Shown piece after piece: positions 1-45,468 of a stretch of DNA of 45,468 bases. The DNA comes from Dehalococcoidia bacterium (GTDB lineage Bacteria > Chloroflexota > Dehalococcoidia > GIF9 > AB-539-J10), in NCBI GenBank assembly GCA_030605765.1, contig JAUWHP010000022.1:1-45468 (forward strand), given 5' to 3'. Numbering within the stretch: the first letter of the stretch is position 1; the number at the start of each line of letters is the position of its first letter. The translations under genes were made by a program, and so were the position numbers. The notes under the pieces are model-generated. The model saw only the letters and a program-made list of their open reading frames with translations, was not told where the DNA came from and did not search any database.

Positions 1-32
1 CAGGCTTCTTCCTTAACATATATCCTTTTCAT
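1..32 (-). CDS. Start of a CDS running off the left edge (N-terminus MKRIYVKEEA...), product unknown, possibly ferredoxin/oxidoreductase-like
   Basis: Minus strand ATG AAA AGG ATA TAT GTT AAG GAA GAA GCC; a consensus promoter lies about 50 nt upstream. Confidence 0.45.
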   Translation of the reverse strand, partial: MKRIYVKEEA

Positions 33-80
33 TCGTGACCGCTCAGCTGCCAGCAGTGGACGTAGGTAACCGTTTGCCTC

Positions 81-109
81 ATTATAGGCGCCGCAAGAAA
101 CCCTGTCAA
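81..109 (-). promoter_or_regulatory. Consensus sigma70-type promoter: TTGACA, 17 nt, TATAAT
   Basis: The reverse complement reads TTGACAGGGTTTCTTGCGGCGCCTATAAT, upstream of the ATG at 32. Confidence 0.75.
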
Positions 110-435
110 CAAAAAGGAAGTGATGTTCTTACACTTAGCACAAAAGCTAACAAAAGCGCTAGGGTATGTTATCAGCATATAGAAGATTATAGTCAGTTTC
201 CTAGCCACTCAAATATCGAATCCGGGGCTACGCCCTCCATTCTATGGCACCGGTATCTCAAGAGCATCCAGCGCCTCTGGTGGTAGCTCAATGGGAACTG
301 GTTCATTGTGATCCTGGGCTGCCATTCCCATGTTTATGTCCATTGAAATTCTACTGCCCTGCCGTAAGCGAAAGCAACACTTTTATTTGTTTCCTCCGCA
401 ACACCTGACCTTTCCACTAATATCACTAGTCAAAT

Positions 436-750
436 TCACTCCACCTTTACTGCTGTTCCATAAGCTACCATTTCAGCAGCTCCGGACATTACCATTGAGG
501 TTACAAATCTAGTGCCTACTATGGCATTAGCGCCCATCTTCTCGGCTTGCTCAATCATCCTTTGCAGGGCTTCCTCTCGGGCTTGCGCTAACATTACAGT
601 GTAGTCTTTAACTTCACCACCCACAATGTTTCGCAAGCCAGCCATGATGTCACGCCCAACGTGTCTGGCTCTGATAGTACTACCTCTAACCAAGCCTAAA
701 GTTTCTATTATTCTTTTGTCCTTTATCTGCTCTGTGGTAACCACAATCAT
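436..750 (-). CDS. YbjQ/UPF0145 family heavy-metal-binding domain protein
   Basis: 104 aa ORF; residues such as RGSTIRARHVGRDIMAGLRNIVGGE and NAIVGTRF are typical of YbjQ. Confidence 0.85.
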   Translation of the reverse strand: MIVVTTEQIKDKRIIETLGLVRGSTIRARHVGRDIMAGLRNIVGGEVKDYTVMLAQAREEALQRMIEQAEKMGANAIVGTRFVTSMVMSGAAEMVAYGTAVKVE

Positions 751-971
751 TTTTCTACCCCCTTGAACTTGCTTTTTTCTTCCTTCGATGCTCGGTGTCT
801 TTCCCGAGCTAGCGATGCTAAGAGAATAATAAGCCCCATGGCAATGGCAGCAATGGCAATCTTGACAGGTAAGGACAACGCTGGTAAGGCATACCGGAAG
901 AACCGGTAGAGCCCCCAGCCTGCTAAAATCCCCAGGCCAATTCCCAGTAGAACACCACCTGTTTTTTGCAT
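747..971 (-). CDS. Small membrane protein, unknown function
   Basis: 74 aa ORF with two hydrophobic segments; overlaps the ybjQ-like start (ATGA coupling). Confidence 0.6.
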   Translation of the reverse strand: MQKTGGVLLGIGLGILAGWGLYRFFRYALPALSLPVKIAIAAIAMGLIILLASLARERHRASKEEKSKFKGVEK

Positions 972-1001
972 TTCACCTCCTTTACTTGATACATGAGTTG
1001 T

Positions 1002-2735
1002 TTAATCTTTGAAGCGGTTGGTGATAGGCAGTCTTCTATCTTTGCCGAAACCCCTTGGGGTTATCTTTATGCCGGGAGGAGCCTGGCGCCGTTTATATTC
1101 ATTTCTGTCCACTAACCGTGCTACTTTCGTGACTACCTCATGGTCAAAACCCTTGGCTACGATTTGGTCAATTGACAGGTCATCTTCCACATATGCTTTC
1201 AAAATAATGTCCAGTGATTCATATGGCGGCAGTGTATCTATATCTTTTTGATCAGGTTTTAGCTCAGCCGATGGCGCCTTGCTCAAAACACTGGAGGATA
1301 TCACTTCTTTACCTGCCTGGCGATTCTTATAATTAGCTAATTCAAAAACCATTGTTTTGGGCGTATCCTTGAGGGGAGCGAATCCTCCAGCCATATCCCC
1401 ATAAAGAGTGGTATAGCCTGTAGCTGTCTCGCTCTTGTTGCTACAACTGAGGACCAGCCAGCCGAATTTATTGGATAGAGCAAAAAGAATATTACCCCTG
1501 ATTCTTGCTTGTATATTCTCCTCAGTCACATTGGGTTGGGTGTCTTTGAAAGATGCTGCTAGCATTTGCAGATATGAGCTAAATGCTTTCTCAATAGGTA
1601 TCACCTTAAACTCTATCCCCAGGTTCTTAGCCAGTAATCTAGCGTCTGATTTACTGCCTGGCGATGAATAGCGAGAAGGCATAGAAACGCCTATAACATT
1701 GTCACCCCCCAGAGCGTCCACTGTTATAGCAGCTACTAGGCTTGAGTCGATCCCCCCAGATAAACCAATAACTGCTTTCTTGAACCCATTCTTGTTTACA
1801 TAATCCCTGATACCAAGAACAAGCGCTTGATATATCTCAGCAATATCATCCAGTTTCTCAATTTGTCTTGATGGCAAAGGTGGTTTGGAAATTGCAGGGT
1901 GTTGGTTTGATATTTCTATCTTGCTAACTCGCCCCAGCTCTCTTTTAAGTAATGCTGTTTCCTTCCTTCGCCGAGGCCCATGTAATTGTGTTCGAAATAT
2001 TGGTTCCACATCTAAATCAGCTACTATAAAATCTTCTTCAAATTGTTTTCCCCGGGCAATAAGTTCTCCTTTCTCATTGATAATTAAGCTATTTCCATCA
2101 AAAACGAGTTCATCTTGCCCCCCAAGCAAATTATTATAGGCAACGAGAGCTACATTATCGCTTGCTCTGGTAGCTAGCATTCTCTCTCGGAAGATGCCCT
2201 TTCCAGCATGGTATGGGGAAGCACTTATATTAACTAATAATCTAGCTCCAGCATAAGCTTGTAATGTCGCTGGTCCAGCTTCGTGCCATATGTCTTCACA
2301 AATGGTTATGCCTATGCCAACGTTATAAAGGACGAAAATAGGGCATTCAATTCCTGGCTGAAAATATCTGTTTTCGTCGAAGACTCCATAGTTAGGCAGG
2401 TGAATTTTGCGGTAAACGCCAGTCAATTTCTTGTTACAAATTACCGCCGCAGCATTATATATATCATTATCGCTGTCCACGAAGCCTACTACTACCGCTA
2501 TTCCTGAGGAATGTTTTATTATTTCTTCCAGATATTCCTGGTTTCGCTTGATAAACTGGGGCTTAAGCAATAAATCCTCTGGAGGGTAGCCCGTTATGGC
2601 TAATTCAGGGAAAGTTAGCAGGTCAACGCCAAGTGACTTTGCTTCATCGATAAATCGTATTATCTTATTTGTGTTGCCGCGCAGATCACCCACGGTAGTG
2701 TTAATCTGAGCCAGCCCTAATCTTAAAGTGCTCAA
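1002..2735 (-). CDS. nadE: Glutamine-hydrolysing NAD+ synthase
   Basis: 577 aa; N-terminal nitrilase-type amidase domain (FPELAITGYPPEDLL, CEDIWH) plus NAD synthetase domain (GLSGGIDSSLVAAI). Confidence 0.95.
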   Translation of the reverse strand: MSTLRLGLAQINTTVGDLRGNTNKIIRFIDEAKSLGVDLLTFPELAITGYPPEDLLLKPQFIKRNQEYLEEIIKHSSGIAVVVGFVDSDNDIYNAAAVICNKKLTGVYRKIHLPNYGVFDENRYFQPGIECPIFVLYNVGIGITICEDIWHEAGPATLQAYAGARLLVNISASPYHAGKGIFRERMLATRASDNVALVAYNNLLGGQDELVFDGNSLIINEKGELIARGKQFEEDFIVADLDVEPIFRTQLHGPRRRKETALLKRELGRVSKIEISNQHPAISKPPLPSRQIEKLDDIAEIYQALVLGIRDYVNKNGFKKAVIGLSGGIDSSLVAAITVDALGGDNVIGVSMPSRYSSPGSKSDARLLAKNLGIEFKVIPIEKAFSSYLQMLAASFKDTQPNVTEENIQARIRGNILFALSNKFGWLVLSCSNKSETATGYTTLYGDMAGGFAPLKDTPKTMVFELANYKNRQAGKEVISSSVLSKAPSAELKPDQKDIDTLPPYESLDIILKAYVEDDLSIDQIVAKGFDHEVVTKVARLVDRNEYKRRQAPPGIKITPRGFGKDRRLPITNRFKD

Positions 2736-3412
2736 GTCATCTCCTCATTCAGGTATTTTGGGGTGAATTATATCACTTCGCCGAGGGCATACAGGAAATA
2801 GACTGGAACAGTCTCCCCTTTTGCCTATTGATAGCTGGTGATCCATTTCAGTTTTGCTGGTGATTGCGAAATTGCAATCAAAATTTCTAGCAATTACTGC
2901 GAACTATTTCGTCTAGCCTCAGATTGTGTAAAGCTATCCGTATGGATGGGGTTGAGGCTCGTATGGTCGCTTTGACGTTGCAAATCTTAACATTTGTTGC
3001 AGTATCTATCCAATACATAGTGACGAGTTTCGCGTCGACAAAGCGTTGAATCAAGAGAGTCGATGTCGTTCTTACTTTGGCGTTGTATTAGCCTCATTAT
3101 TGTACAGGCTTCTTAGGTAATGGTATCGAGTTATTATACAAAGTGGCTGAAGACTGAAGTTGATGAAGCCTCTTGGAGCTAGAGTAAGATAACGGTTGTA
3201 TTCTTTCTAGTGACCATGGCAATAAATACAGGGCAACCTTCATCGAAAACTCGTTTCACAAGCTCTATTGGGTAGGTAATTGAGCTTATTGCTATTAGGG
3301 GGACTGTTAAAAGCGCCTTAAAGGCAAACTTGTAGTCTAGATATGACTATTGGGCTATTGACCTAGTGAAGTAAATGGTTTACCCTTCATGCCAAAAAGG
3401 AGGTGAACTGGA

Positions 3413-3553
3413 ATGCAAGCATACTGTGTGAAATGCCGAGCCAAAAGGGAAATGAAGGACGCGAAGGCTATAACCATGAAGAATGGTAGGCCGGCAACCC
3501 AGGGTGTGTGCCCTGTGTGCGGGACTAAGATGTTCAGAATAGGAAAAGGCTAA
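3413..3553 (+). CDS. DUF5679-like small zinc-ribbon protein (46 aa)
   Basis: MQAYCVKCRAKREMKDAKAITMKNGRPATQGVCPVCGTKMFRIGKG; two CxxC pairs, strong SD (AAGGAGGTG) upstream, terminator downstream. Missing from the ORF track because it is short. Confidence 0.85.
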   Translation: MQAYCVKCRAKREMKDAKAITMKNGRPATQGVCPVCGTKMFRIGKG

Positions 3554-3575
3554 AGCTAGCATTACTGCTATTGGA

Positions 3576-3615
3576 GAGGCTGGGTATCCATATATGGATA
3601 TTCAGCCTCTTTTTT
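3576..3615 (+). terminator. Rho-independent terminator
   Basis: GAGGCTGGGTATCCA-TATA-TGGATATTCAGCCTC hairpin (two G-U pairs) followed by TTTTTT. Confidence 0.85.
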
Positions 3616-3617
3616 GC

Positions 3618-4814
3618 TTACTTCTCCTCGTCCTCCAGTTTTGAGATGTGAACGGAACTACTTGCTTCTATTATGCCGTACTTCATGATTTTGTCAATTA
3701 AATCTTTGCTCCAGAGGTTATTTTCGATAATGTGAGCAAGCGATGTTGTATCGAGCTGAGAAACATCCGTCCATTTAGCTGCTTCTCTAATTACGTCTTC
3801 CAACTGTTGGCGCTTGGCATCATTCTTCCCTGGGAATTTTAACCTCTCGTCAAATCTGATTCTTGCTTTATAGTCGCTGCCTTTTATGGCCTCAACTTCC
3901 TCCTTTATAGCGTAATCAAACATTGCCTCTTTCACCTTACTTATGTCAGTGTCTATCTTCTTGGCTTCATTCCTAAGAGCCACATATTTGTTAACGAGCA
4001 CGACTCCTGGCTCATTGAGGTACTCATTTACTGCTAGAGTTTCCACCTTGAAGAAATGTTTTCTCAGTGGACATAAATCAGGATATTCACACCATTCGCA
4101 TAACCAGGATTCATTTGGTGAAAAATCCTGAGCCGACTCTATCTCATCGATTAATCTCTTAGTAGCTGCAACCAAGTTTGAGATGGTGTTCGGGCTGCGA
4201 TAGGAGATCAGTTCTGTGTCAAAAGCAAGGTAATGCCAGATAAGCCTGATATTCTTAGTATGTGGCCACTTCCTCTGAACCCCGAGATGGTATAAGCCGA
4301 GCTGTCTGTCACTGTCAGCATCTTCCTGGCTAGGCAGATAGGCTGAGGTTTTATAGTCATGAATCTCATGAACATCTTCTTGAGCCCGCGACAGCCGATC
4401 TATGAATCCTGTTATCCTGTATTTAGTCTCGTCATCCAGGGAGAAATTGATGTTCATTTCGGTGCCTATGGTTATGTCCGAGTCAAAGGGCGAATACCGC
4501 TCATAGTAAGCTTTAATCATCTTTTCACCCAGAGCTCTGTAATCCTCTTGTGTCAGCTCTTCTCTCATAATAGATATTGAGTCATGCCACTTTCCCCGCC
4601 AGGTTTTATTGTAGTAAGTGAGCAAATTACTTAGTGTGTTTACCCCGGTAAACTTGAGGTTGTCATAACACTTCTTCAGGGTTTCATGAACCATCGTGCC
4701 CCGGAAGCCTTCAATGCTTTCAGAGTCCCGCTTAATCTTGTCCCGGTAGCGAAGTTTGTACTTTAGAGGACATCCTTCATACATGCTTAATTGTGAATGA
4801 GAATAAATAGGCAT
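3618..4814 (-). CDS. PD-(D/E)XK (RecB-like) nuclease family protein
   Basis: 398 aa; FRGTMVHETLKKCYD, HEIHDYKTSAYLP, WLCEWCEYPDLCP (Cys cluster) match the RecB/Cas4-like nuclease fold. Confidence 0.8.
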   Translation of the reverse strand: MPIYSHSQLSMYEGCPLKYKLRYRDKIKRDSESIEGFRGTMVHETLKKCYDNLKFTGVNTLSNLLTYYNKTWRGKWHDSISIMREELTQEDYRALGEKMIKAYYERYSPFDSDITIGTEMNINFSLDDETKYRITGFIDRLSRAQEDVHEIHDYKTSAYLPSQEDADSDRQLGLYHLGVQRKWPHTKNIRLIWHYLAFDTELISYRSPNTISNLVAATKRLIDEIESAQDFSPNESWLCEWCEYPDLCPLRKHFFKVETLAVNEYLNEPGVVLVNKYVALRNEAKKIDTDISKVKEAMFDYAIKEEVEAIKGSDYKARIRFDERLKFPGKNDAKRQQLEDVIREAAKWTDVSQLDTTSLAHIIENNLWSKDLIDKIMKYGIIEASSSVHISKLEDEEK

Positions 4815-4846
4815 CTTAATTTCTCAGTCTTATGATTCTATCTTGT

Positions 4847-5374
4847 TTACCACTGCGGCTCATCAGAAGCATATTCACGCAGCCTCTCTCTTAGAACCTT
4901 CAAATTTACCACATCCTCCTTATTATATTGTAACAGCAAAGCTAAAGCATTTTGGTCACCATCGTTCTGGTACCTCCACCATAACCATATTGCTTCTAAC
5001 CCACCGATGCCTTTCAGTTGTCGGGGGATTCTTAGCTGTTGCTCAACTGCCTTGAAGCCACCATATAGATTGTTTCTCCAACAGTCATACATGAGATCGT
5101 GATGGCGGAATTTACCCGCAAGGTTTATTCCCAGAAAAACATCAATGAAAGGAAGGTCGAATCTGCTGCCGTTATAGGTATAGATTGCGCCTACGCCCTC
5201 CAGCGCTTTGAGAAGATTTTCTTTGTTTACCTCTTCACCTACTAATTGGATGAGTTCACTGCTTCTGCTATCGCACATGTAAATGCCAATCACAGTTATA
5301 TAATCATAAATCCGAGATAAGCCAGTGGTCTCTATATCGAAGTAGGCATCAGCTAATTGCTCCATTGTCTCCAC
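4847..5374 (-). CDS. YprB-type ribonuclease H-like 3'-5' exonuclease
   Basis: 175 aa; AYFDIETTGLSRIYDYITVIGIY, TYNGSRFDLPFID, YNKEDVVNL are DEDD exonuclease-type motifs. Confidence 0.8.
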   Translation of the reverse strand: METMEQLADAYFDIETTGLSRIYDYITVIGIYMCDSRSSELIQLVGEEVNKENLLKALEGVGAIYTYNGSRFDLPFIDVFLGINLAGKFRHHDLMYDCWRNNLYGGFKAVEQQLRIPRQLKGIGGLEAIWLWWRYQNDGDQNALALLLQYNKEDVVNLKVLRERLREYASDEPQW

Positions 5375-5613
5375 TTCTGCCGTAAGTTAAAAAAGTATAG
5401 CATATACCGTTGATGGTTAGATTATCATAAATTGCTGTCCGTAATTAAGAAAACGCAGAAGAATTTCGGCGCAACCTTTTGGGACACAGGGCTAGAAGTT
5501 TGGGTAATTGTCTTTTGGCTTAAATCTTCAACTTTGGCCGCTAAAGCATATTTTATGGGGTACTTTATCTGCAGTCTTGTGTGACAGGCACGCACTCCAT
5601 TTATAGTTAAAAG

Positions 5614-5685
5614 AGCGGGTGATGGGATTCGAACCCACGACGTCTTGCTTGGGAAGCAAGCACTCTACCGCTGAGTTACACCCGC
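5614..5685 (-). tRNA. tRNA-Gly (anticodon CCC)
   Basis: Reverse complement GCGGGTGTAACTCAGCGGTAGAGTGCTTGCTTCCCAAGCAAGACGTCGTGGGTTCGAATCCCATCACCCGCT folds as a cloverleaf; loop TTCCCAA. Confidence 0.95.
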
Positions 5686-5712
5686 AAGTGGCAGCACATT
5701 TATCTGCGTAGG

Positions 5713-6957
5713 TTATTCGAATGGTTTTAGCGTTAACAGTTTCTTGGCAATTTGCGGATATTTAGCAATAAAGAGTAACTCATCTTCAACAAGTGGTTTT
5801 TGCGTCTCCACGTTAGCATACCTCACTAGCTCCAGAATCTCCCGCGCCTCTTCAGAATCCTTGAAATGTACTGCTATCTGCCCCATGATATGTCTGAAGC
5901 CAGATATCCCGCTGTACTGGCCTGAGCATATTTCTCTGCCGGTATCTACAAGCTCTGTTTCTCCTCTGCCTACTTCTGTGAAGTCATACAGTTCATAGTT
6001 CTCAGGGTTTTTTAACACGCCGTCAGCGTGGATGCCTGAGGCGTGGGCAAAGGCATTGGCTCCGACGGCTGGCTGGTTCATGGGGATAGGGACTGCAAAG
6101 GCATAGCTGGCAAATTTAGCTACTTTCCACGCTCTTGTCAGGTCAATTGGTTTTCCCAGTTGATACTTTTCAAGGAAATCCTTAGATTTGGTAACAGCTA
6201 GAGCTGTGGACAGGCTATCAGCATTACCAGCTCTTTCTCCATACCCATTGATAGTAACATTGATATAAGCATCCTGGCCTCCATCTATGGCTCCCTTGGC
6301 TCCAGCAACAGAATTAGCGACAGCCATTCCCAAATCGTTATGGCAGTGGATCTCAAGGGCAATGCCTACGTTCTGCGCCAGCGTCTTGATAGTCTTGTAA
6401 ATGCTAAAGGGGTTGTCATAGCCGAGTGTGTCACAATATCTGAGCCTGTGAGCTCCATGTTCTTTGGCTGCCAGGGCAAACTCGATTAAGAAGTCTATGT
6501 TGGTGCGGGAAGCGTCCTCCGCATTTACGCCTATGCTTTCAGCTCCATGTGATTTAGCAGCTTCCACAGCATCGATCATCATCTGTATGATATCTTCTCT
6601 GTTCTTTTTCCCCTGAAATTTACCACTGATCATCTGGTCTGATGTGGATATAGATAGATTGAGATGCCGAATATCGGGGACAAGCCTAAAGGCTGTTTCT
6701 ATGTCTTGCGCAGTGGCTCTTACCCATCCTCCTAGGCGGATGGGTTGTAGTACTCCCATCTTAGCCAGTTCCAAGTTAGATTGGAGATAAAGTGATTCGT
6801 GGTTTGTCGTGGGAAAGCCAAATTCTGCCTGAAATATCCCCATCTCGTTAAGATACATATTTACCATGGTTTTTTCCAGTTTACTTAGGCCAAAATGGGC
6901 AGTTTGAACACCATCACGGTTGGTAACATCTATAAAAAAAATCTCAGGCATGTTCAC
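5713..6957 (-). CDS. Homocitrate synthase / isopropylmalate synthase family protein (possible Re-citrate synthase)
   Basis: 414 aa; FIDVTNRDGVQTAHFGLSKLEK, HCHNDLGMAVANS, GYGERAGNADSL; DRE-TIM metallolyase family. Confidence 0.85.
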   Translation of the reverse strand: MNMPEIFFIDVTNRDGVQTAHFGLSKLEKTMVNMYLNEMGIFQAEFGFPTTNHESLYLQSNLELAKMGVLQPIRLGGWVRATAQDIETAFRLVPDIRHLNLSISTSDQMISGKFQGKKNREDIIQMMIDAVEAAKSHGAESIGVNAEDASRTNIDFLIEFALAAKEHGAHRLRYCDTLGYDNPFSIYKTIKTLAQNVGIALEIHCHNDLGMAVANSVAGAKGAIDGGQDAYINVTINGYGERAGNADSLSTALAVTKSKDFLEKYQLGKPIDLTRAWKVAKFASYAFAVPIPMNQPAVGANAFAHASGIHADGVLKNPENYELYDFTEVGRGETELVDTGREICSGQYSGISGFRHIMGQIAVHFKDSEEAREILELVRYANVETQKPLVEDELLFIAKYPQIAKKLLTLKPFE

Positions 6958-7100
6958 CTCTTTATAATAACAACCGAGTGATAAGATTATATTACTTTCG
7001 TCATAGAATCAAACAAGGACATTTCTGGCAGCCAATGCCCTTTAATTCAAATTTGGCTTACTGACATCATTCAGTATATAGTATAGTATATAGGCTTTCA

Positions 7101-8138
7101 ATGTCACCAATAAAAGCAGGCATAATAAATGTCACGGGATATATTGGAAGTGACCTGGCTCGTTTGCTCTACCAGCATCCTCAAGTAGAGCTTGAATCGG
7201 TTACAGGGCGAAGCACGGCGGGCCAAGAGCTGGCTGATGTTTTTCCCTATCTGAGCAAAACCAGACTTTCAATAAAGGATGAACTTGATAGCAATATCAA
7301 TGTCGTTTTCTCAGCGATGCCGCACAGGTCTAGCATAGAGGTGGTACCATCATTGCTCAAAAAGGGCATGAAGGTTATCGATGTTAGTGCTGATTTCAGG
7401 CTAAAGAATGCCAGTGAATACCCTAGATGGTATGGGTTTGATCATCCGTCACCTGAATTGTTGAAGCAGGCAGTTTATGGTTTGCCTGAACTACACCGGG
7501 ATGATATCGCCTCAGCCACTTTGATAGCCAACCCTGGTTGTTATAGCACCGGCGCTATCCTGGCATTAGCCCCGGTGGTCAAGGAGAGGCTTATTTGTCC
7601 TGATATAATAATTGATAGCAAATCTGGCGTCTCGGGCGCAGGTAGAGCTCTGAGCTTAACTACCCATTATTCTGAAGCCAATGAAAATGTATGTGCTTAT
7701 TCTCTTGAAGGCCACCGACATTTACCTGAGATAGAGCAAGAATTAGAGAAGCTAAATCCTGAATTTTCTTTGTCAATAACTTTTGTACCTCACCTGGTGC
7801 CAATGACCCGGGGCATACTGAGCTCCTGCTATGCTAAACTAAGGGGAGGGTTGCTAGACGGCAGTGCTTAGGGAAAGCTACAACAACTCTATCAGGAATT
7901 TTTCAAAGATGCTCCCTTTATTCAGGTAGTAAGCAAGCCTCCTCAAACTAAATGTGCATGGGGGAGTAACTCTTGCTTCATCTACCCTACCGTCGATCTG
8001 AGGACAGGGAGATTTATAGTTATTAGCTGCCTTGACAATCTGGTAAAAGGTGGGGCAGGGCAAGCGGTTCAAAACATGAATTTGATGTTCGGTTTACCTG
8101 AGACGACAGGCCTTGAAACCCTGGCTGTTTACCCATAG
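7101..8138 (+). CDS. argC: N-acetyl-gamma-glutamyl-phosphate reductase with an in-frame TAG at 7869-7871 (345 aa if read through)
   Basis: 7101-7871 encodes the N-terminal part including NPGCYSTG. The same frame continues from 7872: GKLQQLYQEFFKDAPFIQVVSKPPQTKCAWGSNSCFIYPTVDLRTGRFIVISCLDNLVKGGAGQAVQNMNLMFGLPETTGLETLAVYP, the conserved ArgC C-terminus. Confidence 0.85.
7869..7871 (+). other. In-frame UAG codon inside argC; candidate recoding site
   Basis: GCT TAG GGA within an otherwise continuous ArgC reading frame. Confidence 0.6.
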
Positions 8139-8151
8139 AATAGTGCTGTTT

Positions 8152-8225
8152 GCCCTCATCGTCTAGTGGCCAAGGACGCCAGCCTTTCAAGCTGGAGATC
8201 AGGGGTTCGAATCCCCTTGGGGGCA
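8152..8225 (+). tRNA. tRNA-Glu (anticodon TTC)
   Basis: GCCCTCATCGTCTAGTGGCCAAGGACGCCAGCCTTTCAAGCTGGAGATCAGGGGTTCGAATCCCCTTGGGGGCA folds as a cloverleaf. Confidence 0.95.
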
Positions 8226-8227
8226 CT

Positions 8228-9358
8228 TCAATAATTCCTTAACGTCTCGTCTACTAGCGTGCCAACATATTTAGCTATTGCTGGAGCACTGGTCAAGCCG
8301 GGAGAATCTATGCCAATCAGGTTGATGAAACCAGGTAAAGCCATGTTACATTCATGATTTATGATAAAGTCTCTAAAACCTTCGTCTTTTCCCTGTGGAC
8401 TTGCCTTTACGCCTGCCATCTCAGGTTCTAAATCGTGTGGCTCTATGAATGGTAAAGCAGCCATTATGGCTGATTGGCAAAGGGCTTTTTTCCTCGAATC
8501 GTCAATCTTATAATCTACTTCATCAACATAATAATAAAGAGGTCCAATTCGCATTCTGCCGCTAACGTCGAAGCAAACATGGGCTCCCAGACCGATAGTT
8601 GTCGGTACAGGGTAAATTAACCTATTCAGCAATCCGCTCTTGCGATTATTGACGCTGTAATATTCTCCTTTACAGAAACGCAGTCTATAGCTCGCTTCAT
8701 CTACATCTATCCCAGCCATGCCGGCTACTTTATCGCTGTTAAGTCCAGCGCAATTTATCAGAACCTTGGTTGTAAAACTGAAATTGCCCTGGCTGTCTTC
8801 CACATTAACTCTATATCCGTCTGGTATTTTATCTATGCCAATGACTTTCGTTTCGTAAGCTATTTGAGCACCATTACTCCTGGCTTTGTCAAGAAAGTAT
8901 CTTATTAGAGCCTGTGAATCTAGGATGCCTGTGGATGGCGAAAGTAAGGCACGAACTCCTCTCATATTCGGCTCTAATTGTTTCATTTCCTTCTGGGAAA
9001 GCATTCTTAGCTCTACACCGTTGTTCTTGCCTCTGTTATACAGTTTTTCTAGTTCCTCAGTTTCTGTATCATTGCTTGCCACTATGATTTTTCCCGTTCT
9101 TCTGCAATTTATGTCATGCTTCTGGCACAGGTCATAAAGAAGAACATTGCCTTCCAAACACATCTTTGCCTTTAAGGAGTCTTCGGGGTAGTAAATGCCG
9201 GCATGGATAACCTCGCTATTACGGCTACTTGCTTCTTGCCCGAATGTTCTATTCTTTTCCAGCACATAAACTTCTCTGGATTCATTAGTTACTTGCGAGG
9301 CTATGGCCAAACCCATAACGCCGGCACCAACAACAGTTATATCAGCTTGATATGACAT
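8228..9358 (-). CDS. FAD-dependent oxidoreductase, L-2-hydroxyglutarate oxidase (LhgO)-like
   Basis: 376 aa; DITVVGAGVMGLAIASQV, SSRNSEVIHAGIYYPEDSLKA, INCAGLNSDKVA. Confidence 0.88.
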   Translation of the reverse strand: MSYQADITVVGAGVMGLAIASQVTNESREVYVLEKNRTFGQEASSRNSEVIHAGIYYPEDSLKAKMCLEGNVLLYDLCQKHDINCRRTGKIIVASNDTETEELEKLYNRGKNNGVELRMLSQKEMKQLEPNMRGVRALLSPSTGILDSQALIRYFLDKARSNGAQIAYETKVIGIDKIPDGYRVNVEDSQGNFSFTTKVLINCAGLNSDKVAGMAGIDVDEASYRLRFCKGEYYSVNNRKSGLLNRLIYPVPTTIGLGAHVCFDVSGRMRIGPLYYYVDEVDYKIDDSRKKALCQSAIMAALPFIEPHDLEPEMAGVKASPQGKDEGFRDFIINHECNMALPGFINLIGIDSPGLTSAPAIAKYVGTLVDETLRNY

Positions 9359-9363
9359 TTCAG

Positions 9364-9927
9364 CTATCTGTTAAGAGTGCCGTGGCTATAACTCTCATAA
9401 AATACCAATTCAGCGAGCTCCCGCCTGGATGGCGCCCTTCCTTTTTCTGCGGGATAACCCAAAGGAGTCATCTCAACTACAGTTACACCATCTGGTATAT
9501 TTAGAATCTGAGCAACTTCTTGAGGGTTGAACCAGCCTATATGCACAGTTCCCAGACCGAGTGAGTGAGCCATTAAAGTAAGGTTCTGCATTGCCAAAGC
9601 CACATCGAACATATACCACAATTCAGCTTTGTCTGGAATTGATTTGCCACCAATAAAGCCGGAGCAGCCTAATTTAGCACAAAGTACAATGACCATGGGT
9701 GCCTCTTTGATAGACTGAAGCGCTCTATTCGCAGGTGCCAGGGTTTTGGCTAATCTGGCTTTTTTCTCTTTGTCTTGAACCAACACGAATCTCCAGGGCT
9801 GACAGTTACTCCAGGAAGGTGCCCAGCGAGCTGCTGCCAGAACTGTGTTGATTTTCTCTTCTGGTATGGCATCCGGCTTATAGTGTCGAATACTACGTCT
9901 TGCCTTTATTGCTTCAAACAATTCCAC
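9364..9927 (-). CDS. Nitroreductase family protein
   Basis: 187 aa; LFEAIKARRSIRHYKPDAIPEEKINTVLAAARWAPSWSNCQPWRFVLV. Confidence 0.9.
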   Translation of the reverse strand: MELFEAIKARRSIRHYKPDAIPEEKINTVLAAARWAPSWSNCQPWRFVLVQDKEKKARLAKTLAPANRALQSIKEAPMVIVLCAKLGCSGFIGGKSIPDKAELWYMFDVALAMQNLTLMAHSLGLGTVHIGWFNPQEVAQILNIPDGVTVVEMTPLGYPAEKGRAPSRRELAELVFYESYSHGTLNR

Positions 9928-9958
9928 AATGATTAACCTCCTTCTTATTTATCTCAGT

Positions 9959-10600
9959 CTATTCTTCCCAGGCGTCTTCGCCGATAAGCGGCACAAAATA
10001 GCAAATGCCCAGGTTTTCTAGCTTATTCCCCTCTTTGAGTTTAGTGGCCTTCACCAGTTCTTGTTGCCAGCGAGAACCTGTGGGAATGACCAATCGCCCA
10101 CCCCAGGCTAGTTGTCCCAACAGAACTTGAGGAATAGACGGTGCACCAGCAGAAACTATGATGGCGTCATAGGGTACATCTTCTAGCCAACCTAGAGTTT
10201 TACTAGCAATGTTAACTTTGACATTGGAGTAGCCAAGTTTTCCTAAGGCTCGCCTGGCTGATGCTGCTAGCTCAGGCACACGTTCCACAGTAATTACTTG
10301 TTTGGCTAATTCAGCTAATACAGCAGCTTCATAGCCGCTTCCTGTACCTAGCTCCAAGACTTTTTCGTCGCCTTTAAGCTCCAAAGCTTGTATCATCAGA
10401 GCTACAATGAAAGGCTGGGAAATGGTTTGCCCAAAACCGATGCTTAGCGGCCTATCCTCATAGGCAGCATTATAATACTCTTGAGGCACAAAGGCTTCAC
10501 GTGGAACACGCTCCATAGCCTCAACCACACGTTTATCTGCAATCTCCAAGCTAAGATTTCTAATTAAATCAGCTTTGGCTGCTTCTAAGTGGTTCATCAA
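9959..10600 (-). CDS. pcm: Protein-L-isoaspartate O-methyltransferase
   Basis: 213 aa; REAFVPQEYYNAAYEDRPLSIGFGQTISQPFIVALM and VLELGTGSGYEAAVLA. Confidence 0.93.
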   Translation of the reverse strand: MMNHLEAAKADLIRNLSLEIADKRVVEAMERVPREAFVPQEYYNAAYEDRPLSIGFGQTISQPFIVALMIQALELKGDEKVLELGTGSGYEAAVLAELAKQVITVERVPELAASARRALGKLGYSNVKVNIASKTLGWLEDVPYDAIIVSAGAPSIPQVLLGQLAWGGRLVIPTGSRWQQELVKATKLKEGNKLENLGICYFVPLIGEDAWEE

Positions 10601-10615
10601 ACAAGATCAAGAATA

Positions 10616-10861
10616 TTAACTGAGGATAAAAGAGAGTACTACGAGAGTTAAGATAATCGCTCCAGCAAGAATACCAATGCGTCGTAGCTCGGGCATTATA
10701 TATTGATAGTGGTTGATAGGGCTTCTGGCCTCGGGAGACGTCTTACTGGCCAATTGAGGCTGGGCAGTCACTGACTTGAGTGATTGGGAATACGTGCCAC
10801 GTATTTCTTTCGCTAACCTGGCACGGCGTTTCGCTTTAGTGCGATGTGATTTCTTAGGCAT
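10616..10861 (-). CDS. Hypothetical basic protein with C-terminal transmembrane segment
   Basis: 81 aa; basic N-terminus (KKSHRTKAKRRARLAK) and hydrophobic C-terminus; overlaps the end of the recombinase gene. Confidence 0.65.
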   Translation of the reverse strand: MPKKSHRTKAKRRARLAKEIRGTYSQSLKSVTAQPQLASKTSPEARSPINHYQYIMPELRRIGILAGAIILTLVVLSFILS

Positions 10862-11723
10862 TGCGTATCACCTCAAAGGGGATGGGAGATTGTTTATAGA
10901 TTCTAGTGCTGGAAATATAGGCATGGCCTAAAATTTGCTGAATAGATTGGAGGTCGGCACCACTTTGTAATTTGCGCGCCGCGAAGCTATGGCGCAGGGT
11001 GTGAGGTGTAATCTTGGCGCTAAGCCTTGCTTTAGAGGCATGATTCTTAACAATCTGCCAGAATCCCTGCCGAGTAAGCCGGCCACCGCGCCGATTGAGA
11101 AATAGCGCCTTTTCGTTTTCATCATATAACAAATCCAGCCTGTCATTCATGAGGAAATTTCTTAATAGCTGGTTTATGTGATGGTCAAAGCGAATTCGCC
11201 TTTTAGAGTTACCATGAAGACAGCGCACATAAGATTGTTCTAAATCAATATCTTCTACATTTAAAGACATAAGCTCGCTGGCACGCAAACCGGTGGCGTA
11301 AAGCAACTCCAGCATCATTACATCTCTCTTAGCTTCGGGAGTAGATAGCTTCATTGGCTCTGCTAGCAAACGGCGATACTCCAGTGGAGACAAATATTTA
11401 GGTATGTGCTTGGCAACTCGAGGAGAAACTAGGTTTTGTGTTGGGCTCTCTCTTAACTTACCTGAGTCAACCATGAATTTAAAAAAGGACTTGGCCGAGG
11501 CTATCTTGCGAGCTACTGTAGCCGAGGAATATCTTTTTTCCCTGAGGCCAAGCAGATACGTCTTCAAAAGATCGCTACCTGATTTGGTTATTCCTCTTGC
11601 TTTCTCTGCCTCAATGTAAGCTGTTAGCTGATTTAAGTCATTACGATAAGCAGCTAAAGTATTCTGAGAACAATTTTTTTTCGCAGCCAGATATTCAAGG
11701 AAAACTGCAATATCTTCCTTCAT
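10854..11723 (-). CDS. Tyrosine recombinase XerC/XerD-like
   Basis: 289 aa; LLYATGLRASELMSL, HTLRHSFAARKLQSGADLQSIQQILGHAYISSTRIY. Confidence 0.93.
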   Translation of the reverse strand: MKEDIAVFLEYLAAKKNCSQNTLAAYRNDLNQLTAYIEAEKARGITKSGSDLLKTYLLGLREKRYSSATVARKIASAKSFFKFMVDSGKLRESPTQNLVSPRVAKHIPKYLSPLEYRRLLAEPMKLSTPEAKRDVMMLELLYATGLRASELMSLNVEDIDLEQSYVRCLHGNSKRRIRFDHHINQLLRNFLMNDRLDLLYDENEKALFLNRRGGRLTRQGFWQIVKNHASKARLSAKITPHTLRHSFAARKLQSGADLQSIQQILGHAYISSTRIYKQSPIPFEVIRNA

Positions 11724-11793
11724 TAAATCCTATTCTAACATAACTGAGGCCATTTTTGTTTGCATTTAAGCTTCCTGTTACAATAGATTTATT

Positions 11794-13608
11794 GTGAAGC
11801 CAACCCGGCTGGAAGAACAACTAAAAATCTTGCCAGCAAGCCCAGGGGTGTATTTATTCAAGGATGAGCAGGGCAGGGTTATCTATGTGGGTAAGGCTGC
11901 TAATTTAAGCAATAGGGTAAGGAGTTACTTTGGCGCATCGAGTGGCCTATCATCCAAGATTCAGCAGCTAATATTGAGACTGAGAGAGCTTGAATTTGTA
12001 ATTACTGGCTCTGAGCAAGAAGCGCTCATTTTAGAATGCAACTTCATAAAGAAATATCGCCCAAGATACAATGTGAGCCTTAAAGACGACAAAACTTTCC
12101 CCTACCTTAAAGTAGCTATCAACGAAGACTGGCCGGGCATTTACATCACTCGCCATTTTAAAGATGATGGAGCTAAGTATTTTGGGCCTTTTGCCAGTGC
12201 TGGCTCAATGCGCAAAACTTTGAGGTTGATAAAGAAAATTTTTCCTTTCCGCTCTTGCAGGAAATCTATTAATGGCTCGGGTAGACGACCTTGCCTCGAC
12301 TATTATATTCACCGTTGCCTTGGACCATGTATTGGCGCTGTAAGTAAACAAGAATACCAGGAGGTAATAAACCAGGTTATTCTATTTTTGGAGGGGAAGC
12401 AGGACCTAGTGCTGCACGATCTAAGGAACAAGATGCGAGCAGCGGCACAGCAATCCCAATTTGAAAAAGCAGCTTTGATACGCGATCAAATTCAAGCAAT
12501 AGAGAGAGTCATCGAGGGGCAGAGGATTGCTATCGCATTGAAGGGTGAACAAGATGTCATTGCTTTAGCGCAGGATGAGAAACAAGCTTGTATAGAGCTC
12601 TTTTCTGTCCGCAATAATAAACTTGTCGGTCGCGACTACTTCATTATGGAAGGCGCGCATGATGAAAAGCCTGATCAAATAATGACAAATTTCGTGGAAC
12701 AATATTATGCATCCGCCTCGTTCATACCGTCAGTGATATTGCTTCAATACCCAGTGAGTGAAACGCCAGTGCTTTCTGAGTGGCTTAAACAGCGGAAGGG
12801 AAGCACTGTGAAAATTCAAACACCGCAGCGAGGGGCTAAGAGAAAGCTGGTAAACATGGTAGCTGAGAATGCCGATAAGGGTTTGCTATTGGCCAAGGCT
12901 AAACAGGTAAATCTAGAAACCATAAGTGCTGGCTTGCAAGAGCTGCAGGATAGGCTCTCTTTACCACGAGTTCCCTTGAGGATAGAGGGTTATGATGTTT
13001 CTGATATTCGGGGTGCTTTGGCTGTGGGCAGCATGGTTGTTTTAGAAAAGGGCTTACCTAAACCGAATCTCTATCGTCGTTTTCATATAAAAATGATAAC
13101 TGGTGCTGATGACTATGCCATGATTCAAGAGATATTAAGGCGACGCTTCAAGAGAGGTGTAGCTGGTGAAGGGAACTGGGCAGTTATGCCTGACCTTATC
13201 CTTATTGACGGTGGCAAGGGGCACCTCAATGCTGCTTTAAAAGTAAGGCAAGAGCTAGGAATTGATTCTATTTCCGTGGCTAGCTTGGCTAAGGAAAAAG
13301 AGGATGTCTTTGTGCCCGGTAAGCCTGGCCCAGTTGATATACCCAGGGATTCTCCTGCGCTTCATATACTTCAAAGAGCGAGAGATGAAGCGCATCGCTT
13401 TGCCATAAGTTACCATCAGAAATTGCGGCGTAAGGAAGGCATTGCTTCCATTCTAGATAATATTCCTGGCATTGGACCAAAACGAAAGAGGGCTCTGATA
13501 AAACAGTTTGGTTCGATTGAAGCTATCAAAAAGGCTTCCATTGAGGAAATTGGCCAAATAGAAAGTATAACCTCAACTATAGCTCAGAAGGTCAAGCAGT
13601 ATTTATGA
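11794..13608 (+). CDS. uvrC: Excinuclease ABC subunit C
   Basis: 604 aa, GTG start; GIY-YIG N-terminus (PASPGVYLFKDEQGRVIYVGKA), UvrBC region, C-terminal HhH. Confidence 0.97.
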   Translation: MKPTRLEEQLKILPASPGVYLFKDEQGRVIYVGKAANLSNRVRSYFGASSGLSSKIQQLILRLRELEFVITGSEQEALILECNFIKKYRPRYNVSLKDDKTFPYLKVAINEDWPGIYITRHFKDDGAKYFGPFASAGSMRKTLRLIKKIFPFRSCRKSINGSGRRPCLDYYIHRCLGPCIGAVSKQEYQEVINQVILFLEGKQDLVLHDLRNKMRAAAQQSQFEKAALIRDQIQAIERVIEGQRIAIALKGEQDVIALAQDEKQACIELFSVRNNKLVGRDYFIMEGAHDEKPDQIMTNFVEQYYASASFIPSVILLQYPVSETPVLSEWLKQRKGSTVKIQTPQRGAKRKLVNMVAENADKGLLLAKAKQVNLETISAGLQELQDRLSLPRVPLRIEGYDVSDIRGALAVGSMVVLEKGLPKPNLYRRFHIKMITGADDYAMIQEILRRRFKRGVAGEGNWAVMPDLILIDGGKGHLNAALKVRQELGIDSISVASLAKEKEDVFVPGKPGPVDIPRDSPALHILQRARDEAHRFAISYHQKLRRKEGIASILDNIPGIGPKRKRALIKQFGSIEAIKKASIEEIGQIESITSTIAQKVKQYL

Positions 13609-14335
13609 ACTTTACTAAAGTTAAGGCATTTTTTACAGCGAAAGCTTCAGCATCGTTATTGAAGTAAATAAAAACAGCCTCAACCTTTTCGCCTAGCTGG
13701 ACAATTTTCTTCGCCCATTGAGCAAGTTCTTTGTCAGAATAGCAGCTCGAATATAAGGTAGCACTACCATGGAGGCGAATATAGGCGAAGTCGCTCGTAA
13801 CTACAAGGGGGCAAGTAGAGCCGGGCATATCAAAAACACATAAACCAGCGTTGTGTCGCCGCAATATTTGGAAGAGGGAGTCGCTGAGCCATGACTCATG
13901 GCGAAACTCGAATACATGACGATATTCTTGCGGCAATGAAGATAGAAAATCTTCCAATATCTTGTCATTTCGTTTCATGTTGGGCGGCAGTTGGTACAAG
14001 AGAGGGCCTAGCTTATCCTGAAGCAAACAAGCACGTGATAGGAAGTTTTCCACTGCTGAGCCTAAATCCCTCAACCTTTTTATATGGGTAATAAATCGGC
14101 TCACTTTAACGGCAAAGACAAAATTATTGGGTGTGGATTCTCTCCAGGTGGCAAAAGCTTTTTCAGAAGGGAGATGATAAAAACTGTTGTTAAGCTCGAC
14201 AGTGCTAAATTGCCTGGCATAAAATTGCAGCCATCTCGGTTTGGCTAATCTTTCAGGATAATAAAGGACACGCCAGTGATCGTAGTGCCAGCCACTACAT
14301 CCAATATGATATTTTGCTGATATGTCGGTCTTCAT
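13592..14335 (-). CDS. DUF72 domain protein
   Basis: 247 aa; IGCSGWHYDHWRVLYYPERLAKPRWLQFYARQFSTVELNNSFYHLP. Confidence 0.9.
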   Translation of the reverse strand: MKTDISAKYHIGCSGWHYDHWRVLYYPERLAKPRWLQFYARQFSTVELNNSFYHLPSEKAFATWRESTPNNFVFAVKVSRFITHIKRLRDLGSAVENFLSRACLLQDKLGPLLYQLPPNMKRNDKILEDFLSSLPQEYRHVFEFRHESWLSDSLFQILRRHNAGLCVFDMPGSTCPLVVTSDFAYIRLHGSATLYSSCYSDKELAQWAKKIVQLGEKVEAVFIYFNNDAEAFAVKNALTLVKFINTA

Positions 14336-14351
14336 TTTTGCCTTGATGTTT

Positions 14352-14380
14352 TTGAATTTTCATGTTGGGTGTATTATACT
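14352..14380 (+). promoter_or_regulatory. Candidate promoter for 5S rRNA (TTGAAT, 17 nt, TATACT)
   Basis: TTGAATTTTCATGTTGGGTGTATTATACT ends 14 nt before the 5S 5' end. Confidence 0.55.
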
Positions 14381-14393
14381 AGATACGAGGGAT

Positions 14394-14513
14394 TTTCTGG
14401 TGACTAGAGCGGAGTGGACCCACCCGTTCCCATCCCGAATACGGAAGTGAAACGCTCCAGCGCAGACGATACTTAAGGGGCAACCTTTTGGGAAAATATG
14501 CCGTTGCCAGGAA
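14394..14513 (+). rRNA. rrf: 5S ribosomal RNA
   Basis: TTTCTGGTG...CCCACCCGTTCCCATCCCGAATACGGAAGTGAAACGC...TGCCAGGAA; conserved loop A/B/C sequences and complementary termini (9 pairs). Confidence 0.93.
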
Positions 14514-14521
14514 GCTCCTCA

Positions 14522-14731
14522 TTATTTTAATTGTGCTAAGTCGAGCTTCATGCCATCCCTGGCAACTATCACTGAAATACCCGTTTCCCTGCTTGATTTT
14601 TGTGCTAATTCCCAAAGTTTGGCTCGCCACATAGTCATGCCAAAGTGGGTAAGTATAGCTGCCTTTGGCTTTATTTGCTCAATATGCTTCCACGGGGTGT
14701 TTATGCCTGATTGGCGTTGCATATGAATCAA
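14522..14731 (-). pseudogene. 5'-truncated remnant of an MBL-fold metallo-hydrolase
   Basis: IEQIKPKAAILTHFGMTMWRAKLWELAQKSSRETGISVIVARDGMKLDLAQL is a typical MBL-fold C-terminus; no catalytic HxHxDH portion upstream, and an in-frame TAA sits just upstream. Confidence 0.6.
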
Positions 14732-14929
14732 CTTCAGAATCCCCTTGGTTTATGGTATTCGCAGCTCTTTTGAATAGAAGGGACCTTCTTTCCTACCTTA
14801 CTCGAATTGCTATCTCTTGAGAGTTTGATGGATGCTTTGATTGTTCACTTTCACATAAAATGGTGTAAACCAATTAAGTCTGTAGCCTGGGTAGTAAAGG
14901 CACTGCTCCAAATTTGATAGAATAAGTTT

Positions 14930-15445
14930 GTGAAAAAACTAGAAATGGACATTGCTGAGCTGATAAGGGAATATCAAGCTAAGACTGGGAAATTCCTTAC
15001 CATTGGTACCGCTGAGTCAGCTACCGGTGGCAGAGTGGCCGATAGGCTAACCAATGTGCCAGGCAGTTCCGACTACTTTGAGGGCTCTGTAGTATCTTAT
15101 AGCAATGAGGCCAAAATCAACATCCTGGGGGCAAGAAGGGAGACTTTAGAAAACTATGGAGCCGTTAGCCCACAAGCAGCCATAGAAATGGCTCAAGGTG
15201 GTAAGAAACTGCTGGGTGTAGACATATGTGTTTCAGTTACAGGCATTGCTGGACCTTCAGGCGCTACTCCTGCGAAACCTGTGGGGCTTTTTTATATTGG
15301 CCTATCTGCAGAAGGTGAAAAATCGAGCCAGAAATACATTTTTCATGGGAATCGGGAGGAAAACAAGCGCGATATTGTTGAGGCAACGCTGAACATACTG
15401 AGGCAATACCTGCTACAATGCATTAGCAAATTGAAACATAGTTAG
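14930..15445 (+). CDS. CinA C-terminal domain / nicotinamide-nucleotide amidohydrolase
   Basis: 171 aa; GTAESATGGRVADRLTNVPGSSDYFEGSVVSYSNEAK, SVTGIAGPSGATPAKPVG. GTG start; TAG TAA tandem stop. Confidence 0.93.
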   Translation: MKKLEMDIAELIREYQAKTGKFLTIGTAESATGGRVADRLTNVPGSSDYFEGSVVSYSNEAKINILGARRETLENYGAVSPQAAIEMAQGGKKLLGVDICVSVTGIAGPSGATPAKPVGLFYIGLSAEGEKSSQKYIFHGNREENKRDIVEATLNILRQYLLQCISKLKHS

Positions 15446-15458
15446 TAAGAATCTGATC

Positions 15459-16994
15459 ATGGCAACATTTGACGTAGATGAAATAAAATCGCAAGCAAAG
15501 CGGAATTTTACCGAAGCATGGATGTCGACAGCAAAGCTTCTTCCAACGGGCACTAAAGTCAGTTTGCAAGGAAAAGGCAAGCCTCATATTTTACGTGAAT
15601 TGATTCAAAGATCGAGGGAGATCCTGTTAAACCTTGGCTTTGATGAGGTCGAGAACCTTACGATTTTACCTGACAGCGATGTCTCTAAGCAATATGGCCC
15701 AGAGGCTCGAGTTATCCTTGACAGGGTTTTCTATCTAGCTGAATTACCTCGTCCCGAGATTGGCTTGAGCGCTCAAAAAATAACTCAGGTGAAGAAGATA
15801 GCAGCGAAAGCCGACATCGGGGAATTAACCTCAATCTTTAGAAGGTATAAGAAGGGGGAAATTGAAGCAGATGACCTTGTTGAAAAACTTGTGACCGGAT
15901 TGGATATCACTGACTACCAAGCCACAGAACTTCTGGATAGAGTTTTCCCTGAGCTAAAGAAGCTGCGGCCGTTGCCCTCTAATAAAACATTAAGGAGCCA
16001 TATGACAGCTACGTGGTTTCACACATTAGCAGCATTACAGTATAAGGTTAGCTTTCCACTAGCTTTATTTTCAGTGGGAACCAGGTATCGCAATGAACAG
16101 AGAGAAGATGCCCAACATCTGCGTGTTCACCATTCGGCGTCGATTGTGGTAATGGATCCTGAGATGTCTTTGGATGTGGGAAAAGAAATAACCAGAGATA
16201 TCCTACAGCAATATGGTTTTTCAGACGTCAGATTCAAGACAAAGACAGCGACATCCAAGTATTATGCCCCTGGCCAGGAGCAAGAAGTTTTTGCTAAGTG
16301 CAAAGGGAATTGGCTGGAAATCGCTGATGTTGGTATGTACTCCCCTGTATCCTTAGCAAACTTCGATATTAGATACCCGGTATTTAACGCCGGATTAGGG
16401 GTCGAGCGGCTGGCAATGATTCTATATGGAGTAGATGACGTAAGAAAGCTGGCATATCCTCAATTCTCTATAGTTGAATGCTCTGATGAAGATATAACCA
16501 AATCTCTTACCTATATAGCAAATCCCAGGACTGCTACAGGAAGGGAAATTGCCAGGGCAATCGAAGAAACTGCGCGAAAATACAAAGACGAAATTGCCCC
16601 CTGCGAGTTTCTGGCCTGGGAAGATGATTCCAAACAGGTAAAAGTTGTGGAAACGGAGGCAGGTAAGAGGCTAATTGGTCCTGCAGGATTCAATGAAATA
16701 TGCGTAGCTGATAGTAGCATTTATAGCGATGTTGTTCCTTCAGGAGTATATACGGGTATAAACTATATGCGTGCCATCGCAATGGGCGCAGCAGCTTTAA
16801 TGGAAAGCAAGGATGAAAACTTAATTTACCAGGTGAAGACGGTAAAGCATCTCTCTGACTTGAATTTGCGAATTCCAGAAGCTATTCGCCAGCATATAGA
16901 AGGGCAGCAGAAAAAGATAGGAGTTAGTGGTGCTGTATTTGTAACCATAAAATCGCAATCCGTAAAGAAACCTTGTAAAACAGACAGTGAATAA
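15459..16994 (+). CDS. sepS: O-phosphoseryl-tRNA(Cys) synthetase (SepRS)
   Basis: 511 aa class IIc aaRS; FTEAWMSTAKLLP, GKPHILRELIQRSREILLNLGFDEVEN, KQYGPEARVILDRVFYLAELPRPEIGLS, motif 2 GTRYRNEQREDAQHLRVHHSASIVVMD, motif 3 NAGLGVERLAMI. Confidence 0.95.
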   Translation: MATFDVDEIKSQAKRNFTEAWMSTAKLLPTGTKVSLQGKGKPHILRELIQRSREILLNLGFDEVENLTILPDSDVSKQYGPEARVILDRVFYLAELPRPEIGLSAQKITQVKKIAAKADIGELTSIFRRYKKGEIEADDLVEKLVTGLDITDYQATELLDRVFPELKKLRPLPSNKTLRSHMTATWFHTLAALQYKVSFPLALFSVGTRYRNEQREDAQHLRVHHSASIVVMDPEMSLDVGKEITRDILQQYGFSDVRFKTKTATSKYYAPGQEQEVFAKCKGNWLEIADVGMYSPVSLANFDIRYPVFNAGLGVERLAMILYGVDDVRKLAYPQFSIVECSDEDITKSLTYIANPRTATGREIARAIEETARKYKDEIAPCEFLAWEDDSKQVKVVETEAGKRLIGPAGFNEICVADSSIYSDVVPSGVYTGINYMRAIAMGAAALMESKDENLIYQVKTVKHLSDLNLRIPEAIRQHIEGQQKKIGVSGAVFVTIKSQSVKKPCKTDSE

Positions 16995-18114
16995 ATCAGC
17001 ACAAAAACTTGCCAACTTACGTAGACCGCACAAGAATTTTATAAATCTCATGCCTTTACAAACAGGTGGCATCCTCACTGACACTGCTAAAGAGGCTTTG
17101 ATAGAGTTTGGGGATGGATATTCCGTGTGCGATTTCTGCCTTGGCAGCGTGTGTGATATAACAAAACCTCCTGTCCGTGAGTTCGTACATGAGCTCTTGC
17201 CTGAATTCCTGAGCTGCGAGGTTGCTACGCTGACCTATGGGGCGAGAGATGGCATATTTATGGTGATGCATTCTCTAACCCAGCCAGGTGATTCAATTAT
17301 TGTTGATGAGAATAGGCATTACACTACGATTGTCGCCGCTGAAAGGGTAGGGTTGAACGTGACAGAGGTGCCTCACTCTGGCTATCCCGAATTCAGGATT
17401 GACGTTAACGACTATATGCCACTCATAGAGAAGCATAACCCTAAACTAATTTTACTAACATACCCCGATGGCAATCATGGAAATCTCACTGATGCTGTAA
17501 GGCTAGGAGAAATTGCCCAGGAAAGTGATATCCCTTATGTGCTTAATGGAGCATATGCAGTGGGCAGAATGCCTGTAAAGATGAACGATTTAGGAGCTGA
17601 TTTCATTATTGGTAGTGGCCATAAAAGCATGGCTTCTGCCGGACCTTGTGGAGTATTGGGAATGAAAAAGAAATGGGAAGAAATCGTATTGAGAAAATCT
17701 AAGGCATATAGCAACAAAGAGATTGAGCTTCTTGGCTGCACTTTGAGAGGTGTTCCACTAATTACACTCATGGCTTCCTTTCCTCACGTAAAGGAAAGGA
17801 TTAACCACTGGGATAAGCAAGTAGTAAAAGCACAGTGGTTCTCCAGTGAGCTGCAGAAATTGGGATTTAAGCAATTGGGAGAAACACCACATAGACACGA
17901 TTTACTGCACTTTGAAACACCCACGCTTTACGATATTTCCAAGCATGTTCGAGAAAGAGGATATTTCCTTTATGAAGAACTTAAAGACAGAGGCATTTGG
18001 GGACCACAACCGGGTATGACAAAAGCATTTAAGGTTTCCACCTTTGCCGCTGACAAAGAACAGCTAGGCTTTGTCGTAGATTCCTTTAAGGCTATCCTAA
18101 GCAAGTATGGTTGA
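16987..18114 (+). CDS. pscS: O-phospho-L-seryl-tRNA:Cys-tRNA synthase (SepCysS)
   Basis: 375 aa PLP enzyme; NFINLMPLQTGGILTDTAKEALIEFGDGYSVCDFC (C48/C51), VDENRHYTTIVAAERVGLNVTEVPHSGYPEFRID, GSGHKSMAS (PLP lysine), LLGCTLRG (third Cys). GTG start overlaps sepS by 8 nt. Confidence 0.95.
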   Translation: MNKSAQKLANLRRPHKNFINLMPLQTGGILTDTAKEALIEFGDGYSVCDFCLGSVCDITKPPVREFVHELLPEFLSCEVATLTYGARDGIFMVMHSLTQPGDSIIVDENRHYTTIVAAERVGLNVTEVPHSGYPEFRIDVNDYMPLIEKHNPKLILLTYPDGNHGNLTDAVRLGEIAQESDIPYVLNGAYAVGRMPVKMNDLGADFIIGSGHKSMASAGPCGVLGMKKKWEEIVLRKSKAYSNKEIELLGCTLRGVPLITLMASFPHVKERINHWDKQVVKAQWFSSELQKLGFKQLGETPHRHDLLHFETPTLYDISKHVRERGYFLYEELKDRGIWGPQPGMTKAFKVSTFAADKEQLGFVVDSFKAILSKYG

Positions 18115-18177
18115 TATAAGATAATTGTAAGGATTTAGATATTGTGGGTAGATTGAGCGAGCAAGAAATAGAATTGA

Positions 18178-18858
18178 TTAACCTATTTTCATTCCAACTC
18201 GTTGTGCAGTAAAGGCTTCGCATTTTTGCCTGTGAGCTTCTTTCAATCGTTGGAAGCAAGATTGAGATGGAGCTGAGGTAATATCGCCCGTGCTCATAAG
18301 TACGGCATCTTCGCCGTTGTCTGAATAATATTTAGGATGAGTGCTCATTATGCGAAACCCATATTTCTTATAAAGTGCCTGTGCTATCTCATTAGAAACA
18401 CGCACTTCTAGAGTTATCACATTGGCATTTAGCTGGCTAGCCAGCTCAATAGTTGAAATGAGCAGTCCTTCGCCTATTCCCATTCGACGATAGTTATTTC
18501 TTACAGCAATAGCGATAATATGCACCTCATTCAACATAGCCCACAAACCGGCAAAGCCGATGATGTATTCTTTGGTACGGAGGCCGCTTTGTTCTTTCCC
18601 TGCTGGTATTGCCCGGCGATAATCAAAAAGGCGATTGAGCCAGGATGTTTCTCTGGAGTCTTCCCGGGCCAATTTGGCTCCAAATCCACTCCTGATACAG
18701 GCTACTATGTAATGAGCTGATGAATTGTGAATTTCTTGCTTGTAAGAAGTGTGAGAGTGAAACAGCCATTCGCCAGGAAAAGCCTCGTGGTCAATCTCGG
18801 TTACTTGAGGAATATCCCCATCAATTATAGGGCGAATACGATAAGTTGGTTTTTGCAT
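18178..18858 (-). CDS. rimI: GNAT N-acetyltransferase, RimI-like
   Basis: 226 aa; NEVHIIAIAVRNNYRRMGIGEGLLISTIELA, LEVRVSNEIAQALYKKYGF. Confidence 0.85.
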   Translation of the reverse strand: MQKPTYRIRPIIDGDIPQVTEIDHEAFPGEWLFHSHTSYKQEIHNSSAHYIVACIRSGFGAKLAREDSRETSWLNRLFDYRRAIPAGKEQSGLRTKEYIIGFAGLWAMLNEVHIIAIAVRNNYRRMGIGEGLLISTIELASQLNANVITLEVRVSNEIAQALYKKYGFRIMSTHPKYYSDNGEDAVLMSTGDITSAPSQSCFQRLKEAHRQKCEAFTAQRVGMKIG

Positions 18859-18930
18859 TAGTTAAATTTTATCATAGCTAGTGTTATAAGGCATATCGCC
18901 TCGGAAGTTACCCTGCTATAATTAAATTAT

Positions 18931-19869
18931 ATGAGAAGTAACTCGCTAGACCTGCGTATTCAGTTGGCTCCGCATCACCCTAGAGGGTTGATGCTGGATA
19001 ATCCGGTGATGATTGCTTCTGGCACTTTTGGCTATGGCATAGAGTACAGCGAGCTTATTGACATACAGAAACTAGGAGCGATTGTTTGTAAAGGCACTAC
19101 CCTGATGCCGCGAAAAGGCAATTCTCAACCGCGATTGGTGGAAACAGAGAGTGGCCTGCTTAACTCTGTAGGTTTGGAAAACATAGGAGTTGATGCCGTG
19201 GTCAAGGATAAAGCACCCGTATGGGCAAACTGGCGGGTTCCGGTTATTGTTAACATTGCTGGAGAAACAATCGGTGAATATATTAGTGTGGCGGCCAAGT
19301 TGGAAGGCACTCCCGGGGTAAGTGGCATTGAATTAAACATTAGCTGCCCCAATATTTCGACTGGTGGAATTGAGTTTGGAGTAATTCCAAAACTTGCCGC
19401 TGAAGCAACTGCGGCGGTTAAAGCCGCAACGAATCTACCAGTTATTGTCAAACTAAGCCCAAATGTAACTGATATTAGGGAAATTGCTGTAGCAGTGGAA
19501 GGAGCTGGGGCTGATGCCATAGCTTTAATCAATACGCTGAAAGGGATGGCAATTGACATAAAGAGAGGAAAGCCCCGTTTAGGAAATACCACCGGTGGGC
19601 TTTCTGGCCCCGCTATCAAACCTGTCGCACTTTATATGGTATATGAGGTAGCTAAGGTTGTACATATTCCAGTCATAGGTTGTGGTGGCATATGTTGTGC
19701 TGAGGATGCTTTGGAGTTCATCATGTCCGGGGCTAGCGCAGTCCAGGTTGGCACTGCCAACCTGGCTAACCCCCATGTTGCCCTTGATGTACTGGAAGAG
19801 ATAAAACATTTCATGAGGGATAGAGGAATTCGAAAACTAACTGACCTGATTGGCATTGCCCGAGCTTGA
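18931..19869 (+). CDS. pyrD: Dihydroorotate dehydrogenase (PyrDB type)
   Basis: 312 aa; NPVMIASGTFGYG, IELNISCPN, KLSPNVTDI, GCGGICCAEDALEFIMSGASAVQVGTA. Confidence 0.95.
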   Translation: MRSNSLDLRIQLAPHHPRGLMLDNPVMIASGTFGYGIEYSELIDIQKLGAIVCKGTTLMPRKGNSQPRLVETESGLLNSVGLENIGVDAVVKDKAPVWANWRVPVIVNIAGETIGEYISVAAKLEGTPGVSGIELNISCPNISTGGIEFGVIPKLAAEATAAVKAATNLPVIVKLSPNVTDIREIAVAVEGAGADAIALINTLKGMAIDIKRGKPRLGNTTGGLSGPAIKPVALYMVYEVAKVVHIPVIGCGGICCAEDALEFIMSGASAVQVGTANLANPHVALDVLEEIKHFMRDRGIRKLTDLIGIARA

Positions 19870-20007
19870 TTTCCGTTAGCTCTTTGTTTAATCCCGCATG
19901 AGCTTTTGTCCAGCGATAAAAATCTCTTTTAATCCTATAGAGTATTCAGTAATGACACTCTCTTCTCTTCCGTGATTGATTATTGTTTTTACCTGTGTTA
20001 GCACAGC

Positions 20008-20058
20008 TATAAAGAAAACTGAGGGAGACAAGAACCACATTATCTGGCTCCCTCAGTT
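20008..20058 (-). terminator. Rho-independent terminator of the slipin/NfeD operon
   Basis: Perfect 11-bp inverted repeat AACTGAGGGAG/CTCCCTCAGTT (20017-20027, 20048-20058); minus-strand 3' side is followed by TTCTTTAT. Confidence 0.7.
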
Positions 20059-20078
20059 GTTATGGAAGCTTGCGATGC

Positions 20079-20855
20079 TTATTTTTTCTCAGGGTTAGCT
20101 TTGGTCAAAAATCCACTTAGCAGGTCTATGGGTAAGGGGAAAAGTATAATGTTGCTTCTATCGGTAGCAATATTACTTAATGTTTGCAGATAACGAAGCT
20201 GTAGGGCTGCAGGCTCAGTGGAAATAACGTGGGCTGCTTTAGCTAATTTCTCTGATGCCTGGTACTCACCTTCAGCGTGAACAACCTTGGCTCGCCTTTC
20301 TCTTTCGGCTTCAGCTTGGGCTGCCATGGCTCGCTGCATCCCCTCAGGCAATTCTACTTCCTTAGTCTCTACCATGCTTACTTTTATACCCCAGGGGTCT
20401 GTTCCTTCATCGACGATTCTCTGTATCTTTTCATTAAGTCTATCTCGATGAGCCAGTAATTCGTCTAGTTCGGATTGCCCCACAACGTTTCGTAAGGTAG
20501 TTTGTGCCAGTAAGTGGGTTGCCTTGATGTAGTCATGCACCTTAAGAATAGCGTTTGCGGCATCAACCACTCGAAAGTAAACCACGGCGTCAACACTAAC
20601 GGTAACATTGTCCGAAGTCATACAATCTTGCCGCGGAACATCCATGGTAAGCACACGGAGGTCCACCCTCTTCATGCGTTCCACAAAAGGTATCAGGAAG
20701 ACAAGCCCTGGCCCTCTGAGGCCGACGAATCTACCCAGGCGGAAAACAGCTCCCCGTACATATTCTTGGACCACTTTGATAGAATTTGATAGCAGTATTA
20801 TCACCGCCATGGCGATAACAAGATAAACCATCCAATTCATTGCCATGTTATTCAT
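20079..20855 (-). CDS. Slipin / SPFH (stomatin-like) protein
   Basis: 258 aa; VVQEYVRGAVFRLGRFVGLRGPGLVFLIPFVERMKRVDLRVLTMDVPRQDCMTSDNVTVSVDAVVYFRV. Confidence 0.93.
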   Translation of the reverse strand: MNNMAMNWMVYLVIAMAVIILLSNSIKVVQEYVRGAVFRLGRFVGLRGPGLVFLIPFVERMKRVDLRVLTMDVPRQDCMTSDNVTVSVDAVVYFRVVDAANAILKVHDYIKATHLLAQTTLRNVVGQSELDELLAHRDRLNEKIQRIVDEGTDPWGIKVSMVETKEVELPEGMQRAMAAQAEAERERRAKVVHAEGEYQASEKLAKAAHVISTEPAALQLRYLQTLSNIATDRSNIILFPLPIDLLSGFLTKANPEKK

Positions 20856-21168
20856 TCTCCTTTTCTCTAGATTTTTTTGTCACCAGTAATTCCAGGCCTT
20901 CTACTTTAGTTATGGTCACCTCCTCATTAGCCTTTATTTTACTACCTTCGGCCAGGGCTTTCCAGAGTTCGCCCTCGGCCAGAACTGTGCCTTTAGGATT
21001 AAGAATCGTTTGTGTTATAGCTACTTTTCCCACCATATCCTCCTTGCCAGTAGCAAGTTTTCGCTTTTGACTTTTGACGATAGCGTAAATGACAAAAATG
21101 CTAAAGGCGATGGCAAAAATTATAGCTATGATAATAGGCCCCGTTATTTCCACAGGTGTTATTTCCAT
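20848..21168 (-). CDS. Short NfeD-like membrane protein (OB-fold domain)
   Basis: 106 aa; TM segment then GKVAITQTILNPKGTVLAEGELWKALAEGSKIKANEEVTITKVEGLELLV, homologous to the C-terminus of the upstream NfeD. Confidence 0.85.
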   Translation of the reverse strand: MEITPVEITGPIIIAIIFAIAFSIFVIYAIVKSQKRKLATGKEDMVGKVAITQTILNPKGTVLAEGELWKALAEGSKIKANEEVTITKVEGLELLVTKKSREKENE

Positions 21169-21178
21169 GGATCGCGAG

Positions 21179-22504
21179 TTACCTCCTTTCTAAGTCTCCA
21201 GATTTCCTTGTCACCCATAATTTCAAGGTTTCTACTTTGCTTATTACCACCTCCTCCCCAGGTGCTATTTTATCGCTTTCAGTTATGGCTGTCCATAGCT
21301 CACCTTCAGCTTGAACTGTGCCTGTGGGGTCAAGGGGTGTTTTTGCTATGGCTGTTTTTCCTAGCATTCCCTCAGCACCGGTGGCTTTGCGCCGCCTCTG
21401 GCCTCTAATAATAGCGCCAATGACAAAAATAGAAAAGGCAGCGGTAGCCGTCGTTACCCCGGCTATCAGCCCGCGGTTTACCTCTACTCCTGGACTATGG
21501 CTGAACAAGATCAGCGAGCCCATAACAAGCGAAACTACACCACCAGTCGTTAATAGCCCAAAGCTAGCGGTGAAATACTCAGCTAGAAAAAGTCCAATGG
21601 CAAGCAAAATAAGTGCTAAGCCTCCCCAATAAGCATTGAGCACTCCTAGCGAGTAAAATGCCAGAAACAAACTGATGCCACCGATTACCCCGGGGAAAAC
21701 CATTCCGGCGTTAGAGATTTCCGTGATTAATCCTATAGAGGCCAGGGTAAACAGGATATAGGCAACGTTTGGGTTACTGATAGTTTGCAGAAATTCCTCA
21801 ATGGTATTCATTTCATTCCTGGCTGTTGCATAACCTGTGGTGTTAATAGTAATTTCCTCACCACTGGCTAAAACAACTTCCCTGCCATTGATTTGTGAAA
21901 TAAGGTCTTCCAAGTTATCAGCTCGTAGGTCAATAAGGTTGCATTCCAGTGCATCGACATCGGTGAAGGATTTGCTTTCCGTTACTGCTAATTCTGCCTC
22001 CTCCATGTTGCGGCCACGTTCCTGGGCAATGGTTTTCATCCACTTAGCTGAAAATTCAACTATTTTTTTCATTTGATCTTCAGGTATTTCCTCTCCTCCA
22101 GCGCTAACAGGGTGTGCAGCACCAATGGTGGAGCCTGGTGTCATAGCTGCAATATTGGCAGATAGAGTAATAAAGGTGCCTGCCGAAGCAGCCCAAGCAC
22201 CTTTAGGCGAAACATAAACTACGATGGGAACATCAGCATTCATAATTGTAGTGACTATTCTTTCGGTTGAGTCGAGAAGCCCTCCTGGCGTGTGTAGTTC
22301 AATAATACAGACATCGGCATTCTCATCTTCAGCCTGGCTGATGCCTCGATCGATGTAGTCAGCCACCACCGGAACAATAGTGCCTTCTATATGAAGGACT
22401 GCAATCCTTGAACTGGAAGCACTAATTATGCTGCTTCCCAGGCCGCCTATTAGCGGAATTATACACAGAGCAAGGAAGAAGATACTAAATCTGATTTTGC
22501 GCAT
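21179..22504 (-). CDS. NfeD family protein with ClpP-class serine protease domain
   Basis: 441 aa; AVLHIEGTIVPVVADYIDRGISQAE, TPGGLLDSTERIV, GAWAASAGTFITLSANIAAMTPGSTIGAAHPV; C-terminal NfeD OB-fold. Confidence 0.92.
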   Translation of the reverse strand: MRKIRFSIFFLALCIIPLIGGLGSSIISASSSRIAVLHIEGTIVPVVADYIDRGISQAEDENADVCIIELHTPGGLLDSTERIVTTIMNADVPIVVYVSPKGAWAASAGTFITLSANIAAMTPGSTIGAAHPVSAGGEEIPEDQMKKIVEFSAKWMKTIAQERGRNMEEAELAVTESKSFTDVDALECNLIDLRADNLEDLISQINGREVVLASGEEITINTTGYATARNEMNTIEEFLQTISNPNVAYILFTLASIGLITEISNAGMVFPGVIGGISLFLAFYSLGVLNAYWGGLALILLAIGLFLAEYFTASFGLLTTGGVVSLVMGSLILFSHSPGVEVNRGLIAGVTTATAAFSIFVIGAIIRGQRRRKATGAEGMLGKTAIAKTPLDPTGTVQAEGELWTAITESDKIAPGEEVVISKVETLKLWVTRKSGDLERR

Positions 22505-22615
22505 TTACCCTTTAACCTGAGATTAATTATAACCTAAGCAACCAAAAGCAACAAACTGTCATTGAAGGGAGAAGTGGCTTGGTGTAGAATAAAGCCACTT
22601 ATTTCAGATTGAAGA

Positions 22616-23857
22616 ATGGAAAGCCAAAGATGTAAGGGGATGCGTGATTTGCTTCGCAAGGATATGGCGTGTTTCCGCCATATTGAGGATGCCTTTCGAA
22701 CTTGCTGCACGAGGTGGGGATATCAAGAGGTAAGGACACCCACGTTAGAATACCTTCACTTGTTTACTGCCACGGGAACGCTTACTCCAAGCAAGCTAAA
22801 CAAGACATATTCCTTTCTTGATTGGGATGGTTGGAGTGGCGAAAGAGTAGTATTGCGACCAGATGGCACCATTCCTGTGGCCAGGCTTTACATTAATAAT
22901 CTAAGCGAATACGAAATAGCTAAACTTTTCTATGTGACCAATATTTTCGCCTTTGAGGAGACGGGCCGTGAAAATAGAGAAAGGTGGCAATGTGGCGCTG
23001 AATTTCTGGGTGGTGTTGGGTTGACGGCGGATGTGGAAATAATTTCCCTGGCCAAAGAGGTTGTGTGTAAACTTGGACTTAACAACATTAGGTTGCAGTT
23101 ATCTCATGCTGGCTTGATGAAAGCGTTAATTAAGGAACTCAATCTTAGCCACGGTGAAGAAGCCAAAATAACAGACCGTGTTTTGGATGGAGACTGGCAA
23201 GCATTGATGGAGGCAAAAACAACTAAACCTGAGTTGAACAGGCTTTTATCTCCACTTTTGAACCTAAAGGGGAAATCAAGCGACTTCCTGCAGAATATAA
23301 AAGCCTTATGTCAGCAGGTTTCATCGGACCTCAAATCTTCCATGGAGGATTTTATAAACATAACCACGTTGCTAGATAGTCTGAGCTGTAATTACGAAAT
23401 TGATATCATGGCGATACGAGGTTTTGAGTATTACACTGGAGTTTGCTTCCAATTATTGGCCGATGGAAAGAAAATAGGTGGTGGGGGAAGATATGATAAC
23501 CTTATTCCACTTATGGGTGGGGGGAATGTCCCTGCTTGCGGGTTTGCTCTTTACGTTGACCCTATAATGGGATTGCTCCCGTTGGAAAATAAGAAGAGAA
23601 ATGCATGCGGAATTCTGATTAGGGCTGAGGAGCCTGCCCTAGAGGTAGCAAAAACGTGCTTCACCTTGGCCCAATCACTTCGTGAGACGGGGCACACAGT
23701 GGAAGTTAGTTTCTCAGAGCAGAAGCCAGATAACTATCGTTGGGTTATCTCAATTTCGCGGACTGAGCCAGATCAATTTACCATTATTGACTGCAAACAA
23801 CAACGGCAGTGGAATGTAGCTTCCGTGGCAGAAATTCTTGATATACTAGCTAAGTAG
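22616..23857 (+). CDS. hisZ: ATP phosphoribosyltransferase regulatory subunit
   Basis: 413 aa HisRS-like protein beside hisG; GMRDLLRKDMACFRHIEDAF, RPDGTIPVARLY, GGGRYDNLIPLMG. Confidence 0.88.
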   Translation: MESQRCKGMRDLLRKDMACFRHIEDAFRTCCTRWGYQEVRTPTLEYLHLFTATGTLTPSKLNKTYSFLDWDGWSGERVVLRPDGTIPVARLYINNLSEYEIAKLFYVTNIFAFEETGRENRERWQCGAEFLGGVGLTADVEIISLAKEVVCKLGLNNIRLQLSHAGLMKALIKELNLSHGEEAKITDRVLDGDWQALMEAKTTKPELNRLLSPLLNLKGKSSDFLQNIKALCQQVSSDLKSSMEDFINITTLLDSLSCNYEIDIMAIRGFEYYTGVCFQLLADGKKIGGGGRYDNLIPLMGGGNVPACGFALYVDPIMGLLPLENKKRNACGILIRAEEPALEVAKTCFTLAQSLRETGHTVEVSFSEQKPDNYRWVISISRTEPDQFTIIDCKQQRQWNVASVAEILDILAK

Positions 23858-23865
23858 AGTTACCA

Positions 23866-25296
23866 GTGAAAGACCAGTCAGAGTATATTAGACTCGCTTT
23901 GCCTAAAGGTAGGCTCTTGTCGCCCACGGCTAACTTGCTTAAAGAGATAACTTTAAATTTTAGAGGTTACAGCGATAACACGAGGCGGTATCGCCTTCGA
24001 GCAGCAGGATTCTCTCATCTCTTAGCCAAGATATTTCGGGAGAAAGATATCCCTATTCAGGTAGCTATAGGCAATTATGATTTAGGTATATGTGGCTTGG
24101 ATTGGGTTGAGGAACTTTTAGCGAGGTATCCATCGAGTGCCTTGGTAAAAATATCAAGCCTGAATTACGGCGAAGGCGGTATATATGTGGTGGCCAGCCA
24201 TCAAACGGGAATATCTAACATTGATGAATTATCAGCCAGGCAGAGTAATTGGCGGGTAGCAAGCGAGTACCCTAATTTGGCTCAGGGTTTTGCCTTAAAT
24301 CTTAGAATGAAAGCGTTCAAGATTTTCCCAGTATGGGGGGCTGCTGAAGTTTATCCACCAGAGGATGCTAACCTAGCGATATTATGGGCGAAGGATGAAA
24401 GCGAGATAGAGACGCAAGGCTTGATTCCCTTAATTAAGTTGCTCTCAGTCAATGCCTCTCTAATTGCCAACAGAGAAAGCTTGGAGAAGCGGGACATGAA
24501 TCAGATATTGAAATGCTTTAGCCCTAAATTGGTTTCCAAACCGCGGGCAAATACTACTGTTATTGTGGGGTTGGGGCGAAGTAATCACGTTACTTTTTGT
24601 CCGCCAGAAAAAGCTAGGAGAATTAAGCTAGCTTTACCTGATGGCCATCAGCAACTACCTGCTGCGCAGTTTTTAAAACAAGTTGGGCTTGACATTTATG
24701 GGTATACTACGGGAGCATTAAATCGCCGCCCCTCTACCGATTTAGACTGGCTCGGTATTAAAGTGATTAGGCCGCAAGATATGCCTCTGCAAGTGGCTAA
24801 TGGCAATTTTGATCTGGCTATAACTGGCAGTGATTGGTTGCTAGAGCATTTGTATCGTTTTCCCTCAAGCCCTGTGATGAAATTGCTTGACCTTGGCTTT
24901 GGTAAAGTCAAGATTGTGGCAGCGGTGAGCAAAGATATGCCCATAACCAATGTTGATGACTTAAGCTCGTTTATTCAAAGTGGTAAAATTGCTCTCTTAA
25001 GAGTAGCTTCAGAGTACATAAATATCGCTGATAAATATCTTCGAGATAACTACATCAATCCCTATAAATTGATTCCAACATGGGGAGCAAGTGAAGCTTT
25101 CTTGCCCGAAGATGCCGATTTGCTCATTGACAATATCCAAACCGGGAAAACTTTGGCACAGCATGACCTAAAAGTCATCGATGTACTTTTTGAATCCACG
25201 GCTTGCTTAATTGGAAGCAAAGATAATGTCAGCCCTCCTGATAAAAAAGAGAAAACCGAATTTCTTATTCAGGCATTGCGGCGAGGGCTATTATGA
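23866..25296 (+). CDS. hisG: ATP phosphoribosyltransferase, tandem double-domain HisG (476 aa)
   Basis: Two HisG-like halves: IRLALPKGRLLSPT...NYDLGICGLDWVEEL... and IKLALPDGHQQLPA...NFDLAITGSDWLLEH...PEDADLLIDNIQTGKTLAQHDL. Confidence 0.9.
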   Translation: MKDQSEYIRLALPKGRLLSPTANLLKEITLNFRGYSDNTRRYRLRAAGFSHLLAKIFREKDIPIQVAIGNYDLGICGLDWVEELLARYPSSALVKISSLNYGEGGIYVVASHQTGISNIDELSARQSNWRVASEYPNLAQGFALNLRMKAFKIFPVWGAAEVYPPEDANLAILWAKDESEIETQGLIPLIKLLSVNASLIANRESLEKRDMNQILKCFSPKLVSKPRANTTVIVGLGRSNHVTFCPPEKARRIKLALPDGHQQLPAAQFLKQVGLDIYGYTTGALNRRPSTDLDWLGIKVIRPQDMPLQVANGNFDLAITGSDWLLEHLYRFPSSPVMKLLDLGFGKVKIVAAVSKDMPITNVDDLSSFIQSGKIALLRVASEYINIADKYLRDNYINPYKLIPTWGASEAFLPEDADLLIDNIQTGKTLAQHDLKVIDVLFESTACLIGSKDNVSPPDKKEKTEFLIQALRRGLL

Positions 25297-25369
25297 TGAA
25301 CTCACTTCCTTTGCCATTACCAGCTAAAGGCAACGCAATCTCAAAGGGGATGTTAGCGGTGGAATCATC

Positions 25370-26704
25370 ATGATAAGAATCGAAGGATTTGATAAAGCAA
25401 AGCAGTCGTTGACTAGAAAGAATGCCCTGGAATCTTTTGCTGGCTCCCCCTCGTTGGCAACACAAATAAAACAAATCTTCGGGAAGGAGCTTTCTCCTCA
25501 ACAGGTGGTTGAATGTGTCGTCGAAGAAGTCAGGAACAAGGGCGATGAAGCCCTTTTCTATTATGCCAGGAAATTAGATGGCGTTGAGCTTGACTCCCTG
25601 AAAGTGAGCCAGCAGGAAGTTTTAGCAGCCTATGATATGGTGGATGAGGAACTTACTGCAGCCCTTGAAGCAGCAGCCAAAAGGATAAGAGATTTTCATC
25701 TTACTTATGCTGCTAAGAGGGACGCTGCGTTTGTTAGCGAATGTTTAGGAAGGCAAATCCAGCCACTGGGTAGAGTGGGTCTATATGTTCCTGGTGGCAC
25801 CGCTGCCTACCCATCTACGGTGTTGATGACTGCCATACCGGCTGATGTAGCTGGGGTCAGGGAGATTATCATGGTTTCACCGCCTGGCGAGGGTGGCAAG
25901 ATTCCAGCGCCTACATTGGTGGCTGCGGATATTGCAAAAGTACATCGCATTTTTAAAGTTGGCGGAGCACAGGCTATTGCTGCCTTAGCTTTCGGCACTG
26001 AATCAATACCCAAAGTAGATAAAATCTGCGGCCCTGGCAACATTTTTGTGACCTTAGCCAAGAAAATGGTTTATGGTGCTGTAGCTGTTGATGGGCTTCA
26101 GGGGCCAAGTGAAATAATGATTGTAGCTGATGAAGCTGCTAATCCTTTGCTTTGCGCTGCTGATCTTCTAGCTCAAGCTGAGCATGACGCTCTGGCTTCA
26201 GTGATTTTGATTACCACTTCACTTGATTTGGCTAATCAAGTTGATAAGGAAATGGTAAAACAGTTGCAAGAGCTGAAACGCCGCTCTATTGCTGCTCAAG
26301 CTGTGGATAGGGGAATAACGGTACTTGTCAGCAATACTGATGAAGCTGTCGAGCTGGCCAACCTCTATGCTCCGGAACACCTTTCTCTCATGGTATCTAA
26401 TGCCTCAGCCATAATGCCCAGAATCCTTAATGCTGGTTGCATCTTCGTTGGTGAAAATTCGGCAGTAGCCTTGGGTGACTATATTGCTGGGCCAAGTCAT
26501 GTGTTACCCACAGGTGGCAGTGCTCACTTCAGCTCTCCTCTGGCCGTTGAGGACTTCCTAAAAACTACCAATATCATTGCCTTGGACAAAGCTGCCGTGC
26601 AAAAATCAGGCCCTGCAGCTATGGTGATAGCTAAAGCTGAGGGACTAGATGCTCACGCCAAATCCATAGAGAAAAGGCTGCAAGAGCAAGGAGACCTTAA
26701 ATAG
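25370..26704 (+). CDS. hisD: Histidinol dehydrogenase
   Basis: 444 aa; GRVGLYVPGGTAAYPSTVLM, KICGPGNIFVTLAKK, AEHDALASVILIT, GPSHVLPTGGSAHFSSPL. Confidence 0.97.
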   Translation: MIRIEGFDKAKQSLTRKNALESFAGSPSLATQIKQIFGKELSPQQVVECVVEEVRNKGDEALFYYARKLDGVELDSLKVSQQEVLAAYDMVDEELTAALEAAAKRIRDFHLTYAAKRDAAFVSECLGRQIQPLGRVGLYVPGGTAAYPSTVLMTAIPADVAGVREIIMVSPPGEGGKIPAPTLVAADIAKVHRIFKVGGAQAIAALAFGTESIPKVDKICGPGNIFVTLAKKMVYGAVAVDGLQGPSEIMIVADEAANPLLCAADLLAQAEHDALASVILITTSLDLANQVDKEMVKQLQELKRRSIAAQAVDRGITVLVSNTDEAVELANLYAPEHLSLMVSNASAIMPRILNAGCIFVGENSAVALGDYIAGPSHVLPTGGSAHFSSPLAVEDFLKTTNIIALDKAAVQKSGPAAMVIAKAEGLDAHAKSIEKRLQEQGDLK

Positions 26705-26710
26705 TATTTT

Positions 26711-26746
26711 CCTCTCCCTTGACGGGAGAGGATTAAAGTGGGGATG
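26711..26746. repeat. Small dispersed hairpin repeat of the CCTCTCCC...GGGAGAGG type
   Basis: CCTCTCCC-TTGAC-GGGAGAGG is a perfect 8-bp hairpin, followed by ATTAAAGTGGGGATG. Confidence 0.6.
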
Positions 26747-26756
26747 AAAAGTTAAA

Positions 26757-27920
26757 GTGGACATAAAGAAGTTAATCAGGCCTGAGCTAGCAGCTATGAG
26801 GAGTTACACTCCTATTGAGCCTGTAGAGATTCTAGGTCAGCGGGCCGAAGGGAGAATCGTAAAACTTGATGGCAATGAGAACCCATACGGTTGCTCCCCA
26901 AAGGTTTGTCAAGCTCTGGCCGATTATCCTTACTATCACATCTACCCGGACCCGGAACAAAGGAAGTTAAGACAAACTCTGGAGAAATATACAGGCTTTG
27001 ACCAGAAGAACATTGTTTGTGGCAGCGGCAGTGATGAACTGATTGACCTTGTACTCAGGCTTTTTCTCCAGCCTGGGGATGAGGTAATCAATTGTTCACC
27101 AAGCTTTGGCATGTATCCATTTAGCACTGCGGCTTGCGGCGGTAAACTAGTTGATGTGCCCCGGGATAAAGATTTTGCCATTGATATAGCTGGCGTCAAG
27201 AAGGCATTAAGTGAAAAAGCAAAGGTTATCTTTATCGCCTCGCCCAATAACCCCACAGGCAATCTTGTTACCGAACAGGAGGTCACAGAACTTGTTAATA
27301 CTGGAAGTATTGTGGTGGTGGATGAAGCCTACTTTGAGTTTAGCGGTGTAACGATGGCCAATTTAGTGCTTGACTATTCCAACCTGATAGTTTTACGTAC
27401 CTTCAGTAAATGGGCAGGATTAGCTGGCTTAAGAATAGGTTATGGTATCTTCCCTGTTGAAATTGCTAGCCACCTGATGAAGATTAAACAGCCCTATAAT
27501 GTCAGCGCTGCAGCACAAGCAGCGGTATTAGCTTCCTTGGCGGATATGGATTATCTTCGTAGTAATGTAGCAAAAATAGTTGCTGAGCGGGAGCGACTAT
27601 TTAGCGAATTAAAAGAATTGAAGTGGCTAACACCCTATCCTTCCAGAGCTAATTTTATTCTTTGCTCCGTGCATTGTCGTGCTGATTCCCTACACTATCA
27701 TTCCGAGGGAGCGGAGCAAGCGAAGAAACTTGCTCAGGGTAAACTCAGCGGAGTATCTCCAGCTAGAGAAATCTGGCAGCGGCTACAAAAGAGAGGCATC
27801 TTTATCCGGTATTTTGATAGCGCACAGTTAAGGGATTACCTGCGGATAAGCGTCGGTAAACCTGAAGATACCGAGGCCTTAATTGGGGCATTAAGAGAGA
27901 TAGAATCAGGAGGAATTTGA
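26757..27920 (+). CDS. hisC: Histidinol-phosphate aminotransferase (with a ~27 aa internal insertion)
   Basis: 387 aa, GTG start; KLDGNENPYGCSP, GSGSDELIDLVLR, SPNNPTGN, VVDEAYFEFSG, FSKWAGLAGLRIGYG. Confidence 0.96.
   Translation: MDIKKLIRPELAAMRSYTPIEPVEILGQRAEGRIVKLDGNENPYGCSPKVCQALADYPYYHIYPDPEQRKLRQTLEKYTGFDQKNIVCGSGSDELIDLVLRLFLQPGDEVINCSPSFGMYPFSTAACGGKLVDVPRDKDFAIDIAGVKKALSEKAKVIFIASPNNPTGNLVTEQEVTELVNTGSIVVVDEAYFEFSGVTMANLVLDYSNLIVLRTFSKWAGLAGLRIGYGIFPVEIASHLMKIKQPYNVSAAAQAAVLASLADMDYLRSNVAKIVAERERLFSELKELKWLTPYPSRANFILCSVHCRADSLHYHSEGAEQAKKLAQGKLSGVSPAREIWQRLQKRGIFIRYFDSAQLRDYLRISVGKPEDTEALIGALREIESGGI
27697..27747. repeat. REP-like dispersed repeat (CATTCCGAGGGAGCGGAGCAAGCGAAGAAACTTGCTCAGGG type) inside hisC
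   Basis: CTATCATTCCGAGGGAGCGGAGCAAGCGAAGAAACTTGCTCAGGGTAAACTCAG resembles the widespread 'CATTCTGAGCGAAGCGAAGAATCTC' family; contains GAGCAAG...CTTGCTC inverted repeat. Confidence 0.65.
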
Positions 27921-28534
27921 AAATGGCTGAAAGAAAAGCGATAGTAACTCGTAAAACCGCGGAGACTAATATTAGAGTGGAGCTAAACATCGATGGAAGT
28001 GGGCAATTTGAAATTACTACCGGCATAAAAATGTTTGACCATTTCCTGGCTCAGTTAGCTAAACACGGAGTATTTGACATAAAACTCTCAGCCTCAGGCA
28101 ACGACCAGCATCATGTAGTTGAGGATGTGGCTATTATCTTAGGCAAAGCCTTCAATCAATCATTGGGGGAGAAACAAGGCCTCACTCGAATGGCGCATGC
28201 CGTCGTTCCCATGGATGAAGCACTGGCAGCGGTGGCAGTAGACATTGGAGGAAGAGCTTATAGTGTGGTAGAAATACCCTTTGGTGCGGCCAACATAGGC
28301 GATTTGGAGACTGATTTAGTTCGCCATTTCCTTGTTTCCCTTGCTTCTGAAGCCAGAATTAACCTTCACGTCAATGTGCTTCCAGGACCCAATGACCATC
28401 ATAAAGCTGAAGCTTTATTCAAAGCCCTGGGTCGAGCCTTAGATTCAGCCACCCGAGTTGATGAAAGAATCGTTGGCAGGATTCCCAGCACCAAGGAAAT
28501 TATTGAGGGCGGTGAAGCCCCCATGTCTGTGTAA
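27917..28534 (+). CDS. hisB: Imidazoleglycerol-phosphate dehydratase
   Basis: 205 aa; FDHFLAQLAKHGVFDIKLSASGN, DQHHVVEDVAIILGKAF, NDHHKAEALFKALGRAL. Confidence 0.97.
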   Translation: MKMAERKAIVTRKTAETNIRVELNIDGSGQFEITTGIKMFDHFLAQLAKHGVFDIKLSASGNDQHHVVEDVAIILGKAFNQSLGEKQGLTRMAHAVVPMDEALAAVAVDIGGRAYSVVEIPFGAANIGDLETDLVRHFLVSLASEARINLHVNVLPGPNDHHKAEALFKALGRALDSATRVDERIVGRIPSTKEIIEGGEAPMSV

Positions 28535-28710
28535 AAAGGATGGCGTAAGCACCTCCTGGTATTCCACACTATCGCTACCTTGCTGTTCTTTAACGAATGC
28601 AATTATCCTTTCTTTATTGGCAGCTTCTTGTCTTCTAACGCTTTTTCAGCTACGCTTTCAATATCAACATACTTGGTGTTGATTTCAGACAACATGAAGA
28701 AAGCTGATAA

Positions 28711-29157
28711 TTAATCCTCCCATCTATACAGTTTTTTCTTGTTTCTCAATTTTTCTAACTCACAGCTAAAGCAAATGCCATTGTGGCAGCATATAATTGC
28801 ACCGCACTCAGGGCATTTCCATCTTTTGTCTTCCTTTTCAAGGAATTGATTGATGCCGTTCTTCTTGATGAATTCGAGGTTCTCTATCATGCTCATCCTG
28901 AAATATCTTCTGTAGCGCTTGTCGATATGGCTGAGCCTTTCGCAGGGGTAATCACTGCATTCATAACAATATTCAACCTTGCCACTCAGGAGCAGGGCGC
29001 ATCTCTTTTTTAGGAAGGCGCACTTCTTATCTCTTGGTCTGCAACCAATGCAGTAAGGCATTCTGATTCCCTTGCTCTTTACATCATGTTGGAAAGCAAG
29101 GTATCCGCTGCATATCCTGCAGTTCATCCCGCATGGTGCGATTAGTTCTTCGCTCAT
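28711..29157 (-). CDS. Cys-rich DUF3795-like protein
   Basis: MSEELIAPCGMNCRICSGYL...YCIGCRPRDKKCAFLKKRC...YCYECSDYPCERL...KCPECGAIICCHNGICFSC; start trimmed to the ATG at 29157. Confidence 0.8.
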   Translation of the reverse strand: MSEELIAPCGMNCRICSGYLAFQHDVKSKGIRMPYCIGCRPRDKKCAFLKKRCALLLSGKVEYCYECSDYPCERLSHIDKRYRRYFRMSMIENLEFIKKNGINQFLEKEDKRWKCPECGAIICCHNGICFSCELEKLRNKKKLYRWED

Positions 29158-29357
29158 TGCTTTCCACCTTAATATACATGATTTAGGAGCCATGGTCACG
29201 AGTTCAATTTATTAAACGTATCTTTGACTCATATGGCTAGATTGTGTTACCTTGTTATGCATAGTAGCTCCAAGTTCATCCACCAAGCCAGATGGGATGG
29301 AAGCCAGAGAGCAGTGTAATTCTATTAGTTATGATTTAGAAAGATTGGGGGAGTGAT

Positions 29358-32135
29358 TTGAATTCATTTGATAGGCAATGGCAGCGCTGGTTTCCTGAAA
29401 AGAGGGATGAGAAACCTGTACCGCCTCCCGGCCGTGGACATACCTCCAAGGTAGCTATAATCATAGCTATAGTCGTGGCACTGTTCATTGTCCTAAACGT
29501 ATTAAAGGGAATCTATACTGAGTGGTTGTGGTTTAACAGTCTGGGTTATGGCAGTATCTATACCACTATTCTGAAGACCAGGGTACTAATCTTCTTCTCC
29601 GCGGCCATCATTTTTTGCATCTTGTTTTTGGGCAATTTGTTGCTGGCTACACGCCTGACACCGGGTAGTGAGGCACGTTTCTGGCCCTGGGATATAGCGC
29701 GCCGGCTACAGCGGGTATCCAAGGCAGGTGTCCTACTGGGAACAACTCTGCTCAGCCTCATATTTGGTTTGGCGGCTCAGAGCAACTGGCTGGTTATGCT
29801 ACGGTTCTTCAACAGGCAGCCATTTGGCATTGCTGACCCAGTTTTCCATAAGGAGATTGGCTTCTACGTCTTCTCATTGCCATTTCTTAACATGCTGCGA
29901 AGCTGGCTCCTCGGCGCTCTGGTGGTCACACTTCTCGGCAGTGTTGCAGTGTATCTCCTGAGCTATACGACGCAGCGGCTTAAATTCGATTTTGCGCGGT
30001 CGGTGCTAGCGCATGTTGGTGGGCTGGCCATGGCCATATTGGGCCTTTTTGCCTGGGGTTACTGGCTTGGCATCTGGGAGCTCGTCTTCTCCAAACGTGG
30101 AGTGGCTTTCGGAGCTAGCTATGCTGATATACACGCTAAGCTTCCGGCACAGTGGATACTCTTGGTAATAGTGCTTGTATGTATGGGAATTATTCTGGCC
30201 TCCATATTGCGGCGCAAATTTCGCTGGTCCCTCTACGCTATTGGGGGATGGATAGCGCTTGCCATCATTGTGGGGCAAATCTTTCCGGCTTTGGTACAGC
30301 GCTTTCAAGTGGAGCCTAATGAGCTGGCTCGAGAGACGCCGTACATTGAGTACAATATCCAGTATACGAGAGAGGCTTTTGCCTTGAGCCGGGTCGAAGA
30401 GGAGTCCTTCCCTGCGGAGAAATCACCAAGCCCACAGGATGTGGCACAAAACAAGGTTACCATCAATAACATTAGGCTATGGGACCATCGCCCGCTAAAG
30501 GATACTTATAACCAGATCCAGGCTATTCGACTCTATTACGACTTTAATGATGTCGATGTTGACCGCTATATCATCGATGGTGAATATCGGCAGGTAATGC
30601 TATCGGCTCGTGAATTATCTGCGGAGAAGCTGGCAGGGGAAGCACAAACCTGGGTCAACCGCCGGCTGCAGTTTACACATGGCTATGGCGTTGCCCTGAG
30701 CCCGGTTAATGAGGTTAGCGCTGAGGGCTTGCCCCTGTTGATGGTAAAGGATATACCACCTGTAGGTGACTTCGATATAGAGCGGCCGGAGATATACTTC
30801 GGGGAAAAGACGAATAATTACGTAATTGTGAGCACGAAAACCCAGGAATTCGACTATCCTATGGGTGAAGAGAATGTTTACGGTCACTACGAAGGGAAAG
30901 ACGGGGTTAATATAGGGAGTTTCATTCGCCGGGTGGTCTATGCCTGGCAATTCGGTGACTTTAATATACTTATCAGCGGTGAGCTAACCCCTGAGAGCAG
31001 GATGCTCTACTATCGCAACATCAGAGAGAGGGTGAATCATCTGGCGCCATTTTTGGAGCTGGATAGTGACCCCTATATAGTTATAATGGAGGGAAGGCTA
31101 TTCTGGGTGCAGGATGCCTATACCACCACTGACCGCTATCCCTATTCTGAACCGATTGGAGATGGAATAAACTATATTCGTAACAGCGTTAAAGCAGTGG
31201 TTGATGCCTACGATGGCAGTGTGACCTTCTATGTAACTGATCCAGAGGACGCCTTGATACAAACCTACCAGGCTATCTTCCCCAAGCTTTTCGTACCAGC
31301 GGAGCAGATGTCCGAATCCTTGCGAGCGCATATCCGTTATCCCGAGGACATGTTCGACATCCAGGCCTCAGTATACCAGAGTTACCATATGCGTGATGCC
31401 CGAGTATTCTACAACAAGGAAGACCTGTGGGCTGTGCCTAAGGAGATCTATGCTGGCTCAGAACAGGACATGGAGGCTTACTATATCATCATGCGTTTGC
31501 CTGGCGCGGAAAAGGAGGAATTTCTGCTCATCTTCCCCTTCACCCCGGTGAACAAGAATAATACCATTGGCTGGCTTGCTGCCCGTTGTGATGGTGAGAA
31601 TTATGGAAAGTTGCTCGCCTACCACTTCCCCAAGGAGCGGCTGGTGTATGGTCCCAGCCAGATCGAGAACCGAATCCAGCAGGATACTGTCATTACTGAG
31701 CAGCTTGCTCTGTGGGGTCGTGGTGGTTCTCGAGTCATCCGCGGCAACCTTCTGATGATACCTTTAGGCAAATCCAACCTGTATGTGGAATCGGTGTTCC
31801 TCCAGGCAGATGCTGGGGGACTTCCCGAGCTGAAGCGCGTTATTGTGGCTGCTGGTGACCAGATAGCTATGGAACCCACGCTGACTGAAAGCCTCACCGC
31901 AATCTTTGGCATTGAGGCACCACCAACTGAGCCTGAGGTTGGACCGCCAACTCCAGCAGAACCAGAGGAGCCAGTAAGTGCTGACATAGCCAGTTTGATT
32001 GAGGAGGCTCAACAGCACTACGATAAGTCGCAACAGTACCTTAAGGCTGGTGACTGGGCTAACTATGGGAAAGAGCTTGATGCGCTGAAGGTGGTATTGG
32101 ATCAACTGGCGGAACTTGCTGCTGAAGGGAAGTGA
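29358..32135 (+). CDS. UPF0182 family large membrane protein
   Basis: 925 aa; seven-plus N-terminal TM segments then NELARETPYIEYNIQYTREAFAL, SRMLYYRNIRERVNHLAPFLELDSDPYIV, HIRYPEDMFDIQASVYQSYHM. Confidence 0.93.
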   Translation: MNSFDRQWQRWFPEKRDEKPVPPPGRGHTSKVAIIIAIVVALFIVLNVLKGIYTEWLWFNSLGYGSIYTTILKTRVLIFFSAAIIFCILFLGNLLLATRLTPGSEARFWPWDIARRLQRVSKAGVLLGTTLLSLIFGLAAQSNWLVMLRFFNRQPFGIADPVFHKEIGFYVFSLPFLNMLRSWLLGALVVTLLGSVAVYLLSYTTQRLKFDFARSVLAHVGGLAMAILGLFAWGYWLGIWELVFSKRGVAFGASYADIHAKLPAQWILLVIVLVCMGIILASILRRKFRWSLYAIGGWIALAIIVGQIFPALVQRFQVEPNELARETPYIEYNIQYTREAFALSRVEEESFPAEKSPSPQDVAQNKVTINNIRLWDHRPLKDTYNQIQAIRLYYDFNDVDVDRYIIDGEYRQVMLSARELSAEKLAGEAQTWVNRRLQFTHGYGVALSPVNEVSAEGLPLLMVKDIPPVGDFDIERPEIYFGEKTNNYVIVSTKTQEFDYPMGEENVYGHYEGKDGVNIGSFIRRVVYAWQFGDFNILISGELTPESRMLYYRNIRERVNHLAPFLELDSDPYIVIMEGRLFWVQDAYTTTDRYPYSEPIGDGINYIRNSVKAVVDAYDGSVTFYVTDPEDALIQTYQAIFPKLFVPAEQMSESLRAHIRYPEDMFDIQASVYQSYHMRDARVFYNKEDLWAVPKEIYAGSEQDMEAYYIIMRLPGAEKEEFLLIFPFTPVNKNNTIGWLAARCDGENYGKLLAYHFPKERLVYGPSQIENRIQQDTVITEQLALWGRGGSRVIRGNLLMIPLGKSNLYVESVFLQADAGGLPELKRVIVAAGDQIAMEPTLTESLTAIFGIEAPPTEPEVGPPTPAEPEEPVSADIASLIEEAQQHYDKSQQYLKAGDWANYGKELDALKVVLDQLAELAAEGK

Positions 32136-32340
32136 TAGCCCATGAACATTCTCCTGCCTAACCCAGCTTGACCCCACAATTTACGTCACGCAGAATCCCA
32201 GACATTGGTATCACTGATACCCAATAGCAATAAGTAGGCCCAAAATAGTAATGTTTCGAATTGCTGTGAAAAACATGAAATCAGTATTGGGGTATTTGGA
32301 CTCTTCCCTGTGCCGTTGTAAGTGCTATACTTTATGAGAG

Positions 32341-33336
32341 GTGGATAATTTAGTTGAAAGGGACTTCGTGAAAAAGATAGGTATTTTAACCAGTGGCGGT
32401 GACGCTCCTGGAATGAACGCTTGCATCAGAGCAATAGTTCGTCATGGTACCACCTGCAGGCTCGAAGTAGTAGGTATTCGGCGTGGTTATGCTGGCTTAT
32501 TGGAAGGAGATATGGTGATATTGGGCCCCAGGTCAGTAGCCAATATTATTCAGCGTGGAGGCACTTTTCTGGAAACAGCTCGCTGTGAAGAAATGAAGAC
32601 CTCCGATGGCGTAAAAAAGGCAATACAGAATTTACGCCATGAAAACATTGAAGCTTTGATAACAATAGGTGGCGATGGCACATTTCGTGGCGCCATGGCA
32701 TTAGCTGAGGCAGGAGATATACAGGTGATAGGTATTCCAGGTACCATTGATAATGATGTCTATGGTACCGATTATGCTATCGGCTTCGACACAGCTATCA
32801 ATACAGCTTTGGATGCTATAGATAAGATTAGAGATACCGCAGGGTCTTTACAGCGCCCCTTTTTTATTGAAGTCATGGGAAAGAAGAGGGGTTTCATTGC
32901 TCTAGAGGTAGGAATTGCTGGTGGAGCTGAGAGCATACTGATTCCTGAGACAGAAACAAAGGTTGAGGAACTTTGTCTTAATATGAAACACAATTTCAAG
33001 AGAGGCAAGAAATCCAGCATTGTGATAGTTGCTGAGGGAGATGACGCAGGTGGAGTGTTTTCTATCGCTCAGCAAGTATGGGAAAGGCTGAAATTGGATT
33101 ATCGTATTTGTGTTTTGGGCCATATACAACGAGGAGGCTCACCAACAGCCAGAGATAGGATTCTGGCCAGCAAATTAGGAGCAGCAGCCGTGGATGCTTT
33201 AGCCGATGGTAGGTCAGGTTATATGGTGGGAGAATTAAAAGGGGAGATAACTTTTACACCACTAAGTGACACATGTCAGAAGAGAAAGGAATTAGATAAT
33301 AACCTGCTGAAGTTAATGAAGGTATTAGCTACTTAG
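32341..33336 (+). CDS. pfkA: 6-phosphofructokinase
   Basis: 331 aa, GTG start; GILTSGGDAPGMNACIRA, ITIGGDGTFRGA, GIPGTIDNDVYGTDYAIGFDTA, VLGHIQRGGSPTARDR. Confidence 0.95.
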   Translation: MDNLVERDFVKKIGILTSGGDAPGMNACIRAIVRHGTTCRLEVVGIRRGYAGLLEGDMVILGPRSVANIIQRGGTFLETARCEEMKTSDGVKKAIQNLRHENIEALITIGGDGTFRGAMALAEAGDIQVIGIPGTIDNDVYGTDYAIGFDTAINTALDAIDKIRDTAGSLQRPFFIEVMGKKRGFIALEVGIAGGAESILIPETETKVEELCLNMKHNFKRGKKSSIVIVAEGDDAGGVFSIAQQVWERLKLDYRICVLGHIQRGGSPTARDRILASKLGAAAVDALADGRSGYMVGELKGEITFTPLSDTCQKRKELDNNLLKLMKVLAT

Positions 33337-33340
33337 AAAC

Positions 33341-34318
33341 ATGAAGAAACTATCCATAGGCAAAATAAGGGGCTTGCAGCAATTGGCTAATGAGAAAGGC
33401 ATCATGGCGATGTGTGCCGTTGACCATAGAGGTTCACTGAAAAGGATGCTTAATGGGGAACACCCTGAGAGCGTTAGCTACCAGGCTATGGTGGATTTTA
33501 AGCTGGATTTATCCCAATCCCTGGCTCCTTATGCTAGCGCCATCTTACTTGACCCCGTTTATGGAGCGCCACAGGCAGTTGCTGCCAACATTTTGCCTAG
33601 GAACACTGGATTGCTCGTGAGTTTAGAAAAAAGTGGCTATTCGGGAGAGCCAGAGGAGAGAATTACCGATTTGTTGCCCGGTTGGAGCATAAGAAAGGTA
33701 AAGAAAATGGGAGCTACGGGGGCAAAGCTTTTGCTCTATTACCGTCCTGAGGCTAGTGTTGCTGAAAAGCAACTGGAGACAGTCAAGAGGCTGGCTGACG
33801 ATTGCCTGGCAGAAGATATACCCTTTGTAGTTGAGCCTATGAGCTACAAAGTGGGAGAGGCAGAGGCTGACCCTCAAAACTTCGCCAGAGTAAAGCCGCA
33901 ATTGGTTATTGAAACTGCAAAGCAAATCACAGCCCTTCCCGTCGATGTGCTCAAGGCTGAATTCCCGGCTGATAGTGAATATGAAAAAGATGCAGGGCGA
34001 TTAGCAGATTTCTGCCGTCAACTTAATGAAGCAAGCCAAACCCCCTGGGTTATTCTCAGCGCTGGTGTGAGCTTTGAACTTTTTCACCGCCAGGTCAAGC
34101 TCGCCTGCCAGGCAGGAGCTTCAGGCTTTCTGGCCGGGCGTGCCTTATGGCAAGAAGCTACTCAAATCAACTCCCGACAAGAGAGGTTAGCATTCTTGGA
34201 AACCACTGTGGCAAAGAGGCTTGAAAGCTTGACTGAATTAGCTAATGCTTATGGGATTCCCTGGCATACTAAAATAGAAGCTACCAAAGTTGACGAAAGC
34301 TGGCATCAGAACTACTGA
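33341..34318 (+). CDS. lacD: Tagatose 1,6-bisphosphate aldolase (LacD-like)
   Basis: 325 aa; MCAVDHRGSLKRML, ILLDPVYG, GATGAKLLLYYRP, DVLKAEFPAD, LSAGVSFELFHRQVKLACQAGASGFLAGRALW. Confidence 0.88.
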   Translation: MKKLSIGKIRGLQQLANEKGIMAMCAVDHRGSLKRMLNGEHPESVSYQAMVDFKLDLSQSLAPYASAILLDPVYGAPQAVAANILPRNTGLLVSLEKSGYSGEPEERITDLLPGWSIRKVKKMGATGAKLLLYYRPEASVAEKQLETVKRLADDCLAEDIPFVVEPMSYKVGEAEADPQNFARVKPQLVIETAKQITALPVDVLKAEFPADSEYEKDAGRLADFCRQLNEASQTPWVILSAGVSFELFHRQVKLACQAGASGFLAGRALWQEATQINSRQERLAFLETTVAKRLESLTELANAYGIPWHTKIEATKVDESWHQNY

Positions 34319-34369
34319 GTGCCTTTTTGTAGGCATATGAGTAACCCTGCGTATTAGCTTCAGCAGTTT

Positions 34370-34990
34370 TCACCATGACTTAACATACCTGGCTATAATG
34401 TCCATTGCTTCAAATGCCTCTGAAGAAGGAAGAAAATAGGCAGTCCTTATCCGAGCGTATCCATGTTTTGGCTCAGGGAAGATCCAGATGCTTCCCCGCA
34501 GGTCTTTAAGCTCAGAGCGCAGTAGTTTGTCCTCCAGATTATAGTCGAAGTTAAGATTCTGAGACAGGCAAATATCTCCCTTCCATTCAACGGCTACCAC
34601 CTTTCCCCAGGGGAGTGGTTTCTTTCTCCTGATCAACCTGGCCTTTTTCAGCATTCGTCTCTCCATTACCTTCGGGTTCTTCGCCAGGTAATCCAGGAAA
34701 TACTGCACACCGTATGGGCTAGCTATGCTGATAACATTTATGAAATCTACATTCCTATCCTTCAGCTCAATAATTCCTTCTGATTTTTGCCCTGAAGCAC
34801 GGCTTAGTCCTATCTCTTCCCTGTCGTCTCCGCTTTGTAGTGCGTATCCCCTTACTCCCATTTTTTGAAGGTGTTGGCAGAGCGCTTCTCTTCTTCTGGG
34901 TCCGTTTTTCTTCCTTTGACGAAGAGCTAAGGGCAACCCAATCGCTGCTAAGAGGCCCACTACGATGCTGATGATACCACTCCACCCCAT
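34370..34990 (-). CDS. Hypothetical protein with N-terminal transmembrane anchor
   Basis: 206 aa; GIISIVVGLLAAIGLPLALRQRKK then a soluble domain; no family recognised. Confidence 0.65.
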   Translation of the reverse strand: MGWSGIISIVVGLLAAIGLPLALRQRKKNGPRRREALCQHLQKMGVRGYALQSGDDREEIGLSRASGQKSEGIIELKDRNVDFINVISIASPYGVQYFLDYLAKNPKVMERRMLKKARLIRRKKPLPWGKVVAVEWKGDICLSQNLNFDYNLEDKLLRSELKDLRGSIWIFPEPKHGYARIRTAYFLPSSEAFEAMDIIARYVKSW

Positions 34991-35084
34991 ATACCCTAAG
35001 CCTCTTCTAGTTCAAAGCTATAATTTCTAATAATAAGGCCAGCTAATGACCTATAACACATCTCTCTTTAGCTTCTGTTAAAGG

Positions 35085-36020
35085 CTAAATATTTTTCCCT
35101 GTAAGTAGTTGATAGATCTTGTTATACCGCTGCGTAGTAGCCTCGATTACCTCTGATGACAACGTGGGTGCCGGTGGTTCCTTGTCCCATCCTGAAGCTG
35201 AAAGCCAATCGCGAACTGGCTGTTTATCAAAGCTGGGTTGGGCGCGGCCCGCTTCATACTGACTGGCAGCCCAAAATCGACTTGAATCTGGCGTTAGTAG
35301 TTCATCAATAAGCGTTAGTTCACCATTAATAAGCCCAAATTCAAACTTAGTGTCGGCAATAATAATGCCCTTGCTTCTAGCATAATCTTGAGCATAGCGA
35401 CAAATGAGCAAGCTTTTTTTCTCTAATTCTTTGATTAGATTAAGATTCCCTCTTTTTAGCTTTCCAGCAACCATTTCTTCAAGTTCCCTTATATCCTGAT
35501 TGGTTAAAGGACGATCATGTTCTGTCTCACCCTTGGTAGTAGGAGTAAACACAGGTTGGGGCAATACCTGGCTTTCTTTCATGCCTGCTGGTAAGCGAAT
35601 CTTGTTAACGGTACCGCCATCTTTGTACTCCATCCAAGCCGAGCCAGCCAGGTAGCCCCGAACAATACATTCCGCAGGAATACGTTCGGCTTTAGCTACG
35701 ATCATGGAGCGGCCAACAAGGTAATCGGGGAGTTCGCCAGGGTAGTCCGTCAGATTCTTCACTTCGTTCAAAGCGATATTGCTGTCGATTACCTTGACAA
35801 GATGGTTAGGCATAATATAGGCGGTCTTCTCAAACCAGAAGGCTGATAGTTGATTAAGCACCTTTCCTTTGTCGGGAATGCCGCAAGGTAAAACGAAGTC
35901 AAAAGCGGAGATACGATCGCTGGCCACTATGAGGAGCTTATCCCCGAGGTCATATATATCTCTTACCTTGCCACGGCGCAGCAAACGAAGGGGTAAATTG
36001 GCTTCCAGCAAAATAGACAT
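35085..36020 (-). CDS. purC: Phosphoribosylaminoimidazole-succinocarboxamide synthase
   Basis: 311 aa; RRGKVRDIYDLGDKLLIVASDRISAFDFVLP, AECIVRGYLAGSAWMEY, ADTKFEFGLINGELTLIDELLTPDSSRFW. Confidence 0.97.
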   Translation of the reverse strand: MSILLEANLPLRLLRRGKVRDIYDLGDKLLIVASDRISAFDFVLPCGIPDKGKVLNQLSAFWFEKTAYIMPNHLVKVIDSNIALNEVKNLTDYPGELPDYLVGRSMIVAKAERIPAECIVRGYLAGSAWMEYKDGGTVNKIRLPAGMKESQVLPQPVFTPTTKGETEHDRPLTNQDIRELEEMVAGKLKRGNLNLIKELEKKSLLICRYAQDYARSKGIIIADTKFEFGLINGELTLIDELLTPDSSRFWAASQYEAGRAQPSFDKQPVRDWLSASGWDKEPPAPTLSSEVIEATTQRYNKIYQLLTGKNI

Positions 36021-36108
36021 ATTTAAGTATTATGTTAGCAATATGGCAAAACAAAATCAATGTCGGCTATAATCATAACGCGGAAAGATAGAGTTTTGCA
36101 AAGCAAGA

Positions 36109-36993
36109 ATGGGATTAGGTGAATTTGCTGCAATAGGGGCTGCGTTGGCTTGGGCTGTTGGTTTCTTAATTATAAAACCAGTAAGCATCAAATTTAGCCC
36201 CGTGTCCATAAATAGCATTATACTCGGTGTAGCCTGGATAATTCTTGTTGCTATCACAGCCCCTTCAGGTAAGCTAGGCGGCTTAACCTCCATTGGCTGG
36301 CACTCCATGATTTATGTTATTGGCTCTGCAGTTGTCGGGGTGGGAGCAGGTGCAATCCTGGAGATAAAAGCGATGAGCTTGGCTGATATCTCCTTGGTTT
36401 ACCCTATAAATTTTAGCCTTTATTTCCTGTCAGCTTCTGCCCTGGCGGCAATTTTTTTTGGCGAGCCAATTACCTCTTATACCGTACTGGGAGCTGTTTC
36501 TATCATCGTTGGCATCACGCTTTTGTCAAGCCCTGCAAAAACCGAGAGAGGCAGGATACTCAAATCTAATAGGACGAAGGGAATAATTTTCACTTCAATC
36601 TCGGGCTTGTGTTGGGGCGGGGCAACAATTCTATGTAAATTAGCACTTTATGCGGTTGACCCTTTGGTGCTTAATGTCATCCGGCTCCCTTTTGTCATTT
36701 TACCACTTGTAATAGTGACTCTGATTCGAAATGGGGTTTCTGAATACAAGAGATATACTCCCAAGGATTTAATCCAAGCTGGAACTTCGGGTTTTTTCGC
36801 TCATACAGTGGGCACAGTGTTGTTTTTAGTAGCCGTGAGTCTTATCGGAGCTATTAAGGCATCCATACTCACCTCCATCTCGCCTCTTTTCATTGCTCCT
36901 CTTTCCGTTATCTTTCTAAAGGAGAAGCTGACTAAGCGCGCCATCCTGGGAATTATAATTTGTACTCTCGGAATACCGCTTACTACGCTGTGA
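36109..36993 (+). CDS. EamA/DMT family transporter
   Basis: 294 aa with about ten hydrophobic segments; DISLVYPINFSLYFLSASALAAIFFGEPI and APLSVIFLKEKLTKRAILGIIIC. Confidence 0.88.
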   Translation: MGLGEFAAIGAALAWAVGFLIIKPVSIKFSPVSINSIILGVAWIILVAITAPSGKLGGLTSIGWHSMIYVIGSAVVGVGAGAILEIKAMSLADISLVYPINFSLYFLSASALAAIFFGEPITSYTVLGAVSIIVGITLLSSPAKTERGRILKSNRTKGIIFTSISGLCWGGATILCKLALYAVDPLVLNVIRLPFVILPLVIVTLIRNGVSEYKRYTPKDLIQAGTSGFFAHTVGTVLFLVAVSLIGAIKASILTSISPLFIAPLSVIFLKEKLTKRAILGIIICTLGIPLTTL

Positions 36994-37011
36994 TGTTTGG
37001 AGAGGCGAGAA

Positions 37012-38322
37012 TTATTTGCCTTCCTGTGTCTTGCTTAATTCCAAACGTTCAAAAATGGCATCTACATACTTCAGGTAGTAGTTATAGTCAAACAGAGATT
37101 CTAGTTCGGATTTGGATAGATGAGCCAGTATTTGTTTATCTGCCTCCAGCAAATTTAGGAAACTCTCTTTCCCCGGCCAGGCTTTCATAGCATTTTTTTG
37201 TACCAATTTGTAAGCTTCTTCTCGATTCAGGCCTTTATTTATTAAAGCCAGGAGCACTCTCTGCGAAAAGACTAAACCGCGAGTGAGTTCAAGGTTACGG
37301 CGCATATTATCCGTATAGACATTAAGGTCTCTTATTATGGGGATAAACAGAGATAACATATAGTCTATTGCCAAGCAAGAATCGGGTAGGATGATGCGCT
37401 CTGTAGAAGAGTGGCTGATGTCACGTTCATGCCATAGGGCAATGTTTTCCAAGGAGGTTAATGCATGTCCCCTTACCAGCCTAGCAAGTCCGCAAATACG
37501 CTCACATAGCTCTGGGTTCCTCTTGTGTGGCATTGCTGAGGAGCCTGTCTGCCCTGCCTGAAAAGGTTCTTCAACTTCCAGAATTTCAGTTCGTTGCAGG
37601 TTTCTGATCTCAGTAGCAAACTTCTCCAGAGAGCCAGCCATTATGGCCAGAGTGGTCATGAATTGGGCATGGCGATCACGCTGAACTATCTGGCTTGATA
37701 TCGGAGCTGGGATAAGCCCTAGTTTGTCACAAGCTATCTTCTCAATTTGAGGAGGTACAGTAGCGTAAGTGCCTACTGCTCCAGATATCTTGCCTACGGA
37801 GATGGCTTTTTTAGCCTCAGCTAGCCTTTGAGCATTACGTTTCATCTCTTCGACCCACAGGGCTATCTTCAGTCCGAAGGTAATTGGCTCGGCATGAACA
37901 CCGTGAGTTCGCCCCATCATAATGGTATGCTTGTGCTCTAGAGCCTTGTTTTTCAATACAGCGATAAAATCGGTAACCTGTTGCTCTAAAATGTCAGTTG
38001 ACTCTTTTAACTGTAGGCTTAGAGCAGTATCCATAATATCTGAAGAGGTGAGTCCAAGATGGATGAAGCGGGATTCTTCACCAAGGCTTTCTGCAACCGA
38101 ACTAAGAAAAGCAGTCACATCATGATGAGTCACCTTGAGAACTTCAGCCATGCGCTCCAGATTGCAGTTGGCTTTCCTTATTCTGGGTATGGCGTCTTCT
38201 GGAATTTTGCCAAGTTCAGCCCAAGCTTCACAAACAGCTATCTCCACTTTGAGCCATTGGTTAAATTTGTTCTCCTCGGACCATATCTTCTTCATTCGGG
38301 GTCGTGAGTAACGCTCGATCAT
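37012..38322 (-). CDS. purB: Adenylosuccinate lyase
   Basis: 436 aa; MIERYSRPRMKKIWSEENKF, THHDVTAFL, GSSAMPHKRNPELCERICGLAR. Confidence 0.97.
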   Translation of the reverse strand: MIERYSRPRMKKIWSEENKFNQWLKVEIAVCEAWAELGKIPEDAIPRIRKANCNLERMAEVLKVTHHDVTAFLSSVAESLGEESRFIHLGLTSSDIMDTALSLQLKESTDILEQQVTDFIAVLKNKALEHKHTIMMGRTHGVHAEPITFGLKIALWVEEMKRNAQRLAEAKKAISVGKISGAVGTYATVPPQIEKIACDKLGLIPAPISSQIVQRDRHAQFMTTLAIMAGSLEKFATEIRNLQRTEILEVEEPFQAGQTGSSAMPHKRNPELCERICGLARLVRGHALTSLENIALWHERDISHSSTERIILPDSCLAIDYMLSLFIPIIRDLNVYTDNMRRNLELTRGLVFSQRVLLALINKGLNREEAYKLVQKNAMKAWPGKESFLNLLEADKQILAHLSKSELESLFDYNYYLKYVDAIFERLELSKTQEGK

Positions 38323-38323
38323 G

Positions 38324-38782
38324 TTATCCCTCCGCCAGCTTTGCCTTGTATTCCAGATATGCGTTTTTTATTTCTGCATACTTCACGCCTAAGATTTGAG
38401 CAGCGAGCAAGGCAGCGTTTTTGGCTCCGCTGGAGCCTATGCCGACACAGGCCACTGGAACTCCCGCGGGCATCTGAACTATCGAGAGCAAAGAATCTAT
38501 GCCATTAAGTTCGCCAGCAGCCAGGGGAACACCAATTACTGGCAGCATTGTCCAGCTAGCCAGAATACCGGGAAGGTGAGCAGCCTTGCCAGCGGCAGCA
38601 ATAATAACTTCAAAACCCCTCTCCTCCGCTTTCAAACCATACTCTCTTAGTTTCTCAGGGTTTCTATGGCCTGAGATAATGGAAATTTCATAATCAATGC
38701 CTAACTGCTCCAACATATTAGTCGTAGATTTGATTATGTCACTGTCTGTTTTGCTGCCTATTACGATGCCTACTTGTGCCAT
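38324..38782 (-). CDS. purE: 5-(carboxyamino)imidazole ribonucleotide mutase
   Basis: 152 aa; VGIVIGSKTDSDIIK, ISGHRNPEKL, AAGKAAHLPGILASWTMLPVIGVP. Confidence 0.97.
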   Translation of the reverse strand: MAQVGIVIGSKTDSDIIKSTTNMLEQLGIDYEISIISGHRNPEKLREYGLKAEERGFEVIIAAAGKAAHLPGILASWTMLPVIGVPLAAGELNGIDSLLSIVQMPAGVPVACVGIGSSGAKNAALLAAQILGVKYAEIKNAYLEYKAKLAEG

Positions 38783-40048
38783 TTAAGCTATTTCCCCGAG
38801 GGCGATATCCTTGCGGTAGTGGCAGCCCTCAAAATAGATTCTGGGAATATTACTATAAACTTTTTCTCTGGCTTCAGCCATATCTTTGCCAGTGCCTACC
38901 AGGCTAAGCACTCGCCCGCCGTTAGTATACACTATCCCGTCATCACCTACCCTCGTCCCAGCATGGAAAATTAACAAATCTTTATCCACCTCATTCAAGC
39001 CTTTTATAGGCAACCCCTTTTTATAGCTGCCTGGGTAGCCAGCGGAAGCCATAACCACTCCGACACAGGCTTCAGCGCTCCATTCTATCTTGACCTGGTC
39101 GAGATTGCCTTGAATTACCGCTAAGAGTATATCCACAAAGTCGGTTTTGAGAAGGGGTAAAACGGCTTGTGTCTCTGGATCGCCAAAGCGGCAATTGAAT
39201 TCCAGCACCAATAACTCTTCGTCGGTGCACATTAACCCGGCGTAGAGCACTCCCTTGTAGGTCGCTCCCTCATTGGCCATTGCTCTTATCGCTGGCAACA
39301 AAATGGCCCTGGTAGCCTTTTCTATTAGTTCAGCAGGGAAAAAAACCGGCGGGCTGTAGCTTCCCATGCCACCGGTGTTAGCCCCCTGATCATTGTCCCA
39401 AATTCTTTTGTAGTCACATACAGGAAGCATTGGTGATACTATCTTCCCATCGGTGAAAGCTATGAGACTTACCTCTCGACCGCTAAGATATTCGTCAATT
39501 ATCACCTTATCCCCGGCAGAGCCGAAGATTCTTGCCTTCATAATATCGTCAAGAGCCTTAACAGCTTCCTGCATAGAACTGGCTATAATCACTCCTTTGC
39601 CAGCAGCCAATCCATCTGCTTTAACGACAATAGGTAGCTGTTGGTGTTCAAGATATGTACGTGCCTCAGCATAGGAAGAGAAATCTTTTCCTTTAGGGCA
39701 GGGAATGTGGTATTTTTCCATCAGCTTTCTGGCAAAGGCTTTGCTTGACTCTATTTTTGCAGCCGCTTTGGTGGGGCCGAAAACAGGGATACCCAGGCTA
39801 TCAAAGTAATCTACTATGCCCGAAGCTAACGGTATTTCGGGGCCAACAACTACAAGCTCGATACCTTTGTCCTGGGCTACTTTGCCCAGGGTTTTTGTAT
39901 CTGTAGGAAGGATGTCTAGATTTTCCGCTATGAGTGCTGTGCCGGCATTCCCTGGTGCGACAAAGACTTTTTCCACCTGGGGACTCTGGGATATTTGCCA
40001 CGCTAAGGTATGCTCCCTCCCCCCACCACCAATGACCATTACTTTCAA
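38783..40048 (-). CDS. purD: Phosphoribosylamine-glycine ligase
   Basis: 421 aa; VIGGGGREHTLAWQI, VAPGNAGTA, VKADGLAAGKGVIIA, LEFNCRFGDPETQAVLPLL. TTG start or internal ATG. Confidence 0.97.
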   Translation of the reverse strand: MKVMVIGGGGREHTLAWQISQSPQVEKVFVAPGNAGTALIAENLDILPTDTKTLGKVAQDKGIELVVVGPEIPLASGIVDYFDSLGIPVFGPTKAAAKIESSKAFARKLMEKYHIPCPKGKDFSSYAEARTYLEHQQLPIVVKADGLAAGKGVIIASSMQEAVKALDDIMKARIFGSAGDKVIIDEYLSGREVSLIAFTDGKIVSPMLPVCDYKRIWDNDQGANTGGMGSYSPPVFFPAELIEKATRAILLPAIRAMANEGATYKGVLYAGLMCTDEELLVLEFNCRFGDPETQAVLPLLKTDFVDILLAVIQGNLDQVKIEWSAEACVGVVMASAGYPGSYKKGLPIKGLNEVDKDLLIFHAGTRVGDDGIVYTNGGRVLSLVGTGKDMAEAREKVYSNIPRIYFEGCHYRKDIALGEIA

Positions 40049-40054
40049 TGGTTA

Positions 40055-40120
40055 TTATTTCCTTTTCTTATGTTTGCCCCTGTTCTTTTTCACTCCCTTT
40101 AGTTTAGGCCTATTTGCCAT
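40055..40120 (-). CDS. Putative basic micro-ORF (21 aa), or C-terminal readthrough extension of the ferritin-like protein
   Basis: ATG...TAA encodes MANRPKLKGVKKNRGKHKKRK; in frame with, and two codons after, the ferritin TAG; ends 6 nt before purD. Confidence 0.35.
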   Translation of the reverse strand: MANRPKLKGVKKNRGKHKKRK

Positions 40121-40126
40121 CGTATT

Positions 40127-40438
40127 CTATGAAACCTCCCTAAACTTATCAGCCTGAACAGGGTCGAGGCTCTGAATTAATTTAACCAGCTCAGCAACGT
40201 GCTCCTTCTCCTCTTCGATAATGTGCTCCAGTGTAGCTGCAGCCTCTTCGCTTCCCAGGCTCTCTATGTGCTCCTGGTATTGATTTATGGCCTGTAGTTC
40301 TCCTACCAGATCCTCACGAAGCATATCCAAATCGTCCTCTATGAGCATTCTCTCTTCCTCTTCAGGGCTCAAACTCCTTTCATCAAAAGAACCGTTCATC
40401 TTTATCCTCCTTTCTTCGGGCTTAGGCCCGAAGAGCAA
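40127..40438 (-). CDS. Two-helix ferritin-like (encapsulated-ferritin/rubrerythrin-type) protein
   Basis: 103 aa; DLVGELQAINQYQEHIESLGSEEAAATLEHIIEEEKEHVAELVKLIQSLDP with E...ExxH metal-ligand pattern; probable start at the downstream ATG of MNGSFDER. Confidence 0.8.
   Translation of the reverse strand: MLFGPKPEERRIKMNGSFDERSLSPEEEERMLIEDDLDMLREDLVGELQAINQYQEHIESLGSEEAAATLEHIIEEEKEHVAELVKLIQSLDPVQADKFREVS
40415..40432 (-). promoter_or_regulatory. Hairpin immediately upstream of the ferritin-like gene SD
   Basis: Minus strand TTCGGGC-CTAA-GCCCGAA then GAAAGGAGGATAAAGATG. Confidence 0.4.
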
Positions 40439-40472
40439 ACTGAATTATTAGCTAGTCTTGCCTGTGGCAAAT

Positions 40473-42164
40473 CTATTCCCACTCTATGGTTGCTGGTGGC
40501 TTACTGGTAATATCATAAACTACCCTGTTGACGTTAGGCACTTCGTTAACTATGCGGTCTGATATTCTAGCCAGAAGGTCATAAGGCAACCTCGACCAAT
40601 CAGCAGTCATGGCGTCGTTGCTATTTATTGCCCTGACCGCTATTAGATAGCCATAGGTTCTGTAATCACCCATGACACCAACACTCTTAACATCAGTAAG
40701 TACAGCAAAGCTTTGCCATAATTGGCGATAAAGCTTAGCCTTTTTAATTTCGTTCATTACAATCCAGTCGGCAGCACGAAGCACCTCCAATTTTTCCTTA
40801 GTTACTTCGCCAATGATGCGGATAGCTAATCCTGGTCCCGGGAATGGTTGCCGCCAGATCATATCTTCAGGCAAATCCAGAGCCATCCCTAGCTCACGGA
40901 CTTCGTCTTTGAATAAATGCCGCAGGGGCTCAATGAGGGTGAATTTCATTATTGTTGGTAATCCACCAACATTGTGATGGCTCTTTATTTTAGCTGCAGC
41001 TTTGGTCCCAGCCGTGGCGCTTTCTATGACATCGGGGTAAAGGGTCCCCTGGGCCAAAAAATCAACCTTGCCTAATTTGGCTGCCTCCTCCTCAAAAACT
41101 TCGATGAATTCCTTTCCTATCACGCGCCGCTTCATCTCTGGGTCAACTACCTTACGAAGTCGCTCCAGAAACCTTTCGCTAGCATCTACATAAACTATAT
41201 CCATCTTGAAATTTCGCTGGAAAGTATTGAGCACTCTCTCTGGTTCTTCACGGCGCAATAAGCCATTATTGATGAAGAAGCAGGTTAAATTGTCGCCAAT
41301 AGCACGATAAATAAGAGTAGCGGTCACCGCTGAATCAACACCTCCAGAAAGAGCGCAGATAACCTTTCCCTTTCCTACCTGTTCCCTGATTTTATCTATG
41401 CTTTCAGCCATAAATCTAGATGGTGTCCAGTTACCCTGGCAGCCGCATATTTGGTAGACGAAATTCCCAAGTATATTTTTCCCTTGTGGTGTGTGAGCCA
41501 CCTCAGGGTGAAATTGGAGTCCGAAAATATCTTCACCATTGCTTATGACAGCGTTGGGTGAATTTTCGGTGTAGGCCAGAGACTTAAAGCCAGGTGGTAT
41601 CTCTACTATTTGGTCGCCGTGGCTCATCCATATGTGAAGTGGGGAAACAAGGTTAGCAAGAAGAGGGCAATTGTCATCACTTATGTGCAAGATAGCATGA
41701 CCATATTCGTGCTTTTCTCCTGGGGATACTCGGCCACCTAACTGGGAGGCAATTACCTGCATGCCATAGCAAATACCCATCACTGGTAGATGGCTTTCAT
41801 AAATATATGTTGGAGCCAGGGGAGCCCCGTGTTCATAAACGCTAGCCGGACCTCCTGAAAGGATAAAACCTCGGGAGTTAAGGGGAGCTATTTTCTCCCA
41901 CGGAGCATCATAAGACACAATCTCGCAGTAAACATGACACTCTCGTATTCGTCTTGCAATGAGCATGCTGTACTGAGAGCCGAAATCAATCACTACTATG
42001 GTTTCTTTTTCGCCAGGTGGCAGTAGTTTGGGCTCAAATGTAGGCTGCTCACCGTGCAGTTCCTTGGCGATCTCTAGATAAGTAGAGACTTCGACATCAT
42101 CACTAACAGAGATTCGGTGGCTTTGTAGCTCGTTTTCCATTTCAGAGGAAGGCTGCTGATGCAC
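40473..42164 (-). CDS. guaA: GMP synthase (glutamine-hydrolysing)
   Basis: 563 aa; [38 protein letters not shown], canonical C-terminus PPATIEWE. N-terminal extension of about 50 aa. Confidence 0.97.
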
Positions 42165-42335
42165 TGTAGCTTATCACTGTGTTGCATTAGCGGTCAAGGG
42201 CGATCGGATGTAGCTTACTGAGCTAAGGTTTGTTATTCCAATAATGATGGATAAAGCATGTGTTCACCTGGATCGCTGGAGTAGGTACTACCTTTTGGCA
42301 CAAGGGCTTGTGTTTAATGAGTTCGATTTTCACAC

Positions 42336-43436
42336 TCACATTATATCATCGAAAGTAAGGGCGACATACTCATTCTCACACGGAGGCCCCTTGGCAATAT
42401 GCATCGTTTTCGCCTGAAGGTCGAAAATGTATGAGGCGATGGTCATCCATTCAAGAACCTCGTCGCGTTTCGGGTCTGCGTGAGAGCATATAGACCATGC
42501 TCTTTTTTTGTCGAAGTGGTTCCTGAGTATTTTTTTGATGGCATCCACATCGATGTTTCCACGCTCCTTAGCCAGTAGTGTGATTGCTCTATGCTCTCTG
42601 TGGAGTGAACCCGGGTCCATTGGTGGAAACAAATCTTTGATATTGGGGTTGGCAACTGAAAAGTGGTTTGCGTGGGCAAGCATGCCATTATCCGGCCATA
42701 GCACATTGTAAGAGCCAGGTGAAGCTTCGATATCGACGGCGTCACTGCCCTCACTGCCGGTATATCCTATGAGGTAATTACCCGAGGACGCCCTCTTAGC
42801 GGCGAGGACAGCCCCCATCGCGTCGACCAGGCTTTCCTGGTTTAGTATTTTGTGCAGTATGATCTGCATCGGCACTCCGAGCTGCCATCCATCCGAAACC
42901 ATGGCATTTGCAACCACGCATACCCCTGCTGAGTTGAAACCGTGTCGGCCAATTACGCCTGCTTCGGCAAGTTGTATGACATTAGGCCCATTTTTTCGCT
43001 TCTGTTTCAATAGCACAGGTAACTTCTTAACGGCGCACTGCAGGTCCCAATTTTCGGCCATCAGCATACGCCTAGGCGAACTGGCCTCTGGTGTTACAGC
43101 CAGCGTTGTGCATTCTCCCAGTCCTCCTGCTCCCTTTAGCCATACTAGTTCGTATCTTAGATTCAGTGTCAATATATTATCGAAAGCTTGCCCGGACCCT
43201 TTGGCTACTCCGTGCATCTCTTCCATGCCTGCGGAGTCGTATTCCTCAATATACGGGGTAAATTTTCTTGCTGAACTTATCGCAGCCTCCCATTCAAGGC
43301 CTACCACAGTTTTAAAAAGCTTTCTATATACACCTATTGCTTCTTCTATGAGCTTTTTGCATTGTGAACCGTACTGATAACCTATTTCATGAGCATCTCC
43401 TTCAACGGAGATTATAGGAAATGGTACTTGCTTCAT
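42336..43436 (-). CDS. C45 family autoproteolytic acyltransferase/hydrolase (acyl-CoA:6-APA acyltransferase-like)
   Basis: 366 aa; GDAHEIGYQYGSQCKKLIEEAI, GLGECTTLAVTPEASSPRRMLMAENWDL, GVIGRHGFNSAGVCVVANAM. Confidence 0.85.
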   Translation of the reverse strand: MKQVPFPIISVEGDAHEIGYQYGSQCKKLIEEAIGVYRKLFKTVVGLEWEAAISSARKFTPYIEEYDSAGMEEMHGVAKGSGQAFDNILTLNLRYELVWLKGAGGLGECTTLAVTPEASSPRRMLMAENWDLQCAVKKLPVLLKQKRKNGPNVIQLAEAGVIGRHGFNSAGVCVVANAMVSDGWQLGVPMQIILHKILNQESLVDAMGAVLAAKRASSGNYLIGYTGSEGSDAVDIEASPGSYNVLWPDNGMLAHANHFSVANPNIKDLFPPMDPGSLHREHRAITLLAKERGNIDVDAIKKILRNHFDKKRAWSICSHADPKRDEVLEWMTIASYIFDLQAKTMHIAKGPPCENEYVALTFDDIM

Positions 43437-43516
43437 CGTTTATACTCCATGTTTATTTATTTTCTATTGCCTCAAAACTAATGGGTTAACTGACTATGCA
43501 CATGAATCCTAGCCGC

Positions 43517-44344
43517 TCATCTCTCAACTAACTGCTTTAAACACAAATCAGCCACCTGACTGTAAGTGGTAAACCACACATTATATCTTTTCATATAGGA
43601 TACTAGGCCTTCCAAAATAGGCATCCTTGATACCCTTCCCATGTCTCTGGGGTGAATCACAAGATTGAAGAATCCAACCTCTTCATAAAGGCCATCAAAT
43701 TCCTCTTTCCATAATTCTAGAACCCACTGTGGTTTTCTTTGAGGTAACACAAGGCTCATACCGGAGGAAAAAGGAGGCGACATGAATGAAATATCATTGA
43801 GCGGCCAAGCCCAGGGTATTTCAATCATGTTAACGAATTTGCCGTCTATCTTCACTTGATAAGGCTCATCATCATCCATAAAGCTACTGTCATAGATATA
43901 ATCCATATCCCGACAAAAGCTAAGGGTTTTTGCTGATATAGGGCGGCCATAAGCTGCGGCTCTGAACCCTCGTGGAGGTATCCCTGTTATATCAGTAAGG
44001 ATTTTGTGGGCTTTCTCAAGTACATCTTTTTCTTTCCTGGGTGTAAGCTCAGAGAAATTCTCGTGTGTATAGCCGTGAGCTGCTATTTCGTGTCCAGCTT
44101 CTGCGATTTCTTTAATGCTATCAGGGTAACGTTCTGCATCCCAGCCAGGAACAAAGAAAGTGCCTTTTACGTCATGCTTATTCAGCAGCTCCAGGACACG
44201 TGGTACACCAAATTGGGGAGAAAATCCGCCAATATCAAAGGCACCTTCGATATTTCTACTGTATCCCCACTCCACGCTTTCAGCATCGTATTCAAAAGAT
44301 AGGGAAACTGCACATTCCGCCCCATTTGGCCATCTAAATTTCAT
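43517..44344 (-). CDS. Polysaccharide deacetylase family protein (NodB domain)
   Basis: KGTFFVPGWDAERYPDSIKEIAEAGHEIAAHGYTHENFSELTPRKEKDVLEKA; start trimmed to MKFRWPNG. Confidence 0.9.
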   Translation of the reverse strand: MKFRWPNGAECAVSLSFEYDAESVEWGYSRNIEGAFDIGGFSPQFGVPRVLELLNKHDVKGTFFVPGWDAERYPDSIKEIAEAGHEIAAHGYTHENFSELTPRKEKDVLEKAHKILTDITGIPPRGFRAAAYGRPISAKTLSFCRDMDYIYDSSFMDDDEPYQVKIDGKFVNMIEIPWAWPLNDISFMSPPFSSGMSLVLPQRKPQWVLELWKEEFDGLYEEVGFFNLVIHPRDMGRVSRMPILEGLVSYMKRYNVWFTTYSQVADLCLKQLVER

Positions 44345-44361
44345 CTCGCTACCCTTCTTTA

Positions 44362-45183
44362 CTATTCCCTTAGCACCCAATTAACCACCTCACGTAAATT
44401 AGTGATCCATACGCTGGGGGTTGCCTTTATGTGATGTATGAGCTTGTCCAGGACTCTCAATCTCGAAATCCTTCCGATAGCTCGAGGATGGTTTAAGTAA
44501 ACGAAGAGACCTCCAATCTCATGGATGCCATCGAACTCTGCCATCCAGTATTCCAGAACATCTTTGGGGGCGCTGATAGGCATAAATGAAGGCGGGCCAG
44601 GTTTATCCTCGTAGCCGCCCCAGAAATAGGGGAAATCATCTGTAAGCCAGGAGAAGGGTATTTCAGCCATGTCTACCTCTTTCCCCTCCAGCTTCACTCT
44701 GGAGGGGAAGTAGTTCTTAACGGAGCTGCTATCACAATCATAGCCATTTTCCAGGAGCATCTTCATGGTTCTCGTTGTCAATGGCCCACCGGGTGTTCTA
44801 AATGCTTTAGGAGGTGTTCCTATCATATCAGCGATAATCTTGCCGCTTTTGTTATGGATCTCCCTTTCCTCGCTTTCGCTCAATGTGCTAAAGTTTTCGT
44901 GGAGGTAGCCATGAGCTCCTATCTCATGGCCTCGGTTGTGAATCTCCTTGACTCTTTGGGGGAAACGCTGAGCAACCCAGGCTGGAATAATGAAAGTGGC
45001 CTTTAAACCATGTCTATCCAGGATATTTAAGATTCGCGGCACTGCGATTTTTGGCCGATAATCACCTGCAGAGTTATGCCCTAAGGTATTTCCTTCATAG
45101 AGCTGCTGTTCTGCGCACCCATCAACATCAAAGGTGAAAATCACTGCACTCTTGTATTTATTTGGCCACTTAAACTTCTCCAT
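44362..45183 (-). CDS. Polysaccharide deacetylase family protein (NodB domain), paralogue of the neighbour
   Basis: 273 aa; FTFDVDGCAEQQ, KATFIIPAWVAQRFPQRVKEIHNRGHEIGAHGYLHENFSTLSE. Confidence 0.9.
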   Translation of the reverse strand: MEKFKWPNKYKSAVIFTFDVDGCAEQQLYEGNTLGHNSAGDYRPKIAVPRILNILDRHGLKATFIIPAWVAQRFPQRVKEIHNRGHEIGAHGYLHENFSTLSESEEREIHNKSGKIIADMIGTPPKAFRTPGGPLTTRTMKMLLENGYDCDSSSVKNYFPSRVKLEGKEVDMAEIPFSWLTDDFPYFWGGYEDKPGPPSFMPISAPKDVLEYWMAEFDGIHEIGGLFVYLNHPRAIGRISRLRVLDKLIHHIKATPSVWITNLREVVNWVLRE

Positions 45184-45308
45184 TTTCCCTCCTCTATTTG
45201 ACCCCTTGCTGACTGTTTAACAAAATTCATCGGTTTTATATGAACACTTCAGGGGAGTTAGCAAAGAAGAAGCGATTTGGATGCTTGAGTAAAGCAGGGT
45301 AATTGCTC

Positions 45309-45468
45309 TTATGTGATAATTACTCCACTTGAAATCACTTCGTCAAACTTCACAGGGCAGCCCGCACCAGCCATCCTCTTCAGAAATCTTAGCGGGTCAA
45401 GACATTCAGGTCCGATTACTCCCTTGTTTGCTTCTCCTTCTACGCACATCTTTGCGCCTATAATGGCT
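45309..45468 (-). CDS. C-terminal end of a CDS running off the right edge, saccharopine dehydrogenase-like
   Basis: Minus strand ...AIIGAKMCVEGEANKGVIGPECLDPLRFLKRMAGAGCPVKFDEVISSGVIIT*; family call tentative. Confidence 0.4.
   Translation of the reverse strand, partial: AIIGAKMCVEGEANKGVIGPECLDPLRFLKRMAGAGCPVKFDEVISSGVIIT

Follow-up and report, generated by a model that had tools for sequence, protein, structure and literature searches.

Our results indicate that a family of the Chloroflexota likely includes bacteria without CysRS, cysE and cysK, which rely entirely on a SepRS-SepCysS operon of archaeal type that has taken over their native A37 tRNA-Cys; intermediates in both directions would accompany them in the same family, as genomes with both routes to Cys-tRNA, with the Sep pathway only, with CysRS only, or with a decayed Sep operon. 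To our knowledge, CysRS is otherwise treated as universal in bacteria. The operon lies in a stretch of 45,468 nucleotides, called here the window, from the genome of an uncultured Dehalococcoidales-type bacterium of the Dehalococcoidia. Taken as a whole, it is very likely that the Sep pathway works in this organism, probably as the sole route to Cys-tRNA, and that it entered the lineage as a single operon, with later losses. Mukai et al. 2017 (PMC5424206) have already reported that Chloroflexi carry SepRS-SepCysS, that the two genes form an operon and that the enzymes are active in vitro; what may be new is the absence of CysRS from the clade.

The operon and its two constant neighbours are the following.

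14930..15445, + strand: pncC/CinA-C-like gene (TIGR00199, 142 bits), 13 nt upstream of sepRS
15459..16994, + strand: sepRS (sepS), O-phosphoseryl-tRNA(Cys) synthetase, 511 aa (TIGR00470; 2du3; clade with Dehalococcoidia SepRS)
16987..18114, + strand: sepCysS, Sep-tRNA:Cys-tRNA synthase, 375 aa, GTG start (TIGR02539; 2e7i)
18178..18858, - strand: rimI-like N-acetyltransferase (TIGR01575, 107 bits), constant downstream neighbour

Family identity was established with NCBIfam equivalog models. TIGR00470 (sepS) matches 15459-16994 with 457.2 bits against a cut-off of 380.65, over nearly its full length (SepRS residues 5-499, positions 4-530 of the 533 in the model), and TIGR02539 (SepCysS) matches 16987-18114 with 515.5 bits against a cut-off of 365.25. 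The top PDB matches are the two enzymes of A. fulgidus, SepRS 2du3 (E 9e-118) and SepCysS 2e7i (E 9e-137). A preliminary description of this DNA had proposed the same pair, and its assignment is borne out by scores far above both cut-offs and by the residues kept. The outcome that it had named as contrary, membership of PheRS/PylRS or of another PLP family, was examined by profiles and did not materialise: pheS and PylS reach 95 and 28 bits on 15459-16994, both far below their own cut-offs. The two reading frames overlap by 8 nt, as given exactly by their coordinates in the window, and are strongly conserved with relatives, with no stop and no frameshift. No SepCysE scaffold or SepCysSn gene stands directly before SepCysS, where sepRS overlaps it.

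Residues and subtype signatures were located by alignment.

15999..16007, + strand: SepRS H181-M182-T183 (HMT), aligned with the Sep-binding segment of A. fulgidus SepRS
16134..16142, + strand: SepRS S226-A227-S228 (SAS), aligned with A. fulgidus S231/S233
16386..16394, + strand: SepRS N310-A311-G312 (NAG), the Asn-X-Gly motif
16728..16730, + strand: SepRS D424, Asp replacing A. fulgidus Ile444
17128..17139, + strand: SepCysS C48-D-F-C51 (CDFC), cysteine pair, aligned with 2e7i and 3wkr
17623..17625, + strand: SepCysS K213, PLP lysine in GSGHKS, aligned with 2e7i and 3wkr
17737..17739, + strand: SepCysS C251, third conserved cysteine (LLGCT), aligned with 2e7i and 3wkr

The HM pair of SepRS is invariant among the aligned relatives, one of which has Ser in place of T183, and N310 and G312 are invariant throughout the SepRS alignment. 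The Thr of HMT takes part in Sep binding, a role described in the SepRS crystal papers, and S231/S233 of A. fulgidus recognise the phosphate. The window SepRS reads IYSD, followed by an 8-residue gap where A. fulgidus has a helix. Judged from the alignment, D424 together with the absent 8-residue helix is a loss of the m1G37-recognition motif and marks the bacterial SepRS subtype. The window SepCysS, compared with 2e7i, shows a 4-residue gap around A. fulgidus 144-147 and, behind residue 234, no 8-aa insertion, and by these two features it fits the bacterial SepCysS lineage. The bacterial SepRS signature, Asp for Ile444 with the adjacent helix absent, is defined in the main text of PMC5424206, and the Asn-X-Gly motif of SepRS is treated in that of PMC8762117.

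The surroundings of the operon are bacterial on both sides, as the preliminary description had stated: uvrC, DUF72 and pncC lie upstream, and rimI, pyrD, a stomatin-like gene and nfeD lie downstream. The gene order uvrC-DUF72-pncC-[sepRS-sepCysS]-rimI-pyrD recurs in about 30 independent Dehalococcoidia MAGs, and pncC-sepRS-sepCysS-rimI is the order at most of the Dehalococcoidia loci retrieved, including that of the deepest genus of the family in the PheST tree. At most of these loci pncC is conserved upstream of sepRS, a constant neighbour for which no role in the pathway is proposed, and the rimI-like gene delimits the inserted operon on its far side. In quick-build trees, with SH-aLRT as the only support, the Dehalococcoidia SepRS are monophyletic (SH-aLRT 98), and the SepRS tree, which the preliminary description had suggested, places the window enzyme in this clade, apart from the 20 archaeal sequences of the branch; the nearest sequences outside the Dehalococcoidia are those of Desulfobacteraceae, Parcubacteria and Woesearchaeota. 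The SepRS of a second MAG, Dehalococcoidia bacterium RS_17_36, is 98% identical to that of the window, and G+C is 43% for the segment and 45% for the window. Archaeal contamination or a chimeric contig, an outcome also raised in the preliminary description, might be suspected for a pathway that is classically archaeal, but the bacterial flanks, the order shared by so many independent MAGs, the second MAG, the base composition and the position in the tree all speak against it; it is extremely improbable, and synteny rules it out unless one artefact is common to all those MAGs. Synteny and the monophyly of SepRS together exclude contamination and are consistent with one acquisition followed by vertical inheritance.

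The window's own genome (G000; 950,956 bases, 47 contigs, 87.6% complete) carries a single tRNA-Cys, in a tRNA cluster (G000:C19:34534-34606), with anticodon GCA, A37 and U73. No cysS was found in the contigs of this genome by a search that detected all control sequences, no cysK/cysM at 1e-30 and no cysE at 1e-20. Weak cysS matches (21-28 bits) were not counted; they fall within long open frames of 559-1017 aa and for this reason are probably other class I synthetases. Given the completeness and the number of contigs, the absence of cysS from this genome alone is weak evidence and the argument rests on the relatives. Moreover, cysS, cysK and cysE are often clustered in the family, so that their joint absence from one MAG does not amount to three independent facts. 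The gene serA is present (632.9 bits) and is directly preceded by a class-V aminotransferase gene, which makes a supply of phosphoserine plausible; the best models for the aminotransferase are of the aspartate-glyoxylate/PhnW type, with scores below their cut-offs, and its role as SerC is thus presumptive. A DUF1015 gene faces this pair on contig C46 (L276:3907-4887). Cysteine makes up 1.17% of the residues encoded in the window, and its usage by the genome is normal. HcyBio (PF01837) was considered as a marker of the Sep pathway and rejected: it is present in this genome, but it is common in CysRS-only relatives too.

A survey of 84 genomes of the order, with completeness estimates rounded for relatives, found SepRS above the cut-off in 32 genomes, all within the family of the window, and SepRS fragments or SepCysS alone in a few additional family genomes. 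Members of the family have the Sep pathway only, both routes, as in the relatives RBG_13_51_36 (G023/G095), G027, G031 and G040, or CysRS only. In 24 of 36 Sep-positive family genomes cysS is absent, whereas incompleteness would account for 5.4, and not one of 200000 simulations gave a number that high; the 36 do not include two Sep-positive genomes whose contigs break off where cysS would be expected. When the comparison is restricted to genomes with a completeness of 90% or more and no more than 5% contamination, cysS is absent from 6/11 with SepRS and from 0/13 without it (Fisher p 0.003). The first fraction is 6/11 rather than 7/12 because the cysK-cysE contig of G032 ends at about the expected position of cysS; G025 and G045 were set aside for a similar contig end. 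Two genomes that are 99% complete, isolate AUK178 (G022) and AlinenSedimentsD2_bin-0330 (G042), are without cysS, cysE and cysK. In the clade of the window, cysE is found in none of the ten genomes, cysK-like matches occur in only two, and cysS is likewise found in none; that assembly had missed an existing cysS every time has p about 1e-7. These probabilities assume a random and independent loss of genes from assemblies, which MAGs only approximate. Both other genomes of the window's genus (G016, 92% complete; G017, 68%) are without cysS.

For this organism and those closely related to it, the Sep pathway is probably the sole source of Cys-tRNA, since CysRS appears to have disappeared together with cysE and cysK. 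SepRS would attach O-phosphoserine, a product of SerA and of the class-V aminotransferase in the presumed role of SerC, to the bacterial tRNA-Cys of the genome (GCA, A37, U73), and SepCysS would then swap the phosphate for sulfur, by means of PLP and its cysteines, to give Cys-tRNA. The activity of both window enzymes is predicted from their sequences. The preliminary description had proposed an indirect route to Cys-tRNA; it appears to hold up, from family identity, residues and the presence of a tRNA-Cys in the genome. The absence of a tRNA-Cys from the 45,468-nt window was confirmed, and the searches for cysS, cysK, cysE and cysM elsewhere and the reading of tRNA-Cys identity elements, both proposed there, gave the results described above. 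Where it had left open whether the pathway replaces or supplements CysRS, the data now favour replacement for the organism and those nearest to it: its genome shows no cysS, cysE or cysK, and the ten-genome clade no cysS or cysE. Supplementing applies in other genera of the family.

The two routes may instead coexist, if CysRS is encoded in DNA missing from the assembly and the Sep pathway serves chiefly to supply free cysteine, a role that has been proposed for archaea having both routes. The incompleteness of the genome leaves room for this, and RBG_13_51_36, G027, G031 and G040 do carry both; nevertheless, it is unlikely, given that cysS is absent from G016, from G017 and from all ten genomes of the wider clade, and that cysE is absent from all of them as well. 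A SepRS-like enzyme with changed specificity, as has been suggested for some Thermoplasmata proteins, or an operon in decay is a still more doubtful explanation, to which we give very little weight. Altered Asn-X-Gly motifs exist according to the main text of PMC8762117, and a fossil operon is present in a relative (G037), but in the window HMT, SAS and NAG are intact, SepRS scores far above the equivalog cut-off, and the uninterrupted frames are highly conserved with relatives. A working Sep pathway that has probably replaced CysRS remains the preferred reading.

As to its history, the operon would have been inserted a single time in the family, between pncC and rimI, and then passed on vertically; CysRS and the Sep operon would each have been lost later in different descendant lineages. 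In the tree, every CysRS of the family groups with the other CysRS of the order and therefore looks ancestral; that of G004 (two copies, 5% contamination) is the sole one misplaced relative to the PheST tree. Retention with repeated loss is thus simpler than re-acquisition from outside as a cysK-cysE-cysS cluster, which the CysRS tree does not support. On the PheS+PheT tree, the presence of cysS changed at least five times among genomes at least 90% complete. Loss in the reverse direction, that of the Sep operon, is seen in G037 (95% complete), which has CysRS and no intact SepRS. Downstream of pncC, at the orthologous locus (L213:4103-4622), lies a fossil sepRS-sepCysS: a stretch of SepRS (residues 4-74) is joined, with frameshifts, to one of SepCysS (residues 158-272), and arginine has replaced the third cysteine (LLGR). 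The tRNA-Cys has A37 and U73 in 30/30 loci read in the order, whichever route is present. A comparison of Sep-only with CysRS-only genomes showed no difference in this tRNA; it is near-identical under either route, which indicates that anticodon, base 37 and discriminator could all stay as they were during the takeover. These data are best read as a single ancestral insertion of the operon, followed by repeated loss of either route.

The main text of PMC5424206 describes SepRS-SepCysS operons in Chloroflexi, as the preliminary description had correctly stated, with activity in vitro on A37 tRNA-Cys: Sep charging was shown for another Chloroflexi SepRS, and the conversion of Sep-tRNA to Cys-tRNA, along with an Fe-S cluster, for another Chloroflexi SepCysS. 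In vitro activity is known from the literature for other Chloroflexi and Parcubacteria homologues. The window shares with these operons, including that of Chloroflexi bacterium RBG_13_51_36 (75-76% identity), the gene order, the SepRS signature (Asp for Ile444, absent helix), the lack of about 4 residues in the 144-147 loop of SepCysS and its three cysteines. RBG_13_51_36, however, has CysRS and a cysK-cysE cluster, whereas the window's genome shows none. With Archaeoglobus and methanogens the window has in common the fold families and the catalytic and Sep-binding residues, at a SepRS identity of about 40-46%; unlike theirs, its pair forms an operon with an 8-nt overlap, and archaeal SepRS keeps the m1G37 motif and a G37 tRNA, whereas the tRNA-Cys here is the bacterial A37 type. 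Many methanogens are also without CysRS (PMC8762117, main text). The nearest relatives outside the Chloroflexi, in Desulfobacteraceae, Parcubacteria (RS_17_37) and Woesearchaeota, have the same adjacent pair at 52-54% identity, but their flanks differ from those of the window, and the SepRS-positive Desulfobacteraceae genome has CysRS. Candidatus Parcubacteria RS_17_37 (L095; about 0.7 Mb), also SepRS-positive, shows no CysRS at 1e-20. The 2022 survey in PMC8762117 extends the work on Chloroflexi and reports, in its main text, CysRS retained in bacterial lineages. The main texts of both papers do not discuss CysRS-free bacteria, and no other paper on them was found in a search that covered the main texts of papers available without subscription.

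If true, this would be a natural experiment in swapping how one amino acid is encoded. A bacterial clade without CysRS would show that, outside archaea too, tRNA-dependent cysteine synthesis can fully replace direct charging while the bacterial tRNA-Cys stays unchanged. Since close relatives have one system, the other, both or a decayed one, comparison among them can test what caused the swap, the candidates being sulfide supply, free cysteine supply and Fe-S demand.

Some loci depart from the usual arrangement. In G042, SepRS and SepCysS are separated by about 5 kb (L278:1716-9625) that hold a cation-efflux-like gene and a cysteine-desulfurase-family gene (TIGR01977), the latter a possible sulfur donor. 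In G001, SepCysS lies away from SepRS and is directly followed by tRNA-Cys and an HcyBio (homocysteine-biosynthesis) gene (L277:1460-4328). Elsewhere in the window, a lone 5S rRNA gene (14396-14512, + strand; Rfam RF00001, 91.6 bits) lies between DUF72 and pncC; the window contains neither 16S nor 23S rRNA. The argC gene (7101-8140, + strand) has an in-frame TGA at 7869-7871, after about 250 of 345 model positions, and its frame stays open for roughly 90 codons beyond, resembling the absent C-terminus; the TGA may be a nonsense mutation, a sequencing error or a site of readthrough. At 23866-25296 (+ strand), directly following a HisZ/HisRS-like gene (22616-23857), two HisG (ATP phosphoribosyltransferase) domains are fused in one 476-aa frame.
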